Source: Pantoea sp. At-9b (lineage in GTDB: Bacteria > Pseudomonadota > Gammaproteobacteria > Enterobacterales > Enterobacteriaceae). From it: a stretch of 64,000 bases of DNA. The position numbers and the translations under genes were made by a program. Under the pieces are notes generated by a model. The model had not been told where the DNA came from and ran no database searches. It was given only the letters and a program-made list of their open reading frames with translations. Below, one piece after another: positions 1 through 64,000 of the stretch. Where the stretch lies: contig NC_014837.1 in NCBI RefSeq assembly GCF_000175935.2, forward strand, positions 1,116,001-1,180,000. Reading direction: 5' to 3'. The first letter of the stretch is position 1, and each line of letters starts with the position of its first letter.

Positions 1-1
1 C

Positions 2-247
2 AACGAAATGAGCACCCAGATGGCGAAACTGTTCGCCGCAGCGGGTCAGGACGTGCCGGACGTGAAGTACATCTTTGAGCTGAACCCGGATCATACGTTG
101 GTAAAACGTGTGGCGGATACCCAGGATGAAAGCCGTTTTGGTGAGTGGATTGAGCTGCTGCTCGACCAGGCGTTACTGGCGGAGCGTGGCACGCTGGACG
201 ATCCCAACCAGTTTATTCGTCGTATGAATCAGTTGTTAACTGCCTAA
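2..247 (+). CDS. htpG: HtpG (Hsp90) chaperone, C-terminal end only
   Basis: This is the last 81 codons of the cytosolic Hsp90-family chaperone; the gene begins before the window. The visible residues ([16 protein letters not shown], then FELNPDH and ending FIRRMNQLL) match the C-terminal dimerisation domain of E. coli HtpG almost residue for residue. A strong hairpin terminator follows the stop codon. In E. coli the next gene is adk; here about 4 kb of accessory sequence separates them. Confidence 0.95.
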
Positions 248-254
248 AGAGCAC

Positions 255-281
255 AAGGGCGACCAGCAGGTCGCCCTTTAT
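255..281 (+). terminator. htpG intrinsic terminator
   Basis: A perfect 10-bp stem (AAGGGCGACC / GGTCGCCCTT) with a 4-nt AGCA loop starts 7 nt after the htpG stop and ends in a short T-rich tract. Because the stem begins with A residues and ends with T residues it could also work for the convergent NACHT gene ending at 326. Confidence 0.85.
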
Positions 282-325
282 TGCTCAGATCACCGCAAGT
301 TTAGCGCTCCCCCGCTTGCCAAAAC

Positions 326-2194
326 TTAAAGTTTGATCTTCATACCGCGTGATAACGCTTGTTTCTTTTCGCGAAGTCTTGCTTTCGTTGGTAAATACAC
401 ACCATGATAATATCGATAGATTTCACTGCTGATGGAAAAGACTAATTCATCCCAATATTCTGATTGATAGAACAGCTCAGACAGAGCAATGTTGTACTGA
501 TCCTTATTGGGATCGTCAGCAGGTGTTTTCTCATGCAGTGTTGTTCTGTATTTATAGAGATTATCGGGATGGATGCTTTCTTCCAGTATGTTATTGATGA
601 CAGTGTCGGTATGTAGTCCGACATCTCTGGGTTTTCCGGACATAACGGTAAGCGTGTGAAGTGATGTCTGTATGTCTGGCATAGTACTGGCAACAATCTC
701 GTTGCTAAATCCATTGGCGAATTTTGTGATTTCATAGAGCGCATCGTCGTACTTAAGCGACTGCAATATGTATTCAGCGAGTTCTTCGTCGTTCTTGTTT
801 GCTAGTGAAATAAAACCTGTCTTCTCGAACCGCTCTGTCATGATTTTTCGGCGAAACCATTCTTCATCAATATGAAATAAGAAAAAGAGGACGTTGTCAT
901 ACTCAATGCCCGTGTCCAGTTTATCGGAAAAATAGTCATAATATTTATCTTTATAATCTTCAGGCAATTTTGTGACAGCATAAGCAGCATGGTATTCTTG
1001 CAATGATTTGTGCAAAAAGACATAGCGATTAAAACCATCGGGTTGTATCAGGCAGGTGATGCTAATGATGTCATGCAAAAAGCTATCGCACTCTTGCTCA
1101 TCAAGAGCGGCAGTATCCAGCGCACGGGCAGCGTAAGCGTGGAGGTTTTCCTCGTTGAACTCATAGACTTCATCTTCCATGGCAAACAAACACATTGCTG
1201 AAAAACACCATTGAATTTCGTCTGTTTGTAATTTACAGCGGCGTTGTCTGGACCAGGCCTTGAGACGGTCATGCTTGTGATACAAGGTAGTAAACAACAG
1301 GCGATAAAAATCCACGGCGGTTCGTGGTAGTTCATCCCAGTAATGATAACAGGCATGTAACAGGGTCAGCAGGATAGGACTCACCAGCGTATTCGCTAGC
1401 CCAGAATTTGTTCTGAGAAGCTGGGATAATTCGTTGAAATCATCGGGCGTGGCGAGTTTTTTAAGTATGCCGTATCTGTCCTTATCAGTAAGGGATTTGA
1501 CAAAAACATTGGTGATGCCAGCTTCACTGCATATCTCGGTATCGGGGCGACTGGTGACAATGACAGGGCAGCGATATTTATTATTAATTTCAAAAATAGA
1601 TCGGATAAAAGCAGAGCGCAGGTTATCTTTAATTTCATCAAAGCCGTCCAGTAAAACGATGATTTTTCCTGACGACAAGAGTTGCTCTAACGCATCTTGG
1701 TTAAGATCGAATCCTAATATGTTTAATTGAGCGTGAATATATTCCAGGACGTTACCGTCCTCAATGCGGCGTAATTCCAGAAAGAAAGGCAATCGGTGAT
1801 GCTTTCTGATCTCTTCAAGAAACAGTTTACGCAGAATGGTACTTTTGCCTTGTCCGGCAATCCCAATAATATTGACGATGTTCTGGGAGATTATCTGTGC
1901 GCCATCACTGACAATCAGTTCGGTCTTTTCCGGCCTGTTTTCAATGGTGAGCGGATAATAAATATCTTCAAGCAAAACGTCATAATCGGGATTATGCAGA
2001 GTGCGCATACGCAGAGCAGCATAGGCATGCTTTTCCAGATAGGCTTGCTGAATGTGGGGTGATTGCATTTGGCTGAGAAGTTTCTTGCCTGCTTTTCGGG
2101 TTGGGATCCAGTCAACCTTCAGCAACTTTTCAACCATGACTTTTGTCGCTTCACCAACACCACTATTCAGTAGCTGGGCAATGAGTGCATCCAT
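326..2194 (-). CDS. NACHT-type STAND NTPase, probable defence protein
   Basis: A 622-residue NTPase of the NACHT class. Seen: about 100 N-terminal residues of no recognised fold, Walker A GIAGQGKST (111-119), Walker B IIVLLDGFDE (178-187), a TSRPD motif (214-218), then a helical region (KSLQEYHAAY near 415) and a C-terminal domain without visible repeats. Known: bacterial NACHT proteins are NLR-related and several protect against phages, with the C-terminus as sensor. Inferred: an antiviral or abortive-infection sensor. It is a single gene, AT-richer than its neighbours, lying in an insert between htpG and adk. The start has a GAGGA ribosome site 6 nt upstream. It lies 65 nt downstream of a LysR gene on the same strand, so co-transcription is possible. 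No effector domain is recognisable. Confidence 0.8.
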   Translation of the reverse strand: MDALIAQLLNSGVGEATKVMVEKLLKVDWIPTRKAGKKLLSQMQSPHIQQAYLEKHAYAALRMRTLHNPDYDVLLEDIYYPLTIENRPEKTELIVSDGAQIISQNIVNIIGIAGQGKSTILRKLFLEEIRKHHRLPFFLELRRIEDGNVLEYIHAQLNILGFDLNQDALEQLLSSGKIIVLLDGFDEIKDNLRSAFIRSIFEINNKYRCPVIVTSRPDTEICSEAGITNVFVKSLTDKDRYGILKKLATPDDFNELSQLLRTNSGLANTLVSPILLTLLHACYHYWDELPRTAVDFYRLLFTTLYHKHDRLKAWSRQRRCKLQTDEIQWCFSAMCLFAMEDEVYEFNEENLHAYAARALDTAALDEQECDSFLHDIISITCLIQPDGFNRYVFLHKSLQEYHAAYAVTKLPEDYKDKYYDYFSDKLDTGIEYDNVLFFLFHIDEEWFRRKIMTERFEKTGFISLANKNDEELAEYILQSLKYDDALYEITKFANGFSNEIVASTMPDIQTSLHTLTVMSGKPRDVGLHTDTVINNILEESIHPDNLYKYRTTLHEKTPADDPNKDQYNIALSELFYQSEYWDELVFSISSEIYRYYHGVYLPTKARLREKKQALSRGMKIKL

Positions 2195-2224
2195 AACGTA
2201 TCCTCATACCATTCACGTTTTACG

Positions 2225-2253
2225 TTTATGTAATAAGTATCTTATTGTGGCAA
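2225..2253 (-). promoter_or_regulatory. candidate promoter for the NACHT gene
   Basis: On the minus strand TTGCCA (2253-2248) and CATAAA (2230-2225) are separated by 17 bp, a sigma-70-like arrangement about 30 nt before the NACHT start codon. It would allow expression independent of the upstream LysR gene. The -10 element matches only 4 of 6 consensus bases. Confidence 0.35.
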
Positions 2254-2259
2254 TAGGGA

Positions 2260-3135
2260 TCAGTGGTGCGCCTCATCCCTTAACCAATCACGGAACAGGG
2301 TAATCTCGGCATCATGCTGACGTGACGCCTTGGTCATCATCCAGGTAGCGCGATCTACGCGGACAAAGCCAAGTGGGGCAATCAGCGTACCGTCGTGTAA
2401 CTCCTGCCGTACCAGCAAACGCGGTGCCATAATCACCCCCAGCCCATTTCTGGCGGCCTGGATACCCAGCGTCAGATTATCGAAATGTTTTCCGACCCAG
2501 AAATTCCCGCGCGTACCGCTGGTTTTCGCCCATTCCGCCCAGGCGTGGAGCCGGGTGTCGGCATGCAACAGCGGCAACGCGGCCAGATCCTGTTCATTCT
2601 GAAAACGCGCGGCAAATTGCGGTGCGCACAGTGGGCCCACGTAATCATCGCTGACCAGCGTGGCATCGATGTCTTCATCCGGCGTTTGTTCATAGCTATG
2701 AATCAGCACATCGGTGTGTTCGCTGCGCAGTTGATCGATCTCCACCAGCTGCTGGAACTGGATCTCAATATCGGGATAGCGCAGATAAAAGCTGCCAATA
2801 CGTGGAATCAGCCATTGGGAAAGAAAACTCGGCGCGCAGGAGACGCTGAGGTGGTGACGCATGCCCGTGCGAATACTTTCGCAGGTGGTGGACAGTTCGC
2901 TAAAAGCCTTCTGACAACTGACCAGTAATCGCTCACCATGTGAGGTTAATTTGACACGTCCATTTGTACGGACAAACAGAGGCTTACCCATCCAGCTTTC
3001 CAGCTGTCGTACCTGATGGCTAATGGCGCTGTGGGTCACATGCAAACGTTCAGCGGCTACGCTAAAACTGCTGTGTAGTGCCGCCTGGTGGAAATAATGC
3101 AGTGCACGTAACGAAGGTAGCCCGGTCATACTCAT
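2260..3135 (-). CDS. LysR-family regulator, GcvA-like
   Basis: A 291-residue LysR-type transcription factor. The N-terminus (LPSLRALHYFHQAA, then the helix-turn-helix AAERLHVTHSAISHQVRQLE) has the pattern of the GcvA/AmpR branch; residues 90-290 form the periplasmic-binding-like effector domain. It is divergent from the unrecognised gene at 3327, with a 191-bp shared spacer, the usual layout when a LysR protein controls its neighbour. Two ATG codons (3135 and 3129) could serve as start. The ligand is unknown. It belongs to the accessory block between htpG and adk. Confidence 0.85.
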   Translation of the reverse strand: MSMTGLPSLRALHYFHQAALHSSFSVAAERLHVTHSAISHQVRQLESWMGKPLFVRTNGRVKLTSHGERLLVSCQKAFSELSTTCESIRTGMRHHLSVSCAPSFLSQWLIPRIGSFYLRYPDIEIQFQQLVEIDQLRSEHTDVLIHSYEQTPDEDIDATLVSDDYVGPLCAPQFAARFQNEQDLAALPLLHADTRLHAWAEWAKTSGTRGNFWVGKHFDNLTLGIQAARNGLGVIMAPRLLVRQELHDGTLIAPLGFVRVDRATWMMTKASRQHDAEITLFRDWLRDEAHH

Positions 3136-3326
3136 CCCCTGTGTAAAAACCTAACAGGGATTGTCAGTTTATATCATTTTAAAGTCCAGCCGCATTGCCC
3201 TAACCTTTCCCCCTGATTCTGGCGGGTTGACTGGCAGGCGCCTCTGTGTTTACGCCGGTAATTTCCGCCACGGACCTGCTCCTCATCCGCCATCACACAG
3301 CACAATAAACAGAGAATAATCACGCG

Positions 3327-4217
3327 ATGGCTTCACAGAATGCTTCTGCCAGGGCGGCGGCGCGCGATCAGCTTCGCGGCCTGCTTTCCCGCCATTACCG
3401 GCTTGAACAGTATGATCTGTTCTTTGCTCCTTCATTGCATATTGCGCGGGTACTGCTTTCCCAATTGTTTTTACGTCAGGAACAGGCACGCAACCAGACA
3501 CGCTATGCTTCTCAATACCCCGTGAGTGAATTAAGTATCTTACCGGCGGTGCCAGTGATGGCGGGGAATATATCGCTGATTGAACACGTTGATGTGTTTC
3601 GTGGTCGCGTGCGCGCGCTGCCTGAATGCCAGAGTCAGGGCGTCACCGATGCCTCCGAGTCTTTTGCCACGCTACTGCACCGGCGTCTGATTAACGAGGC
3701 ACGGTTGTTTGTTACGCGGCTCGACCATCACGCGCAACTGGGCACCGATTTGGTTCTGATCGCGTTGCGTACCCATGATTTCAGCACCCTGGTCCGCAGT
3801 GAATTACGGCTGTTTGAACAGGGACTGGCGCTGGGTGACGCGCCGGAGCAGGCACTGGCACAGATGGCCGCCGCGCAATGGCGGCCATACAATATCGCCA
3901 GTGTCGACACGATTACCCTCGAAGCGCCGTTTTCGCTGCAATCCCTCCAACAGCCGGGTTTGTCATTCGCGTTGCTGCCGATGATGCCGGGCAAGCTGCC
4001 AGACACGCCGCCGCCCGATCTCCATCTGTGGCCGGAGCAGGGACGGGCGCTGTTGCGTGCCAATGTGCGTGGCAGTGCCAATAAAAGCCAGAATATGACG
4101 GCAAAGCTGGCGAAGCGGCTGCGCGAGCTGTTGAACAGCGGTCGCAATTCTGAAAATGGGGAAAAATCCCGCGTCGGGCTGGTATCGGTGGCAAAAGGCA
4201 GTAAAGTAGGACATTAG
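3327..4217 (+). CDS. unrecognised 296-residue protein divergent from LysR gene
   Basis: I do not recognise this soluble protein with confidence. It has no signal peptide or membrane segment. The N-terminus is basic and Ala-rich; the middle holds conserved-looking stretches (YDLFFAPSLHIARVLLSQLF, then LLHRRLINEARLFVTRLDHH and LVLIALRTHDFSTL); the last 50 residues are Lys/Arg/Asn-rich and probably disordered. Divergent placement from the GcvA-like regulator suggests it is that regulator's target. There is no strong ribosome site before the ATG at 3327, so the start is uncertain; an internal start is possible. It ends about 100 bp before adk. Confidence 0.65.
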   Translation: MASQNASARAAARDQLRGLLSRHYRLEQYDLFFAPSLHIARVLLSQLFLRQEQARNQTRYASQYPVSELSILPAVPVMAGNISLIEHVDVFRGRVRALPECQSQGVTDASESFATLLHRRLINEARLFVTRLDHHAQLGTDLVLIALRTHDFSTLVRSELRLFEQGLALGDAPEQALAQMAAAQWRPYNIASVDTITLEAPFSLQSLQQPGLSFALLPMMPGKLPDTPPPDLHLWPEQGRALLRANVRGSANKSQNMTAKLAKRLRELLNSGRNSENGEKSRVGLVSVAKGSKVGH

Positions 4218-4258
4218 CCGTAACCGTGGCCCCTTTCCTTGTGGTGGACGGGGCATAG

Positions 4259-4960
<702 letters not shown>

Positions 4961-4969
4961 GTCAGATCA

Positions 4970-4991
4970 GGGTCGGTTTACCGGCCCTTTT
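4970..4991 (+). terminator. adk intrinsic terminator
   Basis: Stem GGGTCGG / CCGGCCC (one G-T pair) with a TTTA loop, followed by TTTT, starts 9 nt after the adk stop. Confidence 0.8.
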
Positions 4992-5074
4992 GCAGCAATT
5001 GCTTTCCCCTCCCGCTTTTTCCGCTACAATTTCCCACGATTTTGACCCATTCGTTTCGACAGCAAGGAAATACA

Positions 5075-6034
5075 ATGAGGCAAGAAAAGCCCGGGGTTTT
5101 ACTGGTTAATTTAGGCACACCAGATGCACCCACTACACCAGCGGTTAAACGTTACCTGAAACAGTTCCTCGGCGACCCGCGTGTGGTCGATACGCCGCGC
5201 TGGTTGTGGTGGCCGATACTCAACTTTGCCATCCTCCCGTTCCGCTCGCCGCGTGTATCCAAGCTCTACGCATCCGTCTGGATGGAAGAAGGCTCACCGC
5301 TGATGGTGTTCAGTAAACGGCAGCGTGATGCGCTGGCGCAGCAGATCGATATGCCGGTGGAGTTAGGCATGAGCTACGGTCAGCCCAGTCTGGAAGGGGC
5401 GGTTGAGCGCCTGCTGGCACAAGGCGTCACTAAATTGATCGTGTTGCCGCTCTATCCGCAATTCTCTTGCTCAACGGTGGCGGCCGTATGGGACGGTCTG
5501 GCGGCCAGCTTCAAACCGCTGCGCTCCTTGCCGGACGTGGCTTTTATTCGTGACTATGCCGAACACCCGGCGTATATCGCTGCCCTGAAGGCGTCGGTCG
5601 AACGCTCCTTCGCACAGCATGGCGAACCGGATCTGCTGGTGTTGTCCTATCACGGTATTCCCCAGCGCTTTGCCGACGAAGGTGATGACTATCCATTGCG
5701 CTGCAAAGATACCACCGCTGCACTGGCCGCCGCCCTCGGCATCGCGCCTCACAAGATCATGATGACCTTCCAGTCGCGCTTTGGCCGTGAGCCTTGGTTG
5801 ACGCCGTACACGGATGAAACCATGCAGGGATTGCCCGCCAAAGGTATCAAGCATGTGCAGGTGATGAGTCCGGGCTTTGCCGCCGACTGCCTCGAAACGC
5901 TGGAAGAGATCAGTGAACAGAACCGTGAGTTCTTCCTGCACGCGGGTGGTGAGAAGTTTGAATATATTCCTGCGCTGAACGCGGATGACGAGCACATCGC
6001 CATGATGGTGCAACTGGTCAACGCACGCCGTTAA
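5075..6034 (+). CDS. hemH: ferrochelatase
   Basis: Inserts ferrous iron into protoporphyrin IX, the last step of protoheme synthesis. The 319 residues match the enterobacterial family length. Visible landmarks are [14 protein letters not shown] at the N-terminus, [10 protein letters not shown] with the metal-handling His at about 193, and [12 protein letters not shown] with the acidic metal-path residues. The ATG at 5075 follows an AAGGA site at 5064; the longer reading from 5042 has no such support. It lies between adk and gsk as in E. coli, although the esterase gene aes usually found next to it is absent. Confidence 0.96.
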
Positions 6035-6040
6035 GGGAGT

Positions 6041-6075
6041 GGCAGAGAATGTGATATCATTCTCTGCCTGATTTT
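6041..6075 (+). terminator. hemH intrinsic terminator
   Basis: Perfect 11-bp inverted repeat (GGCAGAGAATG / CATTCTCTGCC) with a 6-nt loop, 7 nt after the hemH stop, followed by TGATTTT. It ends 17 nt before the gsk start, so it may also fold in the gsk leader. Confidence 0.75.
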
Positions 6076-6091
6076 CCAGACGGCATCCTCC

Positions 6092-7393
6092 ATGAAATTT
6101 CCCGGCAAACGTAAATCCAAACACTATTTCCCCGTTAGCGCGCGCGATCCGCTGTTGCAGGCTACGCCGCAAGAGCAGGAGGAGGGCAGCTGGGTCGTCG
6201 GTATTGATCAGACGCTGGTGGATATTGAAGCCAAAGTCGATGAGGACTTTCTGCAACGTTACGGCCTGAGTGCGGGTCATTCGTTGGTGATTGATGACGC
6301 CACGGCGGAAGCACTGTACCGCGAACTGATGCGTGATGAGTTGATTAGCCACCAGTTTGCTGGCGGTACCATCGGCAACACGCTGCATAACTATTCGGTG
6401 TTGGCCGATGATCGTTCGGTGCTGCTGGGGGTGATGTGCAACAGCATCCAGATCGGCAGCTACGCCTACCGTTACCTGTGCAACACCTCCAGCCGGATGG
6501 ATCTCAACTATTTACAGGGCGTTGATGGCGCAATTGGTCGCTGTTTCACCCTGATTGGTGAGCAGGGCGAGCGCACCTTCGCCATCAGTCCCGGTCTGAT
6601 GAACCAGCTTCAGGCCGACAGTATCCCGGAAGAGGTGATTGCCGGTGCCTCTGCGCTGGTACTGACCTCCTATTTAGTGCGTTGTCAGCCGGGTGAACCG
6701 ATGCCGGAAGCCACGCTGCGCGCGATTGCGTTCGCCAAAAAACATAATGTGCCAGTGGTGTTAACGCTGGGCACCAAATACGTTATTCAGGATAACCCGC
6801 AGTTCTGGCGTGATTTTCTGCGCGACCATGTCTCGATCGTGGCGATGAATGAAGAGGAAGCCCTGGCCCTGACCGGTGAGGCGGACCCGCTGTTGGCCGC
6901 CAATATGGCGCTGGACTGGGTCGATTTGGTGCTGTGTACTGCCGGGCCAACCGGGTTGTATATGGCGGGCTTTACCGAGGACGAATTTAAGCGCAAAACC
7001 AACCATCCGTTGCTGCCGGGCGCGATTGCGGAATTCAACCAATATGAGTTCAGCCGCGCCATGCGTCAGCAGGACTGCCAACAGCCGCTGCGTATCTTCT
7101 CCCATATCGCGCCTTATATGGGCGGACCCGAGAAGATTATGAACACCAACGGCGCGGGCGATGCGGCCTTAGCTGCGCTGTTACACGATATCACCGCGAA
7201 TAATTTCCACCGCCAGAAAGTCCCGAACTCCAGCAAGCATGCACGCGGCTATCTGACATATTCCTCCCTGGCGCAGGTGTGTAAATATGCCAACCGTGTC
7301 AGCTATCAGGTGTTGAATCAGCACTCCCCACGTCTGACGCGCGGTTTGCCGGAGCGTGAGGACAGCCTCGAAGAGTCGTACTGGGACAGGTAA
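6092..7393 (+). CDS. gsk: inosine-guanosine kinase
   Basis: Phosphorylates guanosine and inosine to GMP and IMP for purine salvage. The 433-residue protein starts MKFPGKRKSKHYFPV like E. coli Gsk and carries PfkB/ribokinase features: a substrate-side segment around SYAYRYLCNTSSRMD and the C-terminal anion-hole motif NTNGAGDAALAALLHD holding the catalytic Asp. It is convergent with ybaL, with a palindromic repeat in the gap. Confidence 0.95.
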   Translation: MKFPGKRKSKHYFPVSARDPLLQATPQEQEEGSWVVGIDQTLVDIEAKVDEDFLQRYGLSAGHSLVIDDATAEALYRELMRDELISHQFAGGTIGNTLHNYSVLADDRSVLLGVMCNSIQIGSYAYRYLCNTSSRMDLNYLQGVDGAIGRCFTLIGEQGERTFAISPGLMNQLQADSIPEEVIAGASALVLTSYLVRCQPGEPMPEATLRAIAFAKKHNVPVVLTLGTKYVIQDNPQFWRDFLRDHVSIVAMNEEEALALTGEADPLLAANMALDWVDLVLCTAGPTGLYMAGFTEDEFKRKTNHPLLPGAIAEFNQYEFSRAMRQQDCQQPLRIFSHIAPYMGGPEKIMNTNGAGDAALAALLHDITANNFHRQKVPNSSKHARGYLTYSSLAQVCKYANRVSYQVLNQHSPRLTRGLPEREDSLEESYWDR

Positions 7394-7404
7394 ATATATA
7401 ATAT

Positions 7405-7476
7405 GTAGCGGCGCGATTTATCGCGCAATTTCGTGCGCGTTGCAGGAAAAACCCGCGCGATAAATCGCGCCGCTAC
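7405..7476. repeat. REP-like palindrome pair, gsk/ybaL junction
   Basis: Two 22-nt arms in inverted orientation (7405-7426, beginning GTAGCGGCGCGATTTATCGC, and its exact complement at 7455-7476) enclose 28 nt. Each arm also holds an inner palindrome (GCGCGAT..ATCGCGC type). The same element recurs at 12524, 30001 and, shortened or half, at 55521 and 60071. It lies between convergent genes and may act as a two-way terminator or transcript stabiliser. Confidence 0.85.
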
Positions 7477-7485
7477 GGCGTTAAA

Positions 7486-9174
7486 TCAAATCGGGCATTC
7501 ACGGACAATTGGCTTCTGCGCGATCTCTTCCTCCAGCATACGCAGCATACTGTTGGCGATCTCACGTTCGCCCATCACTACGCGATTGGCACCCCGTTCA
7601 AGAATGTATTCCACTTCATCGTCGTAATGGGCGCGGGCGATGATCTCAATATTGTCGCGCTTCTCACGCGCTGCGGTGACAACCTCACCGGCTTCATAGC
7701 CATTAGGAATGGTCAGCAGCAGCCAGCGCGCGCAGTCCAGACGTGCCAGCTCCATGGTATCGCTACGGGCGGCATTGCCTAGCACTGCTTTGATGCCCTG
7801 CTCGCGTAAGGCTTCCACCCGGGGACGTGAAGTTTCCACCACCACCAACGGGACATCGGCTTCCAGCAATTTTTGCCCCAGCAGGCTGCCGACACGGCCA
7901 TAGCCCACAATCACGGCATGATCGCAGATATCCACCGGGATCTGCTTCTCTTCCTCAATCGCCTCTTCCAGCGTCTGTTCTTCCATGGTCTCGGTTTTGT
8001 CGAGATAACGTTCCAGCAGGGTGAAGAGGATCGGGTTGAGCATAATCGACAGGATGGCGGCAGCCAGCACCAGATTGCGCCCCTCCTGGCTCAGTAAGCC
8101 GAGAGAAATGCCGAGACCGGCCAGAATGAAGGCAAACTCGCCAATCTGCGCCAGGCTAACGGAAATGGTCAGGGCGGTACGACGTGAGTGGCCCAGCAGT
8201 GTCACCAGTAACCAGGCGGCGACCGATTTGCCCACCACGATAATCACCAGCGCACCTAATACGGCTAACGGCTGGTTGACCAAAATCATCGGGTCGAACA
8301 GCATGCCGACGGAAACGAAGAACAGCACGGCAAACGCATCGCGCAGCGGCAGGGTATCGTGCGCCGCACGGTGGCTTAATTCAGATTCGTTCAGCACCAT
8401 ACCGGCGAAGAATGCACCGAGGGCAAAGGAGACATCAAAGAATTCTACCGCACCAAACGCAATGCCCAGCGCCAGTGCCAGCACCGCCAGGGTAAACAAC
8501 TCGCGCGAACCGGTGGCGGCGCTTTTCGCCAGAATCCACGGCACCGCACGGCGGCCCACGACCATCATCAGCACCATAAAGGCGACAACTTTACCGATAG
8601 TCAGCAGCAGATCCCATGCCAGCAGAGTGGGGCTGGCATTGCCCTGTTCCAGCATGCCGGCAATCGCGGGCAGCAGCACCAACGTCAACACCATGACCAG
8701 GTCTTCGACAATCAGCCAGCCGATTGCGATTTGTCCGCGCTGGCTGTCAATCAGCTGACGTTCCTCCAGCGCGCGCAGTAACACCACGGTACTGGCGGTG
8801 GAGAGACACAAGCCAAACACCAGACCGGTCATCATCGACCAGCCTAATGCCCACGACAGCCCCATTCCCAGCAAGGTTGCCACCGCGATTTGCGCGACAG
8901 CGCCAGGAATGGCGACCGACTTTACCGACATCAAATCTTTCAGCGAAAAATGCAGCCCAACGCCGAACATCAGCAGAATCACGCCTAATTCGGCTAATTC
9001 AGGGGCCAGATTGGTATCGGCGACAAAACCGGGGGTAAAGGGACCGGCCAACACACCGGCCAGCAAATAACCGACCAGCGGTGAAATGCGCAGGCGATTT
9101 GCCAGCATACCAAGGAGAAATGCCAGGACCAGTGCCCCGACGATGGTGGTGATCAACGGTGTGGTGTGATGCAT
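7486..9174 (-). CDS. ybaL: YbaL, CPA2-family cation:proton antiporter
   Basis: Inner-membrane transporter of the KefB/RosB branch of CPA2 with a cytosolic NAD-binding domain. Residues 1-390 contain about 12 hydrophobic segments; residues 415-545 form a TrkA-N Rossmann domain (HAVIVGYGRVGSLLGQKLL, glycine-rich loop). It follows E. coli YbaL closely throughout. The start at 9174 gives MHHTTPLITTIVG as in E. coli and has AGGAG 8 nt upstream; the 13 extra codons upstream are not supported. The transported ion is not established by sequence. Confidence 0.93.
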   Translation of the reverse strand: MHHTTPLITTIVGALVLAFLLGMLANRLRISPLVGYLLAGVLAGPFTPGFVADTNLAPELAELGVILLMFGVGLHFSLKDLMSVKSVAIPGAVAQIAVATLLGMGLSWALGWSMMTGLVFGLCLSTASTVVLLRALEERQLIDSQRGQIAIGWLIVEDLVMVLTLVLLPAIAGMLEQGNASPTLLAWDLLLTIGKVVAFMVLMMVVGRRAVPWILAKSAATGSRELFTLAVLALALGIAFGAVEFFDVSFALGAFFAGMVLNESELSHRAAHDTLPLRDAFAVLFFVSVGMLFDPMILVNQPLAVLGALVIIVVGKSVAAWLLVTLLGHSRRTALTISVSLAQIGEFAFILAGLGISLGLLSQEGRNLVLAAAILSIMLNPILFTLLERYLDKTETMEEQTLEEAIEEEKQIPVDICDHAVIVGYGRVGSLLGQKLLEADVPLVVVETSRPRVEALREQGIKAVLGNAARSDTMELARLDCARWLLLTIPNGYEAGEVVTAAREKRDNIEIIARAHYDDEVEYILERGANRVVMGEREIANSMLRMLEEEIAQKPIVRECPI

Positions 9175-9394
9175 GCCTGTCTCCTTGTGTGCAAATGTAT
9201 CCGCTTGTAACAACCTAGTTTACTGCACAATCGCTAACCGCGTTTAAACATTTGAGCGGGATAAGCAGAAAAAATTGAAAAAAAGAGAGAAAAATGCAAC
9301 CGAAGCGTCATTTTCTTCAGTTATCTCATCATATCGGCAGGATTCATGCTGAATAAAGGGGGGCAGGGAAAAATAATTACCCCCCGAAACAGGC

Positions 9395-10597
9395 TCAGGC
9401 GTGACGGTTATCCGGCAGGAAAGCGGTTAAAAGGCCGATAAGTGGCAACCAGGCACAGATTTGATAAACCCATTCGATGCTGGTGTGGTCGGCTACCACG
9501 CCCAGCACGGCGGCACCCAGCCCACCCATACCGAAGGCAAAACCGAAAAACAGCCCGGAAACCATACCGATACGTCCCGGCAGCAACTCCTGTGCGTACA
9601 CCAGAATGGCGGAAAATGCCGAGGCGAGAATCAGGCCGATAATGACGCTCAGCACGCTGGTCCACATTAATGAAGCGTGCGGCAACAACAGGGTAAAGGG
9701 GGCCACGCCGAGAATCGAACACCAGATCACATACTTGCGCCCAATCTTATCGCCAATCGGCCCACCAATAATGGTTCCTGCCGCCACCGCACCAAGAAAG
9801 ACAAACAGATGGAATTGCGACGCCTGGACCGAGAGGCCGAATTTCTGCATTAAATAGAAGGTGTAGTAACTGCTCAGGCTGGTGAGATAAAAATACTTGG
9901 AGAAGATCAGCAGCAGCAAAATGCTGATTGCCAGCGCGACTTTTTTACGCGGCAGCGGATTGGCCACCACCGTGGCGGCTTTGGCTTTACTGGCGCGCTG
10001 CTGGTGGCTATACCAACGGCTGACCTGCAACAACACAATGATACCCAGCAACGCGGCCAGCACGAACCAGCCGAGATGACCTTTGCCATAGGGCGCGACG
10101 ATCACCGCAGCCAGCAATGGGCCGAGGGAGCTGCCAAAATTTCCGCCCACCTGGAACAGCGATTGCGCCAGGCCGTGACGTCCACCGGATGCCATCCGCG
10201 CCACCCTGGACGATTCGGGATGAAATATCGATGAGCCGCTGCCGACTAACGCCGCCGCCAGTAGAACCTGGAGGTAATCACTGGCGAAGGTCAGCAATAC
10301 CAGGCCACACAGCGTAAACCCCATCCCAACCGGTAGCGACCAGGGTTTGGGGTACTTGTCGGTGTAGTAGCCGACCACCGGTTGCAGCAGCGAGGCGGTC
10401 ACCTGGAAGGTGAGGGTAATCAAGCCGATCTGCACAAAGTTCAGGCTAAAGTCTTTTTGCAACAGCGGGTAAATTGCCAGCAGCAACGACTGCAACATAT
10501 CGTTAAGCAGATGCGCGAGGCTAATCGCCCCTAAAATGCCAAACGCCGTGCGTCCCGGTGCACGTGCCGGGGAGGAGAGAGTATGATCACTTGCCAT
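9395..10597 (-). CDS. fsr: fosmidomycin resistance MFS efflux protein
   Basis: A 400-residue major-facilitator transporter with 12 hydrophobic segments, matching Fsr (e.g. ISLAHLLNDMLQSLLLAIYP and FQVGGNFGSSLGPLLAA). In E. coli, Fsr exports fosmidomycin when overexpressed. The start at 10597 (MASDHTLS) has AGGA 8 nt upstream; an upstream codon would add 16 unsupported residues. It is divergent from ushA, as in E. coli. Confidence 0.93.
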   Translation of the reverse strand: MASDHTLSSPARAPGRTAFGILGAISLAHLLNDMLQSLLLAIYPLLQKDFSLNFVQIGLITLTFQVTASLLQPVVGYYTDKYPKPWSLPVGMGFTLCGLVLLTFASDYLQVLLAAALVGSGSSIFHPESSRVARMASGGRHGLAQSLFQVGGNFGSSLGPLLAAVIVAPYGKGHLGWFVLAALLGIIVLLQVSRWYSHQQRASKAKAATVVANPLPRKKVALAISILLLLIFSKYFYLTSLSSYYTFYLMQKFGLSVQASQFHLFVFLGAVAAGTIIGGPIGDKIGRKYVIWCSILGVAPFTLLLPHASLMWTSVLSVIIGLILASAFSAILVYAQELLPGRIGMVSGLFFGFAFGMGGLGAAVLGVVADHTSIEWVYQICAWLPLIGLLTAFLPDNRHA

Positions 10598-10759
10598 AAA
10601 AATCCTGAGAGGGTCAATTTTCGTTATCAGATTGTTACTTCTCACATGACTCTATAAGCCTTTCATCTTGAGTTAAAGTGCGATCTGTGCGACACAGAAG
10701 GGCGATAAAGCACATAAAGTCCACTGGTTAGTGGAAAAACGCAGAATAAGGAGATCGGC

Positions 10760-12514
10760 TTGTTGTTAATTCCGCGCAAAAGCCCATGGCTGGCATTGAT
10801 TATCCTGTTGCTGCCGATGTTGGCACAGGCCTGGCAACCCGACCGCAGCTACCGTCTTACTATTCTGCACACCAACGATCAGCACGGCCATTTCTGGCCC
10901 AATGCCGAAGGCGAATATGGCCTGGCGGCACAGAAAACCCTGATGGATACCCAGCGTTATGATGCGCAATCGAAGGGAAGCGGCGTGCTGATCCTCTCCG
11001 GAGGTGACGTCAACACCGGCGTGCCGGAGTCGGATTTGCTCGATGCGGAACCGGATATTCGCGGCATGAACCTGGTCGGCTATGATGCGATGGCGCTGGG
11101 TAACCACGAATTTGATAAGCCGCTCAGCGTGCTACAAAAGCAGCAAAAATGGGCCAAGTTCCCTTTTCTCTCAGCCAATATTTACCAAAAATCCAGCGGT
11201 GAACGTCTGTTTAAGCCGTGGGCGGTCTTTACCCGTATGGGACTGAAAATTGCGGTGATCGGCCTGACGACCCCCGACACCCTGCGTATTGCCAATCCGG
11301 CCAGCATGGCAAATCTCGACATTCGTGATCCGGTTACTGAAACCGAAAAAGCGGTGGCCGAGTTACGTGCCAGCGTCAAGCCTGATGTCATCATTCTGCT
11401 CACCCATATGGGCCACTACGACGACGGCCAGCATGGTAGCAATGCACCGGGCGATGTCGAGCTGGCGCGCAGTCTGCCGCCCGGCACCGTGAACCTGATT
11501 GTCGGCGGCCATTCACACGATGCGGTGTGCATGGAGCAAGAAAACGTCAGTGTGAAAAATTATCAGCCGGGCCAGCCCTGCCAGCCGGATCGGCAGAATG
11601 GCGTGTGGATTGTGCAGGCAAAAGAGTGGGGGAAATTCGTCGGACGCGGTGATTTTACCTTCCGCAACGGCGAGTTGGCGCTGGATAGCTACCAGCTGAT
11701 TCCGGTCAACCTGAAACATAAGATCAAGAATGCGGATGGCAGCGAATCCTGGCTGACCTGGCAGCAGGAGATCCCCCCGAATCCGGCAATGATGAAACTG
11801 CTGACGCCATTCCAGAAGCGCGCAGAGGCCAAACTGGATGTGCAAGTGGGCAGCAGCGACGGGGTCTTTGTTGGCGAGCGTGACAAGGTACGTTTTGAGC
11901 AAACTAACCTCGCTCAGCTTATTCTGCGTGCGCAGATGGCCGCCACCAAAGCCGATTTTGCGGTGATGAGTGGTGGCGGAATTCGTACTTCGCTGGCTCA
12001 AGGGGCAATCAGCTGGCGTGATTTATTGCAGGTGCAGCCGTTCAGCAATCAGGTGGTTTCGGTCACCCTGACCGGCAATCAATTGCTGGATTACCTGGCA
12101 ACCGTAGCCAATATCAAAACCGATGCCGGTGGCTTTGCGCAGTTTGCCAATATCAGCCTGGTTGCGGATGGCAGCAAGGTCAGCGAGGTCATGATTAACG
12201 GTGAGCCGTTGCAGAAGGATAAAACCTATCGCATGGCGACCAACAGCTTCAACGCCACCGGTGGCGATGGCTATCCACGCATTGATCATCTCGCAGGCTA
12301 CAGCAACACCGGGTTGCGTGATGCGGATGTGCTGCGCAACTGGGTGAGCCAACATTCACCGCTGAAAGTAAGTGATTACGCACCGGGAGAAGGGATTGTG
12401 CACCTGAGCGAGGAGCAGAAGCAGCAGCGTGATAAAGCACCGGAGAAAGCACCGAAGCGCAGCTATCCGAAAACGGTGCTGGCATGGATACTGCCGCATG
12501 CGGTGGAAAACTAA
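10760..12514 (+). CDS. ushA: UDP-sugar hydrolase / 5'-nucleotidase, periplasmic
   Basis: Periplasmic enzyme that hydrolyses nucleotides and UDP-sugars for salvage. Signal peptide at residues 1-24 (hydrophobic, AQA then WQP). The metallophosphatase domain shows the dimetal motifs LHTNDQHGHF, GGDVNTG, GNHEFD, THMGHYD and GGHSHD; the C-terminal nucleotide-binding domain follows (FNATGGDGYPR). The start is TTG at 10760, fixed by AAGGAGA 5 nt upstream; no ATG start fits the signal peptide. At 584 residues it is about 34 longer than E. coli UshA because of a C-terminal tail rich in Lys/Gln/Pro that ends in a short hydrophobic segment. Confidence 0.95.
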   Translation: MLLIPRKSPWLALIILLLPMLAQAWQPDRSYRLTILHTNDQHGHFWPNAEGEYGLAAQKTLMDTQRYDAQSKGSGVLILSGGDVNTGVPESDLLDAEPDIRGMNLVGYDAMALGNHEFDKPLSVLQKQQKWAKFPFLSANIYQKSSGERLFKPWAVFTRMGLKIAVIGLTTPDTLRIANPASMANLDIRDPVTETEKAVAELRASVKPDVIILLTHMGHYDDGQHGSNAPGDVELARSLPPGTVNLIVGGHSHDAVCMEQENVSVKNYQPGQPCQPDRQNGVWIVQAKEWGKFVGRGDFTFRNGELALDSYQLIPVNLKHKIKNADGSESWLTWQQEIPPNPAMMKLLTPFQKRAEAKLDVQVGSSDGVFVGERDKVRFEQTNLAQLILRAQMAATKADFAVMSGGGIRTSLAQGAISWRDLLQVQPFSNQVVSVTLTGNQLLDYLATVANIKTDAGGFAQFANISLVADGSKVSEVMINGEPLQKDKTYRMATNSFNATGGDGYPRIDHLAGYSNTGLRDADVLRNWVSQHSPLKVSDYAPGEGIVHLSEEQKQQRDKAPEKAPKRSYPKTVLAWILPHAVEN

Positions 12515-12523
12515 TGCATCATT

Positions 12524-12585
12524 GCGCGATAAATCGCGCCGCTACCTTGCCGTGCTCGCATTTGTAGCGGTGCGATTTATCGCGC
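12524..12585. repeat. REP-like palindrome pair, ushA/PACE junction
   Basis: Same family as 7405-7476, with the arms in the opposite order: the 22-nt arm at 12524-12545 and its complement at 12564-12585 (one base change). It fills the gap between the convergent ushA and PACE genes. Confidence 0.85.
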
Positions 12586-12592
12586 GGGTTTC

Positions 12593-13027
12593 TCACGCCT
12601 GGCAGGCTTTACGCATTAGCCAGCGCTGACGCAAGATATCCCATAACCAGTTATACGCCACGGTATAGGGCAGGAAAAACAGGAAAAACGCCACTTCCAC
12701 CATAAACGCCTGCAACAGCGTAATGCTAAGCATCCAGGCGGCAATCGGTAGTCCGATCACAATAAATCCTCCCTCAAAACCCAGTGCGTGCAGTACACGC
12801 AGGCCTGCGCCACGCTGCACCTGATCGCGGGGATACAGGCGATCAAAACCGGCGTTGTAAATCATGTTCCACAGCATGGCGACGGTCGACAGCATAATTG
12901 CCAGCAGCCCCATTTCGAACAGCGGTTTATCCATCACCCAGGCAGCTAACGGGGAAACAGTCAAAATCGCCAGAATTTCAAAGCCAGCGGCGTGGAAAAA
13001 ACGTTCTTTCACAGAACGGGTACGCAT
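12593..13027 (-). CDS. PACE-family (BTP domain) multidrug/biocide efflux protein
   Basis: A 144-residue inner-membrane protein with four hydrophobic helices arranged as two BTP repeats. The first carries FFHAAGFEILAILTVSPLAAW with the membrane Glu typical of the family, and the second repeats it as VLHALGFEGGFIVIGLPIAAW. Known: the family prototype AceI exports chlorhexidine by proton exchange; natural substrates may be short polyamines. The start at 13027 (MRTRSVKERFF) has AGGAGG 5 nt upstream; longer readings are unsupported. It is divergent from a LysR gene, the arrangement of AceI and its activator. Substrate unknown. Confidence 0.88.
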   Translation of the reverse strand: MRTRSVKERFFHAAGFEILAILTVSPLAAWVMDKPLFEMGLLAIMLSTVAMLWNMIYNAGFDRLYPRDQVQRGAGLRVLHALGFEGGFIVIGLPIAAWMLSITLLQAFMVEVAFFLFFLPYTVAYNWLWDILRQRWLMRKACQA

Positions 13028-13117
13028 AAAAACCTCCTGATTCATTACAGGACGCATTTTCTCATGGGTGAAAATTAAGATAAAATGAACACCTATCGAT
13101 AAAAGCGATGGGTAACT

Positions 13118-13987
13118 ATGAAATACTCCCCGGAATCCCTGGAGGCTTTTGTGCAAACCGTTGCCAGCGGTTCATTCTCTGCGGCAGCGCGGGCGTTGGG
13201 TAAAAGCCAGTCCACCATCAGCAGTGCGGTGGCGAATCTCGAAGATGATTTAGGTTTTATGCTGTTTGATCGGCAGGGGCGGCAGCCGGTGTTAACCGAA
13301 CAGGGACAGCGTGCGCTGGCGCAGGTGCAGCAGATTCTTGCAGCCAGTCAGCGTCTGGACGAATTGGCGGTGCGCTTGTCGCAGGGTGTCGAGCCGCGCC
13401 TGAGCCTGGCGATCTCCGATTTCTGGCAGGCGGAATATCATGAAACGCTGCTAAAACGTTTTGAGGCACGCTATCCGGATATCGAGTTTGAATGCATGAT
13501 CGCCGAAGATGCCGACGTATTGGACCTGTTACAGGCAGGGCGTGTACATCTGGGGGTGGTGCGAGCACAACCCGCTTTACCACCGGATATCGCGGTAGCG
13601 CGTTTACAGGTGGAGGCGCAGATGGCGATTTATCTGCATCAGGATCAGGCGTTGGCACAACAGCAGCAGGTGACCGAAGCACAACTCGGCGCGTTGCGTC
13701 AGCTGCGCCTCAATACCTGGGTGGAGACACGAGAACCGATGCCCGTGGGTCGGGTGTGGTCGGCACCGTCCTATTTGTTATTGCTGGAGATGGCAGAGCA
13801 GGGCTTTGGCTGGAGCATCTTGCCGCGCTGGCTGGTACAGCAGTTTGGTCATCAGGTGTTAAAAGAGTTGCCGGTAGCGGGGTGGCCGCAACATATTGCG
13901 GTGGAGGCGGTCTGGTCGACGCGCAATCCACCGGGACCCGCCGGACGCTGGATGATCGATCAACTGTGCGCCCAGCAGCCTGACTAA
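13118..13987 (+). CDS. LysR-family regulator next to PACE gene
   Basis: A 289-residue LysR-type regulator: helix-turn-helix in residues 18-40 ([19 protein letters not shown]), then the effector-binding domain from about 90. It is divergent from the PACE transporter with a 90-bp spacer, so it probably controls that gene. Its last 4 bp overlap the end of the convergent ybaK gene. Confidence 0.87.
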
Positions 13988-14463
13988 TCGCGGCGCGCCA
14001 CATCGGCCAGCGGTGCGTCCAGCAGACGCGCCAGATCCTGTGCCGCCAGTTCGATATCCAGGCCGCGCTTGCCGCCGGAGATAAAGATGGTGGCAAACTC
14101 TGCCGCCTGTTGATCAATCACCGTCGGCAGACGTTTTTTCTGCCCCAGCGGGCTGATGCCGCCGACCAGATAACCGGTAACGCGCTGTGCCAGCAGCGGA
14201 TCGGCCATATCGGCTTTTTTCGCTCCCAACGCTTTGGCGACTTTCTTCAGATCGAGCTGGCTGGAAACCGGTGTGACAGCTACCGCCAGATGTTTCGCAT
14301 CACCATTGAGCGCCACCAACAGCGTTTTGAATACCTGACGTGCATCGAGATTCAGTTTACGTACCGCCTCGTCACCAAAGTTGGTTTCATGGCTGTCATG
14401 GTCGTAAGGATGCAGAGTAAAGGTGACTTTTTGTTTTTCCAGCAGTTTTACAGCGGGCGTCAT
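13984..14463 (-). CDS. ybaK: Cys-tRNA(Pro) deacylase YbaK
   Basis: Trans-acting editing enzyme that removes Cys mischarged onto tRNA(Pro). The 159-residue single YbaK domain shows the conserved [23 protein letters not shown] segment with the essential Lys, and [17 protein letters not shown]. It matches E. coli YbaK in length. It lies beside ybaP as in E. coli. Confidence 0.94.
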
Positions 14464-14607
14464 TTTTTCGATCCTTGCTAAGGAAAATCTTATTTCAGAT
14501 ACGGTGAATAGTACTGGCGAAATTCTGAACTTTGCGCGAGAATTGGCCCGCGCCAGCCAGTAATGGCTGTGTGATAACCAAAATCATAAACAAATTCCTC
14601 TTTGACG

Positions 14608-14637
14608 GGCCGATAGTAATATTGGCCTTCTTTTTTT
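14608..14637 (+). terminator. hairpin with plus-strand T tract at the ybaP 3' end
   Basis: Stem GGCCGATA / TATTGGCC (one G-T pair) with a GTAA loop followed by TTCTTTTTTT. The T tract reads as a terminator for plus-strand transcription even though ybaK and ybaP are both on the minus strand, so it would stop antisense transcription into ybaP. On the minus strand the U tract precedes the stem. Confidence 0.45.
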
Positions 14638-15439
14638 AGCGCGCCTTTAACAGGCCCGGTAAATTATCATCCCCGTAAAGATGTAACGCTCCTACCGCCA
14701 CCACATAACGTCCCGGCGGTAACGCCAGCAACAATTCGCGCCAGTGCTGATTGCGGTTACGCATCAGCGTGTCATTCAGTTCATTGCTGAAGGTGGTGGG
14801 GAGTGCGACCGGCTGCTGCCTCGGCGGTGCATCCAGCCACCAACTGATCATGGTTTGCAGCAAACGCGCGTTGGTGTGCCAGTGTTCCAGTGTATCGAGC
14901 AACAACGGCAAGCCATTATCCGGCAGGGATTTCAGCAGCGCGATTTGCGTATCCGGCCCTTCCAGCTCAATCACCGGCTGATGACTTGCTTTGGCGGCCT
15001 GCAACAGTTGATAGTCAATGCCGTACTGTGGCCGCAGCCCAAGGCGCTGTGCCTGCTGCGCCTGCAACATCAGGGCAATCTGCCACATCGGCAGGTTGTC
15101 AAACATCGCCATCGAGAGCGTCAGTTCATCACAGAGTGCGCTCAGCCTGGTCAGGGTTTCGCTGTCGAGGCGTTCTGCCAGGGGAGGAAGGTTCTCACCT
15201 TCGGCAAAAGGCGATCCTCCCTGGGTGATATCGGCTTCAACAATCAGTGCATCGGCTTTTGCCAGTTGGCGTAACAAACGTGCCGGCAGCGGCTGCATGT
15301 CGCGTGTGCCCATATGAATGCTGCCAACCAGATGTAACTGGCGATTGCCCAACTGGATATCCATCGCGGGCCAGGCGTAGCTGGCCGGAAAAAGTCGCGA
15401 TGCCAGCTGTGTTACGCATTGCCACAGGCTGCGTCTCAT
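14636..15439 (-). CDS. ybaP: YbaP, TraB/GumN-family protein
   Basis: A 267-residue member of the TraB/GumN (PF01963) family, homologous to E. coli YbaP. The two family motifs are visible: LVGSIHMG near the N-terminus and VAVGALHLYGDDNL at the C-terminus, the probable metal-dependent hydrolase centre. The N-terminal 25 residues are hydrophobic with Arg pairs and may form a signal anchor. The cellular role is not known. Confidence 0.9.
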   Translation of the reverse strand: MRRSLWQCVTQLASRLFPASYAWPAMDIQLGNRQLHLVGSIHMGTRDMQPLPARLLRQLAKADALIVEADITQGGSPFAEGENLPPLAERLDSETLTRLSALCDELTLSMAMFDNLPMWQIALMLQAQQAQRLGLRPQYGIDYQLLQAAKASHQPVIELEGPDTQIALLKSLPDNGLPLLLDTLEHWHTNARLLQTMISWWLDAPPRQQPVALPTTFSNELNDTLMRNRNQHWRELLLALPPGRYVVAVGALHLYGDDNLPGLLKAR

Positions 15440-15507
15440 TCCCTGTCCTTTTTAAGTCAAAAATCCATGCTAGCGATTTCATCACCGGAAAAACAGGGCA
15501 GCGCTTG

Positions 15508-18015
15508 CTATTCACGTACCGGCGGCTTAAACCGCAACAGACGATTGGCATTACTCACCACCGTAATGGAGGAGAGCGCCATGGCCGCACCCGCCACAAT
15601 CGGGCTTAACAGCATACCGGTGAACGGAAACAGCACGCCGGCCGCAATGGGGATGCCAAAACTGTTGTAAATAAATGCGCCCAGCAGGTTCTGACGCATA
15701 TTGCGCAGCGTGGCGCGGGAAATCGCCAGCGCATCAGCCACGCAGTGCAGGTCGTTGCGCATTAGCGTCATGGCGGCAGTTTCCACCGCCACATCACTGC
15801 CGCCGCCCATCGCAATGCCGACATCCGCTTGCGCCAGTGCCGGGGCATCGTTGATGCCGTCCCCGATCATCACCACTTTGCGACCCTGCTGTTGCAACTG
15901 CGCGATAGCCTGCGCTTTACCTTCCGGCAGCACCCCGGCGATCACCGCGTCGATACCGGCTTCAGCCGCGATGGCGCGTGCGGTTTTTTCGTGGTCACCG
16001 GTCAGCATGATCAACTGATAGCCCTGCTGATGCAGGCGTTGCAGCGCTGCGCGACTTTCCGGGCGCAGGCTGTCGCGTAGGGCGATCAACCCCAGTAGCT
16101 GGTTGTCATCAGCCAACAGCACCGGTGTTGCCCCGAGCGCCGCCAGACGTTCAATGTCTTCACGCGCAGGCGTGCAATCCACCTGTTCGGCTTCCATCAA
16201 TGCCAGGTTACCGAGCAGCAAGGTTCTGTCAGCGACTTTAGCGCTGACGCCCTTGCCGCGTATTGTACGAAATTGCTCAATTTCAGCTGCGGGCAAATCT
16301 GGCACTGCCGCGATAATCGCGGTCGCCAGTGGGTGGCTGGAGCCTTGTTCCAGTTGAGCAGCAGCATGCAGCACCTGCTGGCGATCCCAGTCGCCATATA
16401 GCAGCACATCACTCACCAGCGGCGTACCTTGTGTCAGGGTGCCAGTCTTATCAAACACCAGCGTGTCGACTTCACTGGCGCGTTGCAACGCATCAGCATC
16501 ACGTACCAGCACCCCAAGTTCTGCGGCGCGACCCACTCCGGCAATGACCGACATGGGGGTTGCCAGCCCGAGGGCGCAAGGGCAGGCGATGATCAGCACC
16601 GTGGTGACGATCACCAGCGTATAAGCCAGCTGCGGTTGCGGACCGGCCAGATACCACACCAGCCCACTGATCAGCGCAATCGCCACCACCACCGGCACAA
16701 ACACCGCCGAGATACGGTCGGCGAGGCGTCCGATGTCGGGTTTACTGCTTTGCGCCTGGCGTACCAGATTGATGATGCGTGCCAGCGTGGTGTGACGCCC
16801 GGTCGCACGCGCGATAAAACGCAGTGTGCCGTCCTGGAGCAGCGTACCGGCATAGACTTTATCCCCGGCCTGTTTGCTTTGCGGCACCGCTTCACCGGTC
16901 AGCATCGCTTCATCGCACCAGCCTTCGCCGCTTGCCACTTCGCCATCAACCGGGACGCGATCGCCGGTCACCAGTTTGATCAACATGCCCGGCTGCACAT
17001 CGCTAAGTGCCACCAGCGTTTCACCCTGATCGGTGATGACGCGGGCTTGCGCCGGGGTTAAGTCCAGCAACCGTTCCAGCGCCTGCGAGGCGCGCTGCCT
17101 GGCCCGTTGTTCCAGCGCATGGCCCAGATTGATCAGGCCGATGATCATCACGCTGGCTTCAAAATAGAGATGCCTGGCCTGATGCGGGAAGAATTGTGGC
17201 CACAGCGTGACGCCCATCGAGTAGAGCCAGGCGGCACCGGTGCCAAGTGCTACCAGCGTATCCATCGTGGCGGTGCCATGACGCAGGCTGCGCCAGGCGC
17301 TGCGATAGAAATGGCCGCCGGCAATCATCATCACCAGCAAAGTGATGACACCCAGCGCACGCCATAAGGTGATGTTGTTGTCGCTGAGCATCATATTGTC
17401 GCCCAGCATGCCCCAAATCATCATTGGTACGCCGAGCAGCAACGCCAGCGCGGATTGCCAGCTAAAGCGGCGCATCGCCTGGCGGGCGCTGACCTGCTGA
17501 CGCTCCCGGCGGGTTTGCTCATCTTCGATAATTTCTGCGCTATAGCCCGCCTGGTCGACTGCGTTAATTAAGTCAGCGGGTCGTGCACCACCCAATACCA
17601 GGGCGCTGCGTTCACCCAGATTTACGCGTGCCTGACTGACGCCAGGCACTTTCTGTAATGCCTGCTCGACACGACTCACGCAGCTGGCGCAACTCATACC
17701 GCCAATCAGCAGGTGTTGGACGGGCAGGGTATCATCCGCCGGTTGCGATCGTAGCTCCGTTGTCAGCGCCTCCGGCAGCGGCTCTGATGCTGTCAACGGT
17801 TCAGACTTTGGGCTGTCTTTCAGTGCGGCGTGATAACCTGCCTGTTCGACGGTGGCGATCAGATCGCTGGCGCTGGCAGCACCGGTCACACGTGCTTCCT
17901 GTTGTGTGACTTCAGCCTGTTCAACATCGCTACGCTGTTCCAGCGCTTCTTTGACGCGTTTGACGCAGTGGCCGCAGGAGAGGCCGTCCAGCGCCAACAA
18001 CTGTGTATGTGACAT
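15508..18015 (-). CDS. copA: copper(I)-exporting P1B-type ATPase
   Basis: Inner-membrane Cu(I) efflux pump. The 835 residues contain two N-terminal heavy-metal domains (GLSCGHC with Cys14/17, GGMSCASC with Cys109/112), eight membrane helices, the transmembrane CPC of [13 protein letters not shown] near 477, the phosphorylation motif DKTGTLT near 521 and [10 protein letters not shown] in the hinge. Length and architecture equal E. coli CopA. It is divergent from cueR, and the shared spacer holds a clear CueR site. Confidence 0.97.
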
Positions 18016-18071
18016 ATTTAACTCCTTATGCGTTCAGGTTTGACTGCATGCAGACTTTGCATTAGTTATAA

Positions 18072-18102
18072 AGCCTAAACCTTCCATTCAGGGGAAGGTC
18101 AA
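18072..18102 (-). promoter_or_regulatory. CueR-controlled copA promoter
   Basis: On the minus strand TTGACC (18102-18097) and TAGGCT (18077-18072) are 19 bp apart, the over-long spacer typical of MerR-family promoters. The spacer holds the dyad ACCTTCC - 7 bp - GGAAGGT (18079-18099), nearly the same as the E. coli copA operator. Copper-loaded CueR would twist this promoter to activate copA. Confidence 0.9.
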
Positions 18103-18111
18103 GGGGAGCAT

Positions 18112-18528
18112 ATGAACATTAGCGATGTCGCTAAAAAAACCGGGCTGACCAGCAAAGCGATTCGTTTTTACGAAGAGAAGGGCGTGGTCACGCCGCCGCT
18201 GCGCAGTGAAAATGGTTACCGTAGTTACAACCCACACCATATTGATGAACTCAATCTGTTGCGCCAGGCGCGTCAGGTGGGCTTCACCCTCGACGAATGT
18301 CGCGAGTTGGTGACGTTGTTTAACGATCCCGCGCGCCACAGCGCCGATGTCAAAGCGCGCACCTTGCAGAAAGCGGATGAGATCGCGGCACACATTGAGG
18401 AATTACACGCCATGCGGGCGCGTTTACTGGCGCTGGCGGACGCCTGTCCGGGCGATGATAGTGCGGAATGTCCCATCATTAACCACCTGGCGGGTTGCTG
18501 CCATCAGCCAGCAGGAAAACGCGGCTGA
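18112..18528 (+). CDS. cueR: CueR, copper-responsive MerR-family activator
   Basis: A 138-residue MerR-type regulator: N-terminal winged helix ([22 protein letters not shown]), dimerisation coiled coil (about 80-107), and the Cu(I) loop with Cys112 and Cys120 ([11 protein letters not shown]), the spacing of E. coli CueR. The C-terminus also has CCH. AAGGGG precedes the ATG. Its last 25 bp overlap the convergent nfeD-like gene. Confidence 0.95.
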
Positions 18529-18965
18529 ATCATCAGCGTAATACCGACCACGCCGGTGACGATCACCTGCGTACCGGCGGGCAGATCGCTTTCTGCCTGC
18601 ACGCGCCAACTGCTGTCGCCGATGCGCACATGACCGGTGCCGTCTTTTAGGGCGTTCTCCAGCGTGAAATGCTGCCCAATCAGTTGTGTGCCGCGCTGAT
18701 TAAGCACATTGGGTTGCTGTGACGACTCGCGATAGCGCATCCAGCGATACCAGAAATAGACGCACAACAGCGTCAGCACTGCGAACAGCAGGCCTTGGCT
18801 GGTCCACGAGAAGGGAAAGAACCACTCGATAAGGCCAACCAGCACTGCCGCCAGGCCGCTCCACAGCAGATAGCCACTGGTGCCGAGCATCTCCGCGGCC
18901 AGTAGCAGGCCGCCGAGTGTCAACCAGAACCAGTGTGGATGTGCAATCAGCTCCATCAGGATCAC
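18504..18965 (-). CDS. ybbJ: NfeD-family membrane protein YbbJ
   Basis: A 153-residue protein with three or four hydrophobic segments in residues 10-75 and a C-terminal OB-like NfeD domain ([20 protein letters not shown], then [19 protein letters not shown]). NfeD proteins work with SPFH-family partners; here it directly follows qmcA with a 4-bp overlap. It is convergent with cueR and overlaps its 3' end. Confidence 0.9.
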
Positions 18966-19876
18966 GGTTTGCGCTCCCGACCGCTCTCTTTCAGCAGTTC
19001 GCTAATCCCGGCCACGGAACCGAGCAGGCTGGTGGCATCCAGCGGCATCATGACTACCTTGCTGTTATTGGCCTCGCCAATTTTCTGCAATGCATCGGTA
19101 TATTTCTGGGCCACAAAGTAGTTGACCGCCTGGATATCCCCGGCAGCGATTGCTTCAGACACCATACGCGTTGCAGAGGCTTCCGCCTGCGCCTGACGTT
19201 CACGCGCTTCGGCATGCAGAAACGCCGCAGTCCGCTCCCCCTCAGCTTTCAGAATTTGTGACTGCTTTTCCCCTTCAGCACGCAAAATCGCCGCCTGGCG
19301 TACCCCCTCTGCCGTCAGAATATCGGCGCGTTTGGTACGTTCGGCTTTCATCTGCGCGTTCATCGCCGCGATCAACTCCTGCGGTGGGCGCACATCACGA
19401 ATTTCGATACGGGTGATTTTCACGCCCCAGGGATTGGTCGCTTCGTCGACAATGTGCAGCAGACGGGTATTGATGTTGTCGCGCTGTGACAGCATCTCAT
19501 CCAATTCCATGCCGCCCAGCACAGTACGGATATTGGTCATGGTGAGATTGAGGATTGCCAGCTCAAGGTTGCTGACTTCATAGGCGGTGCGAGCCGCATC
19601 GATCACCTGCAAAAAACAGACGGCATCGATAGTGACGTTGGCATTATCTTTGGAGATGACTTCCTGAGAGGGGATATCAAGCACCCGTTCCATCATATTG
19701 ACCTTGCGGCCAATGCGATCCATGAAGGGCACAACTAACGTCAGGCCGGGTTGCAGGGTACGGGTATAGCGACCGAAACGCTCCACCGTCCACTGATAAC
19801 CTTGTGGCACAATTTTTACACCGGCCCATACGGTCACCAACGCGAGTACGATGATGACCGGCATCACAGTTAACAT
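18962..19876 (-). CDS. qmcA: QmcA, SPFH/band-7 membrane scaffold protein
   Basis: A 304-residue SPFH-domain protein: one N-terminal membrane anchor ([19 protein letters not shown]), SPFH domain (about 25-200, with [20 protein letters not shown]), then an Ala/Glu-rich coiled coil ([20 protein letters not shown]) and a C-terminal segment. E. coli QmcA forms a large membrane complex and is linked to FtsH quality control. The pair with nfeD is the standard arrangement. Confidence 0.93.
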
Positions 19877-19940
19877 ATAACCTCCTGGTTGTCAGTTGAG
19901 GGGCCGAGTCGCTTCGGCTCCCTTTTAACGCCCGTACTGG

Positions 19941-20795
19941 TTAGTACAACAGCGAGTAAAGCTGGCGACGATAGCGTGCAGCCAAGGCATCACCGGTGCC
20001 GAGTGCGGCCAGAATTTCCTGCAACATTTTACGCACCTGGCCGTCAGCGGCATTGAGGTCGCTTTTCAGAAAACCAAACAGCAATTCAAGCGCTTCTTCA
20101 TTACGACCAACCTGATGCAGCTGTAACGACAGTTTAGCAGCCAGCTCCGCGTTCGCAGGGTCCTGCGCCAGTTGTTCCTGTAATTGCTGAATTTCCGGCG
20201 TATCGGCCGCCTTTTTCAGTAACTCGATTTGTGCCACCAGGCTCTGATAGCGAGTGTCCTGATCCTGCAACGGCACCACATTTAACACCGCTTCCGCTTC
20301 GTCGCTGCGGTTCAGGGTGATCAATACTTCCGCCAGCAGGAAGCCAATTTCACTGGCCTGATGACTCAGCTGCCAGGCATCTTTCAGCAGCGGCAGTGCA
20401 TCCAGTGGTTTGCCTTCGTCCATCAGGGCCAGCGCCTGCTGGGCTTTCAATTCTTCTTCACGCGGCAGCACTTTTTGCAGCAGGGCACGAATCGCCTCTT
20501 CCGGTTGCGGTCCCTGGAAACCATCGACCGGCTGGCCGTTCTGGAACAGGTACACCGTCGGGATAGAACGCAAACCAAATTGAGAAGCCACCATCTGCTC
20601 TTTATCGCAATCCAGTTTCGCCAGAATAAACTGACCGGCGTACTCCTGGGCCAGATGTTCCAGCACCGGCGTCAGTTGCTGGCAATGCTGGCTGCGATCG
20701 GACCAGAAATAGAACAGCACCGGCAGCTGCATGGATTGTTCCAGCGTCTGATGCAGATTGGATTCGTTGATGTCGATAATCAAAGCGTGTGACAT
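19941..20795 (-). CDS. cnoX: CnoX (YbbN), thioredoxin-TPR co-chaperone
   Basis: A 284-residue protein with an N-terminal thioredoxin fold (1-110) and a TPR-like helical C-terminus. The redox site reads SQHC instead of CxxC, as in E. coli CnoX (YbbN), so it is not a dithiol oxidoreductase. Known: E. coli CnoX protects proteins from chlorine-induced aggregation and works with DnaK and GroEL. The fetA/fetB (ybbL/ybbM) genes found here in E. coli are missing between qmcA and cnoX. Confidence 0.93.
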
Positions 20796-20874
20796 GAATG
20801 CGTCTCTTTGCTGAAAGTGTGTTGAGAATATGGGGGCAAGCTGCCCGGCTTCAAGTTCAAATCAGGCTTGCAGC

Positions 20875-21648
20875 CTATTTGCTGCGCAAAATGCGATCCA
20901 GCATCCAGCCTGGCAGCAGGCGTTTTAACAGACTCATGGCCCAGGCCACCAGGGTCACCGGATAACGCAGGCGCGGATGGGCGCTTTCCAGCGCGTGGCG
21001 CAGCTTCGGCAAAATCGCTTCAGGCGGCAGGGAAAAATGCGCAGCAATGCCGGGATTACGCACCGGTTTGTCGCTCTCCCCCTGATGAACGTTTTCCGTG
21101 AAACGGGTATGAATCGGTCCCGGTTCAATCAGGCTGACGCGCACGCCCGTGCTGCGTATCTCCATGCGCAGCGCATCGCTCCAGGCTTCGAGCGCGTATT
21201 TACTGGCGGCGTAAGCACCGCGTCCCGGCGTGGAGATCAATCCCAGCACGGAACTGGTATTAATAATACGCCCGTTGCCGCTGGCTTGCAGCGCGGGCAA
21301 CAGGCGCATGGTCAGTTGATGTGTGCCAAAGAAGTTGGTCGAGAACTGTTGCTCAAGCTGTTGGCGCGACAGGCTGGTGAGCGGCCCGTAAATACCAAAA
21401 CCGGCATTGTTGAATAGACCGTGCAGGCGATTCTCCGTCAGCGCAATCACCTGATCCGCAGCGGCATCGACGCTGACCGGATCGTCCAGATCGAGGGCAA
21501 TCCCGATAAAACCGAGCGCATGCATGCGTGCAACATCATCTGCCCGGCGGCAGGCGGCAATCACGCGGTAGCCGCGCATCAGCAGATCATTGGCGGCCAC
21601 CAGGCCGATACCGCTGGAGCAGCCGGTGATAAGAATGGTTTTTTGCAT
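20875..21648 (-). CDS. ybbO: YbbO, short-chain dehydrogenase/reductase
   Basis: A 257-residue classical SDR: cofactor motif TGCSSGIG (8-15), NNAG at about 91, catalytic Ser with YAASKYALE (Tyr and Lys). It matches E. coli YbbO, for which NADP-dependent aldehyde reductase activity is reported. Same position as in E. coli, between cnoX and tesA. Confidence 0.9.
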   Translation of the reverse strand: MQKTILITGCSSGIGLVAANDLLMRGYRVIAACRRADDVARMHALGFIGIALDLDDPVSVDAAADQVIALTENRLHGLFNNAGFGIYGPLTSLSRQQLEQQFSTNFFGTHQLTMRLLPALQASGNGRIINTSSVLGLISTPGRGAYAASKYALEAWSDALRMEIRSTGVRVSLIEPGPIHTRFTENVHQGESDKPVRNPGIAAHFSLPPEAILPKLRHALESAHPRLRYPVTLVAWAMSLLKRLLPGWMLDRILRSK

Positions 21649-21679
21649 AACTTTACCTGTTAAAAATCACGCGCCTGCG

Positions 21680-22306
21680 TTAATCATGCTTTACTAGCGG
21701 AGCCAGTTCTTTCGCCATCACACTGGCGATAAAAGGCTGTGCATCCGGATTCGGGTGAATACCATCCTGCTGCATCCACTCCGGTTTCAGATACACCTGC
21801 TCCATAAAGAAGGGCACCAGAGGAATGTTGTACTGTTGTGCCAGCTGCGGATAAATCGCGCTAAACGCCTGCGTATAACGACGTCCATAATTTGCCGGTA
21901 AACGAATTTGCATCAGCAGCGGCTGCGCGTTTGCTGCTTTCACATCGTCGATAATTTTGCTCAGGTCCTGGGCGATATTTTGCGGAGGGAAGCCACGCAG
22001 ACCATCGTTACCGCCCAATTCGATTAACACCCAGCGCGGTTGATGTTGTTTTAATAACGCCGGTAAACGCGCCAGGCCCTGTCCGGCGGTATCGCCACTG
22101 ATGCTGGCGTTGATAACTTTGGGCTGTTGTTGCCACTCTTTATCCAACAGATAGGGCCAGGCAACGTTGGCGGACATGCGGTAACCGGCACTCAGGCTAT
22201 CGCCCAGTACCAGCAGCGTATCGGCCGCAGCAAGACGTGACACCAGCAGAAGCAATAACAACAGGAAGGAATAATGCCAGCGGAAAACATTGTTGAAGTT
22301 CATCAT
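21680..22306 (-). CDS. tesA: TesA, periplasmic thioesterase I / lysophospholipase L1
   Basis: A 208-residue SGNH hydrolase with a signal peptide ending SRLAAA then DTLLVLGDSLSAGYRM. Catalytic blocks are visible: GDSLS (Ser), Gly and Asn of GGNDG, and DGIHPN (Asp, His). The start is [10 protein letters not shown] at 22306, identical to E. coli; the longer reading runs antisense through ybbA. The first 33 bp overlap the start of the divergent ybbA gene, so each gene's ribosome site lies inside the other's coding region. Confidence 0.95.
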   Translation of the reverse strand: MMNFNNVFRWHYSFLLLLLLLVSRLAAADTLLVLGDSLSAGYRMSANVAWPYLLDKEWQQQPKVINASISGDTAGQGLARLPALLKQHQPRWVLIELGGNDGLRGFPPQNIAQDLSKIIDDVKAANAQPLLMQIRLPANYGRRYTQAFSAIYPQLAQQYNIPLVPFFMEQVYLKPEWMQQDGIHPNPDAQPFIASVMAKELAPLVKHD

Positions 22307-22960
22307 CTTACTAAGTCCGTCGGTCAGGGAGAGCATCAGCTGACCATCCTTACCGGAGTTGAGCTGGTTGTCAAACCCGCCCAGACCATTGCGCTGATTG
22401 GCGAGTCCGGCTCGGGCAAATCTACCCTGTTGGGCATCCTCGCCGGGCTGGACGATGGCAGCAGCGGTGAAGTGCATTTGTTGGGCGAGCCATTACATGC
22501 AATGGATGAGGAGCAGCGGGCGGCGCTGCGCGCGCGGGAAGTCGGCTTTGTCTTTCAATCTTTTATGCTGGTGCCGACGCTGAATGCGCTGGAGAACGTC
22601 CAGTTGCCAGCGCTGTTGCGTGGTGTCAGCGATCGTGAAAGCCGCGATCAGGCGGTGGAATTACTGACGCAGCTCGGCTTAAAAGCGCGTCTGCACCATC
22701 TTCCCGCCCAGCTTTCCGGTGGCGAGCAGCAGCGAGTGGCGCTGGCTCGTGCCTTTAATGGGCGTCCCGGCCTGTTGTTTGCCGATGAACCGACCGGCAA
22801 CCTCGACCGTCAGACCGGGGATCGCATCGCCGATCTGCTGTTCTCGCTCAACCGTGATTTTGCCACCACCCTCATTCTGGTCACGCATGATGAACAACTG
22901 GCAGCGCGTTGCGACCGTCGCCTGCGACTGCGTGACGGTAAATTGTGGGAGGAGTCATGA
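22274..22960 (+). CDS. ybbA: YbbA, ABC transporter ATP-binding subunit (LolD-like)
   Basis: A 228-residue ATPase: Walker [10 protein letters not shown] (43-51), signature [15 protein letters not shown], Walker [14 protein letters not shown]-loop VTHDEQ. It pairs with the YbbP permease through an ATGA stop-start overlap. The family belongs to the LolD/MacB type. AGGAAGG precedes the ATG at 22274, inside the tesA signal-peptide codons. Confidence 0.93.
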
Positions 22961-25374
22961 TCTGGCGCTGGTTCTGGCGGGAGTGGCGTTCGCCCTCGCT
23001 GTTGATCGTCTGGCTGGCGCTGACGCTGGCGGTGGCCTGCGTTCTGGCGCTGGGATCGATCAGCGATCGGATGGAGAAAGGGTTAAGCCAGCAAAGCCGT
23101 GACTTTATGGCCGGTGATCGTACCTTGCACAGCAACGCACCGGTGCCGGACGCCTGGCTGGCGCAGGCACGGCAGGAGGGATTATCGGTTAGCCGTCAGC
23201 TAAGTTTTATGACCATGACCTTCGCGCAGGAAACGCCGCAGCTGGCGGATGTGAAGGCCGTGGATGATGCCTATCCGATGTTTGGCACTTTGCAAACCGA
23301 TCCGCCCGGCCTGCGCCCACGCGCGGGTACGGTGCTGGCGGCCCCCCGGTTGCTGGCGCTGCTGAACCTGAAAACTGGCGATCAGATTGACGTAGGTGAT
23401 ACCACGCTGCGTATCGCAGGTGAGGTGATTCAGGAACCTGATGCCGGGTTTAACCCGTTTCAAACCGCGCCGCGTCTGTTGATGAACCTGGCGGATGTGG
23501 AGAAAACCGGCGCGATCCAGCCGGGCAGTCGCCTGAGTTGGCGCTACAAATTCTCAGGCGATCCGGCACCGCTGGCGCGCTACGACAACTGGATTCAGCC
23601 GCAGCTCAAAGCGGATCAACGCTGGATTAGCGTGGAAAATTCAGAAGATGCACTGGGGCGTTCGATGCAGCGCGCACAGCAATTTTTGCTGCTGTCAGCG
23701 TTGCTGACCTTGCTGCTGGCGATCGCCGCCGTGGCGGTGGCGATGAGTCACTATTGCCGCAGCCGCTATGACCTGGTGGCGGTGCTGAAAACCCTGGGGG
23801 CAACGCGCAAGGTACTGCAACGGTTAATCATCGGCCAGTGGCTGGCAGTGCTGCTGTTGGCGGCGGTGGCGGGTAGCGTGCTGGGGCAGGGGATAGAAAT
23901 CATCCTGCTGGCGATGCTGAAACCGGTGCTGCCTGCGGCGCTTCCGGCAGCCAGCTTCTGGCCGTGGCTGTGGTCATTGGGGGCGATGTTCGTTATCTCG
24001 CTACTGGTGGGGCTGCGTCCTTACCGCTTATTGCTGGCAACACAGCCGTTGCGCGTGCTGCGTCGTGATGCGGTAGCGGACGTCTGGCCGTTACGCATCT
24101 ATCTGCCGGTGATGGCGCTGGTGGTGATTGGCCTGCTGGCGCTGCTGATGGGTGGCAGCAAAATGCTGTGGGCGCTGCTGGCAGGCGTAGTGATGCTGGC
24201 GTTGTTGCTGGCATTACTGGGCTGGGGCACCTTGCTGTTGTTGCGCCGCCTGGTGGTGCGCAACCTGGCGATGCGGCTGGCGATTAATCGTCTGCTACGG
24301 CAACCGGCGATGACGCTCAGCCAGCTGGCGGCGTTTTCACTCTCCTTTATGTTGCTGGCGTTGCTGCTGGTGATGCGCGGTGATCTGCTCGATCGCTGGC
24401 AACAACAATTGCCACCGGATAGCCCCAACTATTTTCTGCTGAATATGACGCAGGAACAGGTGCCGCAGGTCCGTGATTTCCTGCAATCACACCAGATCAA
24501 GGCGGAGACGTTCTATCCGATTATCCGCGCCCGTCTGACGCAGCTCAACGGTAAGGATGCCGATCCGAATATGGATAACGCATTGAATCGAGAGCTGAAT
24601 TTGACATGGCAGACTGAGCGGCCGGATCACAACCCGCTGGTGGCGGGGAGCTGGCCGCCGCGTGCCGGGGAAGTCTCGATGGAGACGGAGCTGGCAGATC
24701 GTCTGGGGGTGAAGCTGGGGGATACCTTAACCTTCAGCGGCGATACCCAGCAGTTCAGCGCCAAAATTACCAGCCTGCGTAAAGTGGACTGGGAAAGCCT
24801 GCGGCCCAACTTCTTCTTTATCTTCCCGCCGGGGGCGCTGGATGACCAACCGCAAACCTGGCTGACCAGTTTCCGTATGGGGAGTAACCCGACGTTGCTG
24901 GCGCAGCTGAACCGGGCATTCCCCACCCTGAGTTTGCTGGATATCGGCAGCATGATGCGCCAGATCGGTCAGGTGCTGGCACAGGTCAGCCAGGCGCTGG
25001 AGATTATGGTGATACTGGTGACGATTTGTGGCGTATTGCTGCTGCTGGCACAAATCCAGGTCGGGATGCGGCAACGGCGTCAGGAGCTGGTGGTGTATCG
25101 CACGCTGGGTGCCAGCAAACGGCTGCTGCGCGGCACCCTGTGGTGTGAGTTTGCTTTGCTGGGCGTGGTGTCCGGGATTGCGGCGGCGCTGGGTGCAGAA
25201 GCGGCGCTATGGGGGTTACAACGGAAGATCTTTGATTTCCCTTGGCAGCCGGACTGGAGCCTGTGGCTGGCGCTGCCAATCACCGGGGCGGTGCTACTGT
25301 CGTTGTGCGGCGGCTGGCTGGGCGTGCGTTTGCTGAAAGGTAAAGCGTTGTTCAGGCGGTTTGAAGCGGCGTGA
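22957..25374 (+). CDS. ybbP: YbbP, FtsX-like ABC permease
   Basis: An 805-residue membrane protein with about ten hydrophobic helices: one at the N-terminus, a large periplasmic domain (about 45-240), an FtsX-like block of helices, a second periplasmic domain (about 480-680) and a last FtsX block. It starts [19 protein letters not shown] like E. coli YbbP, with GGAGG 6 nt upstream. It forms a transporter with YbbA; a role with TesA in releasing hydrophobic molecules has been proposed for E. coli. Confidence 0.92.
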   Translation: MIWRWFWREWRSPSLLIVWLALTLAVACVLALGSISDRMEKGLSQQSRDFMAGDRTLHSNAPVPDAWLAQARQEGLSVSRQLSFMTMTFAQETPQLADVKAVDDAYPMFGTLQTDPPGLRPRAGTVLAAPRLLALLNLKTGDQIDVGDTTLRIAGEVIQEPDAGFNPFQTAPRLLMNLADVEKTGAIQPGSRLSWRYKFSGDPAPLARYDNWIQPQLKADQRWISVENSEDALGRSMQRAQQFLLLSALLTLLLAIAAVAVAMSHYCRSRYDLVAVLKTLGATRKVLQRLIIGQWLAVLLLAAVAGSVLGQGIEIILLAMLKPVLPAALPAASFWPWLWSLGAMFVISLLVGLRPYRLLLATQPLRVLRRDAVADVWPLRIYLPVMALVVIGLLALLMGGSKMLWALLAGVVMLALLLALLGWGTLLLLRRLVVRNLAMRLAINRLLRQPAMTLSQLAAFSLSFMLLALLLVMRGDLLDRWQQQLPPDSPNYFLLNMTQEQVPQVRDFLQSHQIKAETFYPIIRARLTQLNGKDADPNMDNALNRELNLTWQTERPDHNPLVAGSWPPRAGEVSMETELADRLGVKLGDTLTFSGDTQQFSAKITSLRKVDWESLRPNFFFIFPPGALDDQPQTWLTSFRMGSNPTLLAQLNRAFPTLSLLDIGSMMRQIGQVLAQVSQALEIMVILVTICGVLLLLAQIQVGMRQRRQELVVYRTLGASKRLLRGTLWCEFALLGVVSGIAAALGAEAALWGLQRKIFDFPWQPDWSLWLALPITGAVLLSLCGGWLGVRLLKGKALFRRFEAA

Positions 25375-25387
25375 CAGGCTTCTCTGG

Positions 25388-25415
25388 AACCCTCTCCCGC
25401 TTGCGGGAGAGGGTT
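25388..25415. repeat. palindromic repeat, ybbP/purK junction
   Basis: Perfect 13-bp arms (AACCCTCTCCCGC / GCGGGAGAGGGTT) around TT, followed by AGGGTGAGGG. A related palindrome with the same CTCCCGC core is at 49169-49192, also between convergent genes. It is a second repeat family, distinct from the GTAGCGGCGCG type. Confidence 0.8.
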
Positions 25416-25431
25416 AGGGTGAGGGAGCGTT

Positions 25432-26496
25432 TTACAGCTTCTCAACGGCCCAGGCGATACCGCTCGCATATTCCGGCGGCAGCAGCGGCACCAGCGCATT
25501 CAACGCGGCGGCCAGACGAGCCTGGTCGCTATCGGTCAGATTGAGGTGGCCGACTTTACGTCCCGGGCGTACCTCTTTCTCGTACCAATGCAGATGCACC
25601 AGTGGCTGATGCAGCCATGCCAGATTCACATCCGTACCGATCAGGTTAACCATGACTGACGGCGCATACACCACCGGTTGCGGCAGCGGTAAACCCAGTA
25701 CGGCACGCAGATGCAGCTCGAACTGGCTGATGGAGGCACCATTTTGCGTCCAGTGTCCGCTGTTATGGACACGCGGTGCCAGTTCGTTGATCAGCAGGCC
25801 CTGCGGCGTAACAAAGCACTCCATCGCCATCACACCGACATAGTTCAGCTCATGCATGATCGCGCTGAGCATCGCTTCGGCCTGCTGCTGCTGGGCCGCA
25901 TCAGCCTGCGGGAATGCGACGCTGGTGCGCAGGATACCTTCCTGATGCAGGTTATGGGTCAGCGGATAGAAAACCGTGCTGCCATCCTGACCACGCGCAC
26001 CCACCAACGACACTTCACCGCTGAAGTTGATGCCCTGTTCAACGATGCACTCGCCGTAGCACTCATCCGGCAGGGTGTCGGTTTCATTGGCGCGCAGACG
26101 CCACTGACCGCGCCCGTCATAACCACCAGTGCGGCGTTTGACGATGGCCAGTTCGCCGAGCGAGCTGAACACCTGCGGCCATTCGCTTTTCTCTGCCAGC
26201 AATTGCCACGGGGCGGTAGCGAGGTTCAGCTGATCGAGCAGCTGTTTTTGCGTCAGGCGATCGGCCAGACGCGGGAAAATGTCGCGATTCACAAAAGCCG
26301 GATGGCTCGCCAGCTCACGCGTCAGCGCGGTTTCTGGCCAGCGCTCAATCTCTGCGGTGATCACGCTTTGCGCGATTGGCAGCGCAGAAGGTTCGGCATC
26401 CAGCCCGACCGGATAGACAGCGATGCCCAGCGGTTCACCCGCCTGGCGCAGCATACGGCCTAACTGACCATTTCCCAGTACGCAAACCGGCTTCAT
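25432..26496 (-). CDS. purK: PurK, N5-carboxyaminoimidazole ribonucleotide synthase
   Basis: ATP-grasp enzyme that carboxylates AIR to N5-CAIR in purine synthesis. The 354 residues start [20 protein letters not shown]; the ATP-grasp core shows [14 protein letters not shown] and the metal site [14 protein letters not shown]. It overlaps purE by 4 bp (ATGA), forming the purEK operon. Confidence 0.96.
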
Positions 26497-27002
26497 GCAT
26501 CCCCCCGCGGGTCCGGGTTGTTCAGTACTTCGTCGGTCTGGGTCTGACGCCAGTTCGCCAGGCGAGTTGCCAGCGCGCTGTCGTGAATCGCCAGAATCTG
26601 TGCCGCCAGCAGGGCAGCATTGGCGGCACCGGCTTTACCGATGGCCAGTGTACCGACCGGGATACCGCGCGGCATTTGCACGATAGAGTAGAGGCTGTCG
26701 ACGCCGCTCAGGGCTGCGCTTTGTACCGGTACGCCCAGTACCGGCACCAGGGTTTTGGCAGCCAGCATGCCCGGCAGATGGGCAGCACCGCCAGCACCGG
26801 CGATAATCACCTGAAAACCATTTTGCGCGGCGTTTTCGGCGAAGCTGAACAGTTTGTCCGGCGTGCGGTGAGCAGAGACCACTTCCACGTGGAAGGGGAC
26901 ATCCAGGCTGTTAAGAATTTCCTCGGCGAACTGCATGGTAGCCCAGTCACTTTTGGAACCCATGACGATGGCGATACGAGCCGGGGCGGCGTTGGATGAC
27001 AT
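26493..27002 (-). CDS. purE: PurE, N5-CAIR mutase
   Basis: Converts N5-CAIR to CAIR. The 169 residues show the class I motifs [21 protein letters not shown] and [13 protein letters not shown] with the active-site His. First gene of the purEK operon. I did not find a convincing PurR operator in the short upstream spacer. Confidence 0.96.
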
Positions 27003-27133
27003 GCGGTCAACTCCTGTGAATATACAAACGAACCTGGCCGGGCGGGCAGGTGAAGAAGGGCACAGAGAATAGCATGAGATGGCAGCAAGGAAAACGGTTG
27101 CGTGGCCGGAAAACGGGCAAGATTGCCCGTTAA

Positions 27134-27850
27134 TCAGAACGGAAATTCGATAAGCCTGACGCCAGCGGCATCAACCTGAATCATCGACCCCTGATGATGC
27201 CAGGCACCGAGCACCACGCGTTGGGCATTTTCACCCTGCAAAACAAAATCATGGATCGCCGGGCGATGGGTGTGGCCGTGGATCAGCAAGTGCACCTGTT
27301 GACGGGCCATGGCTTCTATCACCGCCTGTTGGTTCACATCCATAATACTCAGCGATTTATGCTGATTGGCCTGTTTGCTGTTGGCGCGCATTTTGGCGGC
27401 GATACGCATGCGTATCCTGAGCGGCAAGGCGAGAAATAACTTTTGTAGCCAGCGCTGATGCACTTTGGCACGAAAGCGTTGGTAGCCTTCATCGTCGGTG
27501 CACAGGGTGTCACCATGCATAATCAGCAGGCGCTTGCCGTACAGGGTTAACACCTGTTCCTCCGGCAGCAGCGTCATGCCGCTGGCACGCGCAAAGCGCT
27601 GGCCGAGCAGAAAATCGCGATTACCGTGGATAAAGAATGTCGGCACCGGCAGGGCCTTGAGCGCGTCAGCGATTTGCTGATGCAAGGGGTTGGGATCGTC
27701 ATCGCCAATCCAGGCTTCGAACAGATCGCCAAGGATATAAAGCGCATCGCATTGATGCGCTTCCCGCTGCAAAAAATGCAGAAAACCGGCAGTGATTGCC
27801 GGTTCTTCTTCGCACAGATGAAGATCTGCGATAAACAGCGTGCGCGACAT
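27134..27850 (-). CDS. lpxH: LpxH, UDP-2,3-diacylglucosamine pyrophosphatase
   Basis: Peripheral inner-membrane enzyme that hydrolyses UDP-2,3-diacylglucosamine to lipid X in lipid A synthesis. The 238 residues show the metallophosphatase motifs [30 protein letters not shown], and [10 protein letters not shown]. The start overlaps the ppiB stop by one base (TAATG), so the two genes are translationally coupled. Confidence 0.96.
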
Positions 27851-28344
27851 TACTCGCTAACGGTCACTTTCTGGATGATCACGTCATCTTTCGGCACGTC
27901 CTGGTGCATGCCGCTGCGGCCGGTGGCGACGGCTTTGATTTTGTCGACCACGTCCATGCCTTCAACCACTTCAGCGAACACGCAGTAACCCCAGCCTTGC
28001 AGGCTTTCGTCACGGAAGTTCAGGAAGTCGTTGTCTGCTACGTTGATGAAGAACTGAGCGGTAGCAGAGTGCGGAGCCTGAGTACGTGCCATCGCCAGGG
28101 TGCCACGGGTGTTTTTCAGGCCGTTGTTGGCTTCGTTACGGATGTCTTCTTTGGTGGCTTTCTGCTTCATGCCCGGCTCAAAGCCGCCGCCCTGAATCAT
28201 AAAGCCGTTGATCACACGGTGGAAAATGGTGTTGTCGTAGAAACCTTCACGACAGTAATCCAGGAAGTTCTTTACGGTAGCCGGCGCTTTGTCATCGAAG
28301 GTTTTAATTACGATATCGCCGTGGTTCGTCTGGAAGGTGACCAT
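27850..28344 (-). CDS. ppiB: PpiB, cytosolic cyclophilin-type peptidyl-prolyl isomerase
   Basis: A 164-residue cyclophilin matching E. coli PpiB ([30 protein letters not shown] with the catalytic Arg, and [14 protein letters not shown]). The start at 28344 gives the family length; the longer reading adds 22 unsupported residues. It is divergent from cysS and transcribed with lpxH. Confidence 0.96.
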
Positions 28345-28565
28345 CATTCTCGTCCTGTAAAGGTTGTCGTCGGTGTCAATTGCCGCGCCTGCCTCAGAGC
28401 AGCGGGCCATTTTTGTAGACGCATCTTATATCACAAATTGTGATGACGCGTCAGCAAGGCAGCGACAGTTGCTATGCTGGCGTCGCGCTGAAGAAAAAAA
28501 TACGGCACAATACGCAGCTAGCCTGGAAAGGCCTTTCCCGCACACGTTAAATACGGAACCGTTCA

Positions 28566-29951
28566 ATGCTAAAGATTTATAACACCCTGACGCGACAGAA
28601 AGAGGAATTCAAACCCATTCATGCTGGTGAAATCGGCATGTACGTGTGCGGCATCACGGTGTACGACCTCTGTCATATCGGCCATGGACGTACCTTTGTG
28701 GCGTTTGACGTGGTAGCGCGCTACCTGCGCTATGTCGGTTATAAGCTGAAGTATGTACGTAACATCACCGATATTGATGACAAAATCATCAAACGTGCCA
28801 ACGAGAATGGCGAAAGCATCGAAACCCTGACCAACCGTATGATCGGTGAAATGCACAAAGATTTCGCGGCGCTGGGTATTCTGCCGCCCGATCTGGAGCC
28901 GCGCGCGACACGCCATATCGACGAGATCATCGAGTTGGTTGGCCGCCTGATCGAGCGTGGTCATGCCTACGTGGCCGACAACGGCGACGTGATGTTTGAT
29001 GTGCTGAGCGACAAAGACTATGGCGTGCTGTCCCGTCAGGATCTGGAACAACTCCAGGCCGGTGCGCGCGTTGAAGTGGCCGAAGTGAAGCGTAACCCGA
29101 TGGATTTCGTGCTGTGGAAGATGTCGAAAGCCGACGAACCGGCGTGGAACTCACCATGGGGCAACGGCCGTCCGGGCTGGCATATTGAATGTTCAGCGAT
29201 GAACTGCAAACAGCTCGGCACCCATTTCGATATCCACGGTGGCGGTTCGGATCTGATGTTCCCGCATCACGAAAACGAAGTGGCGCAATCTACCTGTGCG
29301 CATGATGGCCCTTACGTTAACTACTGGATGCATTCCGGGATGGTGATGGTTGATCGCGAGAAGATGTCAAAATCCCTCGGCAACTTCTTTACCGTTCGCG
29401 ATGTACTGCAACACTACGACGCGGAAACCGTGCGTTACTTCCTGATGTCCGGCCACTACCGTAGCCAGCTCAACTATGGCGAAGATAACCTCAATCAGGC
29501 TCGTGCGGCGCTGGAGCGTCTCTACACCGCACTGCGTCATACCGATGTCAGCGCGGTTGCTGCCGGTGGTGAAGAGTTCGAAGCGCGTTTCCGCACCGCG
29601 ATGGACGATGACTTCAACACACCGGAAGCTTACTCAGTGCTGTTCGATATGGCGCGCGAAGTGAACCGCCTGAAAACCGAGGACAAAACGGCGGCGGATG
29701 CGTTGGCAGCGAAACTGCGTCAACTGGCGGAGGTGCTGGGCATTCTACAACAAGATCCTGAGCAGTTCCTGCAAAGCGGTGCGCAGGCCAACGACGATGA
29801 AGTGGCGGAGATCGAAGCGCTGATTAAGATGCGTAATGATGCGCGTCAGGCGAAAGACTGGGCGCAGGCCGATGTGGCGCGCGATAAACTGAATGCGTTG
29901 GGTATCGTGCTGGAAGATGGGCCGCAGGGCACCACCTGGCGTCGTAAATAA
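28566..29951 (+). CDS. cysS: cysteinyl-tRNA synthetase
   Basis: Class I aminoacyl-tRNA synthetase, 461 residues as in E. coli. Zinc ligand Cys28 in [14 protein letters not shown] motif (37-40), and KMSKS (266-270) are visible, with the C-terminal anticodon-binding helices to the end. The gene is followed by a strong terminator. Confidence 0.97.
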
Positions 29952-29960
29952 CATATAAAA

Positions 29961-29992
29961 AAGGGCGAACATCAAAGTTCGCCCTTTTTATT
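29961..29992 (+). terminator. cysS intrinsic terminator
   Basis: Perfect 10-bp stem (AAGGGCGAAC / GTTCGCCCTT) with a 6-nt loop followed by TTTATTT, 9 nt after the cysS stop. Confidence 0.88.
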
Positions 29993-30000
29993 TCAGCCTG

Positions 30001-30060
30001 GTAGCGGCGCGATTTATCGCGCTCTTTAGCGGCAACAAGCGCGATAAATCGCGCCGCTAC
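30001..30060. repeat. REP-like palindrome pair, cysS/ybcJ junction
   Basis: Third full copy of the element at 7405: identical 22-nt arm at 30001-30022 and exact complement at 30039-30060, with a 16-nt spacer. It lies between convergent genes. Confidence 0.85.
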
Positions 30061-30065
30061 GTTTT

Positions 30066-30278
30066 TTAAGCCACCACAGTAATGCGTTGGCCGGCAAATT
30101 CCACTGTCTGACCGGCGAGGATCTTGCAGCGTTTACGCGTTTCAATTGCGCCATCGACACGCACTTCGCCTTCGTCGATCACCGCTTTGGCCTGCGCGCC
30201 GCTCTCCACCCAACCTTCGAGTTTCAGCAGATCGCACAGATCGACATGCGGGTGTTTACCCAGAGAAAACGTCGCCAT
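30066..30278 (-). CDS. ybcJ: YbcJ, S4-like RNA-binding protein
   Basis: A 70-residue S4-type domain protein (FSLGKHPHVDLCDLLKLEGW then GEVRVDGAIETRKRCKILAG), homologous to E. coli YbcJ, whose structure is an S4-like fold. The start overlaps the folD stop by one base (TAATG). A role in RNA binding is expected from the fold only. Confidence 0.92.
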   Translation of the reverse strand: MATFSLGKHPHVDLCDLLKLEGWVESGAQAKAVIDEGEVRVDGAIETRKRCKILAGQTVEFAGQRITVVA

Positions 30279-31144
30279 TATGCATTCTCCTCATCGTGAT
30301 ACTCTTCGCATGCCTGCAAGGTGTTCTGAATCAGGGTGGCAACCGTCATCGGGCCAACGCCGCCAGGCACTGGCGTGATGAAAGACGCGCGTTCTGAAGC
30401 GGCTTCGAAATCTACATCGCCAACCACTTTGCCGCTTTCCAGACGGTTGATACCGACATCAATCACGATCGCGCCCGGTTTGATCCAGTCACCCGGAATA
30501 AAGTTCGGTTTACCAACCGCCACGATCAACAGATCGGCGTGTTCGATGTGGTGACGCAGATCTTTGGTGAAACGGTGGGTGACGGTGGTGGTACAACCGG
30601 CCAGCAGTAACTCCATGCTCATCGGACGACCAACGATGTTGGATGCACCCACCACCACGGCGTTTAGGCCGTAGGTATCGATGTCATAACGCTCCAGCAA
30701 CGTGACAATGCCGCGTGGGGTGCAGGGACGCAGCTTAGGCGCGCGCTGGCACAGACGACCGACGTTGTACGGATGGAAACCATCGACATCTTTGTCCGGC
30801 ACGATGCGTTCCAGCACTTTAACGTTATCGATGCCTGCCGGAAGCGGCAGCTGCACCAGGATGCCATCGATTTCATGATCGTTATTCAGCGCATCGATCA
30901 ACTCCAGCAGCTCGGCTTCGCTGGTGGTTGCTGGCAGATCGTAAGAACGGGAAACGAATCCCACTTCTTCACAGGCGCGGCGTTTGCTGGCGACATAGAT
31001 CTGCGAAGCGGGGTTTTCCCCCACCAGAACGACTGCCAGGCCAGGTGCACGTTTTCCAGCCGCCAGACGCTGCTGTACTTTTTCCGCAACCTCAAGGCGC
31101 ACCTGCTGCGCAATCGTTTTACCGTCAATAATTTTTGCTGCCAT
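30278..31144 (-). CDS. folD: FolD, methylenetetrahydrofolate dehydrogenase/cyclohydrolase
   Basis: Bifunctional one-carbon enzyme: NADP-dependent dehydrogenase and 5,10-methenyl-THF cyclohydrolase. The 288 residues equal E. coli FolD, with [14 protein letters not shown] (active-site Lys), VQLPLP, and [13 protein letters not shown] for the cofactor. The start at 31144 ([14 protein letters not shown]) is set by homology. It is the first gene of a folD-ybcJ pair. Confidence 0.96.
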
Positions 31145-31309
31145 CAGAGAGGAAATCCACTGTGTAATGTTGAATCGGGGAAAGGCGCCTATTCTGTCAG
31201 AAGCGCGCCGCGCTGTCAGGCACAGATTGATCCTGAGGCACGCTTTTGTCACTTCAGATTGCCCGCGTTAACCCGTATGATGCCCGGCAATGAATTTAGT
31301 GGAATGTTT

Positions 31310-31810
31310 ATGATCTGGCTAATCCTTGCAACTCTGGTGGTGGTTTTTGTCGTGGGTTTCCGCCTGCTGACGGCTGGCTCACGCCATGCGGCCCAGGCCC
31401 TGAGTAAGCGGCTGCAACTGCCGCCAGTCCATGTGGAATCAATGCTCTCGCTGATGGGGAAAGAGGCGGCGAAGGAGTTTACCGACTACATCACCGGCGA
31501 CAATGAAAACCATTTGCAGAATGCGGCGGCGGTGCTGCTGATTTGGCAGGTGTGCATTGTGGATGGCGGGGAAGCGAACATGCGGCGCTGGCATCAGATC
31601 CTCAGTCGGGCGCATTTCTCCCCAATGATTACCCCCCAGCAACTGCTGCTGGCGATGGGTTTTCTGCGTGAACTGGAGCCGGACCGGGAAGAGATGAATA
31701 TGATGCGCGAACGGTTCAATGGCGCGTTTTTGCCGGGCATTGAGCTGGAAGGCGAAGCGGGCGAGGAGAGTAATCTGGTGTCGCTGAGCGATTATCGTAA
31801 GCGTCATTAA
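31310..31810 (+). CDS. DUF1198 (YicN-like) membrane-anchored protein
   Basis: A 166-residue protein with one N-terminal membrane helix (MIWLILATLVVVFVVGFRLL) and a soluble helical remainder (HLQNAAAVLLIWQVCIVDG). It resembles E. coli YicN (DUF1198) over most of its length; the function is unknown. The ATG at 31310 is chosen because GGAA lies 5 nt upstream; ATG 31304 would add two residues. It is not next to folD in E. coli. Confidence 0.8.
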   Translation: MIWLILATLVVVFVVGFRLLTAGSRHAAQALSKRLQLPPVHVESMLSLMGKEAAKEFTDYITGDNENHLQNAAAVLLIWQVCIVDGGEANMRRWHQILSRAHFSPMITPQQLLLAMGFLRELEPDREEMNMMRERFNGAFLPGIELEGEAGEESNLVSLSDYRKRH

Positions 31811-31860
31811 GCGGGATTGGTTAGATCATCAGCACTCTGCACTTGGCGGGTGCAAAAACG

Positions 31861-31888
31861 TTGACGCGACTGCGTGCCAACGTATAAT
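31861..31888 (+). promoter_or_regulatory. tRNA-Arg promoter
   Basis: TTGACG (31861-31866) and a perfect TATAAT (31883-31888) with a 16-bp spacer; transcription would start about 10 nt before the mature tRNA 5' end. This is a near-consensus promoter, as expected for a stable RNA gene. Confidence 0.85.
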
Positions 31889-31905
31889 TCGACGCAACCG
31901 CATAT

Positions 31906-31982
31906 GCGCCCTTAGCTCAGCTGGATAGAGCACCGGCCTTCTAAGCCGTAGGTCACAGGTTCGAATCCTGTAGGGCGTGCCA
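31906..31982 (+). tRNA. argU: tRNA-Arg (anticodon UCU)
   Basis: A complete 77-nt tRNA with encoded CCA. Acceptor GCGCCCU pairs with AGGGCGU, the D-arm reads AGCTCAGCTGGATAGAGC, the anticodon TCT is at 31940-31942 in loop CTTCTAA, and the T-loop is TTCGAAT. It closely follows E. coli argU, which decodes the rare AGA codon. The base of the anticodon stem has a C27-U43 mismatch. The 3' end is the apparent integration site of the integrase 150 bp downstream, as for the DLP12 prophage at E. coli argU. Part of its anticodon arm is copied in the island at 42596-42622. Confidence 0.97.
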
Positions 31983-32135
31983 TCTCCTCTTCTTCTCAAC
32001 TCTTTTTTCATCTGTGAATTCCCTCTAACTCCTTGCCAATGCTGCATTCCTGGTCTTTTGATTTCTATTCGGTTCCGCTAAAAACTTTACTTCCTTGGGG
32101 ACACTGGCCTGTTCAATGGAGTGAAATGCCCCCAA

Positions 32136-33329
32136 ATGAAGCTCAACGTCCGTCAAATCGAGACTGCCAAGCCGAAAGACAAAGCCTGGAAACTGGCTGA
32201 CGGCGGTGGTCTGTACCTCGAAATCTTCCCCACTGGTGGTAAAAGCTGGCGGCTGAAATACCGCTTTGCAGGAAAAGAAAAGCGCGTGGTGTTTGGCCTC
32301 TATCCTGCGGTTACGCTGGCGCAGGCGCGCGGAAAGCGCGAAGACGCGAAAAGGATACTCGCAGCCGGTGGTGATCCCGGCGCGGCCAAGCAGGAAGCGA
32401 AGCAGGCCAAAATCCTCGCGGTTAACAACAACTTTGAAGCGATGGCGCGGGAATGGCATGGGACAAAGCGGGCTAACTGGTCGCAAGGCTATGCTGACGA
32501 CATTCTGGAATACCTGCGCAAAGATATTTTTCCTCATATCGGCAAAATGCCGGTCACTGAAATCACACCGATGCTGATGCTGGCGGTGCTGCGGAAAATG
32601 GAACAACGCGGCGTGCTGGATAAGCTGAAGAAAACCCGCCAGGCGTGTAGTCAGATTTATGTCTACGCCATTGTTACTGGCAGGGCGGAGTACAACCCCG
32701 TTTCTGAACTGGCGGGTGCACTGAAATCCCCGAAGCAGAAGCATTTTCCTCATCTGTTGAATAACGAGATAGGCGCGTTTCTGCGCGCGTTGTGTGGCTA
32801 TAGCGGCAGTAAGATGACTCAGTACGCCACGCGGTTGCTGATGCTGACAGGGACGCGAACTATTGAGTTACGCGCTGCGGAGTGGCGTGAGTTCGATTTA
32901 AGTAAAGGACTCTGGGAGATCCCCGAAGGGCGCATGAAGATGCGGCGTAAGCATTCGGTGCCGCTGTCGCGCCAGGCTGTTGAGTTGCTGGAAGAGATCC
33001 AGCAGCTCACCGGGCGCGGGAAGTATGTGTTTCCGGGCAGGAGCAATGCCGGTAAGCCGATGAGTGAAGCCACGATTAATCAGGTGATCAAACGGGTTGG
33101 CTATGATGGCCGGGCAACCGGACATGGGTTCCGGCATACCATGAGCACGGTTTTGCATGAGCAGGGGTATAACTCTGCGTGGATTGAAGTGCAGCTTGCA
33201 CATGTGGACAAGAATTCGATTCGCGGGACGTACAACCATGCGCAGTACCTGGATGGGCGGCGGGAGATGTTGCAGTGGTATGCGGATTATTTGGATGGGT
33301 TGCGGGATGGGGGTAATCAAAAGGGATAG
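32136..33329 (+). CDS. P4-type tyrosine integrase
   Basis: A 397-residue tyrosine recombinase with the N-terminal DUF4102 arm-binding domain (MKLNVRQIETAKPKDKAWKL), SAM-like core-binding domain, and catalytic domain. Catalytic residues are visible in TGTRTIELRAAEW (Arg), HGFRHTMST (His-x-x-Arg) and the nucleophile Tyr in TYNHAQYLDG. It sits directly downstream of tRNA-Arg and reads away from it, the standard layout at the left end of a tRNA-inserted island. The ATG at 32136 is preferred over a GTG five codons upstream. It appears intact, so excision might still be possible if a right att site exists. Confidence 0.94.
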   Translation: MKLNVRQIETAKPKDKAWKLADGGGLYLEIFPTGGKSWRLKYRFAGKEKRVVFGLYPAVTLAQARGKREDAKRILAAGGDPGAAKQEAKQAKILAVNNNFEAMAREWHGTKRANWSQGYADDILEYLRKDIFPHIGKMPVTEITPMLMLAVLRKMEQRGVLDKLKKTRQACSQIYVYAIVTGRAEYNPVSELAGALKSPKQKHFPHLLNNEIGAFLRALCGYSGSKMTQYATRLLMLTGTRTIELRAAEWREFDLSKGLWEIPEGRMKMRRKHSVPLSRQAVELLEEIQQLTGRGKYVFPGRSNAGKPMSEATINQVIKRVGYDGRATGHGFRHTMSTVLHEQGYNSAWIEVQLAHVDKNSIRGTYNHAQYLDGRREMLQWYADYLDGLRDGGNQKG

Positions 33330-33691
33330 GGGTAAGTCGGTATGTGCTATAAGCAGGTATCACTAACAACAACTTATGAGATATCTCGCATAATATAGTA
33401 ATTCATTTTTGGAGGCTTCGTGCATGCTGGCACTGCTACATTAGATGCTATGCCTGACACCGTTATACTGAGCACTAAATTATTGCTGCCCTGAAAACCG
33501 TTGCCTCAGGCGGAGTTGGGAATAAATATAGTAAAATCAACATCATTAATTCCGCGTAGAGGGTGACAGATGTGATGGAGCAACTCTATATACTCAGAAG
33601 CTGAGAATTGATACCGGCAAAAAACTTTGCTGCGATGTGGAGTTTATTAAATCCAGCAAATCTGTGTAGAATGCAGAATATGAAATAATAA

Positions 33692-33718
33692 TTGAGTTAA
33701 CACATTATTAATTATAAT
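33692..33718 (+). promoter_or_regulatory. candidate promoter of the ubiquitin-like operon
   Basis: The 452-bp gap 33330-33781 has no gene. It contains an AT-rich stretch with a perfect TATAAT at 33713-33718 and TTGAGT at 33692-33697. The 15-bp spacing is short for sigma-70, so an activator or the operon's own sigma-like factor may be involved. A palindrome GAGATATCTC at 33378-33387 and a weak GGTGC / GCACC hairpin at 33730-33760 lie in the same gap. Confidence 0.35.
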
Positions 33719-33781
33719 TTTTTCACCTCGGTGCGCTAGTTCTCAGAGCTGAAGGCACCTTTTCTACACACAAGTATTCTG

Positions 33782-34570
33782 ATGGAGGTTGCATTGATCG
33801 TTCCTCTTCAAAAACAAACTGAGGCTGGAAAGCTGTACACACGCTTACCTGAAACCGAAACTAGGTTAGTGGAATTAAGCACTCTTCCAGATAAGGATTT
33901 GATCGAACTGTGCAAGCAGAGCAAGACACATCCGCAATATGTGCCCAGTGAATGTCTTCTTTACTTCGTCCGACGCAGCGCACCGACCAATCAAACTCTT
34001 TTTGACCCGCTCTTCAGGATTCTCTCAGAACGAATTTTCAGGAAACTTCCTCGAACCGTCAATCCAGGCGGAAACTCAGTGTCAATGCTGAACAGCGACG
34101 TTCAGGAGAGTGTTCTTGACCGTTTCGTTGAGATGCTTATGCTTGATAAAGTAGGGTATGAAGAGCGGTTGGACATTTTTGAATTGCGTTTTGACATGGC
34201 TTTTTTAAGTTTAAAAAAAGATGCCTTTCAGAAGTCTTATCGGTCAGAGAAAAGAAATACTGAGCTGGAATACAATGATTCAGAGGACATCACTTCAGAG
34301 GTTGAAGCAGTTTCTGAAGGTTATAATCCTTTTGAGGAAACAGATCTCAATAATTTTCATTACTGTCGCAAGCTTGATGCGACGATTGAGACTTTACCCG
34401 ATCTACAAAAGCGAATCATTGAGATGATCCGATTAGATTTTCCGATAGACTCCATCGACCCAAATGAGATGACGATTTCCAAGGCTCTTAACAAGTCTGA
34501 AAAGACCATCCATAATCAGAAAAATAAGGCGTTTGCACGTCTGCTTAAACTGCTTGAAGGGGGAATATGA
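33782..34570 (+). CDS. sigma-70-like HTH protein, first gene of the Ubl operon
   Basis: A 262-residue soluble protein. The C-terminal 60 residues look like sigma region 4 (LPDLQKRIIEMIRLDF, then TISKALNKSEKTIHNQKNKA as helix-turn-helix). The middle (EERLDIFELRFDMAFLSLKK) could be a degenerate region 2, but I cannot confirm it. Role: probably a dedicated transcription factor for the operon. Start choice: ATG 33782 has no ribosome site, while in-frame TTG at 33794 has GGAGG with a 5-nt spacer, so the real protein may begin there. It overlaps the next gene by 4 bp (ATGATG junction). The gene is AT-richer than the core. Confidence 0.72.
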   Translation: MEVALIVPLQKQTEAGKLYTRLPETETRLVELSTLPDKDLIELCKQSKTHPQYVPSECLLYFVRRSAPTNQTLFDPLFRILSERIFRKLPRTVNPGGNSVSMLNSDVQESVLDRFVEMLMLDKVGYEERLDIFELRFDMAFLSLKKDAFQKSYRSEKRNTELEYNDSEDITSEVEAVSEGYNPFEETDLNNFHYCRKLDATIETLPDLQKRIIEMIRLDFPIDSIDPNEMTISKALNKSEKTIHNQKNKAFARLLKLLEGGI

Positions 34571-35148
34571 TGACTGGACTTTCACCTCAGGCATCCCTGG
34601 AAGAGGTACTTGAGTCATTTTCCATAGAGCATGATGTGGGAAAAGCGACTCTGCAAAAGTATCTTGCAGCCTTCCCCGAATATGCCAATGATCTCATTGA
34701 CCTGTCTCGTGAGATAGCCAGAATATCAATCGAAGATGAGGCGCCACTCTCTGAGTCCGAGCGCCGCATAATCAATTCTGCTGTCACTCGCATCCAGAAT
34801 TCACCGGGCAAAACAGCGGTGGATCCATTTGCTAACCTCTCAGCTCAAGAAATGCGGTCTCTCTCTAAATCACTGGATATACCTCGACAGGTAGTAATGG
34901 CATTCAAAGAGCGAAACGTAGTCGCCAAATCTGTTCCCCAAGGTTTTCTGGCCAGGTTAGCTGAACAACTTCAGGTCAGTGTGCAACAGCTATTTACCTC
35001 ACTCGAGCAGCCCCACATGGAGGTTGTAGGGAGTTATAAGTCCGATTCTAAACCGGGTGATGCAGAGAAGATTACTTTCGAACTACTGCTTCGGGATGCC
35101 GATATGTCTGAGGAAGAAATCAGGAACTTAATGGAAGAGGATAGATAA
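34567..35148 (+). CDS. small regulator-like protein with HTH-like C-terminal half
   Basis: A 193-residue acidic protein that I do not recognise by family. Residues 20-50 (KATLQKYLAAFPEYANDLID) are helical; residues 90-145 (SAQEMRSLSKSLDIPRQVVM and LARLAEQLQVSVQQLF) resemble HTH or antitoxin-type segments. Its position directly before an ImmA/IrrE-containing protein fits the common pair of a regulator and the metallopeptidase that cleaves it; this is inference. AAGGGGG precedes the overlapping start. It lies 1 bp before the next gene. Confidence 0.65.
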   Translation: MMTGLSPQASLEEVLESFSIEHDVGKATLQKYLAAFPEYANDLIDLSREIARISIEDEAPLSESERRIINSAVTRIQNSPGKTAVDPFANLSAQEMRSLSKSLDIPRQVVMAFKERNVVAKSVPQGFLARLAEQLQVSVQQLFTSLEQPHMEVVGSYKSDSKPGDAEKITFELLLRDADMSEEEIRNLMEEDR

Positions 35149-35149
35149 C

Positions 35150-38100
35150 GTGCAAGCAGTGGAACTGGCTCGCAAGGTCGCTGCTGCTCTACATGAACAG
35201 GCCGTTGATTCTGGACATAATCCATGGACTCCCTATGAGTTTGCTGTTGCGGAAGCAAAAAGACGAGGGCTTGATGTAGAGAGAACAAGAAAAGGATCGC
35301 CTAACCTGAGGGGCGCACGGGCTCGTTTTATCCCAGAGGAGAAGTTTATTCTCCACGAAAAATGCGCAACTCCTTTTGAGCAAGCATTCCTCGTAGCTCA
35401 TGAAATTGGTCACGCTGAACTTGGCGATGATGTCGAAGAGGATGAGCAGGGCTATACGACAGATCCCACAAGGACGTCGGAGACCTCCCCGCTGGGAGTT
35501 GAGCGAGTCGTAGATTACAGTCGCAGACAGCGAAGAGAGGTCCAGATGGATCTTTTTGCGCGCGAGTTTTTGCTACCTAGACATTTTGTTAGAACGCTTT
35601 ATCTGGAGGGCCAAAGTGCTTCAAGTATTGCCGAAAAGCTTGGAGCGCCATTTGACGTTGTTGCTCAACAACTTTTTGATGCACTACTGTTGCCCCCAAC
35701 TTTGCCTGAAAATCAAGAGTCAGCAATTGAATTTCCTTTAAACGATGAGCAGGCTAAAGCCGCAGCCCATCGTGGTGTTGCTTTTTTGCTTGAAGCCGGA
35801 CCTGGCACGGGAAAAACACAGACATTGGTAGGCCGTGTAAAAGGATTGCTTAATGAAGGGGTTGATCCCCGGAAAATTCTCTTGCTGACTTTTTCAAATA
35901 AAGCGGCAGGAGAAATGGCTGAAAGAATTGCGCGTGTCGATAGCGGTGCTGCAGCTGCAATGTGGATCGGTACCTTCCACTCATTCGGCCTCGATTTGGT
36001 TCGCCGGTTTCACGATAAGTTGAATCTGCCACAATCCCCCCGGATGTTGGATCGTACAGAAGCAGTAGAATTGCTGGAGCATGAGTTCCCAAAATTAGGA
36101 CTGGTTCATTACCGCAATCTTTATGATCCAAGCCGGATTATTGCGGATTTTCTCGCCGGCATTTCACGTGCTAAAGACGAGGTAGTCGATGCAAGCACCT
36201 ACCTGAAACTGGCGCAGGCCATGCGCGATAGCGCTGTTGAGAATGATGCTATTACCGATGCAGAGAAAGCGATTGAAGTCGCCAAGGTGTACGCAGCTTA
36301 TGAGAATCTTAAGCAACAGTCTGAATGTATAGACTTTGGGGATTTGGTTTCATTACCTGTAAAGCTACTTGAAGAAAATGAAGCTATTCGCTCCCATATC
36401 CAGTCTACCTATGAACACGTTTTGGTGGACGAATACCAGGATGTCAACCACAGCAGCGTGCGACTGCTGAAAGCTATATGTGGCAATGGTAATAATTTGT
36501 GGGCAGTTGGGGATGCTAAGCAGTCAATCTATCGTTTTAGAGGTGCCTCTTCATTTAACATGACGCGCTTTGGAAATGAAGATTTTCCAGGTGGGGTGCG
36601 ATATCGGTTAAAAATGAACTACCGATCTGTACCTGAAATAGTTTCAACATTTTCGAGATTTGCGGTGGGTATGGCTGTAGGGGATGCTGATAGCTGGCTA
36701 CGCCCCAATCGGGGCAGTAATGCCTGCAAACCCGAGCTTCGCTTTGTGGGACAAGGCGTTCAACAGTCACCAGCTCTTGCGGACGCTATACAGGAAATGC
36801 GAGGTGCCGGTTACCCATATCGTGATCAGGCCGTTCTCTGTACAGGCAACGAAAAACTCTCAGAAATTGGGCAACAACTTGAGCGTTTAGGCATCCCTGT
36901 TCTTTTCTTGGGCAGTGTTTTCGAGCGTCCAGAGATAAAGGATTGGCTGTCACTGCTTTCCCTTTTAGTGGATCGCCGCGCAATGGGCCTGGTGAGGATG
37001 GCTTGCCTGCCAGAATTTACGATGTCGCTGGAAGATGTCGGAAATATTCTTGCATGCCTGCGTGAAGAAGATGACTGGGGGGATTGGAGAGATAAAGTAA
37101 ATCAGTTCCAAATCTCTGCAAATGGCCGTACTGCCTTAAAGCGGCTGATTAAAACACTGGACGGTTTTAAAGGCGATACTTCACCCTGGACTGTGCTGGC
37201 CACTGTACTTTTAGACAGGACTCGTATTGTAGCTCGCCTGGCAACTTCCTCAGGTTGTAGTGACCGCTCCCAATGTATTGCAACCTGGCAGTTACTTAAT
37301 TTCTTGCGAGTCCAGCCCTCAACTGGCGAAGGGTTATTTATCACTCGCACATTAGATCGCATCCGCCGTTTAGTCCGACTCGGGGACGATCGTGACCTCA
37401 GGCAACTCCCGGTAGTAGCACAAAGCATTGACGCGGTTCGCCTCATGACTATACATGGCTCAAAAGGGCTTGAATTTCCTGTGGTCCATGTCCCGGGGAT
37501 GAATGCAGATACCCTTCCTGGTTATACGCAAAAGCAAGCCTGCCCACCACCCGATGGGATGATAGCTGGAAGTAAGGCTAATGCCAGGGAGCAGTTTAGT
37601 CTGGAGCACAAGGCGGAAAGAGAATGCTTATTCTATGTTGCATTGTCGAGAGCCAGGGACCAGTTATTCCTCTATGCTGCACTACGAAACGCTGCAGGTA
37701 GTACTCGAAGGAAATCTGAGTATCTGGATCGTATTGAGCCCAATCTGATTCAAAGAAACATAGAGCCTCATCATCCGGTCATTGAGCCTCCTGAATCTTT
37801 ACCAATAGACTGGGTTGCGGATGGAGAATTCAAACTTAGTGGCGATCAGGTCTCCCTCTATGAATCTTGTCCTCGACGATTTTTCTATACTCACGTCCTT
37901 CAAATCGGGGGGCGACGATCACCAACCCCATTCTCAAAAATGCACGATGCTGTCCGAAAAGTGTTCAGGGATATGATCGAGGCAGAGTCTACGATAATTA
38001 CGAATATAGAAGGCAGCGTTGAGCAAGCTCTCAAAGTTGAAGGTCTGGCTGAGCACGGATATGCCCCTGAGTTTAAGTCTCTGGCACTTGACATGGTTAG

Positions 38101-38542
38101 ATATTTTAATTCAATTCGCGAAGGTCATGCCCCTGAAACACCCAGTGTACTCACGATGAAGTTTGGGGATATTCCTATCACTGTACAACCTGACGATGTG
38201 TTGATTTACTCAGATGGGCGACGTACTTTTCGCCGGGTTAGAACCGGACATAAAAGAGATAAAGAAGAATCGGACCTTGGCGCAGCCGCTTTTATACTGG
38301 CAGCACGGAGAGCCTTTCCTGACGCGATAGTGGAGTTAGTTCATCTTTCTGATAAGACTGTAACGCCGATTGATCTGAGCACTAAGGTGCTACATAACCG
38401 GCAGGAAAAGCTTCATGTTGCCTTAGACTCTATAAGCCGGGGTGTATTTCCCGCCGAATCATCATCCCGGGTCTGTCCCTCCTGCCCGGCATTTTTCGTC
38501 TGCGGATTGACCCCTCCAGGCGCGCTTCAAAAAAAATTCTAA
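35150..38542 (+). CDS. ImmA/IrrE protease - UvrD helicase - PD-(D/E)XK-type nuclease fusion
   Basis: An 1130-residue three-part protein. Residues 1-180: ImmA/IrrE metallopeptidase with HEIGH (84-88) and FAREFLLP near 140; the usual third ligand position is Gln132, with Glu130 nearby. Residues 195-880: superfamily 1 helicase with Walker A AGPGTGKTQT (216-225), LLLTFSNKAAGEMAERI, DEYQD (427-431), GDAKQSIYRFRGA, GSKGLEF (770-776) and VALSRARDQL. Residues 890-1130: AddB/RecB-like nuclease with Fe-S Cys at 907, 1109, 1112 and 1118 (CPRRFFY; C-x2-C-x5-C). The expected catalytic D...(D/E)xK is unusual: QPDDVLIYSDG is followed by RRVRTGHK rather than a xxK strand. Start is GTG at 35150, with GAAGAGG 9 nt upstream. 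Probable job: sensing or processing DNA, with the protease acting on a partner such as the preceding regulator. Confidence 0.88.
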   Translation: MQAVELARKVAAALHEQAVDSGHNPWTPYEFAVAEAKRRGLDVERTRKGSPNLRGARARFIPEEKFILHEKCATPFEQAFLVAHEIGHAELGDDVEEDEQGYTTDPTRTSETSPLGVERVVDYSRRQRREVQMDLFAREFLLPRHFVRTLYLEGQSASSIAEKLGAPFDVVAQQLFDALLLPPTLPENQESAIEFPLNDEQAKAAAHRGVAFLLEAGPGTGKTQTLVGRVKGLLNEGVDPRKILLLTFSNKAAGEMAERIARVDSGAAAAMWIGTFHSFGLDLVRRFHDKLNLPQSPRMLDRTEAVELLEHEFPKLGLVHYRNLYDPSRIIADFLAGISRAKDEVVDASTYLKLAQAMRDSAVENDAITDAEKAIEVAKVYAAYENLKQQSECIDFGDLVSLPVKLLEENEAIRSHIQSTYEHVLVDEYQDVNHSSVRLLKAICGNGNNLWAVGDAKQSIYRFRGASSFNMTRFGNEDFPGGVRYRLKMNYRSVPEIVSTFSRFAVGMAVGDADSWLRPNRGSNACKPELRFVGQGVQQSPALADAIQEMRGAGYPYRDQAVLCTGNEKLSEIGQQLERLGIPVLFLGSVFERPEIKDWLSLLSLLVDRRAMGLVRMACLPEFTMSLEDVGNILACLREEDDWGDWRDKVNQFQISANGRTALKRLIKTLDGFKGDTSPWTVLATVLLDRTRIVARLATSSGCSDRSQCIATWQLLNFLRVQPSTGEGLFITRTLDRIRRLVRLGDDRDLRQLPVVAQSIDAVRLMTIHGSKGLEFPVVHVPGMNADTLPGYTQKQACPPPDGMIAGSKANAREQFSLEHKAERECLFYVALSRARDQLFLYAALRNAAGSTRRKSEYLDRIEPNLIQRNIEPHHPVIEPPESLPIDWVADGEFKLSGDQVSLYESCPRRFFYTHVLQIGGRRSPTPFSKMHDAVRKVFRDMIEAESTIITNIEGSVEQALKVEGLAEHGYAPEFKSLALDMVRYFNSIREGHAPETPSVLTMKFGDIPITVQPDDVLIYSDGRRTFRRVRTGHKRDKEESDLGAAAFILAARRAFPDAIVELVHLSDKTVTPIDLSTKVLHNRQEKLHVALDSISRGVFPAESSSRVCPSCPAFFVCGLTPPGALQKKF

Positions 38543-38625
38543 AATAATTTACCGCTTTGGTAGAGCTGCATCGATTGAGTATTAGAGCCAGACATCATCT
38601 GGCCAAACTCAAGGATATGCAAAAC

Positions 38626-39381
38626 ATGAACAGCCAAAATATTAACAATATCGACGATGTCGGAGAAGCGATTCGCGAAGGCCGCGAGCTGCGTCCGGCA
38701 AATGCCTACCGCATCCTGTTTGCGCAGGAAAACCTGGATTTTCACGCAATTGTAGTCAATGACCCAGTTCCACTGGGTCGACAAATTCTGATTGCTGCGG
38801 GTCTGCGTGCAAATGATGACTATAGCCTCTTCGCCATTCTTCAGACGGGAGACTTTGAAGATCTGCGCCTTGATGAACCTTTCGATTTACGCGGTCATGG
38901 CGCTGAACGTTTCGTGGCCTTCCAGACCGATCGTGATTTCAAACTTACTGTAAACGACAGCCAAGTATCATGGGGTAAACCTGCAATTTCGGGGGCAGCA
39001 CTTTATGAACTGGCAAAACCAGGCGACGGCGATGCCGTATTTATGGTTATCCGTGGTGGTGATGATCGCCAGATTGAACCGAATGAGGCGGTGGATCTTA
39101 CGACTCCGGGAATTGAACACTTTGTAACGGCGCCAAAGCGTAAACCAAAGATTGATATCGTCGTTAATGGACGTGAAGTTCAGGTCAGCGATAGTCATCA
39201 AACTTTCGAGCAATTTGTGGCTATCGCATATCCAGGTGAAGCCCCAACTGCTGAGATCGTATATTCAATTACATATCGTGGAGCGAGCTCAAAACCACAC
39301 AGTGGTGAGTTAGCTGCAGGTGCCTTTATCGAAGTGAAAAATGGGAGCGTAATCAATGTCGGCCGCACCATTCAATCTTAA
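38626..39381 (+). CDS. multi-ubiquitin protein with three tandem ubiquitin-like domains
   Basis: A 251-residue protein made of three beta-grasp (multi-ubiquitin family) repeats at about 25-100, 104-168 and 174-251. The first two share an obvious pattern: DLRLDEPFDLRGHGAERFV and QIEPNEAVDLTTPGIEHFV; the third ends SGELAAGAFIEVKNGSVINV. The C-terminus is GRTIQS and has no Gly-Gly, so it must be used as it is or trimmed. Start: ATG 38626 is 10 nt after AAGGA; ATG 38617 is too close and the TTG at 38557 has no site. The 83-bp gap before it is the largest in the operon. It overlaps the E1-like gene by 26 bp. Role: the modifier to be conjugated. Confidence 0.85.
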   Translation: MNSQNINNIDDVGEAIREGRELRPANAYRILFAQENLDFHAIVVNDPVPLGRQILIAAGLRANDDYSLFAILQTGDFEDLRLDEPFDLRGHGAERFVAFQTDRDFKLTVNDSQVSWGKPAISGAALYELAKPGDGDAVFMVIRGGDDRQIEPNEAVDLTTPGIEHFVTAPKRKPKIDIVVNGREVQVSDSHQTFEQFVAIAYPGEAPTAEIVYSITYRGASSKPHSGELAAGAFIEVKNGSVINVGRTIQS

Positions 39382-40531
39382 TAGCGATCTGAAGCGCTTG
39401 CGCGAAGAAGGTTACCACGTACACATTGTGGGTGGTTTCCTGGTCATGCGTGACGTGCCTTATGTTAACGCGCAACGGGAAGTTAAAACCGGCACGCTTA
39501 TATCGAGCCTTTGCATGTCTGGCGACGTTACTCAAAAACCAGAACCACATACAATTCACTTTGATGGAGAATTTCCATGCACTTCCCAGGGGGGACGCAT
39601 TCAGGCTATTTTTCATCAGAGTGAAGCAGTAAATCTTGGGCATGGACTGTCTGCTCAGCACTTATTCTCCAGTAAGCCAGGGCCTGAAGGTTATAGTGAC
39701 TACCATCAGAAGATGTCCACCTATGCGACGATCATTTCTGGCCACGCCGCAACCCTCAAACCTGGCGTTAGTCCACGTGTTTTTAAAACCCCTGATGAGG
39801 AGGAAGGGGGCGTATTTAACTATCTTGAAACTGCATCTGACCGGGTCGGGATCGGGGCATTAACTGCACGACTTGAAGGTCAGCACATTGCCATCATTGG
39901 AGTCGGTGGCACAGGTTCCTACATACTGGACCAAATAGCTAAAACGCCGGTTAGTGAGATACGTCTCATCGATGGTGATGATTTTCTTCAGCACAACGCT
40001 TTTCGCGCACCTGGCGCCCCGTCCATTAACACTCTCAGGGAAGTGCCGAAGAAAGTAGATTACTTGGCGGGAATTTACGGTCAGATGCACCGGCATATCG
40101 TTACGCATGCAGTACAGATAAGCCTGGATAATCTTAATCTCTTGGATGGAATCACCTTTGCCTTCCTTTGCATGGACGCAGGTGAGCCAAAACGTTTAGC
40201 GATGCAAAAGCTGGAAGATATGGGTGTGTCATTCGTAGACGTGGGAATGGGGCTGGAGTTGGTGGATGGATCGCTTGGTGGCATCCTGAGGGTGACGACC
40301 AGCACTCCAGAGAAGCGTGAACATATTCGCACCCGTGTGTCTTTCAAGGAGAGTGGCGCAGAAAATGTTTACGCTTCAAATATTCAAGTCGCCGAGTTAA
40401 ATATGTTGAATGCAGCACTTGCCGTAATCAAATGGAAGAAACTCCTCGGCTTTTATCGTGATCTTGAAAATGAGCACCATTGTTCCTATACGACTGACGG
40501 GAATATGTTGCTTAACGGTGACTCGATATGA
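39356..40531 (+). CDS. E2-like (DUF6791-type) + ThiF E1-like adenylyltransferase fusion
   Basis: A 391-residue protein. Residues 1-150 look like the E2-related domain often fused to such ThiF proteins (KPEPHTIHFDGEFPC at 61-75). Residues 160-391 are a ThiF/E1 adenylation domain: IAIIGVGGTGSYI (179-190), acidic loop RLIDGDDF, HN..R at 213-217, and CMDAGEPKRLAM near 272. Expected reaction: ATP-dependent adenylation of the modifier C-terminus and transfer through the E2-like part. I see no clear E1 catalytic Cys motif; Cys53, Cys75 and Cys272 are candidates, and a Ser/Thr intermediate cannot be excluded. It overlaps the modifier gene by 26 bp and the next gene by 4 bp. Confidence 0.82.
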   Translation: MSAAPFNLNSDLKRLREEGYHVHIVGGFLVMRDVPYVNAQREVKTGTLISSLCMSGDVTQKPEPHTIHFDGEFPCTSQGGRIQAIFHQSEAVNLGHGLSAQHLFSSKPGPEGYSDYHQKMSTYATIISGHAATLKPGVSPRVFKTPDEEEGGVFNYLETASDRVGIGALTARLEGQHIAIIGVGGTGSYILDQIAKTPVSEIRLIDGDDFLQHNAFRAPGAPSINTLREVPKKVDYLAGIYGQMHRHIVTHAVQISLDNLNLLDGITFAFLCMDAGEPKRLAMQKLEDMGVSFVDVGMGLELVDGSLGGILRVTTSTPEKREHIRTRVSFKESGAENVYASNIQVAELNMLNAALAVIKWKKLLGFYRDLENEHHCSYTTDGNMLLNGDSI

Positions 40532-40986
40532 TGCGTCATAGCCAGCTTACCCCCTGCTTCGTAAAGGGGGTTCCGCGCCAACTTGAACCTGGCATGTTGT
40601 ACGTTTCAATGGAGTACGGCACCGTGGTCCACTGTTGCTGTTGCGGCTGTGGCCTTGAAGTAGTCACACCGCTGACTCCAACGGACTGGAAGCTAACATT
40701 TGACGGCGAGACAATATCACTTTGGCCATCGGTCGGTAACTGGAACCTGCCCTGTAGATCGCACTATGTGATTCAAGGTAACCGGGTGATAGAAGCTGGT
40801 CCCTGGGACAAAGCTAAGATTGATGCGGAGAAGCGTCGCGACAAAGCGGCTAAGGCGCGCTATTACTCACAAACTGAATCGAATGCAGCTGCTGATGAGT
40901 TGAAACAGAAACCTATCAATGTGCCCGCTGGAACAATGGCCAATAAGGAGACCATTTGGGCCAAGTTACGTCGGTGGTTGGGTTAG
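40528..40986 (+). CDS. DUF6527-type Cys-rich protein of the Ubl operon
   Basis: A 152-residue protein resembling the DUF6527 family. Residues 20-92 are the conserved core: EPGMLYVSMEYGTVVH, the Cys cluster HCCCCGCG (35-42), TDWKLTFDGETISL, and PCRSHY (75-80). The Cys residues probably bind zinc, and the Ser-His pair of RSHY could be catalytic. I recall reports that such proteins act as proteases that mature or remove the modifier in related operons, which I cannot check here. The last 50 residues are a charged linker and an amphipathic end (IWAKLRRWLG). Its start lies in an ATGATG overlap with the E1-like gene. Last gene of the operon. Confidence 0.78.
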   Translation: MMRHSQLTPCFVKGVPRQLEPGMLYVSMEYGTVVHCCCCGCGLEVVTPLTPTDWKLTFDGETISLWPSVGNWNLPCRSHYVIQGNRVIEAGPWDKAKIDAEKRRDKAAKARYYSQTESNAAADELKQKPINVPAGTMANKETIWAKLRRWLG

Positions 40987-41129
40987 GGTTTTAAAAGTCT
41001 TTCACGTTGCTAGAGCTGTATACTGGGAACGGATCGTTTATCGCCCTCTTTATGCTGTAATAACCGCGAAACTTGACCGTATGTATCCGCGACCACGAAA
41101 GCTAAACATTCTAAACAACTAAAAAAGTT

Positions 41130-41147
41130 GGGGCGGTAATACGCCCC
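41130..41147 (-). terminator. GC hairpin with minus-strand U tract
   Basis: GGGGCG / CGCCCC stem with a 6-nt loop. On the minus strand it is followed by AACTTTTTTAG, so it reads as a terminator for minus-strand transcripts; on the plus strand it could weakly end the Ubl operon 144 nt upstream. The surrounding stretch 40987-41423 holds no gene that I can support. Confidence 0.4.
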
Positions 41148-41423
41148 CCAATAAATAGAGTGATAAATAATTGATATAAAAAAATCACTTTTTTCTTCTC
41201 TTATGTTAAGTGCGGTATAACTTACTACTCTAAGGTCTAGCCTATTTAACGTGATGCAGGTGACAATCTCCCTGTTGAATAACACAGGCCAATGTTAGTA
41301 ATAACTACATCATCTGTGAGAACGATTTCGGACTTCCGTTTTTCGCTCATAGCTACTAGTTAGATTTGTACCGTAATTTGATTTTAAAAAATGCCAGATT
41401 ATGTGGCGGTTAGTTCTCATATT

Positions 41424-41622
41424 CCCCCACTTCACCCCCACTTTGCAGGCGTCCCACCTTTCCCCCACGTCATTTTTTGATGTTGCTATAACATATTGTT
41501 TATTAATGATTTTAATCTTTACCCCACTTAGCGTATATATACAGATGGGGAGTGGGGGAATTCAGCTCAAAAAGTGGTGACTGATACTTCTTCCCCCACA
41601 TGTGCCCCATTTAATCCCCCAC
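41424..41622. repeat. GTGGGGG repeat cluster, possible replication or regulatory iterons
   Basis: The heptamer CCCCCAC (GTGGGGG on the minus strand) occurs at 41424, 41435, 41462, 41593 and 41616 in one orientation and at 41551 in the other, with shorter matches between (41522, CCCCAC). Six exact copies in 200 bp right beside the RepA-like remnant suggest protein-binding iterons or part of an origin. The spacing is irregular and G-rich structures are an alternative. Confidence 0.5.
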
Positions 41623-42444
41623 TTTAAGACCCTGACAAAGTGGCCTGACATGTTCACCATCGCAAATTACCAGGCCGTCTCTTACCAGTTTTTCCAGCCA
41701 GCGGTTAAATTTCTTGGAAACATCGAACCCCATTTTTCTCATATCATCACGAAGCAAAGCACGAGTGCATGGTTCACCGTTGGCAGCGCGCAAACGAATG
41801 GCTTTCCATAGCGCCAGATGGTTTTCAGTCAAACGTGAAATTCCGGCCAATTCAGCATTGCATTCATCATCCGACTCATTGACCGGTCTTCCTTCGTCCT
41901 TCAGGACCAAAGAACTGACCTGGTCGCCATCGTTATCGACATAGAGGTCTACCGGAAAAAGGTCGTAAGCCTGGCGTGGTGGCTCCTCTGCATCTTTCAT
42001 CTTGGTGCAACTGAGGATCAGCGCACCACCTTCACCTTCCCGACACACATTAAATTCAACATCCAGCGCTGCACGGAACGCACTGGAACCGCGCGCGCCT
42101 CTGTCCTGATCTTTACCTGAATGATGAATAATCAGCACGGTGGCCTGCGTTGCTGCCTTGATGTATTCACAGCCCTGGATAAACGCGCCCATATCTTTCG
42201 CCGCGTTTTCATCGGAACCGCCAAAGCAGCGGGCGAGGGTATCGAGGATAATCAACCTTACCGGCATGCCGGTTGCAGCTTTAACGTCATTGGCCGCTTT
42301 GATCACCTGCTGAACACTTTCCGGGCTGGCCGGGAAGATGGGGCAATCGACACGGTACAGCGAATCGATTGGACTTCCGCCGTTCAGAGTTTCTTCCCAT
42401 GCCCGGATACGGCGGGGAACACCGATACCGCCTTCACCAACCAC
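41611..42444 (-). pseudogene. RepA-like AAA ATPase, N-terminally truncated
   Basis: A 277-residue remnant of a satellite or plasmid RepA-like replicative ATPase. It begins in the middle of the domain at (Y)VVGEGGIG; the Walker A region that should lie upstream is gone, and an in-frame TAA stands two codons before the GTG. Remaining: Walker B RLIILDTLARCFGG with the acidic DENAAKD, the HHSGK motif (LIIHHSGKDQDRG), and a C-terminal winged-helix-like end. Probably inactive and left from deletion of the replication module of a P4-like element. The last copies of the GTGGGGG repeat overlap its 3' end. Confidence 0.75.
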
Positions 42445-42566
42445 GTATTAACACGCAGCAGGGCAGGCGCATGCAGATGCCTGACGGCATAGCAAGGCGC
42501 AGCCAGCAGAGTTTAATACGCGGCATAAAGTGATATGCAAATAGCAGGATGTAAGGAGCAATCCCG

Positions 42567-42716
42567 ATGGAGTATATGAATACAGCTTTGCGTGAGACCT
42601 ACGGCTTAGAAGGCCGTTGCTCACGAGTAGTAGTGAATCATCAGAGCCAGAATCACACGGGTGTGATTCTGGCTGACGGTCAAAACGCTCATTATAAGCC
42701 GTTTGACGTGGTGTAA
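42567..42716 (+). CDS. possible 49-residue ORF across the tRNA-like element
   Basis: ATG at 42567 with AAGGAG 8 nt upstream and a TAA at 42714. The product begins MEYMNTALRETYGLEGRC and ends HYKPFDVV; no family recognised. Caution: codons 12-19 read the antisense of a tRNA anticodon arm, and codons 27-36 span a perfect 14-bp inverted repeat, so the DNA may be under RNA-structure rather than protein constraint. Confidence 0.35.
   Translation: MEYMNTALRETYGLEGRCSRVVVNHQSQNHTGVILADGQNAHYKPFDVV
42591..42625 (-). other. copy of the tRNA-Arg(UCU) anticodon arm with an added closing stem
   Basis: On the minus strand the 27 nt at 42622-42596 match tRNA positions 31928-31954 at 26 of 27 bases, including the whole anticodon loop CTTCTAA with TCT. 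The single change (C to A at stem base 27) restores pairing with U43, giving a perfect ACGGC / GCCGT stem. Around it a 6-bp stem CGTGAG / CTCACG replaces the rest of the tRNA. The copy is inverted relative to the tRNA gene, so it is not a simple att direct repeat. A minus-strand RNA would present an Arg-UCU anticodon hairpin; a plus-strand RNA would be antisense to the tRNA. Function unknown. Confidence 0.7.
42645..42674. repeat. perfect 14-bp inverted repeat
   Basis: AGCCAGAATCACAC and its exact complement are separated by only two bases (GG). It lies 19 nt from the anticodon-arm copy, so a transcript of either strand would carry two neighbouring hairpins. It is not followed by a T tract and so is not a typical terminator; a dimer-binding operator is the other option. 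Confidence 0.7.
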
Positions 42717-42745
42717 TGGATCTTAGATCCAGACCTTAATCACAA

Positions 42746-42975
42746 TTGAGATTCCAATTCTCAAAGGTTAAAAAGGGGTTCCGCCACAAGGGCATCCTCT
42801 TTCAGGATACAAGGATATTTAACCACCTGAAGGCGTTTCTCTCAGGTCATACGAAACATTGACTAGCACTCACCCGAAGGCGCTTCTCTCAGAGTGCAGA
42901 AGCATTGGATGGCTGTCGTAGACAGCGGGTGTTCGTGGCCGAATCTACGACAACTCCCGATAGGTTTCAAGGGAG
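42746..42975. other. run of stem-loops without a gene, candidate structured RNA
   Basis: The gap 42717-43330 contains no convincing ORF. Its first part has consecutive hairpins: TTGAGA/TCTCAA (42746-42764), ATCCT/AGGAT (42794-42808), ACCTGA/TCAGGT (42825-42847), GCACTC/GAGTGC (42866-42897), GCTGTC/GACAGC (42912-42926), CTCCC/GGGAG (42954-42975). The third and fourth share an inner GAAGGCG(T/C)TTCTCTCA loop while their closing stems differ but still pair, a hint of RNA-level selection. The rest to 43330 is AT-rich and featureless. P4-like satellites use structured immunity RNAs in such regions, but I cannot assign one. Confidence 0.45.
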
Positions 42976-43330
42976 ATTAAGTGAGAGAAGTTGTGAGAGA
43001 TTAGATATAGCCTGTTTAAGCTAGATAGTTAGAAAACAAAATTATGCATACCAAAAAAATTTTTTATTTTCTTCATTTTAAAATATCTTTTATTGTTTTT
43101 AATGCTCAGTTTCTTGTTTTTAAGTGGTTATAACTATGGAGCTTTTTAACTACGTGGAGTAAGTGCTATTTATTTTTTTTTTGAAATCCTTATTACAAGG
43201 GGGTGTAAGTTGTATTCCTAACTTATGGTCATCTCGTAAACTCCAGTCTTAATATATTGATTAACATCTTTGCGACTCTGCTATATGATTTGCGGCAGGA
43301 CTGTAAGGTTGAAGGCCAATAGGAAATATT

Positions 43331-43504
43331 ATGATCGAGAAAAGTAAAAAAATCGATTCTGCTAAAGCGATAGCTGCTGCGAAACGTTCCACTGAGTTCT
43401 GGACCACTATTGATGGTAATAAGCTTGCCATAGTTGGTCAAAACGAAAAAGATATGGATTTAGTTGGGCCGGAAAAGAAGCGAGAACTTGCTCGATTCGC
43501 ATGA
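43331..43504 (+). CDS. small hypothetical protein (57 residues)
   Basis: ATG at 43331 with AGGAAA 4 nt upstream; the product is a charged 57-residue protein (MIEKSKKIDSAKAIAAAKRS ... ELARFA). A helical basic N-terminus and an EKD/EKK-rich C-terminus; no family recognised. It stands alone in AT-rich island DNA between the structured region and the toxin-antitoxin pair. Confidence 0.5.
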   Translation: MIEKSKKIDSAKAIAAAKRSTEFWTTIDGNKLAIVGQNEKDMDLVGPEKKRELARFA

Positions 43505-43927
43505 TCAAATTAGCGTTGATAAATTTTCATGTTGTTTTTTATTAACTAAATATCGCATGTTTTATTCACCATTCCTCAATCATTTAACAAACTATGTCAT
43601 TTATGATGAACAAACGTATCTAACATAATGCAGGTTGGCAGATCAAGGAGGGGGCTTTAGCCTGAAAAATTATCAGTTCAAATCTGAGCTATCTCTTGTA
43701 TCAAGTCACATTGATATCCTCAGTAGCCGACGGGACACGCTGAGGTTCATGTTTTTTGTACAAATAGCAGTTGCCACCAAAAAGCCGGAGGCACTTCAGA
43801 GTGTACAAAAATAATGATTTACTTATAAATCAATTTGTTAATTTTTATCATTCAATTCCGATCAAGATCAATAAGGTAATAATTTTGCCATCAAGATGTT
43901 TTTCATCTAGCGAAAAAAAGACAAACA

Positions 43928-43942
43928 TAGCACTTGGTGCTA
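43928..43942. promoter_or_regulatory. palindromic operator candidate of the toxin-antitoxin operon
   Basis: TAGCAC - TTG - GTGCTA is a perfect 6+3+6 palindrome 28 nt before the toxin start, the usual place for autorepression by an HTH antitoxin. The rest of the gap 43505-43970 holds no supportable gene; CCTCAG (43718) and CTGAGG (43740) could form a loose hairpin before a TTTTTT tract. Confidence 0.5.
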
Positions 43943-43970
43943 CACTAGAAACCGACAGGATGTCTACATA

Positions 43971-44330
43971 ATGCGTGTGTTCAAAACAAAATGGTTTACC
44001 AAGGCAGCTAAATCGCATGCCATCAGAGATAGCGAGCTATGTCAGGCCATAATGGATGTTGTTGAAGGTAAAGGCGATAACCTAGGTGGTGGAGTATACA
44101 AAAAGCGCTTGAACCACAATCGTGACCGCTCAATCATTTTGGCGAAAGGCGGGACACGCTGGATATACGCTTTTCTGTTTGCCAAGCAGGACATGGCAAA
44201 CATTGATTCTCAGGAACTATCTGGGTTTCGTGAACTGGCAAAGCATTACGCTGCTCTCTCAGATCAGAACATTGCAGCACTCATGAAGATTAAAGAACTG
44301 GTGGAGATTTGCCATGACTGCAAAAACTAA
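43971..44330 (+). CDS. RelE/HigB-type toxin
   Basis: A 119-residue protein of the RelE-like toxin group found with NadS-type antitoxins. The N-terminus MRVFKTKWFTKAAK and the central strand block (GGGVYKKRLNHNRDRSIILA, then TRWIYAFLFAKQDMANI) carry the basic residues expected of ribosome-dependent mRNA interferases. The toxin-first order and the 17-bp overlap with the downstream HTH gene are typical. Probably helps keep the island in place. Confidence 0.83.
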   Translation: MRVFKTKWFTKAAKSHAIRDSELCQAIMDVVEGKGDNLGGGVYKKRLNHNRDRSIILAKGGTRWIYAFLFAKQDMANIDSQELSGFRELAKHYAALSDQNIAALMKIKELVEICHDCKN

Positions 44331-44637
44331 ATTCAAAAGCCCTGCATTTGAAGCTATCCATAGTGCAGCTGCCGGTATGTTTAAAGCTGGTGTGATCCCA
44401 CAGGAAACCATGCGTAGCTTTGATGCAACCTGCATCGAAGATGTGGAAGAACTACAACCATCTGAAATAAAAAGATTACGTGAAAAGCTCAACGTGAGTC
44501 AGCCGGTTTTCGCTCGTTATCTGAATACTAGCGTTTCGACTATTCAGAAATGGGAAACAGGGATGAAGCGCCCAAGCGGGATGTCTTTGAAGCTGCTCTC
44601 TGTTGTGCAAAAGCATGGGCTGGAAGTGTTAATTTAA
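44314..44637 (+). CDS. HTH (XRE/NadS-type) antitoxin
   Basis: A 107-residue DNA-binding protein. The C-terminal XRE helix-turn-helix is clear (IKRLREKLNVSQPVFARYLN then TSVSTIQKWETGMKRPSG). It partners the overlapping RelE-like toxin and likely binds the palindrome upstream of the pair. Start ATG 44314 lies inside the toxin gene. Confidence 0.85.
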   Translation: MTAKTKFKSPAFEAIHSAAAGMFKAGVIPQETMRSFDATCIEDVEELQPSEIKRLREKLNVSQPVFARYLNTSVSTIQKWETGMKRPSGMSLKLLSVVQKHGLEVLI

Positions 44638-44772
44638 GCAGGCAATTACGGCAATATCATCACCGGGGGTATGCTCATTACTTCTGGCGAGTGATAATTT
44701 TATAGGTATACATTTTTAGAATACGGCTCAGACATTAAGGGACAGCCTAGGGCATAGCCTAACTTTCAACCA

Positions 44773-44934
44773 ATGACGGAACTGCTTATGCGATACGAAC
44801 ACAACATACTCTCCGATAAGGAGAAGATTGATTTCAAAGCGATCCATGATGGCAAAGTTGAGATGATGAAAATTTTTATGGTCGCTAAAGTTGAAGTAGT
44901 TTATAAACCTCTTAGATCCCAGAATATGAAATAG
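44773..44934 (+). CDS. small hypothetical protein (53 residues)
   Basis: ATG at 44773 reads MTELLMRYEHNILSDKEKID and continues to a TAG at 44932; an internal ATG at 44788 would give 48 residues. There is no clear ribosome site. It is the only coding-like stretch in the gap 44638-45000. No family recognised. Confidence 0.3.
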   Translation: MTELLMRYEHNILSDKEKIDFKAIHDGKVEMMKIFMVAKVEVVYKPLRSQNMK

Positions 44935-45000
44935 CTAAGGCGACGGGGAAGCGTCCCTCATCGGAATAGGGTGCTATATCCATGATAAAGCGGGTTTGTT

Positions 45001-45786
45001 TTATTTCATCTCGCATTTAATGACTTTGAAGGAATATTTATCATTGTCTTTAGTCGCAACCAGTACATTGTCATCACCTAAAAAGGAAACCTTACCTACC
45101 TTAATGTTGATACATGGACTTTTATCAAACATTTCGAGCGTGTAAATCATACCTTGAGATTTGCTATTGATATAAGATATATAATCGTTACCAGTGAGTC
45201 GCGCAAGTTGAAAAATAAATGCACAATAGGTTATTACCGATATAATTTGTATTATCAAAGTGGTTTTATGCAAAAATCTCTGTTGGTTCGGCTCATATCC
45301 AGGCATTAAAAATTTCTTAAGTTTATCATCATACACAAACAACCACCCCCAAATAGGTGCTGATACAAAAATAACCGTGAACAGTAGGATCATACCGAGA
45401 GGGACGATCAAAGGAATCATCGCTGCCGAAATGAATATTAAGGAGTGAGGGAAGTTTGTGGGTGAAACAGAAGTTATATCATTGATCACCATACCCGAAA
45501 GGCATAGGGAAAAATTCAAGCAAAGCGTGCCTCCTAATATCAAAGCCCATTTTCCTAATGTTGTTTGATATACTTTTTTGTATATGCTAATCAGGCCATG
45601 GAAAACTGAAAAACTCCAGTATATCAAAGTTAGGATGAAGAAGCCCTTCCGGAAACTGTCTAATCCTAGAAAATCAATAAGAAAAAATATGGCAACTGCA
45701 ATGATAAGGTTTCTTATTATTTTTTGAGGAGTGTCAAGTTTAGAGTTAAAAGCTGTAACCTTATTAATAGTGTTTTTATATATCAT
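45001..45786 (-). CDS. orphan polytopic membrane protein (261 residues)
   Basis: Not recognised. About six hydrophobic segments are visible (near 27-45, 48-68, 80-100, 113-130, 130-152 and 176-197) followed by a soluble C-terminal domain of about 65 residues (SCINIKVGKVSF-like, ending KVIKCEMK) probably outside the cytoplasm. The gene is clearly AT-rich, stands alone and is opposite in strand to the toxin-antitoxin pair. A cargo gene of the island with unknown role. Confidence 0.65.
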   Translation of the reverse strand: MIYKNTINKVTAFNSKLDTPQKIIRNLIIAVAIFFLIDFLGLDSFRKGFFILTLIYWSFSVFHGLISIYKKVYQTTLGKWALILGGTLCLNFSLCLSGMVINDITSVSPTNFPHSLIFISAAMIPLIVPLGMILLFTVIFVSAPIWGWLFVYDDKLKKFLMPGYEPNQQRFLHKTTLIIQIISVITYCAFIFQLARLTGNDYISYINSKSQGMIYTLEMFDKSPCINIKVGKVSFLGDDNVLVATKDNDKYSFKVIKCEMK

Positions 45787-46300
45787 TTGTCACTCATTTT
45801 AGTTCTGACTTATGTTACATTCATATTGTCAAGGAATACTTTTGCGTTTTATTTCTTTTTCATGAGTTATCTTTAGCATTTAGCCGAGGTAAGATAATAT
45901 TTTATAGCATGATGTGTAAGCTAATCAAATTGATTTTATACATTTATCCGTTTTTTATTCCCCGCATTACCTAACGAAACTTATCAGGTAATAACACAAT
46001 CATTTTCTAAATGTATTAATAATGAATTTATCAGAGTAATGATGTTGTTAGAGTCGTTGCTCACGCTCTGATACTCGCTTGGTCCCTGGTTATCCATATG
46101 GATGCAATCTTCAGCCTGCCAATGCCATTATTCCCTCTGGTTTCACGACAAGACAGCAAAGTCTACTTATGGCACTTTGCAGGCTTACATTTCATATCAC
46201 GCACTGCGTGCAATAGGCGTGGAGAGGATATTCACTCTTCTCTTCTAAATAGTCGCGAGTTGCCCGATTGTGACTAAGCCACGAGTCCCGCACAAGTCAT
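45787..46300. other. gene-free AT-rich stretch
   Basis: No ORF, RNA gene or long repeat that I can support. The right part, from about 46060, is less AT-rich and may be degraded coding sequence attached to the VOC-family fragment that follows. Confidence 0.5.
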
Positions 46301-46540
46301 TTGATGGAGGAGGGATGGAACACGGCTGAACTCGTCAGGCCGCTGGGGCGTGGCGTTAATTTCCAGATAGAAGTGGACGATATTGAGCAGATACTTGCCC
46401 GTGTGTATGCGCATGGAATAACGCTTTATCGAGATCTGCGTGATAATCACTACAGTACCGGAGAAACGACAGCATGCCAGAGAGAGTTTCTCGTGCAGGA
46501 TCCTGATGGTTACCTCCTACGTTTCAGTCAGTACATTTAG
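46301..46540 (+). pseudogene. VOC-family (glyoxalase/bleomycin-resistance-like) fragment
   Basis: The 79 residues correspond to the C-terminal half of a VOC protein: a strand reading LMMEEGW, then VNFQIEVDDIEQILARVYAH and FLVQDPDGYLLRFSQ with the metal-ligand Glu region of the fold. The first half is missing; an in-frame TGA occurs 10 codons upstream. A remnant near the right boundary of the island. Confidence 0.7.
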
Positions 46541-46701
46541 CGAGGTTACAGGTGCAATCCCTGCGTAGTTCTGTATTTCTTCGGCATTGTTAAACCGGTT
46601 ACGGCTATCCCCCAAAGACTATATGCCAGTTCAGGTAACTCCTTGGTGACCGTGCTTTTATCGGTGTTTTTTGTACGAAAACCTCTGTCACCACAAAAAT
46701 T

Positions 46702-46721
46702 GGGGGCATCCGCGGGGGCAT
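46702..46721. repeat. two GGGGGCAT direct repeats near the island's right end
   Basis: GGGGGCAT occurs at 46702 and 46714. Its complement ATGCCCCC is found at 32126, just before the integrase start codon. Such GC-rich octamers often flank P4-type integrase genes, so this may be the leader of a second, deleted integrase or arm-type sites. The gap 46541-46764 has no gene. Confidence 0.35.
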
Positions 46722-46764
46722 GATCAAAATTGAACTCAGAATTTACCCCCAATAAATCATCAAA

Positions 46765-48219
46765 CTACGCCTTATTTTTCAATCCTGTAGGGGCCGAAAC
46801 ACTCCTCCCAGCCCCATCCTCCAACCTCACCATATCCCACACCCCAACCAGCGTAATCAGGGCGATCACCCCAAACCCCACCTTAAACCCCACTCCCGGC
46901 ACGGCCGCGTAACCAAACTCATCCCCCAGCACCGTCCCCAACCGAATACACAACGCCCCCAGCGTCACCCCCAGCCCACTCGCCAGTTGCAGCGAGGTAC
47001 TAAACAACGTATTCGCCGAACTCATCTCCTGGGCTGGCACCTCGGCAAACGCCAGCGAACTGATCCCGGTAAACTGCATCGACCGGCTCAAACCGCCCAG
47101 AAACAGCAGCACCAGCGTAATCACATGCGGCGATGTCGGCGTCAGAAACGCGCATAGCAATAGCGTCAACACGCATACCACACCGTTACCAATCAGCAGC
47201 TTACGAAAGCCAAAATAGCGGATCAGCGGCGTAGTAGCGGGTTTCATCGCCAGGTTACCGGCAAAGACCGCCAGCACCAGCGAACCGGCTTGAAAAGCGT
47301 TCATACCGAAGCCGACCTGGAACATCAGCGGCAGCATAAAAGGGGCGGAGCTGATGGTGGCGCGCAGCAGAAAACCGCCGCGCATGGTGATGCGAAAAGA
47401 GGGCACCGCAAGCGATGTCAGGCTAATCAGCGGTGTTTTGCTGCGACTCAGATGGCGAATGCTCCACACCAGCGCTGCCAGTCCCAACGCAATCGTCACT
47501 GCTGCACCGGTCAGGCTGGCACTTTGCTGACTCAACATCTCCAGGCCTGCCACCAGGCACAGCATGGTGATACCGGTTGCGATAAAACCGGTGACATCAA
47601 AGGGGCGATGCTGATGAGCCGAGTCATTCGGCATCATGCGCAGCGCCAGTATGATGGCGATAATGCCCAGCGGCACGTTGAGGAAAAAGATCCAGTGCCA
47701 ACTGGCGTAGGTGGTGATAAATCCGCCCAGCGGTGGCCCGATGATCGGGGCGACCAGCGCGGGCCACGTCAGGGTGGCGATGGCTTTGATCAGCTGATCT
47801 TTGGGCGTGGTGCGCAGCACAACCAGGCGTCCAACAGGTACCATCATGGCACCTCCAATCCCCTGTACGATACGCATCAGCACGAATTCGGTGACGTTGT
47901 GCGTCAGGCCGCAGAACAGTGATGAAAGGGTGAAAATGGTTAACGCGAGGCTGAAGACATTGCGCGCACCAAAGCGTTCCGCTACCCAGCCATTGGCCGG
48001 GATGAGCACGGCCAGTGTCAGCAGGTAGGCACTGATCCCGATGTTCAAATCGATAGCGGATACGCCAAAGGCTTTGGCCATATCCGGCAGCGCAGTGGCG
48101 ATCACTGTGCCATCCAGGAATTCCATAAAAAAAGCGCAGGCAACCAGTAACGCCACGCCGGAAATGCGGCCCGAACCCGAACGGGAAACGTTTTCCCCGG
48201 GTGTATCAGATAAAGCCAT
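46765..48219 (-). CDS. DHA2-type MFS transporter
   Basis: A 484-residue major-facilitator transporter of the DHA2 drug:H+ antiporter type (14 predicted segments). Motif D1-like FFMEFLDGTVIATALPDMAK in helix 1, GWVAERFGARNVF in loop 2-3, and motif C-like LVAPIIGPPLGGFI in helix 5. It is divergent from a GntR/FCD regulator gene, with a 228-bp spacer, and so is probably controlled by it. It may export or import the compound handled by the nearby amidohydrolase. Its last codons contain a 12-bp match to the tRNA-Arg 3' end. Confidence 0.88.
   Translation of the reverse strand: MALSDTPGENVSRSGSGRISGVALLVACAFFMEFLDGTVIATALPDMAKAFGVSAIDLNIGISAYLLTLAVLIPANGWVAERFGARNVFSLALTIFTLSSLFCGLTHNVTEFVLMRIVQGIGGAMMVPVGRLVVLRTTPKDQLIKAIATLTWPALVAPIIGPPLGGFITTYASWHWIFFLNVPLGIIAIILALRMMPNDSAHQHRPFDVTGFIATGITMLCLVAGLEMLSQQSASLTGAAVTIALGLAALVWSIRHLSRSKTPLISLTSLAVPSFRITMRGGFLLRATISSAPFMLPLMFQVGFGMNAFQAGSLVLAVFAGNLAMKPATTPLIRYFGFRKLLIGNGVVCVLTLLLCAFLTPTSPHVITLVLLFLGGLSRSMQFTGISSLAFAEVPAQEMSSANTLFSTSLQLASGLGVTLGALCIRLGTVLGDEFGYAAVPGVGFKVGFGVIALITLVGVWDMVRLEDGAGRSVSAPTGLKNKA
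46781..46792. other. 12-bp match to the tRNA-Arg 3' end, possible att remnant
   Basis: AATCCTGTAGGG here equals tRNA positions 31964-31975, in the same orientation, at the point where AT-rich island DNA gives way to core-like GC content. It lies inside the last codons of the MFS gene, which makes it odd for an attR. It is short enough that chance is possible. Confidence 0.25.
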
Positions 48220-48447
48220 GCGGTGCCCTTAGCATAACAACGCCCAATCAGTTGGGAGAGGTGTGATAGGTTTGTAAAGTTGTTATACCAAAAAAATAAA
48301 ACACGAATGAATACCCGTATCATATTTGTTAGCTAAATATTGATATTCGACAACAATTCCCTTCACGCAATTTCCCTCACAACCAGTTCAGCAAGCGCCC
48401 CTTGAGATGTTAATATCGCAGCATTAACACCCCCGGAAGAGGTCAGA

Positions 48448-49134
48448 ATGAGTCAGGTCGCCACCGCGAAGCAGCGTGAAGTGCAGCGTATTGTTGATGC
48501 GCTCTCTCTCGCCATCGCGCAGCATCGTCTAAAGCCTGGCAGACGCCTGGTCGAGGCGCAGATTGTCGAGGCGCTGCAAGCCAACCGCAACCATGTGCAG
48601 GCGGCGCTGCAACGTCTGGCGTTGCAGCATATCGTGACGATCGAACCCAATATCGGGGCGATGGTGGCCCATCCCGAAGCGCAGGAAGCGCGTGAGATTT
48701 TTATCGCGCGGCGGGCGATTGAGAGTGCGATTGTGGCGTCTATTACGCCTGTGCAGATGGCACAGTTTGCCGCTGAGATTGAGTCGCAGCAAAAGGCGGA
48801 ACATGCCGCCACCGGGCAGCAGGACCGTCGCGATATCGTGCGGGAATTGAGTGCCTTTCACCTGTTGCTGGCAAAAGTCAGCGGCAACAAAGTATTGAGT
48901 GAAATTCTGTCAAACCTGATGGTGCGCAGCTCGTTGATTGTCGCGTTATATCAGCGCAATGATGTGCCATCATGCCAGTGCGCCGAGCATGGGGCCATCC
49001 TCACCGCGCTCAAGGCGGGCAACACCGAAGCAGCACAGCAAATTATGCTGGCACATCTGGATGAACTGGAAGCGGAGCTGGATTTAACCGAAGTGGTGTC
49101 CGAGGAGCTGTCGCTGAGCCAGGCATTGTTGTAA
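48448..49134 (+). CDS. GntR-family regulator, FCD subfamily
   Basis: A 228-residue regulator: N-terminal winged helix (LKPGRRLVEAQIVEALQANR then HVQAALQRLALQHIVTIEPN) and C-terminal all-helical FCD ligand domain (EIFIARRAIESAIV; His residues in AFHLLLAKVSGN and AEHGAILTAL that usually bind a metal). It probably governs the flanking MFS and amidohydrolase-ABC genes in response to a small acid or its product. The upstream spacer has an ATATTT - 7 bp - AAATAT dyad at 48322-48340. Confidence 0.88.
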   Translation: MSQVATAKQREVQRIVDALSLAIAQHRLKPGRRLVEAQIVEALQANRNHVQAALQRLALQHIVTIEPNIGAMVAHPEAQEAREIFIARRAIESAIVASITPVQMAQFAAEIESQQKAEHAATGQQDRRDIVRELSAFHLLLAKVSGNKVLSEILSNLMVRSSLIVALYQRNDVPSCQCAEHGAILTALKAGNTEAAQQIMLAHLDELEAELDLTEVVSEELSLSQALL

Positions 49135-49168
49135 ACGGGATTAGTGCGGTCAGTCGCCCTCATCCCGA

Positions 49169-49192
49169 CCTTCTCCCGCAAGCGGGAGAAGG
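49169..49192. repeat. palindromic repeat, GntR/amidohydrolase junction
   Basis: 11-bp arms CCTTCTCCCGC / GCGGGAGAAGG around AA, related to the repeat at 25388. It lies between convergent genes and may serve both as terminator. Confidence 0.75.
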
Positions 49193-49210
49193 AGAGGCGG
49201 CGCATACCCG

Positions 49211-50425
49211 TTAAGGTCTATTGAGTACGGCCTGTGGGCGGCTGAAGGTTTGCCGTCCGCGTTTAAACCCCGCCAGCGGCGGGGTAATCTGCGCCACAAT
49301 CTGCTCGGCGCGTGCCACATCAAATATCACCATATCGGCCAGGCAGCCTGGCGTCAGACCGTAATCGTTCAGGCGTAATAACTTCGCCGACTGGCTGGAG
49401 ATCCAGCTCAGGCAACGCCACAAATCCCCCTGAGTTCCCAGTTGACGCACGTTGGCAAACAGGTTGGCCTGACGCACCAGTGAGGCGTCGCCAAACGGGG
49501 TGAACGGATTGGCGATATTGTTGGTGGAGAGGGAACACACCACACCACAGCGATCCAGCTCATCCAGCGGCGCAACGCCGCGCGGTTGCAGGGCGAAGCG
49601 ATCGCGGGCGGTGAGAAACAGGTCGGTAGCGGGCAGGGCGGTGACCTGCACCCCGGCAGCGGCCAGTTGCTGACCTAATACCCGCAGCGGCTCGATATCG
49701 AGAATCGATAATTTGGTGACGTGTCCGACGGTTACGCGACCGCCCCAGTTAGCGCGTTGTGTCTCTGCAATCACGCAATCAATCAGCCGATTTTCCGGTG
49801 ACAGATCGAAATCCAGGTGGAAATCGAGATCGACATCATAGCGTTGCGCTAAGGCAAACAGCCGCTGGATCTGCCCGATCGGATCGCTGTCGGTATACGG
49901 ACAGCCGCCCAGCAGGTCCGCGCCTGATGCCAGCGCTTCGCACAGTAACGTCTCGGTGCCCGGATTATTCAGCATCCCTTCCTGTGGAAATACACAAAGT
50001 TGCAGGTCGAGCGCCCAGGCGTAATCCGCCTGTAAACGGCGGATGGCGCGAAAACCGGTCAGGCCAATCACCGGATCGATCTCAATATGGGTACGCATGC
50101 GCGTAGTGCCCTGGACAATCGCTTGCTCCAGCACGCGGGCACCACGTTGATAGACATCCTCTTCACTGAAATCGGCTTTGGCACGCGCGGTTTCACGTAT
50201 CGCTTCCGCCAGCGTCCCTTCCTGCTGGCGGCAACGATCGATGATGCAGGCTTTATCGAGGTGGATATGGGTTTCCAGCAGGCCGGGCAGCACCAGCGCC
50301 CCGGCCAGATCCAAGGTTTCTGCTGGTTCGTCATGCGCAGCCACAAAATGTTCGCCAGCGATATACAGCGTTTGCAGCGCTTCTGCGCCCGGCAACCGGG
50401 CATTGATGATAGTCAGTCGTTTCAT
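49211..50425 (-). CDS. CodA-like metal-dependent amidohydrolase
   Basis: A 404-residue member of the cytosine deaminase-like branch of the amidohydrolase superfamily. Visible: metal motif ETHIHLDKA near the N-terminus, DLDFHLDFD in the barrel, VTVGHVTKL (third His), and SLSTNNIANPF with the catalytic Asp replaced or shifted (Asn in this block). This group acts on cyclic or substituted amides and amines (cytosine, isoguanine, triazine products). The start at 50425 overlaps the ABC gene stop (ATGA), so it is the last gene of the transport operon. Probable role: intracellular hydrolysis of the imported compound. Confidence 0.83.
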   Translation of the reverse strand: MKRLTIINARLPGAEALQTLYIAGEHFVAAHDEPAETLDLAGALVLPGLLETHIHLDKACIIDRCRQQEGTLAEAIRETARAKADFSEEDVYQRGARVLEQAIVQGTTRMRTHIEIDPVIGLTGFRAIRRLQADYAWALDLQLCVFPQEGMLNNPGTETLLCEALASGADLLGGCPYTDSDPIGQIQRLFALAQRYDVDLDFHLDFDLSPENRLIDCVIAETQRANWGGRVTVGHVTKLSILDIEPLRVLGQQLAAAGVQVTALPATDLFLTARDRFALQPRGVAPLDELDRCGVVCSLSTNNIANPFTPFGDASLVRQANLFANVRQLGTQGDLWRCLSWISSQSAKLLRLNDYGLTPGCLADMVIFDVARAEQIVAQITPPLAGFKRGRQTFSRPQAVLNRP

Positions 50426-52890
50426 GCGTTGCCTGCTCCCAACCACGCTTCCGCCAGATCGGCTTGCGCCAGCAGATCCTGCGCACGTCCGGCTTTTACC
50501 ACTTCACCCGATTCCAGCACCAGCGCCCGGTCGGCAATGGTCAGGGCGAGGTTCGCCATCTGATCCACCAGCAGCAAGGTGACGCCTTCGTTACGTAACC
50601 CCGCCAGCGCGTCATACAGCTCGCCAATCATTGCTGGCGACAGACCAAGGCTGGGTTCATCCAGTAGCAGAATCGAGGGGCGTGACATCAGCCCACGGCC
50701 AATCGCCACCATCTGTTGTTCGCCACCCGAGAGCAGCCCCGCCTGGCTGTGCAGACGATCGCGCAGGCGTGGGAAGCGCCGCAGGATCGCCTCGACTTCC
50801 GCCTGTGGATCGAGGCGTTCGCTACAGGCATATTGGCCGATCAACAGGTTATCCAGCACGGTCATCTGCGGGAACAACTGGCGGCCTTCCGGCACCAGCG
50901 CCAGACCGCGTGCGGCGATTTGCGCGGCGTTGAGTTCTTTGATCGAATGATCGTGCAGATAAATAGCGCCACTGCGCGCCGGATGCAGCCCCGCCAGCGT
51001 TTGCAGAATAGTGGATTTTCCGGCCCCGTTGGCCCCGAGAATCGCCACGGTTTCGCCCGGATTGACGGTGAAGCTGACATTGCGCACCACCGGCGCAGCG
51101 CCATAATCGAGCGTCAGTTTATCCACCACCAGCCCCGGCTCACCGCTGCTGCGCAACGGCATCACGCGCGGTTTGCCGCGATATTCGGTACCGCCGAGAT
51201 AGGCGGCAATCACCGCCGGATTACGTTGCACCTCTGCCGGGCTACCCTGCGCCAGCGGCTTACCGGCATCCAGTACTTGCAGGCGATCGCTGACTGCCAT
51301 CACCAGCGCCATATCGTGTTCAACCACGATCACCGCCAGACCAAATTTCGCCAGGCGGCGCAACAGCGGGATCAGCGCATCCGTCTCTTCCCGACTCAAT
51401 CCGGCAGCCGGTTCATCCAGCAGCAGCAGGGCGGGATCGAGCGCCAGTGCGCGCGCAATCTCCACCAGCCGACGATCCACATGCGGCAGATCTTCCGCCG
51501 GGATGTGCACCGATCCGCGATACCCCACCAGCGCCAGCAGTGCCATGGCGACTGCCCGTTGTTGCTGTGCGGGATGACGCCACGGCAGCCCCTGGCGGCC
51601 ACGCTGCTGCGCTACCAGCAGGTTTTCCAGCACGCTCATGCCGCTGAACAGTTGGGTGGTTTGATAGGTCCGGGCGATGCCGGCTCGTGCGACGCGCCAG
51701 GCGGGCTGGCCGCGCAGTTCTTGTTGCAGACGAATGCTGCCGCTGTCGGCACGATAAAAGCCGCTGATCATATTCAGTACCGTGGTTTTACCGGCACCGT
51801 TCGGCCCCATCAGGCCAAGGATCTCGCCAGCACGGACTTTGAAACTGACATCTTTAGCCGCCTGCACGCCGCCAAAGCGGATGCCGATCCCCTCGACATG
51901 CAGTACATCATTACCCGCAAGCTGAAAGTGGCGTTGTAGCAGGGCTTCGTCGGGTATCGCGGGAGCGAATTGCGCAGCGGGTTTTGCCAGCCAGCGCGCC
52001 AGCGTACCGAGCAGGCCACGCGGTGCCAGCCACAGCACGCTAAGCAGCAGCATGGCAAAAATCAGCAGACGATATTCCGCGAACGAGGAGAGCAGTTCCG
52101 GCAGCACCACAATCAACAACGCGCCCAAGAGTGGCCCGAAGAGAGTGCCGCTGCCGCCGACCACTACGGCCAGCACAAACAGGATCGACTGCGCGAACGG
52201 GAAAGAATCCGGGTTGATAAACATCATCAGCGGCGCAACGAAGCTGCCAGCGGCGCTGGCGAGCATGGCGGAGAGCGCGAACGCCAGCGTTTTGCTGACC
52301 ACCGGGTTGAAACCCAGCGAACGGGCGGCAATCTCACTGGCCTTGACGGCACGCATCGCCAGTCCCCACTGGCTGCCTTGTAACCGCGCAAACAGTGCCA
52401 GCGCGGCCAGCATCAGTACGGCGCAGCACAGGGCGAGTCCGATATTGGCATCAAGCGGGCCAAAGTCGGGCATCGGGATGCCCATCAACCCATTCGATCC
52501 GCCCGTCACATCACGCCATTCAATCAACACATGGCGCACCACCAGCGCAAAGGCGATGGTAATCATGGCCAGAAACGGGCCGCTGACGCGCAGCGCCGGG
52601 ATTGCCAGCAAACCGCCGATCACCCCGCACACGACCATTGCCAGCAACATGGCGACACCCAGCGGCACGCCATTCATGGTTAACGCCGCCGAAATATAGG
52701 CACCGAGCGCGTAGAAGGCGATGTGGCCGAAGGAGATTTGTCCGCTCAGTCCCAGCAGGATATTCAGTCCGACCACCGTGGTGACGGCGAGGGCAAACAG
52801 GGAAAACACCAGCAGCGCGTAGCTGCCCAGCACGAAAGGCAGCAGCAGGCTGATCAGCGCCAGCGCGGCAAGAGGGAGGGTTTTGATCAT
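50422..52890 (-). CDS. LivM-LivG-LivF triple fusion, branched-chain-type ABC transporter
   Basis: An 822-residue protein uniting three subunits normally separate. Residues 1-310: LivM-like permease (GLSGQISFGHIAFYALGAYI). Residues 335-580: LivG-like ATPase with Walker A GPNGAGKTT near 358 and LLLLDEPAAGLS; its signature region reads LPHVDRRLVEIARAL, with LSGG replaced. Residues 590-822: LivF-like ATPase with GANGAGKST near 615, LSGGEQQMVAIGRGL and LLLDEPSLGLSP. No stop or frameshift separates the parts. It starts in an ATGA overlap with livH and ends in an ATGA overlap with the amidohydrolase. Substrate unknown; the family imports amino acids, amides, urea and similar compounds. Confidence 0.88.
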   Translation of the reverse strand: MIKTLPLAALALISLLLPFVLGSYALLVFSLFALAVTTVVGLNILLGLSGQISFGHIAFYALGAYISAALTMNGVPLGVAMLLAMVVCGVIGGLLAIPALRVSGPFLAMITIAFALVVRHVLIEWRDVTGGSNGLMGIPMPDFGPLDANIGLALCCAVLMLAALALFARLQGSQWGLAMRAVKASEIAARSLGFNPVVSKTLAFALSAMLASAAGSFVAPLMMFINPDSFPFAQSILFVLAVVVGGSGTLFGPLLGALLIVVLPELLSSFAEYRLLIFAMLLLSVLWLAPRGLLGTLARWLAKPAAQFAPAIPDEALLQRHFQLAGNDVLHVEGIGIRFGGVQAAKDVSFKVRAGEILGLMGPNGAGKTTVLNMISGFYRADSGSIRLQQELRGQPAWRVARAGIARTYQTTQLFSGMSVLENLLVAQQRGRQGLPWRHPAQQQRAVAMALLALVGYRGSVHIPAEDLPHVDRRLVEIARALALDPALLLLDEPAAGLSREETDALIPLLRRLAKFGLAVIVVEHDMALVMAVSDRLQVLDAGKPLAQGSPAEVQRNPAVIAAYLGGTEYRGKPRVMPLRSSGEPGLVVDKLTLDYGAAPVVRNVSFTVNPGETVAILGANGAGKSTILQTLAGLHPARSGAIYLHDHSIKELNAAQIAARGLALVPEGRQLFPQMTVLDNLLIGQYACSERLDPQAEVEAILRRFPRLRDRLHSQAGLLSGGEQQMVAIGRGLMSRPSILLLDEPSLGLSPAMIGELYDALAGLRNEGVTLLLVDQMANLALTIADRALVLESGEVVKAGRAQDLLAQADLAEAWLGAGNA

Positions 52891-53753
52891 ACTTTGACCC
52901 TTAATTTTTGCCCAAACAATCCGTTCGGGCGCAGCGCCAGTGCCAGAATCACCAGCGAGAAGGTGAAGATTTGCGTGAAGGCCGAGCCAAACCACAGCGT
53001 GACCAGTGCTTCGCTGAGACCAAACAGTAACCCGGCAACCCAGATACCGCTGCTGCTGGCCAGGCCGCCGAGGATCGCCACTGCGAAGGCTTTCAGACCA
53101 AACAAGGTGCCCATATCGCTTTGAATGCTGAACAGTGGAGCGATCAGCAGGCCAGCCAGCGCGGCAAACACGGTAGAGAGGGCGAACGCCACCGCCACCA
53201 CGGTATTCACCCGAATGCCCATTAACTGTGCGGCACGCGGGTTCTGGACCGTGGCTTCCAGCACTTTGCCGATGCGGCTGTAACGGCGGATCAAGGTCAG
53301 CGCCACCACCATCACCACGCCAGTGAGGGGGATCAGCAGGTTGATCAGCGACCATGAGCTGCCAAACAGCGTAAAGGTGACGTCGGTTACCGGGAACTGG
53401 CGTGGCTCTTTGCCAAAGGTAAACATCGCCAGGTTATCGACGAGGATCCCGCCTGCCACCGTCGCCATCAGCCAGGCCTCCGAATTGCGCGCCACGAACG
53501 GCCGCACCAGCAGCCGCTCAATCACCACGCCATACAGCGCACAGCACAGCAGGGTGGCGGGCAAGGCCAGCCACAATGGCCAACCGAAGGTCACGTACAG
53601 ACTGTAACCGAGGGTTGCGCCCACCATCATGGCACTGCCCTGCGCGAAGTTCAGGGTACGGGACACAATCCAGGTAATATGAAAGCCGAGTGCCAGCAGG
53701 GCGTACATGCTGCCGAGGCTAAGTCCGGTGGACAGAGCGGTACTCCACATCAT
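52887..53753 (-). CDS. LivH-like ABC permease
   Basis: A 288-residue inner-membrane permease with about eight hydrophobic helices and the LivH signature (GLSLGSMYALLALGFHITW and LNFAQGSAMMVGA). It pairs with the LivM part of the downstream fusion. AGGAGAAGG precedes the start. It follows the binding-protein gene by 8 bp. Confidence 0.92.
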   Translation of the reverse strand: MMWSTALSTGLSLGSMYALLALGFHITWIVSRTLNFAQGSAMMVGATLGYSLYVTFGWPLWLALPATLLCCALYGVVIERLLVRPFVARNSEAWLMATVAGGILVDNLAMFTFGKEPRQFPVTDVTFTLFGSSWSLINLLIPLTGVVMVVALTLIRRYSRIGKVLEATVQNPRAAQLMGIRVNTVVAVAFALSTVFAALAGLLIAPLFSIQSDMGTLFGLKAFAVAILGGLASSSGIWVAGLLFGLSEALVTLWFGSAFTQIFTFSLVILALALRPNGLFGQKLRVKV

Positions 53754-53761
53754 CCTTCTCC

Positions 53762-54940
53762 TTACGGGCTAACTGGCAGGATCTGCTCGCCTTCAAACCG
53801 GGCAAACACATAGTCTTTTGGTCCCAGCGCATCGTGTTGCTGCACCGTGAACGGTTGTTGGTAGTGTTTGATCAGGCCGTCATATTCCTTGATGGCGTAG
53901 AAACCGTTGCGAATGTCAGTGCCATTGAGGCTGGTGGCGTTGTTCAGCGCCAGCGCGGTCAGGTGCATGGCATCGTAGGCGTTAGCGATCCCTACCGCAG
54001 GTGTGACATCTGCCAGCCCTTTGATTTGTGGATACTGTTTTTTCAGTTCATCCATTACCTGATTGCCTTTGGCCGAGTTGTGGTCGGTAAAGACAAAGGT
54101 TTGGATAAAGGTCACCTGATCGGCACCCGGACCGGCCAACTCGCTGAAGCGTCCACCAGCAGGCCCCCAGTGCGAAACCACCGGCACCTGCCAGTTCATC
54201 TTATGCAGCGACTTCACTACCTGCGCCGAAGGACCAACGTTGCCGACCATCAACAGCGTGTCGGCACCGTCATTTTTCAGACGGGTCAGTTGTGGCACCA
54301 GGTCCACATCACTGTCTTCGATACGTTCAACCCCGGCGACCGGGATGTTGTTTTTCTGCAATGCGGCGCGGAAACCTTTCTCGTTCGATTCCCCCCACGG
54401 GTTATTCACCAGGATCATGCCAGCCTTTTTCATGCCTTTCTTCTCGCTGGCGTATTCCACCAGCGCTTCATCCACCAGCTCATCCACGGCGGAGACGCGG
54501 AACACGTAGTTCTCTTTCGCGCCGTTGTGGGTGATGCCAGTGCCTGCGGCCCATAAGCCGACAAACGGTGTTTTCAACTGATTCGCCAGCGGTACGATCG
54601 CCAGCGAGACCGGGGTATCCAGCCCACCGAACAGCACGGCGACTTTTTCGCGCTGGATCAATTCACGTGCTGCCAGCATCCCTTTGCCCGGGTTGCTTTC
54701 ATCATCACGTCGCACCAGCTCCAGCGGATGACCTTTAACGCCGCCCGCCGCATTGATCTCGTTGATGGCGATGGTCAGCCCACGGGTCAGTGCTTCGCCC
54801 GATTTAGCCGATTGCCCCGACAATGCCGTGACCAGGCCGACTTTGATCGGATCTGCGGCCAGCACGCTCGCGGACATCATGGTCATCAGGGTGGCAGTAG
54901 CGCACAACCGCCAGTTTTTCAGTAACGATCTTTCGGACAT
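53762..54940 (-). CDS. periplasmic substrate-binding protein, LivK-like
   Basis: A 392-residue type I periplasmic binding protein: signal peptide ending ASVLAA then DPIKVGLVTALSGQSAKSG, followed by two alpha/beta lobes (KVAVLFGGLDTPVSLAIVPL, FVGLWAAGTGITHNG). It delivers the substrate to the LivH/LivMGF importer. First gene of the operon SBP-livH-livMGF-amidohydrolase. ATG 54940 is preferred to GTG 54943 because GAGG lies 6 nt upstream. The ligand cannot be read from sequence. Confidence 0.9.
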   Translation of the reverse strand: MSERSLLKNWRLCATATLMTMMSASVLAADPIKVGLVTALSGQSAKSGEALTRGLTIAINEINAAGGVKGHPLELVRRDDESNPGKGMLAARELIQREKVAVLFGGLDTPVSLAIVPLANQLKTPFVGLWAAGTGITHNGAKENYVFRVSAVDELVDEALVEYASEKKGMKKAGMILVNNPWGESNEKGFRAALQKNNIPVAGVERIEDSDVDLVPQLTRLKNDGADTLLMVGNVGPSAQVVKSLHKMNWQVPVVSHWGPAGGRFSELAGPGADQVTFIQTFVFTDHNSAKGNQVMDELKKQYPQIKGLADVTPAVGIANAYDAMHLTALALNNATSLNGTDIRNGFYAIKEYDGLIKHYQQPFTVQQHDALGPKDYVFARFEGEQILPVSP

Positions 54941-55107
54941 CACTCACCTCATGTGGATTGCTAGCAATAATATTTTTATTTCTAGCAATTACAGTGCCAG
55001 TTTGTTATTGCTTAAAAACAGGCGGTTTATCCCGCAAGTTAGCGGCAAAATTGCGCCATTTTGGTGCTGATGCGCCAGCGTTGTGCAAATTCACATCAGG
55101 AGGGGTT

Positions 55108-55509
55108 ATGTCAGAGATTGAGCAGGCAGTTGAGGTGGTGAAGGGGTTTTTAGCGGCTTCAATGGCCCCGGATGCGGTGTTAGCCGCAACCTTTATGCAC
55201 CCACAGGTAACGATTACCTTTACCGGGAAACGTGAGTTTCCCACCACGAAGGGCATCACTGACTTTAACGGGGCGCGTTATAAATGGGTGAAGAAGTCCG
55301 TCGGGCAGTTCGACTGGATGGATCGGGGCGATCACGTAGTGGTGTATTCCAACGGCACCTTGTATGGCGAGTGGCCGGATGGCCGACCTTTTGCCGGTAA
55401 TCGTTATCTGGATCGTTATGAAGTGCGCGAAGGGTTGATCGTGAAAATGGATGTGTGGAACGACAGCGCTGAATGGATTCTGGCACCGGAGATTGGGCGC
55501 GAGGCGTAA
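55108..55509 (+). CDS. NTF2-like (SnoaL-type) small enzyme or binding protein
   Basis: A 133-residue NTF2-like fold protein (VVKGFLAASMAPDAVLAATF, RPFAGNRYLDRYEVREGLIV, ending WILAPEIGREA). SnoaL-type proteins act as isomerases, dehydratases or hydrolases on small molecules. It is divergent from the binding-protein gene and is probably part of the same pathway. The ATG at 55108 has AGGAGGGG 3-5 nt upstream; the longer reading from 54958 is unsupported. Confidence 0.8.
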   Translation: MSEIEQAVEVVKGFLAASMAPDAVLAATFMHPQVTITFTGKREFPTTKGITDFNGARYKWVKKSVGQFDWMDRGDHVVVYSNGTLYGEWPDGRPFAGNRYLDRYEVREGLIVKMDVWNDSAEWILAPEIGREA

Positions 55510-55520
55510 AATGACGGGTA

Positions 55521-55542
55521 GCGGCGCGATTGTTCGCGCCGC
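55521..55542. repeat. short REP-like palindrome, NTF2/aldolase junction
   Basis: GCGGCGCGA - TTGT - TCGCGCCGC, a collapsed single-arm version of the GTAGCGGCGCG element found at 7405, 12524 and 30001. It lies between convergent genes. Confidence 0.75.
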
Positions 55543-55548
55543 TCAGGA

Positions 55549-56409
55549 TTAATGATAAAGCTCCGCTTTGCCCACCGAGGAAAACAGCTTCATTTTGTGT
55601 TCCACCACCGCGCGTGCGGATGCCATTGGCTGAATAAACAGGCTGCTGGGTTCATGACTCGGCGATTTCAGCGACTCTTCCAGTGCCACGAAGAAGGCTT
55701 TTTTCATATCGCTGGAGATATTGATTTTCCCGACGCCATACTGAATCGACTCCGCCACTTCGCTGTCCTTATTACCGGAACCGCCATGCAGCACCAGCGG
55801 AATTGACAGGCGTTGCTGGATCGCTTTCAGGCGATCAATATCCAGTTTGGGCTGCATACCCGGCGGATAAAGGCCATGCGACGTGCCGATCGCCACTGCC
55901 AGGGTATCGACACCGGTCTCTTTAACAAAACGTTCTGCCTGGGCGGGGTCGGTGTAGAGGATTTCATTGTGTCCCCCTTCGGCGCTGCCCTGCGCCACCC
56001 CGATGGTGCCGAGTTCGGCTTCCACCGACACATTCACCGTGTGCGCCACTTCGGTTACTTTGCGGGTGATGGCGATGTTCTGCTCCAGCGGCAATGCGGA
56101 CGCATCGATCATCACCGAGGTATAGCCAGTGCGGATGGCGCGCATGACCTGCTCCAGCGATTGGCCGTGATCCTGATGGATGACTACCGGGACCGATGCA
56201 TTACTCGCCAGTTCACGTAAATAGACAATAAACGCATCGCCGACGAATTCATGTTCGTCCGGGTGCACCTCCAAAATCACCGGTGATTGCAGCTTTTCTG
56301 CGACCTCAATCACCAGGCGAGCAAATTCGGCGGAAGCAATATTGAAGGCACCGACGCCAAACTTATTCTGCTGCGCAACCTGGAGTAAATCTTTCATATT
56401 CATCAACAT
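55549..56409 (-). CDS. class II ketose-bisphosphate aldolase
   Basis: A 286-residue zinc aldolase of the FbaA/GatY/KbaY type. Visible: VIHQDHGQS (Asp catalytic, His zinc ligand), VEAELGTIG, AIGTSHGLYPP and LHGGSGNKDSE (zinc His and phosphate loop), and KINISSDM. It splits a ketose bisphosphate to DHAP and an aldehyde. It is the last gene of a PRD regulator - EIIA - EIIBC - aldolase operon. ATG 56409 is chosen for its GAGG site; several nearby ATGs are possible. Close relatives are annotated as fructose- or tagatose-bisphosphate aldolases; which sugar is used here is open. Confidence 0.87.
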   Translation of the reverse strand: MLMNMKDLLQVAQQNKFGVGAFNIASAEFARLVIEVAEKLQSPVILEVHPDEHEFVGDAFIVYLRELASNASVPVVIHQDHGQSLEQVMRAIRTGYTSVMIDASALPLEQNIAITRKVTEVAHTVNVSVEAELGTIGVAQGSAEGGHNEILYTDPAQAERFVKETGVDTLAVAIGTSHGLYPPGMQPKLDIDRLKAIQQRLSIPLVLHGGSGNKDSEVAESIQYGVGKINISSDMKKAFFVALEESLKSPSHEPSSLFIQPMASARAVVEHKMKLFSSVGKAELYH

Positions 56410-56412
56410 CAC

Positions 56413-57825
56413 TTAACCCTCTTGTGGAAGTTCCTGACAATCTTTTTTGACAAAACGGAGAATCAGCGCGGTCAAAATGGCACCCGCAGCGATAGCGCAG
56501 GCATAAGCCACGACATGGGTGATGACATTCGGGATAAACATCACGAAGATGCCACCGTGGGGAGCGCGGGAACCACAACCCAGCGCCATGGAGAGCGCGC
56601 CCGCCAGACCGGAACCGGCAACAATGGCCGGGATCACCCGCAGCGGATCGGCCACGGCGTAGGGGATGGCCCCTTCAGTGATAAAGGACAGGCCCAGCAC
56701 CCAGGTGACTTTTCCGGTTTCTCTCTCTTGATGGGTGAATTTCTGTTTGAACAGCAGGGTAGCCAACGCGATGCCCAGCGGCGGGACCATCCCGGCAGCC
56801 ATACAGGCAGCAATGGGTTCATAAATGCCGGAGGACATTAAGCCAATGGCAAACATGCAGACGGTTTTATTTAATGGGCCGCCCATATCGAACGCCACCA
56901 TCATGCCAATCAGCAGTCCCATAATTGCGGCGTTGGTGTTGCCGAGGTTTTCCAGAAAGGTCGTCAGTGCCTGGAGTAACACCTTGATCGGCTCACCGAC
57001 GACGAAAATCATCAATGCGCCGGTGATAAACACGCTCAGCAACGGCACGATCAGAATCGGTTTCAGGCCAGCCAGCGCTTTGGGCAGGTTGATATATTTC
57101 ACAATGGCGAGGGTGACGTAACCGGCGAGGAAACCCGCCAGTAGCGCGCCAAGAAAACCAGACCCGGTGTGAATGGCTAACATCCCGCCGACGGCCCCCG
57201 AGACGATCCCCAAATTGCCGCTGATCGATTTACTGATGCCCAGAGAAAGGATCGGTAGCATCAGGGCAAAAGCCGCGCCGCCGCCGATATCAGAAAACAT
57301 CTTCGCCAGCGGACTGAAATGTGGATCGCCTGGCGTGGCAGCGGTAATACCAAATGAAAAACTCAGGGCAATTAAAATCCCCCCGGCGACCACAAAGGGG
57401 ATCATCAGGTTGACGCCAGTAATGAGGTGGACATAGATTTGTGATAACCACGAGCGGCTTTGATCCGTTTGCCCGGATTCACTCTGGCTACGGCTATTTT
57501 TTAACTCAAGCAGCTCTGATTTTATTTTTCCTGACAGAATATCATTCAATAATCCCTGTGCATCCTTTGCTGCACGGGTGACCGGCACCCGGATAATCTT
57601 CTTGCCACCGAAGCGTGAAAGGTCAATCACTTTATCCGCCGCAATTAATACCGTGTCGGCGTTTTTAATATCATCCGATGTCAGAATATATTCACTTTCA
57701 ACCGCACCTTGCGTTTCGACAAGGATATCGACACCCATCTTTTTGGCGTTCTTTTTTAAATTCGCTTCGGCAAGATAGGTGTGAGCAACGCCTGTAGGGC
57801 AGGCGGTAATGGCTATGATGTTCAT
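56413..57825 (-). CDS. fructose-family PTS EIIB-EIIC component
   Basis: A 470-residue fusion: EIIB-fru domain (1-100) with phospho-acceptor Cys9 in ITACPTGVAHTYLAEANL, an SQSESGQTDQ linker, and EIIC (about 130-460) with 8-10 membrane helices (FVVAGGILIALSFSFG; GSRAPHGGIFVMF). It imports and phosphorylates a sugar of the fructose group. AGGAG lies 6 nt before the ATG. It follows the EIIA gene by 22 bp. Confidence 0.92.
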   Translation of the reverse strand: MNIIAITACPTGVAHTYLAEANLKKNAKKMGVDILVETQGAVESEYILTSDDIKNADTVLIAADKVIDLSRFGGKKIIRVPVTRAAKDAQGLLNDILSGKIKSELLELKNSRSQSESGQTDQSRSWLSQIYVHLITGVNLMIPFVVAGGILIALSFSFGITAATPGDPHFSPLAKMFSDIGGGAAFALMLPILSLGISKSISGNLGIVSGAVGGMLAIHTGSGFLGALLAGFLAGYVTLAIVKYINLPKALAGLKPILIVPLLSVFITGALMIFVVGEPIKVLLQALTTFLENLGNTNAAIMGLLIGMMVAFDMGGPLNKTVCMFAIGLMSSGIYEPIAACMAAGMVPPLGIALATLLFKQKFTHQERETGKVTWVLGLSFITEGAIPYAVADPLRVIPAIVAGSGLAGALSMALGCGSRAPHGGIFVMFIPNVITHVVAYACAIAAGAILTALILRFVKKDCQELPQEG

Positions 57826-57847
57826 TATGCTCTCCTGATGGAAATTA

Positions 57848-58321
57848 TTATTCTTCGCTATGATTGACGATCAGATCATAAAGCTCCTCCTTGGTTTGCG
57901 AGTTAATCAGTTTATCAACGGTATCATCATCCCCGAGGGCGATGGATATTTTAGCCAACACCCGGATATGACCTGCGCCACTGTCAGCATCTTTGACGGC
58001 GAACAGAATAACCAGTTTTACATCGGAACTGTCCATGGTTTCCCAGTCGACAGGCTTGCTGAGTTTAGCGACCGCAATACGGGTTTCTTTCACCCAAGGC
58101 GATTTTCCGTGCGGAATGGCTATCTGGTTTTCAAATCCAGTGGAGCCCAACTCTTCGCGTGCCAATACATCATTGATAAAACCGGCCTTATTGGTGATGA
58201 CCTGTTCGGAGTAAAGACAATCTGTCATTTTCTCAATCACTTCGAGTTTGTCTTTAGCAACCAGGTCGGTCAGCACACAGGAACGACTTAATAAATCCGC
58301 GACCACAATTTTATCGAGCAT
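57848..58321 (-). CDS. fructose-type PTS EIIA component
   Basis: A 157-residue EIIA of the fructose/mannitol fold with phospho-acceptor His71 in IAIPHGKS. It passes phosphate from HPr to the EIIB-EIIC protein encoded next. The ATG at 58321 overlaps the 3' end of the regulator gene by 11 bp, and its AGGAG site lies in the regulator's last codons, so translation is coupled. Confidence 0.92.
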   Translation of the reverse strand: MLDKIVVADLLSRSCVLTDLVAKDKLEVIEKMTDCLYSEQVITNKAGFINDVLAREELGSTGFENQIAIPHGKSPWVKETRIAVAKLSKPVDWETMDSSDVKLVILFAVKDADSGAGHIRVLAKISIALGDDDTVDKLINSQTKEELYDLIVNHSEE

Positions 58322-59828
58322 CACATTTCTCCTTACGGGTTATATCGGTTCCCAGGCATTCAACTACGCGCGCAATATCATTTCTGGAAAAGAGTGCTGA
58401 AACATAGGCGACCGGTAATTCAATATCGTCTAAGCGGATGGTAGAAATAATCAGATCGCAGGGCTGGCCTTGCAGCGTCTTTTTGAGGCGGGCACCGGGG
58501 ACAATATCGATAATCTCCCACTCTGGAAAAGCACGGTTAATACGGCTGGACAACAGTTGTGAGGTGCCGATACCGCTGGAGCAGACCAGAATCACCCGCT
58601 TTTTCGCTTTGGTTTTTTCCAGCGCGTTCTGAATATAGATGGTCAGCCAGGCAATTTCGTCATCAGAAGGCAGCGCGAGATGCTGTTCCTGATGGATCGC
58701 GGATGCGGTTTGCTTCACCGCAGTAAATACCTGATTAAATTCGTTGCGAATCTCTTCCAGTAATGGATTGTGGATAACAATGCCGTAAACCAACCGGTTC
58801 AGCATCGGTTTGATATGGGATGCCAAGGCTTTTTTTAATCCGGCATCACGGGAGAAATCGATATCCAGTGAAGCGGAGAGTCGGTTGACCAGCAAACCGG
58901 CATACTCCATCGCGGTGCAATCATGATGGTTATTGTCTGTCTCTGCCACGGTGACGGGGTGCATGCCGGATGAAATAATATATTGGTAGATATAATTAAC
59001 CTCGATAGCCGGAAAACGAGTTTGATATTCATTTTCCAGCCAGAGGATGGCATTTTCGGCAATACGCCACTCTCGATTGTCGTAACGAATAAAGAACGTT
59101 TGCTCCGCCATGTTCCTGCCCGGATGTAAGTTTCGACGCAGTGTGACCAACAGATGAGAAAATAAATTGGTGTAATAAGGCTCACTGATTGATCCCTGTA
59201 ATTCTTCCTCAATGAGGGCAATCAGGTTCATGCAGTTGGCGACATTTTCCTGACCAAATTCGGCGATAAGCTGTACCCGAGAAAAGCGGTCGATACGGCT
59301 ATCGGTCATCTGATAATTACTCAACACGCTATGGGTGATAATCTCTTTCAGTGCCATTCTGATGTTATAATCCGTTCCTGAAATAAAGGTGCCGGAATGG
59401 TTTTTACTGATGGCAAGGGAAAATTTTGCAATCCAGACTTCAATCTTTTTTAGGTCTTCAACGATAGATGACCGGCTGATAAAGTATTTTTCCGCCAGCG
59501 CGCTGATGGATAACGGGTCCGGCGAATCGGAGAGTAAGTCCGTAGTCATGCTGATCAGCCGTTTACTTTTCAGAATGCCGAGCATGGCGTCATCATTAGT
59601 ATCATGTGGTACGGAAAGGGTGCTGCTGACGTCTAATTTTAATCCCAGCCCCGGTTTACTGATGACCTTATTATTCCCCAGGTAATAAAGGTTAATCACT
59701 TCTACATCGCGGCGGATGGTACTGATAGAAATATTTAGCTGTTCTGCCACCTGAGTCATTGGCAGCCAGCTATTCTCCAGTGCCAGTAAGTTAACTAACT
59801 CTATTTGTCTTTTGTTAAGCACTGTCAT
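58311..59828 (-). CDS. PRD-domain transcriptional regulator (MtlR/BglG-like)
   Basis: A 505-residue regulator: N-terminal HTH (WLPMTQVAEQLNISISTIRR), a second helical DNA-binding part, two PTS regulation domains (about 170-390), and a C-terminal EIIB-like GatB-type domain (ILVCSSGIGTSQLL with its Cys). No EIIA-like domain is seen. PTS phosphorylation on the PRD His residues and the EIIB Cys would tune its activity to sugar supply. The start at 59828 (MTVLNKRQIELV) has AGGA 5 nt upstream; the 38 extra upstream codons are unsupported. First gene of the PTS operon. Confidence 0.88.
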   Translation of the reverse strand: MTVLNKRQIELVNLLALENSWLPMTQVAEQLNISISTIRRDVEVINLYYLGNNKVISKPGLGLKLDVSSTLSVPHDTNDDAMLGILKSKRLISMTTDLLSDSPDPLSISALAEKYFISRSSIVEDLKKIEVWIAKFSLAISKNHSGTFISGTDYNIRMALKEIITHSVLSNYQMTDSRIDRFSRVQLIAEFGQENVANCMNLIALIEEELQGSISEPYYTNLFSHLLVTLRRNLHPGRNMAEQTFFIRYDNREWRIAENAILWLENEYQTRFPAIEVNYIYQYIISSGMHPVTVAETDNNHHDCTAMEYAGLLVNRLSASLDIDFSRDAGLKKALASHIKPMLNRLVYGIVIHNPLLEEIRNEFNQVFTAVKQTASAIHQEQHLALPSDDEIAWLTIYIQNALEKTKAKKRVILVCSSGIGTSQLLSSRINRAFPEWEIIDIVPGARLKKTLQGQPCDLIISTIRLDDIELPVAYVSALFSRNDIARVVECLGTDITRKEKCDAR

Positions 59829-59923
59829 TGTTATCCTCTGCGCAGAATTTATGTCGGTGCTGGCTCTGTTGTTGTTATAGCCAGAAATCAGGAGGGGAGA
59901 AATACCAAAACATGAACGGAATA

Positions 59924-59941
59924 TGTTCAAAATGATGAACA
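59924..59941. promoter_or_regulatory. palindromic operator candidate upstream of the PTS operon
   Basis: TGTTCA - 6 bp - TGAACA is a perfect dyad about 95 bp before the regulator start; a further half-site TGAAC lies at 59913. It is the best candidate binding site for the PRD regulator or a catabolite regulator. Confidence 0.4.
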
Positions 59942-60070
59942 CAGTTAAATCAGGATAATAATGTCAGGGCATTAACCGGTAGATGGCAAAGGATGATGGC
60001 GAATTAATTGCCGGTGAGATCACATAAATAATTGGGGTGGGAATGAGAATTGGGATTTACTTCACAGAAT

Positions 60071-60087
60071 ATAAATCGCGCCGCTAC
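60071..60087. repeat. half copy of the REP-like element
   Basis: ATAAATCGCGCCGCTAC equals the distal 17 nt of the arm found at 7455-7476, without a partner arm nearby. It lies 12 nt past the end of the lipoprotein gene. Confidence 0.6.
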
Positions 60088-60098
60088 GGAAAGGGGAA

Positions 60099-60446
60099 CT
60101 AGCTGCTGGCGTTGCGTACCTCCAGGCTGATAAACAGGTTTTCCGGTACACTGAAAATCACCTCCAGTGCATCGCCGCGGTGAGATAGCGACGGGGTGAG
60201 TGGGTACGGATGTTCATTAAGCATCAGGGTGCTCAGACCGTCATGTTCTCGCCACTCTGCGACACGTTTCAGCGCGCGGCCACTTTTATCTGCTGTCGGA
60301 AATATGCGCAGAGTTTCAGCGTTATTATCCCTTAATGCAGCCGTCTTAATAACGTGCGGAACTATCATTTCCGTAATTTTTTTATTATTACAACCTATAA
60401 GAATCAAACAGCATAGCAATGCACCCAGCACCGGCCAGTTGTTCAT
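60099..60446 (-). CDS. small predicted lipoprotein
   Basis: A 115-residue protein with a lipoprotein signal: MNNWPVLGALLCCLILIGC, with the lipobox Cys at residue 19 followed by NN, so the outer membrane is the likely site. The rest is hydrophilic (EVIFSVPENLFISLEVRN at the end) with no recognised domain. AAGGA lies close before the ATG at 60446; a TTG six codons upstream is less likely. Confidence 0.7.
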   Translation of the reverse strand: MNNWPVLGALLCCLILIGCNNKKITEMIVPHVIKTAALRDNNAETLRIFPTADKSGRALKRVAEWREHDGLSTLMLNEHPYPLTPSLSHRGDALEVIFSVPENLFISLEVRNASS

Positions 60447-60937
60447 TTTCCTTGCCCTTGTCAATTAACCACCAGAGGGAATATGCATCATGGCTCCTGA
60501 AGAAATACTGATTATCCTCAATGTTTATGGCAAAAATTAATTTTTTCTGCCTTCGTTAAGTCTTGGTTTAATGTCTTCTGTGCGATGCAGACAGACCGGA
60601 AGGGATATTAACGTGCAATAATCCGGCAGCGAGAGGGGTAATAATCTCATCAATAATAAAGAGAGTTATCATTGTAGGTAGTTGTTTTTTAATGACTTAC
60701 CTTGTCTTCTTGTTGGGTTGTAAAAAGAAAAATAAAATCATGAAATGTTTAACAATGCCGGATTAGAAGTTTCTTATCATGATAATAATTTACTCTTGTG
60801 ACTAGCGGTGGGTGAATTATCCCCATGATTTTAAACTGAAGAAAACATGATGTTGGTCATCGCGTGGGCGGAAAATATTATTAAAGTATGATTTTTGTTT
60901 TGGTCATGATGTATTAATTCAGTCCCACGGGGTAATT
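60447..60937. other. AT-rich spacer upstream of the cation ATPase gene
   Basis: About 490 bp with no supportable gene between two divergent genes. It has many T/A runs and several TGAT/ATCA motifs, but I could not fix a convincing promoter pair. It is unusually long for this gene-dense segment and may hold the ATPase control region. Confidence 0.5.
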
Positions 60938-63673
60938 ATGAATATCATTCCTTTTACAGTGCGGCGAACGGATTCCGCCGAGCGTCCCTGGTATCAACAA
61001 GACAGTGCAGCCGCATTCGCTGCATTTAATAGCGGCCCACAAGGATTGAGTGGCGAAGAAGCGCAGCAGCGGTTGCAGACGCATGGGCCAAATATTCTGC
61101 CGCAAAAGCGCGAGAAATCGGCGCTGATGCGTTTTATCGCCCATTTCAAAGATGTGCTGATTTATATCTTGCTGGCGGCGGCGGTGGTCACGGCCATGAT
61201 GGGCCATTGGGTCGATACCTTTGTCATTCTCGGCGTTGCTGTCATCAACGCACTGATTGGATTTATCCAGGAAAGTAACGCCGAGAAGTCATTGAAAAGC
61301 ATCCAAAATATGCTGTCGAGCGATGCCATTGTGCTGCGTGAAGGATTACAGGCCACCATTGCCACGCAAAATATCGTGCCGGGTGATGTGGTATTGCTGC
61401 GTCCGGGTGACAAAATCCCGGCCGATCTGCGCCTGTTTGACGTCCACAATTTGCGGGTAGAAGAAGCGATTCTCACCGGTGAATCCACCGTGGTGGCAAA
61501 AAGCACGGCTGCGCTGGAAGGGGAGAAATCACTCGGCGACCGGTTCAACCTGGCGTATTCCGGCACCACGGTGAGCGCCGGGACGGCGGCCGGGGTGGTG
61601 ATTGCCACTGGCGCAGATACCGAGTTAGGTCACATCAATGCGATGATCTCGTCGATTGAAGAGGCGAAAACACCGTTGCTGGTGCAAATCGATAAGTTGG
61701 GCAAAGCCATTTTCGCCATCATTTTGCTGATGATGGTGGCGCTGTTTGTCTTTGGTTTTTTGCTGCGCGACATTCCGCTGGGGGAGCTGCTGCTGTCGGT
61801 AATCAGCCTCGCGGTCGCGGCGGTGCCGGAAGGGTTGCCGGCCATTATCTCCATCATTTTGTCGCTGGGTGTGCAATCAATGGCGCGCAATCAGGCGATT
61901 ATCCGCAAACTGCCGACGGTGGAAACCCTCGGTGCGATGTCCGTTATTTGCTCGGACAAAACCGGCACGCTGACGATGAATGAGATGACGGTGAAAGCTG
62001 TGGTACTGGCAGCGAGTCAGTGGCGCATCAGCGGCGACAGCTATGAACCGCAAGGCGAGTTTTATCCGGTAACCGGTACCAGCGCGCAGACTGCCGCGGA
62101 AGATCACGTATTACAGGCTTTTCTCCGCACCGTCGATATTTGTAATGAGAGTCAATTGCGCCAGGACGACAACGGTCACTGGGGGATCATCGGTGGCCCC
62201 ACCGAGGGGGCACTCAAGGTGCTGGCGGCGAAAGCAGGTGTGAAGTCCGACGCCATTGAAGTGGTCAGCAAGCTGCCATTCGATTCGCTCTACAAATATC
62301 AGGCGGTGAGTGCGGTCATTGAGGGTAAGCCCGGCATTTTACTGACCGGTGCACCGGATGTGTTGCTGGCACTGTGCCAGCAACAGCAGGGGGATCAAGG
62401 CAGCACGCCGATCGATCGGGATTACTGGGAAAATGCCATTACCACCTACGCCAGCGAAGGGTTGCGTACCGTGGCGGCGGCCTGGCGCTGGTTGCCAACC
62501 GTGAAGCATCGCCTCGACCATGAGGACTTGCGTGACGGCATGACCTTGCTGGGATTAGCCTGCATGATGGACCCGCCACGCCCGGAAGCCATTACCGCCA
62601 TTCGCGACTGCCAGCAGGCAGGTATCCGCGTGAAGATGATCACGGGCGATCATCAGGAAACGGCGATGGCGATCGGGCAGATGCTGGGTATTGGCAACAG
62701 CACCTCGGCAGTGACCGGCTATCAACTGGAACATATGAATGACGCTGAGCTGGCACAGGCAGCGCAGGAATATGACATTTTTGCCCGTACCAGCCCGGAA
62801 CATAAACTTCGGCTGGTAAAAGCGCTGGCGTCGAGCGGGGAAATTGTCGGCATGACCGGCGATGGCGTGAATGATGCCCCGGCGCTGAAGCAGGCCAATG
62901 TCGGTATTGCCATGGGGATTAAAGGCACCGAAGTCACCAAAGAGTCAGCCGATATGATCCTCGCCGATGATAACTTTGCCACCATCGCGGCGGCGGTGAA
63001 AGAGGGGCGTCGGGTCTATGACAATCTGAAAAAAACCATTCTGTTTGTGATGCCGACCTGCTTTGCGCAGGGGCTGTTGATCATCATCGCTATCTTAATG
63101 GGCAATCTGTTGCCGCTGACGCCGGTGCAGATTCTGTGGATGAATATGGCGACCTCCGCCACGCTCTCCTTTGGTCTGGCATTTGAGCCTGCGGAACAGA
63201 ACATCATGCGACGACCACCGCGTAATGTGCGCAGCAATGTGATGGATGGGTTTGCGATCTGGCGCGTGTTGTTTGTCGGTCTGCTGATATCTGTCAGTGC
63301 ATTTGTACTGGAAGCCTGGCTGCAACCACGCGGCTACAGCCCGGAATTTATCCGCACGGTGTTGTTGCAGATGCTGGTGACCGCGCAGTGGGTTTATATG
63401 CTCAATTGCCGCAACAGTGAAGGCTTCTCACTTGATGCCGGCCTGCTGAAGAACCGGGGAATTTGGCTGGTGACGCTGGTGCTGATCCTGTTGCAGGCGT
63501 TGATCATCTATGTTCCGTTGATGAACACTCTGTTTGGTACGCAGCCGCTGCCGCTGAAATACTGGCTGATCGCGCTGGCGGTCAGTGCCGGGATCTTTGT
63601 GCTGGTGGAGATAGAAAAACGCCTGACGCGCGGCTGGCGCGCATCAGGCGATAAGGTGCTGGCGAGTGAATGA
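60938..63673 (+). CDS. P2-type cation-transporting ATPase
   Basis: A 911-residue P-type ATPase of the SERCA/PMR1-like P2 group with ten membrane helices: N-terminal cation-ATPase domain, helix-4 VAAVPEGLPAI, phosphorylation motif CSDKTGTLTMNEM with Asp340, MITGDHQETAMAIG, and GDGVNDAPALKQANVG. Helix 6 reads WMNMATSATLSFG: Asn736 and Thr739 match the calcium-pump ligands, but Ser740 replaces the Asp essential in SERCA. The ion is thus uncertain (Ca, Mn, Mg, Na or K). The gene stands alone after a long AT-rich leader. Confidence 0.88.
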   Translation: MNIIPFTVRRTDSAERPWYQQDSAAAFAAFNSGPQGLSGEEAQQRLQTHGPNILPQKREKSALMRFIAHFKDVLIYILLAAAVVTAMMGHWVDTFVILGVAVINALIGFIQESNAEKSLKSIQNMLSSDAIVLREGLQATIATQNIVPGDVVLLRPGDKIPADLRLFDVHNLRVEEAILTGESTVVAKSTAALEGEKSLGDRFNLAYSGTTVSAGTAAGVVIATGADTELGHINAMISSIEEAKTPLLVQIDKLGKAIFAIILLMMVALFVFGFLLRDIPLGELLLSVISLAVAAVPEGLPAIISIILSLGVQSMARNQAIIRKLPTVETLGAMSVICSDKTGTLTMNEMTVKAVVLAASQWRISGDSYEPQGEFYPVTGTSAQTAAEDHVLQAFLRTVDICNESQLRQDDNGHWGIIGGPTEGALKVLAAKAGVKSDAIEVVSKLPFDSLYKYQAVSAVIEGKPGILLTGAPDVLLALCQQQQGDQGSTPIDRDYWENAITTYASEGLRTVAAAWRWLPTVKHRLDHEDLRDGMTLLGLACMMDPPRPEAITAIRDCQQAGIRVKMITGDHQETAMAIGQMLGIGNSTSAVTGYQLEHMNDAELAQAAQEYDIFARTSPEHKLRLVKALASSGEIVGMTGDGVNDAPALKQANVGIAMGIKGTEVTKESADMILADDNFATIAAAVKEGRRVYDNLKKTILFVMPTCFAQGLLIIIAILMGNLLPLTPVQILWMNMATSATLSFGLAFEPAEQNIMRRPPRNVRSNVMDGFAIWRVLFVGLLISVSAFVLEAWLQPRGYSPEFIRTVLLQMLVTAQWVYMLNCRNSEGFSLDAGLLKNRGIWLVTLVLILLQALIIYVPLMNTLFGTQPLPLKYWLIALAVSAGIFVLVEIEKRLTRGWRASGDKVLASE

Positions 63674-63679
63674 TGGGGA

Positions 63680-63699
63680 CGGGTGCCAGACGGCACCCG
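63680..63699. terminator. hairpin between convergent ATPase and ydiK-like genes
   Basis: Perfect 8-bp stem CGGGTGCC / GGCACCCG with an AGAC-type loop, 7 nt after the ATPase stop and 4 nt past the ydiK-like stop. There is no long T tract, so it may need Rho or act mainly as an RNA 3' end. Confidence 0.55.
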
Positions 63700-63702
63700 C
63701 TA

Positions 63703-64000
63703 TCAATCGCGTTGCTTTCCTTCCTCAATAAACTCCTCATCAATCTCTTCCACGTTGTCACGGTTATCGCGGCCAGAGAGCAAGTTCCAGCAGGCGATAA
63801 ACAACGCGGCAATCAGTGGACCGATGACAAAGCCGTTGATGCCGTAAACTTCCATGCCGCCCAGCGTGGCGATCAGAATCAGATAGTCCGGCATTTTGGT
63901 GTCTTTACCCACCAACAGCGGGCGCAGAATATTGTCCACCAGACCGACCACCACGACGAAGAAGCCAACGAGGAATAAGCCTTTCCACAGTGCGCCGGTG
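63703..64000 (-). CDS. ydiK: AI-2E family transporter YdiK, C-terminal end
   Basis: Partial gene that runs off the window; 98 C-terminal codons are visible. Sequence (GINGFVIGPLIAALFIACWN then a Glu/Asp-rich tail) matches the last membrane helices of YdiK-type AI-2E family exporters. The specific transported substrate of YdiK is not established. Confidence 0.85.
   Translation of the reverse strand, partial: TGALWKGLFLVGFFVVVVGLVDNILRPLLVGKDTKMPDYLILIATLGGMEVYGINGFVIGPLIAALFIACWNLLSGRDNRDNVEEIDEEFIEEGKQRD

Follow-up and report, generated by a model that had tools for sequence, protein, structure and literature searches.

Six adjacent plus-strand genes of Pantoea sp. At-9b set a sigma-like protein, a small HTH-like protein and a protease-helicase fusion ahead of a ubiquitin-like conjugation cassette, which raises the question of whether these genes form one system and, if they do, what the first three do for the last three. 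The window is the whole stretch of DNA that was analysed, 64,000 nucleotides of contig NC_014837.1, and the positions below count from its first letter. The first-pass annotation had described six plus-strand open reading frames (ORFs) separated by short overlaps and gaps, and re-reading the coordinates from the ORFs returned all of them as given:

31906-31982, tRNA-Arg(TCT), adjoining the integrase-like gene
32121..33329, plus strand, integrase-like gene (named by eye)
33782..34570, plus strand, gene 1, sigma-like protein, 262 aa (ORF list, Pfam, PDB profile search)
34567..35148, plus strand, gene 2, small HTH-like protein, 193 aa (ORF), proposed M78 substrate or anti-sigma
35150..38542, plus strand, gene 3, fusion of M78 metallopeptidase, UvrD helicase and PD-(D/E)XK-like domain, 1130 aa
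35255..35674, plus strand, M78 (ImmA/IrrE) domain of gene 3, HEIGH at residues 84-88 (Peptidase_M78, E 1.5e-14)
35738..37675, plus strand, UvrD-type helicase domain of gene 3, Walker A AGPGTGKT at 216-223 and DEYQDVN at 427-433 (Pfam)
37835..38503, plus strand, PDDEXK_1-like domain of gene 3, Cys 907, 1109, 1112 and 1118 (Pfam, E 1.3e-10)
38549..38578, plus strand, two-box promoter-like element TTACCGC-N16-CGATTGA (TTACCG-N17-CGATT), in the 83-bp gap that separates gene 3 from gene 4
38626..39381, plus strand, gene 4, modifier with three ubiquitin-like repeats (Multi_ubiq)
39356..40531, plus strand, gene 5, DUF6791 (domain X) and ThiF/E1-like adenylating domain (Pfam)
40528..40986, plus strand, gene 6, DUF6527, 'protein Y' of operon type 6e (Pfam, E 6e-23)

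The ORF of gene 4 opens at 38557, and its relatives begin at the ATG at 38626. The operon consists of two modules, genes 1-3 (the triad) and genes 4-6 (the ubiquitin-like cassette). All six genes occur in identical order on plasmids of K. pneumoniae, Leptolyngbya, A. fabrum and Acinetobacter and on one E. coli chromosome, and given this recurrence the set exceeds chance. The integrase-like gene, the tRNA-Arg and a change in composition indicate that the operon is probably carried by a mobile island; we take 32121..33329 to be an integrase and one pair to be toxin-antitoxin-like, and no att repeats involving the tRNA-Arg are listed within 31880-60000. Among the matches listed, the ubiquitin-like, Bil, Bub and CapP literature holds no description of the triad; an earlier one may exist.

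Components of the triad

Judged by their residues, the protease and helicase sites of the fusion are intact. The HEIGH motif and the Walker A lysine K222 are where the first-pass annotation had placed them (residues 84-88 and 222); across the alignment, HExxH is kept in 55 of 57 fusions, and the Walker A, DE and two arginine positions in 57 of 57. Gene 3 therefore has the M78 protease with HExxH that marks a CapH/CapP controller, and its M78 domain is akin to CapP-like proteases from three plasmid loci with a cassette only (hhalign 96.5%, E 9e-10). The C-terminal domain carries R-V-R in place of (D/E)xK, a motif absent from all 56 in-frame fusion rows (alignment read by eye). Its four cysteines, a pattern that we take to be AddB-like, are present in 56 of 57 fusions, the remaining one (L059) being frame-broken at the C-terminus and scored for neither the cysteines nor (D/E)xK. 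The domain aligns weakly with PDB 9iab_A (E 0.34). The M78 and UvrD parts of the earlier reading are thus borne out and 'nuclease' is doubtful: with (D/E)xK missing from 56 rows we rejected an active PD-(D/E)XK nuclease, other catalytic solutions being possible, and the domain is probably a pseudo-nuclease. In IMG/VR, no M78-UvrD fusion was found, the 30 helicase relatives aligning from residue 131 onward, past HEIGH.

The HTH of gene 1 (around residues 196-254) matches Sigma70_r4_2 weakly (E 0.0014, under the Pfam cut-off), and the first two thirds of the protein have no domain assignment. In a family alignment that includes the window, 32 of 36 members match this model at E 0.05 or better (best 2.2e-10), which gives the family the sigma region 4 expected of an ECF-like sigma factor, and five of 36 match GerE. 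Profile matches in the PDB are FliA (E 2e-5), GerE (9e-5), SigH (5.7e-4) and LuxR-type HTHs. Sigma region 2 was not detected as such in gene 1, and four of the 36 members match Sigma70_ECF. Since the HTH also matches LuxR types and region 2 was not found, gene 1 may instead act as an activator or a repressor; the annotation of its relatives varies likewise, from sigma factor to response regulator or LuxR-type. Gene 1 went undetected at several loci with distant fusions (e.g., L057, L060-L062, L069, L070, L189).

Gene 2 has no Pfam match over the cut-off, a possible Cro/CI-like HTH at residues 90-144 and a loosely conserved tail, S-x-K-S-x-x-K-P (156-163). Its comparison with CapH-like HTHs (hhalign) is weak, with P 0.0013 but a probability of only 19%, and its profile has three matches in the PDB, all with E above 1 and none credible.

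Components of the cassette

Gene 4 matches Multi_ubiq in three stretches (E 7e-52) and, in the PDB, 9cd2, 8u38 (BilA), 9d5b and 9d59; against Citrobacter BubA it gives E 0.62. Unlike in Bil, the modifier ends in Ser (...TIQS), not Gly, and terminal Ser is found in 41 of 42 modifier rows of this type (the rows include the identical E. coli copies L004-L006, and the exception is an out-of-frame fragment at L053). Serine chemistry is a possibility for Bub.

The E1 part of gene 5 has its best PDB match in Citrobacter BubCD (E 2.5e-11), the nearest structure to it. The N-terminal part, previously labelled E2-like, is domain X/DUF6791, for which that label is doubtful: neither BilB nor Prok-E2_E gave a profile match, on which ground we rejected an E2 identity as established, and the domain has no sequence match in the PDB. 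Conservation is high (H65, S105 and K107 in 40/40, C75 in 38/40), and the H65-x9-C75 spacing resembles that of an E2. Gene 6 carries a metal-site-like C37-x3-C41...C76-x2-H79 pattern, invariant in 41 of 41 together with S68 and S78; a more distant copy, at L023, is without S78 and C39. The DUF6527 profile has no match in the PDB.

The triad is linked to several kinds of cassette

We distinguished cassettes of the DUF6791 type (A), JAB-E1 type (B), Bil-like type (C) and diverged Bil type (D). A genome scan by helicase motifs only, blind to neighbours and covering the matches listed (80 stretches, not a census), gave 49 fusion loci. Forty of these have a same-strand cassette downstream (12 A, 13 B, 14 C, 1 D), one an adjacent cassette on the other strand, four end at a contig edge and four lack a cassette (L045, L055, which has 1.7 kb left, L066 and L072). 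Among the matches listed, a ubiquitin-like cassette therefore stands beside 41 of the 45 loci with DNA left downstream, and the link between the two halves proposed in the first-pass annotation is well supported. Thirty generic-UvrD loci of that scan, serving as controls, gave no modifier, Bil, X or Y match and one ThiF. In a class sample of 385 genomes, a cassette follows four of four strict fusions (1 A, 1 B, 2 C), with two candidates scored per genome, so that fusions may be missed.

With 18 fusions from outside the blind scan (the window, 11 plasmid or E. coli loci and 6 from sampled genomes), the set comprises 67. A tree of 57 of them, the 10 under 1000 aa being left out, requires the cassette label to change nine times (with 'no cassette' as one of the labels), and its well supported branches force at least 2 for A, 4 for B, 3 for C and 2 for D, and hence repeated exchange of the cassette behind the fusion. 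Bil-type operons are one kind found there: the modifier at L062 (M. brachiatum) is identical to PDB 8u38 BilA over 243 residues and follows gene 2 and the fusion, and the type C proteins at L020 match PADLOC BilA-D (3e-52 to 1e-166).

In the genome samples, cassettes occur mostly without the triad, which accompanies 3 of 8 of the DUF6791 kind and 0 of 3 of the Bil kind (for the latter, a BilD family search with a threshold of E 1e-3 had matches in 179 of 398 genomes, largely through the ThiF-like part, and the five best were followed). Triad-free cassettes have CapP-like proteases at 5 of 10 A loci of the genome samples and a WYL gene at one plasmid locus; neither a CapH+CapP pair nor that WYL gene was found at any triad locus, lone weak matches lying beside L027 and L058. 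The flanks of triad loci match 142 PADLOC models versus 32 in control flanks, a comparison of models, not proteins, with controls largely from other phyla and 95 of 194 and 95 of 109 proteins used. Restriction-modification (R-M) and AbiE genes are among the neighbours in the PADLOC matches listed.

A two-box element travels with the triad

The two-box element has a single exact match in the 6.3-Mb genome. Behind the fusion, it is present (at least 10 of 12 positions; 0.021 expected per scanned segment) in 46 of 63 triad loci, the 4 of 67 with less than 150 bp after gene 3 being left out. The counts by cassette kind (A 22/22, B 15/15, C 7/18, D 1/2, no cassette 1/6) hold partly by construction, since the boxes had been derived from 17 A, 11 B and 1 D gaps ahead of the count; among the 34 loci whose gaps were not so used, 18 have the element, with 0.7 expected. 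The sole locus with the element and no cassette, L021, is followed by an IS66 gene. The exact element is missing in 11 of 18 Bil-type loci, where diverged boxes are seen by eye only, and L062 has none. Logo statistics come from 39 sites, themselves selected by the boxes. Ahead of cassettes without a triad, the element was found at 0 of 21 loci scanned (L015, L172, L173, L183 and L184 being left out). Of the 43 loci in which the gap itself was measured, 36 have one of 63-110 bp, across all cassette kinds.

With -35/-10-like boxes at 16-nt spacing, the element would be a promoter; it could also be an operator or an RNA feature. Generic predictions are at background in the operon (11 sigma-70 promoters versus 11.2 expected, 7 terminators versus 7.4), and none falls in the gap. 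A search for an operator shared between the gap and the 200 bp upstream of gene 1 scored 11 of 14 A loci below the largest of 40 shuffles, with L008 and L041 equal to it and L036 above. The first-pass annotation had reasoned that the locus would be two unrelated systems if the cassette genes regularly occurred without genes 1-3 and the gap held a terminator and a separate promoter. The cassette does regularly occur alone, but the gap has a promoter-like element and no terminator. Since the element travels with the triad and the triad nearly always stands beside a cassette, these look like two modules working together and not unrelated systems.

Relation to known systems

Genes 4-6 fit operon type 6e, described as polyUbl, an E1 with domain X and a metal-binding Y (Iyer, Burroughs and Aravind 2006, PMC1779556), with DUF6791 as domain X in our reading. 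As far as the available part of that paper goes, the two share three tandem Ubl repeats, a non-JAB N-terminal domain of the E1, a small Cys-rich protein and a patchy, mobile distribution across proteobacteria and cyanobacteria. They differ in that gene 6 has the order C-x3-C...C-x2-H, whereas H-x2-C is printed for Y, and in that genes 1-3 are not part of the account ('helicase' and 'UvrD' appear 0 times in the main text).

Membership of the window cassette in Bil was rejected, genes 4-6 matching no BilA-D model in PADLOC. Nor does the locus show the E1/E2 set (Cap2/Cap3) linked to CBASS: no CD-NTase model matched genes 1, 2, 4, 5 or 6, and gene 5 matches E1-E2 models only over part of the E1 region (best 3e-9). 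BilABCD, with its ISG15-like modifier, has anti-phage activity.

Regulators offer parallels to the triad. In the available part of PMC13373217, Bub operons are associated with the ssDNA-responsive CapW, CapH+CapP and CapK+CapS, and CapP is activated by ssDNA and cleaves CapH; unlike gene 3, none of the regulators named there is a helicase-protease fusion. The M78 protease PprI is likewise activated by ssDNA, according to the part of PMC10904395 available. The triad shares with CapH+CapP an M78 protease with HExxH, a small HTH-like partner and a position upstream of immune operons, but its protease forms one protein with UvrD and a nuclease-like domain and lies co-directional with the operon, and a sigma-like gene is added.

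A proposed proteolytic switch ahead of a tagging cassette

We lean, at somewhat better than an even chance, towards a two-module immune operon in which a proteolytic switch triggered by damage or phage (genes 1-3) drives the tagging cassette (genes 4-6). We infer the chemistry of this switch as follows. The UvrD motor, with its probably nuclease-dead, Cys-containing domain, would engage aberrant DNA or ssDNA, and this engagement would activate the fused M78 metalloprotease. The protease would inactivate the gene 2 product, presumably by cleavage, and the loss of gene 2 would release or de-repress gene 1, which, as a putative sigma factor, would drive the two-box promoter in the gap and hence transcription of the cassette. 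The cassette product would tag proteins, perhaps phage proteins by analogy with Bil, with conjugation and an anti-phage outcome as the predicted end points. As initially suggested, damage or infection is most likely the cue on which the first genes turn on the cassette. Our chances for the broader proposal fall just short of even: a motor-coupled proteolytic sigma switch would be a new class of immune controller, fitted repeatedly to DUF6791, JAB-E1, Bil and diverged-Bil cassettes.

An unlikely but serious contender makes the triad another kind of transcriptional module, with gene 1 binding the two-box element as a repressor or activator, partnered by gene 2, and M78 cleaving gene 1. The resemblance of the gene 1 HTH to GerE/FixJ/NarL domains and the relatives annotated as response regulators or LuxR-type would fit, but Sigma70_r4_2 outnumbers GerE in the family (32/36 versus 5/36), other relatives are annotated as sigma factors, and the boxes with their 16-nt spacing resemble -35/-10.

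It is unlikely, though possible, that the M78-helicase fusion is instead the effector, acting on phage DNA or a host protein once the cassette has tagged, and thereby activated, gene 3 or a DNA-bound complex, with genes 1-2 setting expression. UvrD-like proteins act as effectors in Gabija, and gene 3 shares with GajB and AddAB/RecB-type proteins a UvrD motor and a nuclease-like C-terminal domain (GajB models match at 6e-68, and the best 25 of 55 PADLOC matches are all helicase models). It differs from them in the fused N-terminal M78 and in having no (D/E)xK, missing in 56 in-frame rows, and no GajA model matches genes 1, 2, 4, 5 or 6. In 57 of 67 loci the fusion points the same way as the cassette, and their distances correlate (Mantel r 0.889, 17 A loci, 0 of 9999 permutations), yet transfer as one block would also give shared distances. 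Most cassettes of the genome samples lack the fusion, and cassettes of the same family have expression regulators in its place. The modification of the helicase-nuclease by the cassette, suggested in the first-pass annotation, gained no support, nor did any result speak against it.

That triad and cassette are unrelated neighbours, co-occurring only through defence islands, is barely credible: the cassette lacks the triad in 5 of 8 DUF6791 genomes of the phylum sample and R-M and AbiE genes lie nearby, but order, orientation and usually the gap are alike in several phyla and for all four kinds of cassette, a cassette accompanies 41 of 45 blind loci (among the matches listed), the element is shared and the generic-UvrD controls are negative.

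Implications for bacterial ubiquitin-like tagging

One neighbour module joins Bil-type operons, the still unexplained DUF6791/DUF6527 operons and JAB-E1 polyUbl operons, and the sharing of the triad across these kinds of cassette suggests that the systems can answer the same trigger. In the reading we favour, the triad would stand alongside CapW, CapHP and CapKS as an alternative driven by a helicase. The trigger of bacterial ubiquitin-like tagging becomes directly testable at the 83-bp gap, and the fusion together with the two-box element offers a search handle for further cassettes of the Ubl type.

The operon and its closest relatives

The first-pass annotation described six consecutive genes, and the open reading frames of the window bear this out:

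33782-40986, + strand: operon of a sigma-like gene (gene 1), a small HTH-like gene (gene 2), an M78-UvrD-nuclease-like fusion (gene 3), a triple ubiquitin-like modifier (gene 4), DUF6791-ThiF (gene 5) and DUF6527 (gene 6).

Family matches were a weak sigma-70 region 4 for gene 1, M78, UvrD and PDDEXK_1 for gene 3, three Multi_ubiq for gene 4, DUF6791 and ThiF for gene 5 and DUF6527 for gene 6; gene 2 received no family assignment. The operon's stretch is lower in GC and is preceded by an integrase-like gene and a tRNA-Arg. The same island carries an overlapping gene pair (43971-44637) that, by eye, looks like a toxin-antitoxin of the RelE/HigB-HigA type.

The identical six-gene order was found in a Klebsiella pneumoniae plasmid, one Escherichia coli chromosome, Leptolyngbya, Agrobacterium fabrum pTi and Acinetobacter plasmids. 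The K. pneumoniae copy (L007, 14650-21201) adjoins Tn7-like transposition genes. Any match at all is rare in E. coli (3/5426 genomes). Strains STEC383 and ES2 (L005, L006) hold IS1-cut remnants that keep genes 4-6, with genes 1-2 gone and gene 3 partly or almost wholly gone.

Genes 1-3 precede several kinds of cassette

We scanned species genomes by helicase alignment alone, with the peptide patterns DEYQDVN and MTIHG[SA]KG, and kept the best 80 matches; because only these were used, the scan is blind to neighbouring genes. Among these matches, 49/79 loci held the M78-UvrD fusion. On the same strand and within 6 kb downstream of these fusions were 12 cassettes of the DUF6791 kind (type A), 13 of the JAB-E1 kind (B), 14 Bil-like (C; called by PADLOC Bil models in L020 and by profiles built from L020 and L022 in the other loci) and one diverged Bil (D). 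One further fusion had a type B cassette adjacent on the opposite strand, four lay within 111 bp of a contig edge, and four had no cassette (L045, L055, L066, L072). None of the 30 generic UvrD loci of the scan had such a cassette, and one had a ThiF gene. In a sample of 385 genomes of the class, 4/4 strict fusions were followed by a cassette. Of all 67 collected fusions, 57 are followed by one: 22 of type A, 18 of type C, 15 of type B and 2 of type D. The modifier of L062 is the same BilA as in PDB 8u38.

Some loci depart from this arrangement. In a Rhizobium beringeri plasmid (L019, 3037-13540), the triad of genes 1-3 and a type D cassette (JAB and BilD-like) stand head to head with a triad-less DUF6791-type cassette, and one switch may serve two ubiquitin-like systems. 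The locus with the opposite-strand JAB-E1 cassette (L049, 1442-9030, an Acidovorax MAG) has gene 2 and the fusion; gene 1 was not found. Methylobacterium L045 (9349-13366) and Methylorubrum L055 (9406-13423; only 1.7 kb left downstream) have gene 2 and the fusion, with no match to gene 1, to the promoter-like element described below or to a downstream cassette, possibly as a relic or in a different use.

Cassettes also occur without the triad. Genes 1-3 are present in 3/8 DUF6791 genomes of our genome samples (own genome included), in 1/7 type A loci among the multi-ubiquitin matches of the class sample, and beside 0/3 strong BilD matches of the phylum sample. Elsewhere, DUF6791-type cassettes have upstream CapH/CapP-like pairs, a WYL gene or nothing recognised. 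Some DUF6791 cassettes (L009, 10763-15484; L018, 8283-14128) have a PD-(D/E)XK protein and UvrD pair downstream, a second helicase association.

A promoter-like element tracks the triad

Genes 1 and 2 mostly share a 4-bp overlap and gene 3 mostly lies within a few bp of gene 2, while gene 3 is separated from the modifier gene by 63-110 bp in 36/43 measured loci, across all cassette kinds. From 29 such gaps, 17 of type A, 11 of type B and one of type D, we derived the two-box element TTACCGG-N16-CGATT, a match requiring at least 10/12 bases. In the window it is found in the 83-bp gap:

38549-38578: two-box element, exact match, the sole exact copy in the genome.

One-mismatch places number 12 in the genome, vs 2 for a reversed control pattern; a one-mismatch copy (34360-34389) lies within gene 1.

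All type A (22/22) and type B (15/15) loci have the element, as do 7/18 of type C, 1/2 of type D and 1/6 loci with no downstream cassette, together 46/63 against an expected 0.021 per search window. Among the 34 loci whose gaps were unseen at derivation, 18 have it, where 0.7 is expected: every type A (5) and type B (4) locus, the single type D locus, 7/18 of type C and 1/6 without a cassette. Other Bil-type clades have, by eye, diverged boxes at roughly the same spacing. The one locus that has the element and no downstream cassette, a P. koreensis plasmid (L021, 7070-10992), keeps the triad, with an IS66 gene at the cassette's place.

The first-pass annotation had considered that the six genes might be two unrelated systems placed side by side, as cassettes without genes 1-3 together with a terminator and a separate promoter in the gap would indicate. 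The cassette does often occur without genes 1-3 (5/8 DUF6791 genomes), but no terminator was found in the gap and the element tracks the triad (46/63 triad loci vs 0/21 cassette-only loci). At such a distance from each other, the boxes resemble -35/-10 elements. Since relatives of gene 1 carry sigma region 4 (32/36 family members), gene 1 is the natural candidate reader, and we infer that it would read the element.

Cassettes are exchanged behind gene 3

A tree built from 57 fusions requires 9 changes of cassette label (four kinds and "none"). Its well supported branches force no fewer than two for each of types A and D, three for C and four for B; the tree was built by a quick method with SH-aLRT support only and midpoint rooting, and L066 and L019 are long branches. 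Within type A (n 17), distances between fusions and between E1 proteins are correlated (Mantel r 0.889), as a jointly moving unit should show.

The tagging cassette

The tagging cassette is of a known kind. Genes 4-6 fit operon type 6e of Iyer et al. 2006 (PMC1779556), in the form where "domain X" takes the place of JAB and metal-binding protein Y is included; the window's cassette has no JAB match in Pfam. The closest PDB relative of the E1 part of gene 5 is Citrobacter BubCD, and PDB sequence searches gave no match for domain X or DUF6527. Domain X keeps H65, S105 and K107 in 40/40 relatives and C75 in 38/40; DUF6527 keeps C37, C39, C41, S68, C76, S78 and H79 in 41/41 close relatives. RefSeq names the DUF6527 protein of L006 (11169-11546) "ubiquitination-like system serine protease family protein"; S68 and S78 are both invariant in the close relatives. 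Modifiers of the DUF6791 type end in Ser in 41/42 rows, those of the Bil type in Gly in 14/19. This Ser, mostly in ...T-x-[QKR]-S, replaces Gly and is unusual among ubiquitin-like modifiers.

A putative sensor and switch

HExxH is present in 55/57 fusions, and the checked helicase motifs in 57/57; every in-frame row (56) has four Cys. At the nuclease position of the fusion alignment we found, by eye, no (D/E)xK, and R-[VI]-R-T-G or similar instead; a weak PDB alignment (E 0.34) sets VDFKTGK against RRVRTGK. Because (D/E)xK is replaced, the C-terminal domain of gene 3 is read, from sequence, as a putative DNA-binding relic, a reading under which gene 3 is more likely a sensor than an effector that cuts DNA.

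Triad-locus flanks matched 142 PADLOC models vs 32 for control flanks, a rough comparison that counts models rather than proteins and in which most of the control loci belong to other phyla. The 25 of the 142 model names listed are AbiE, type I and II restriction-modification, a Druantia methylase and mads. Among the literature matches listed, we found no description of the controller or of cassettes of several kinds, including Bil, that use it, and priority is uncertain.

CapP and PprI are M78 proteases that ssDNA activates and that cleave repressors (PMC13373217, PMC10904395), and immune operons, Bub included, are regulated by CapW, CapHP and CapKS (PMC13373217). In the triad, the protease is fused to a helicase. 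By analogy, the triad would most simply be read as the same logic coupled to a motor, a protease switch in which gene 2, whose HTH is weakly CapH-like, would act as antagonist. The triad was not seen together with a CapH+CapP pair or a WYL gene among the collected loci, the exceptions being a weak CapP-like match beside L027, a weak CapH-like match beside L058 and a CapP-like match 9 kb off in L069; such non-overlap is the behaviour expected of alternatives.
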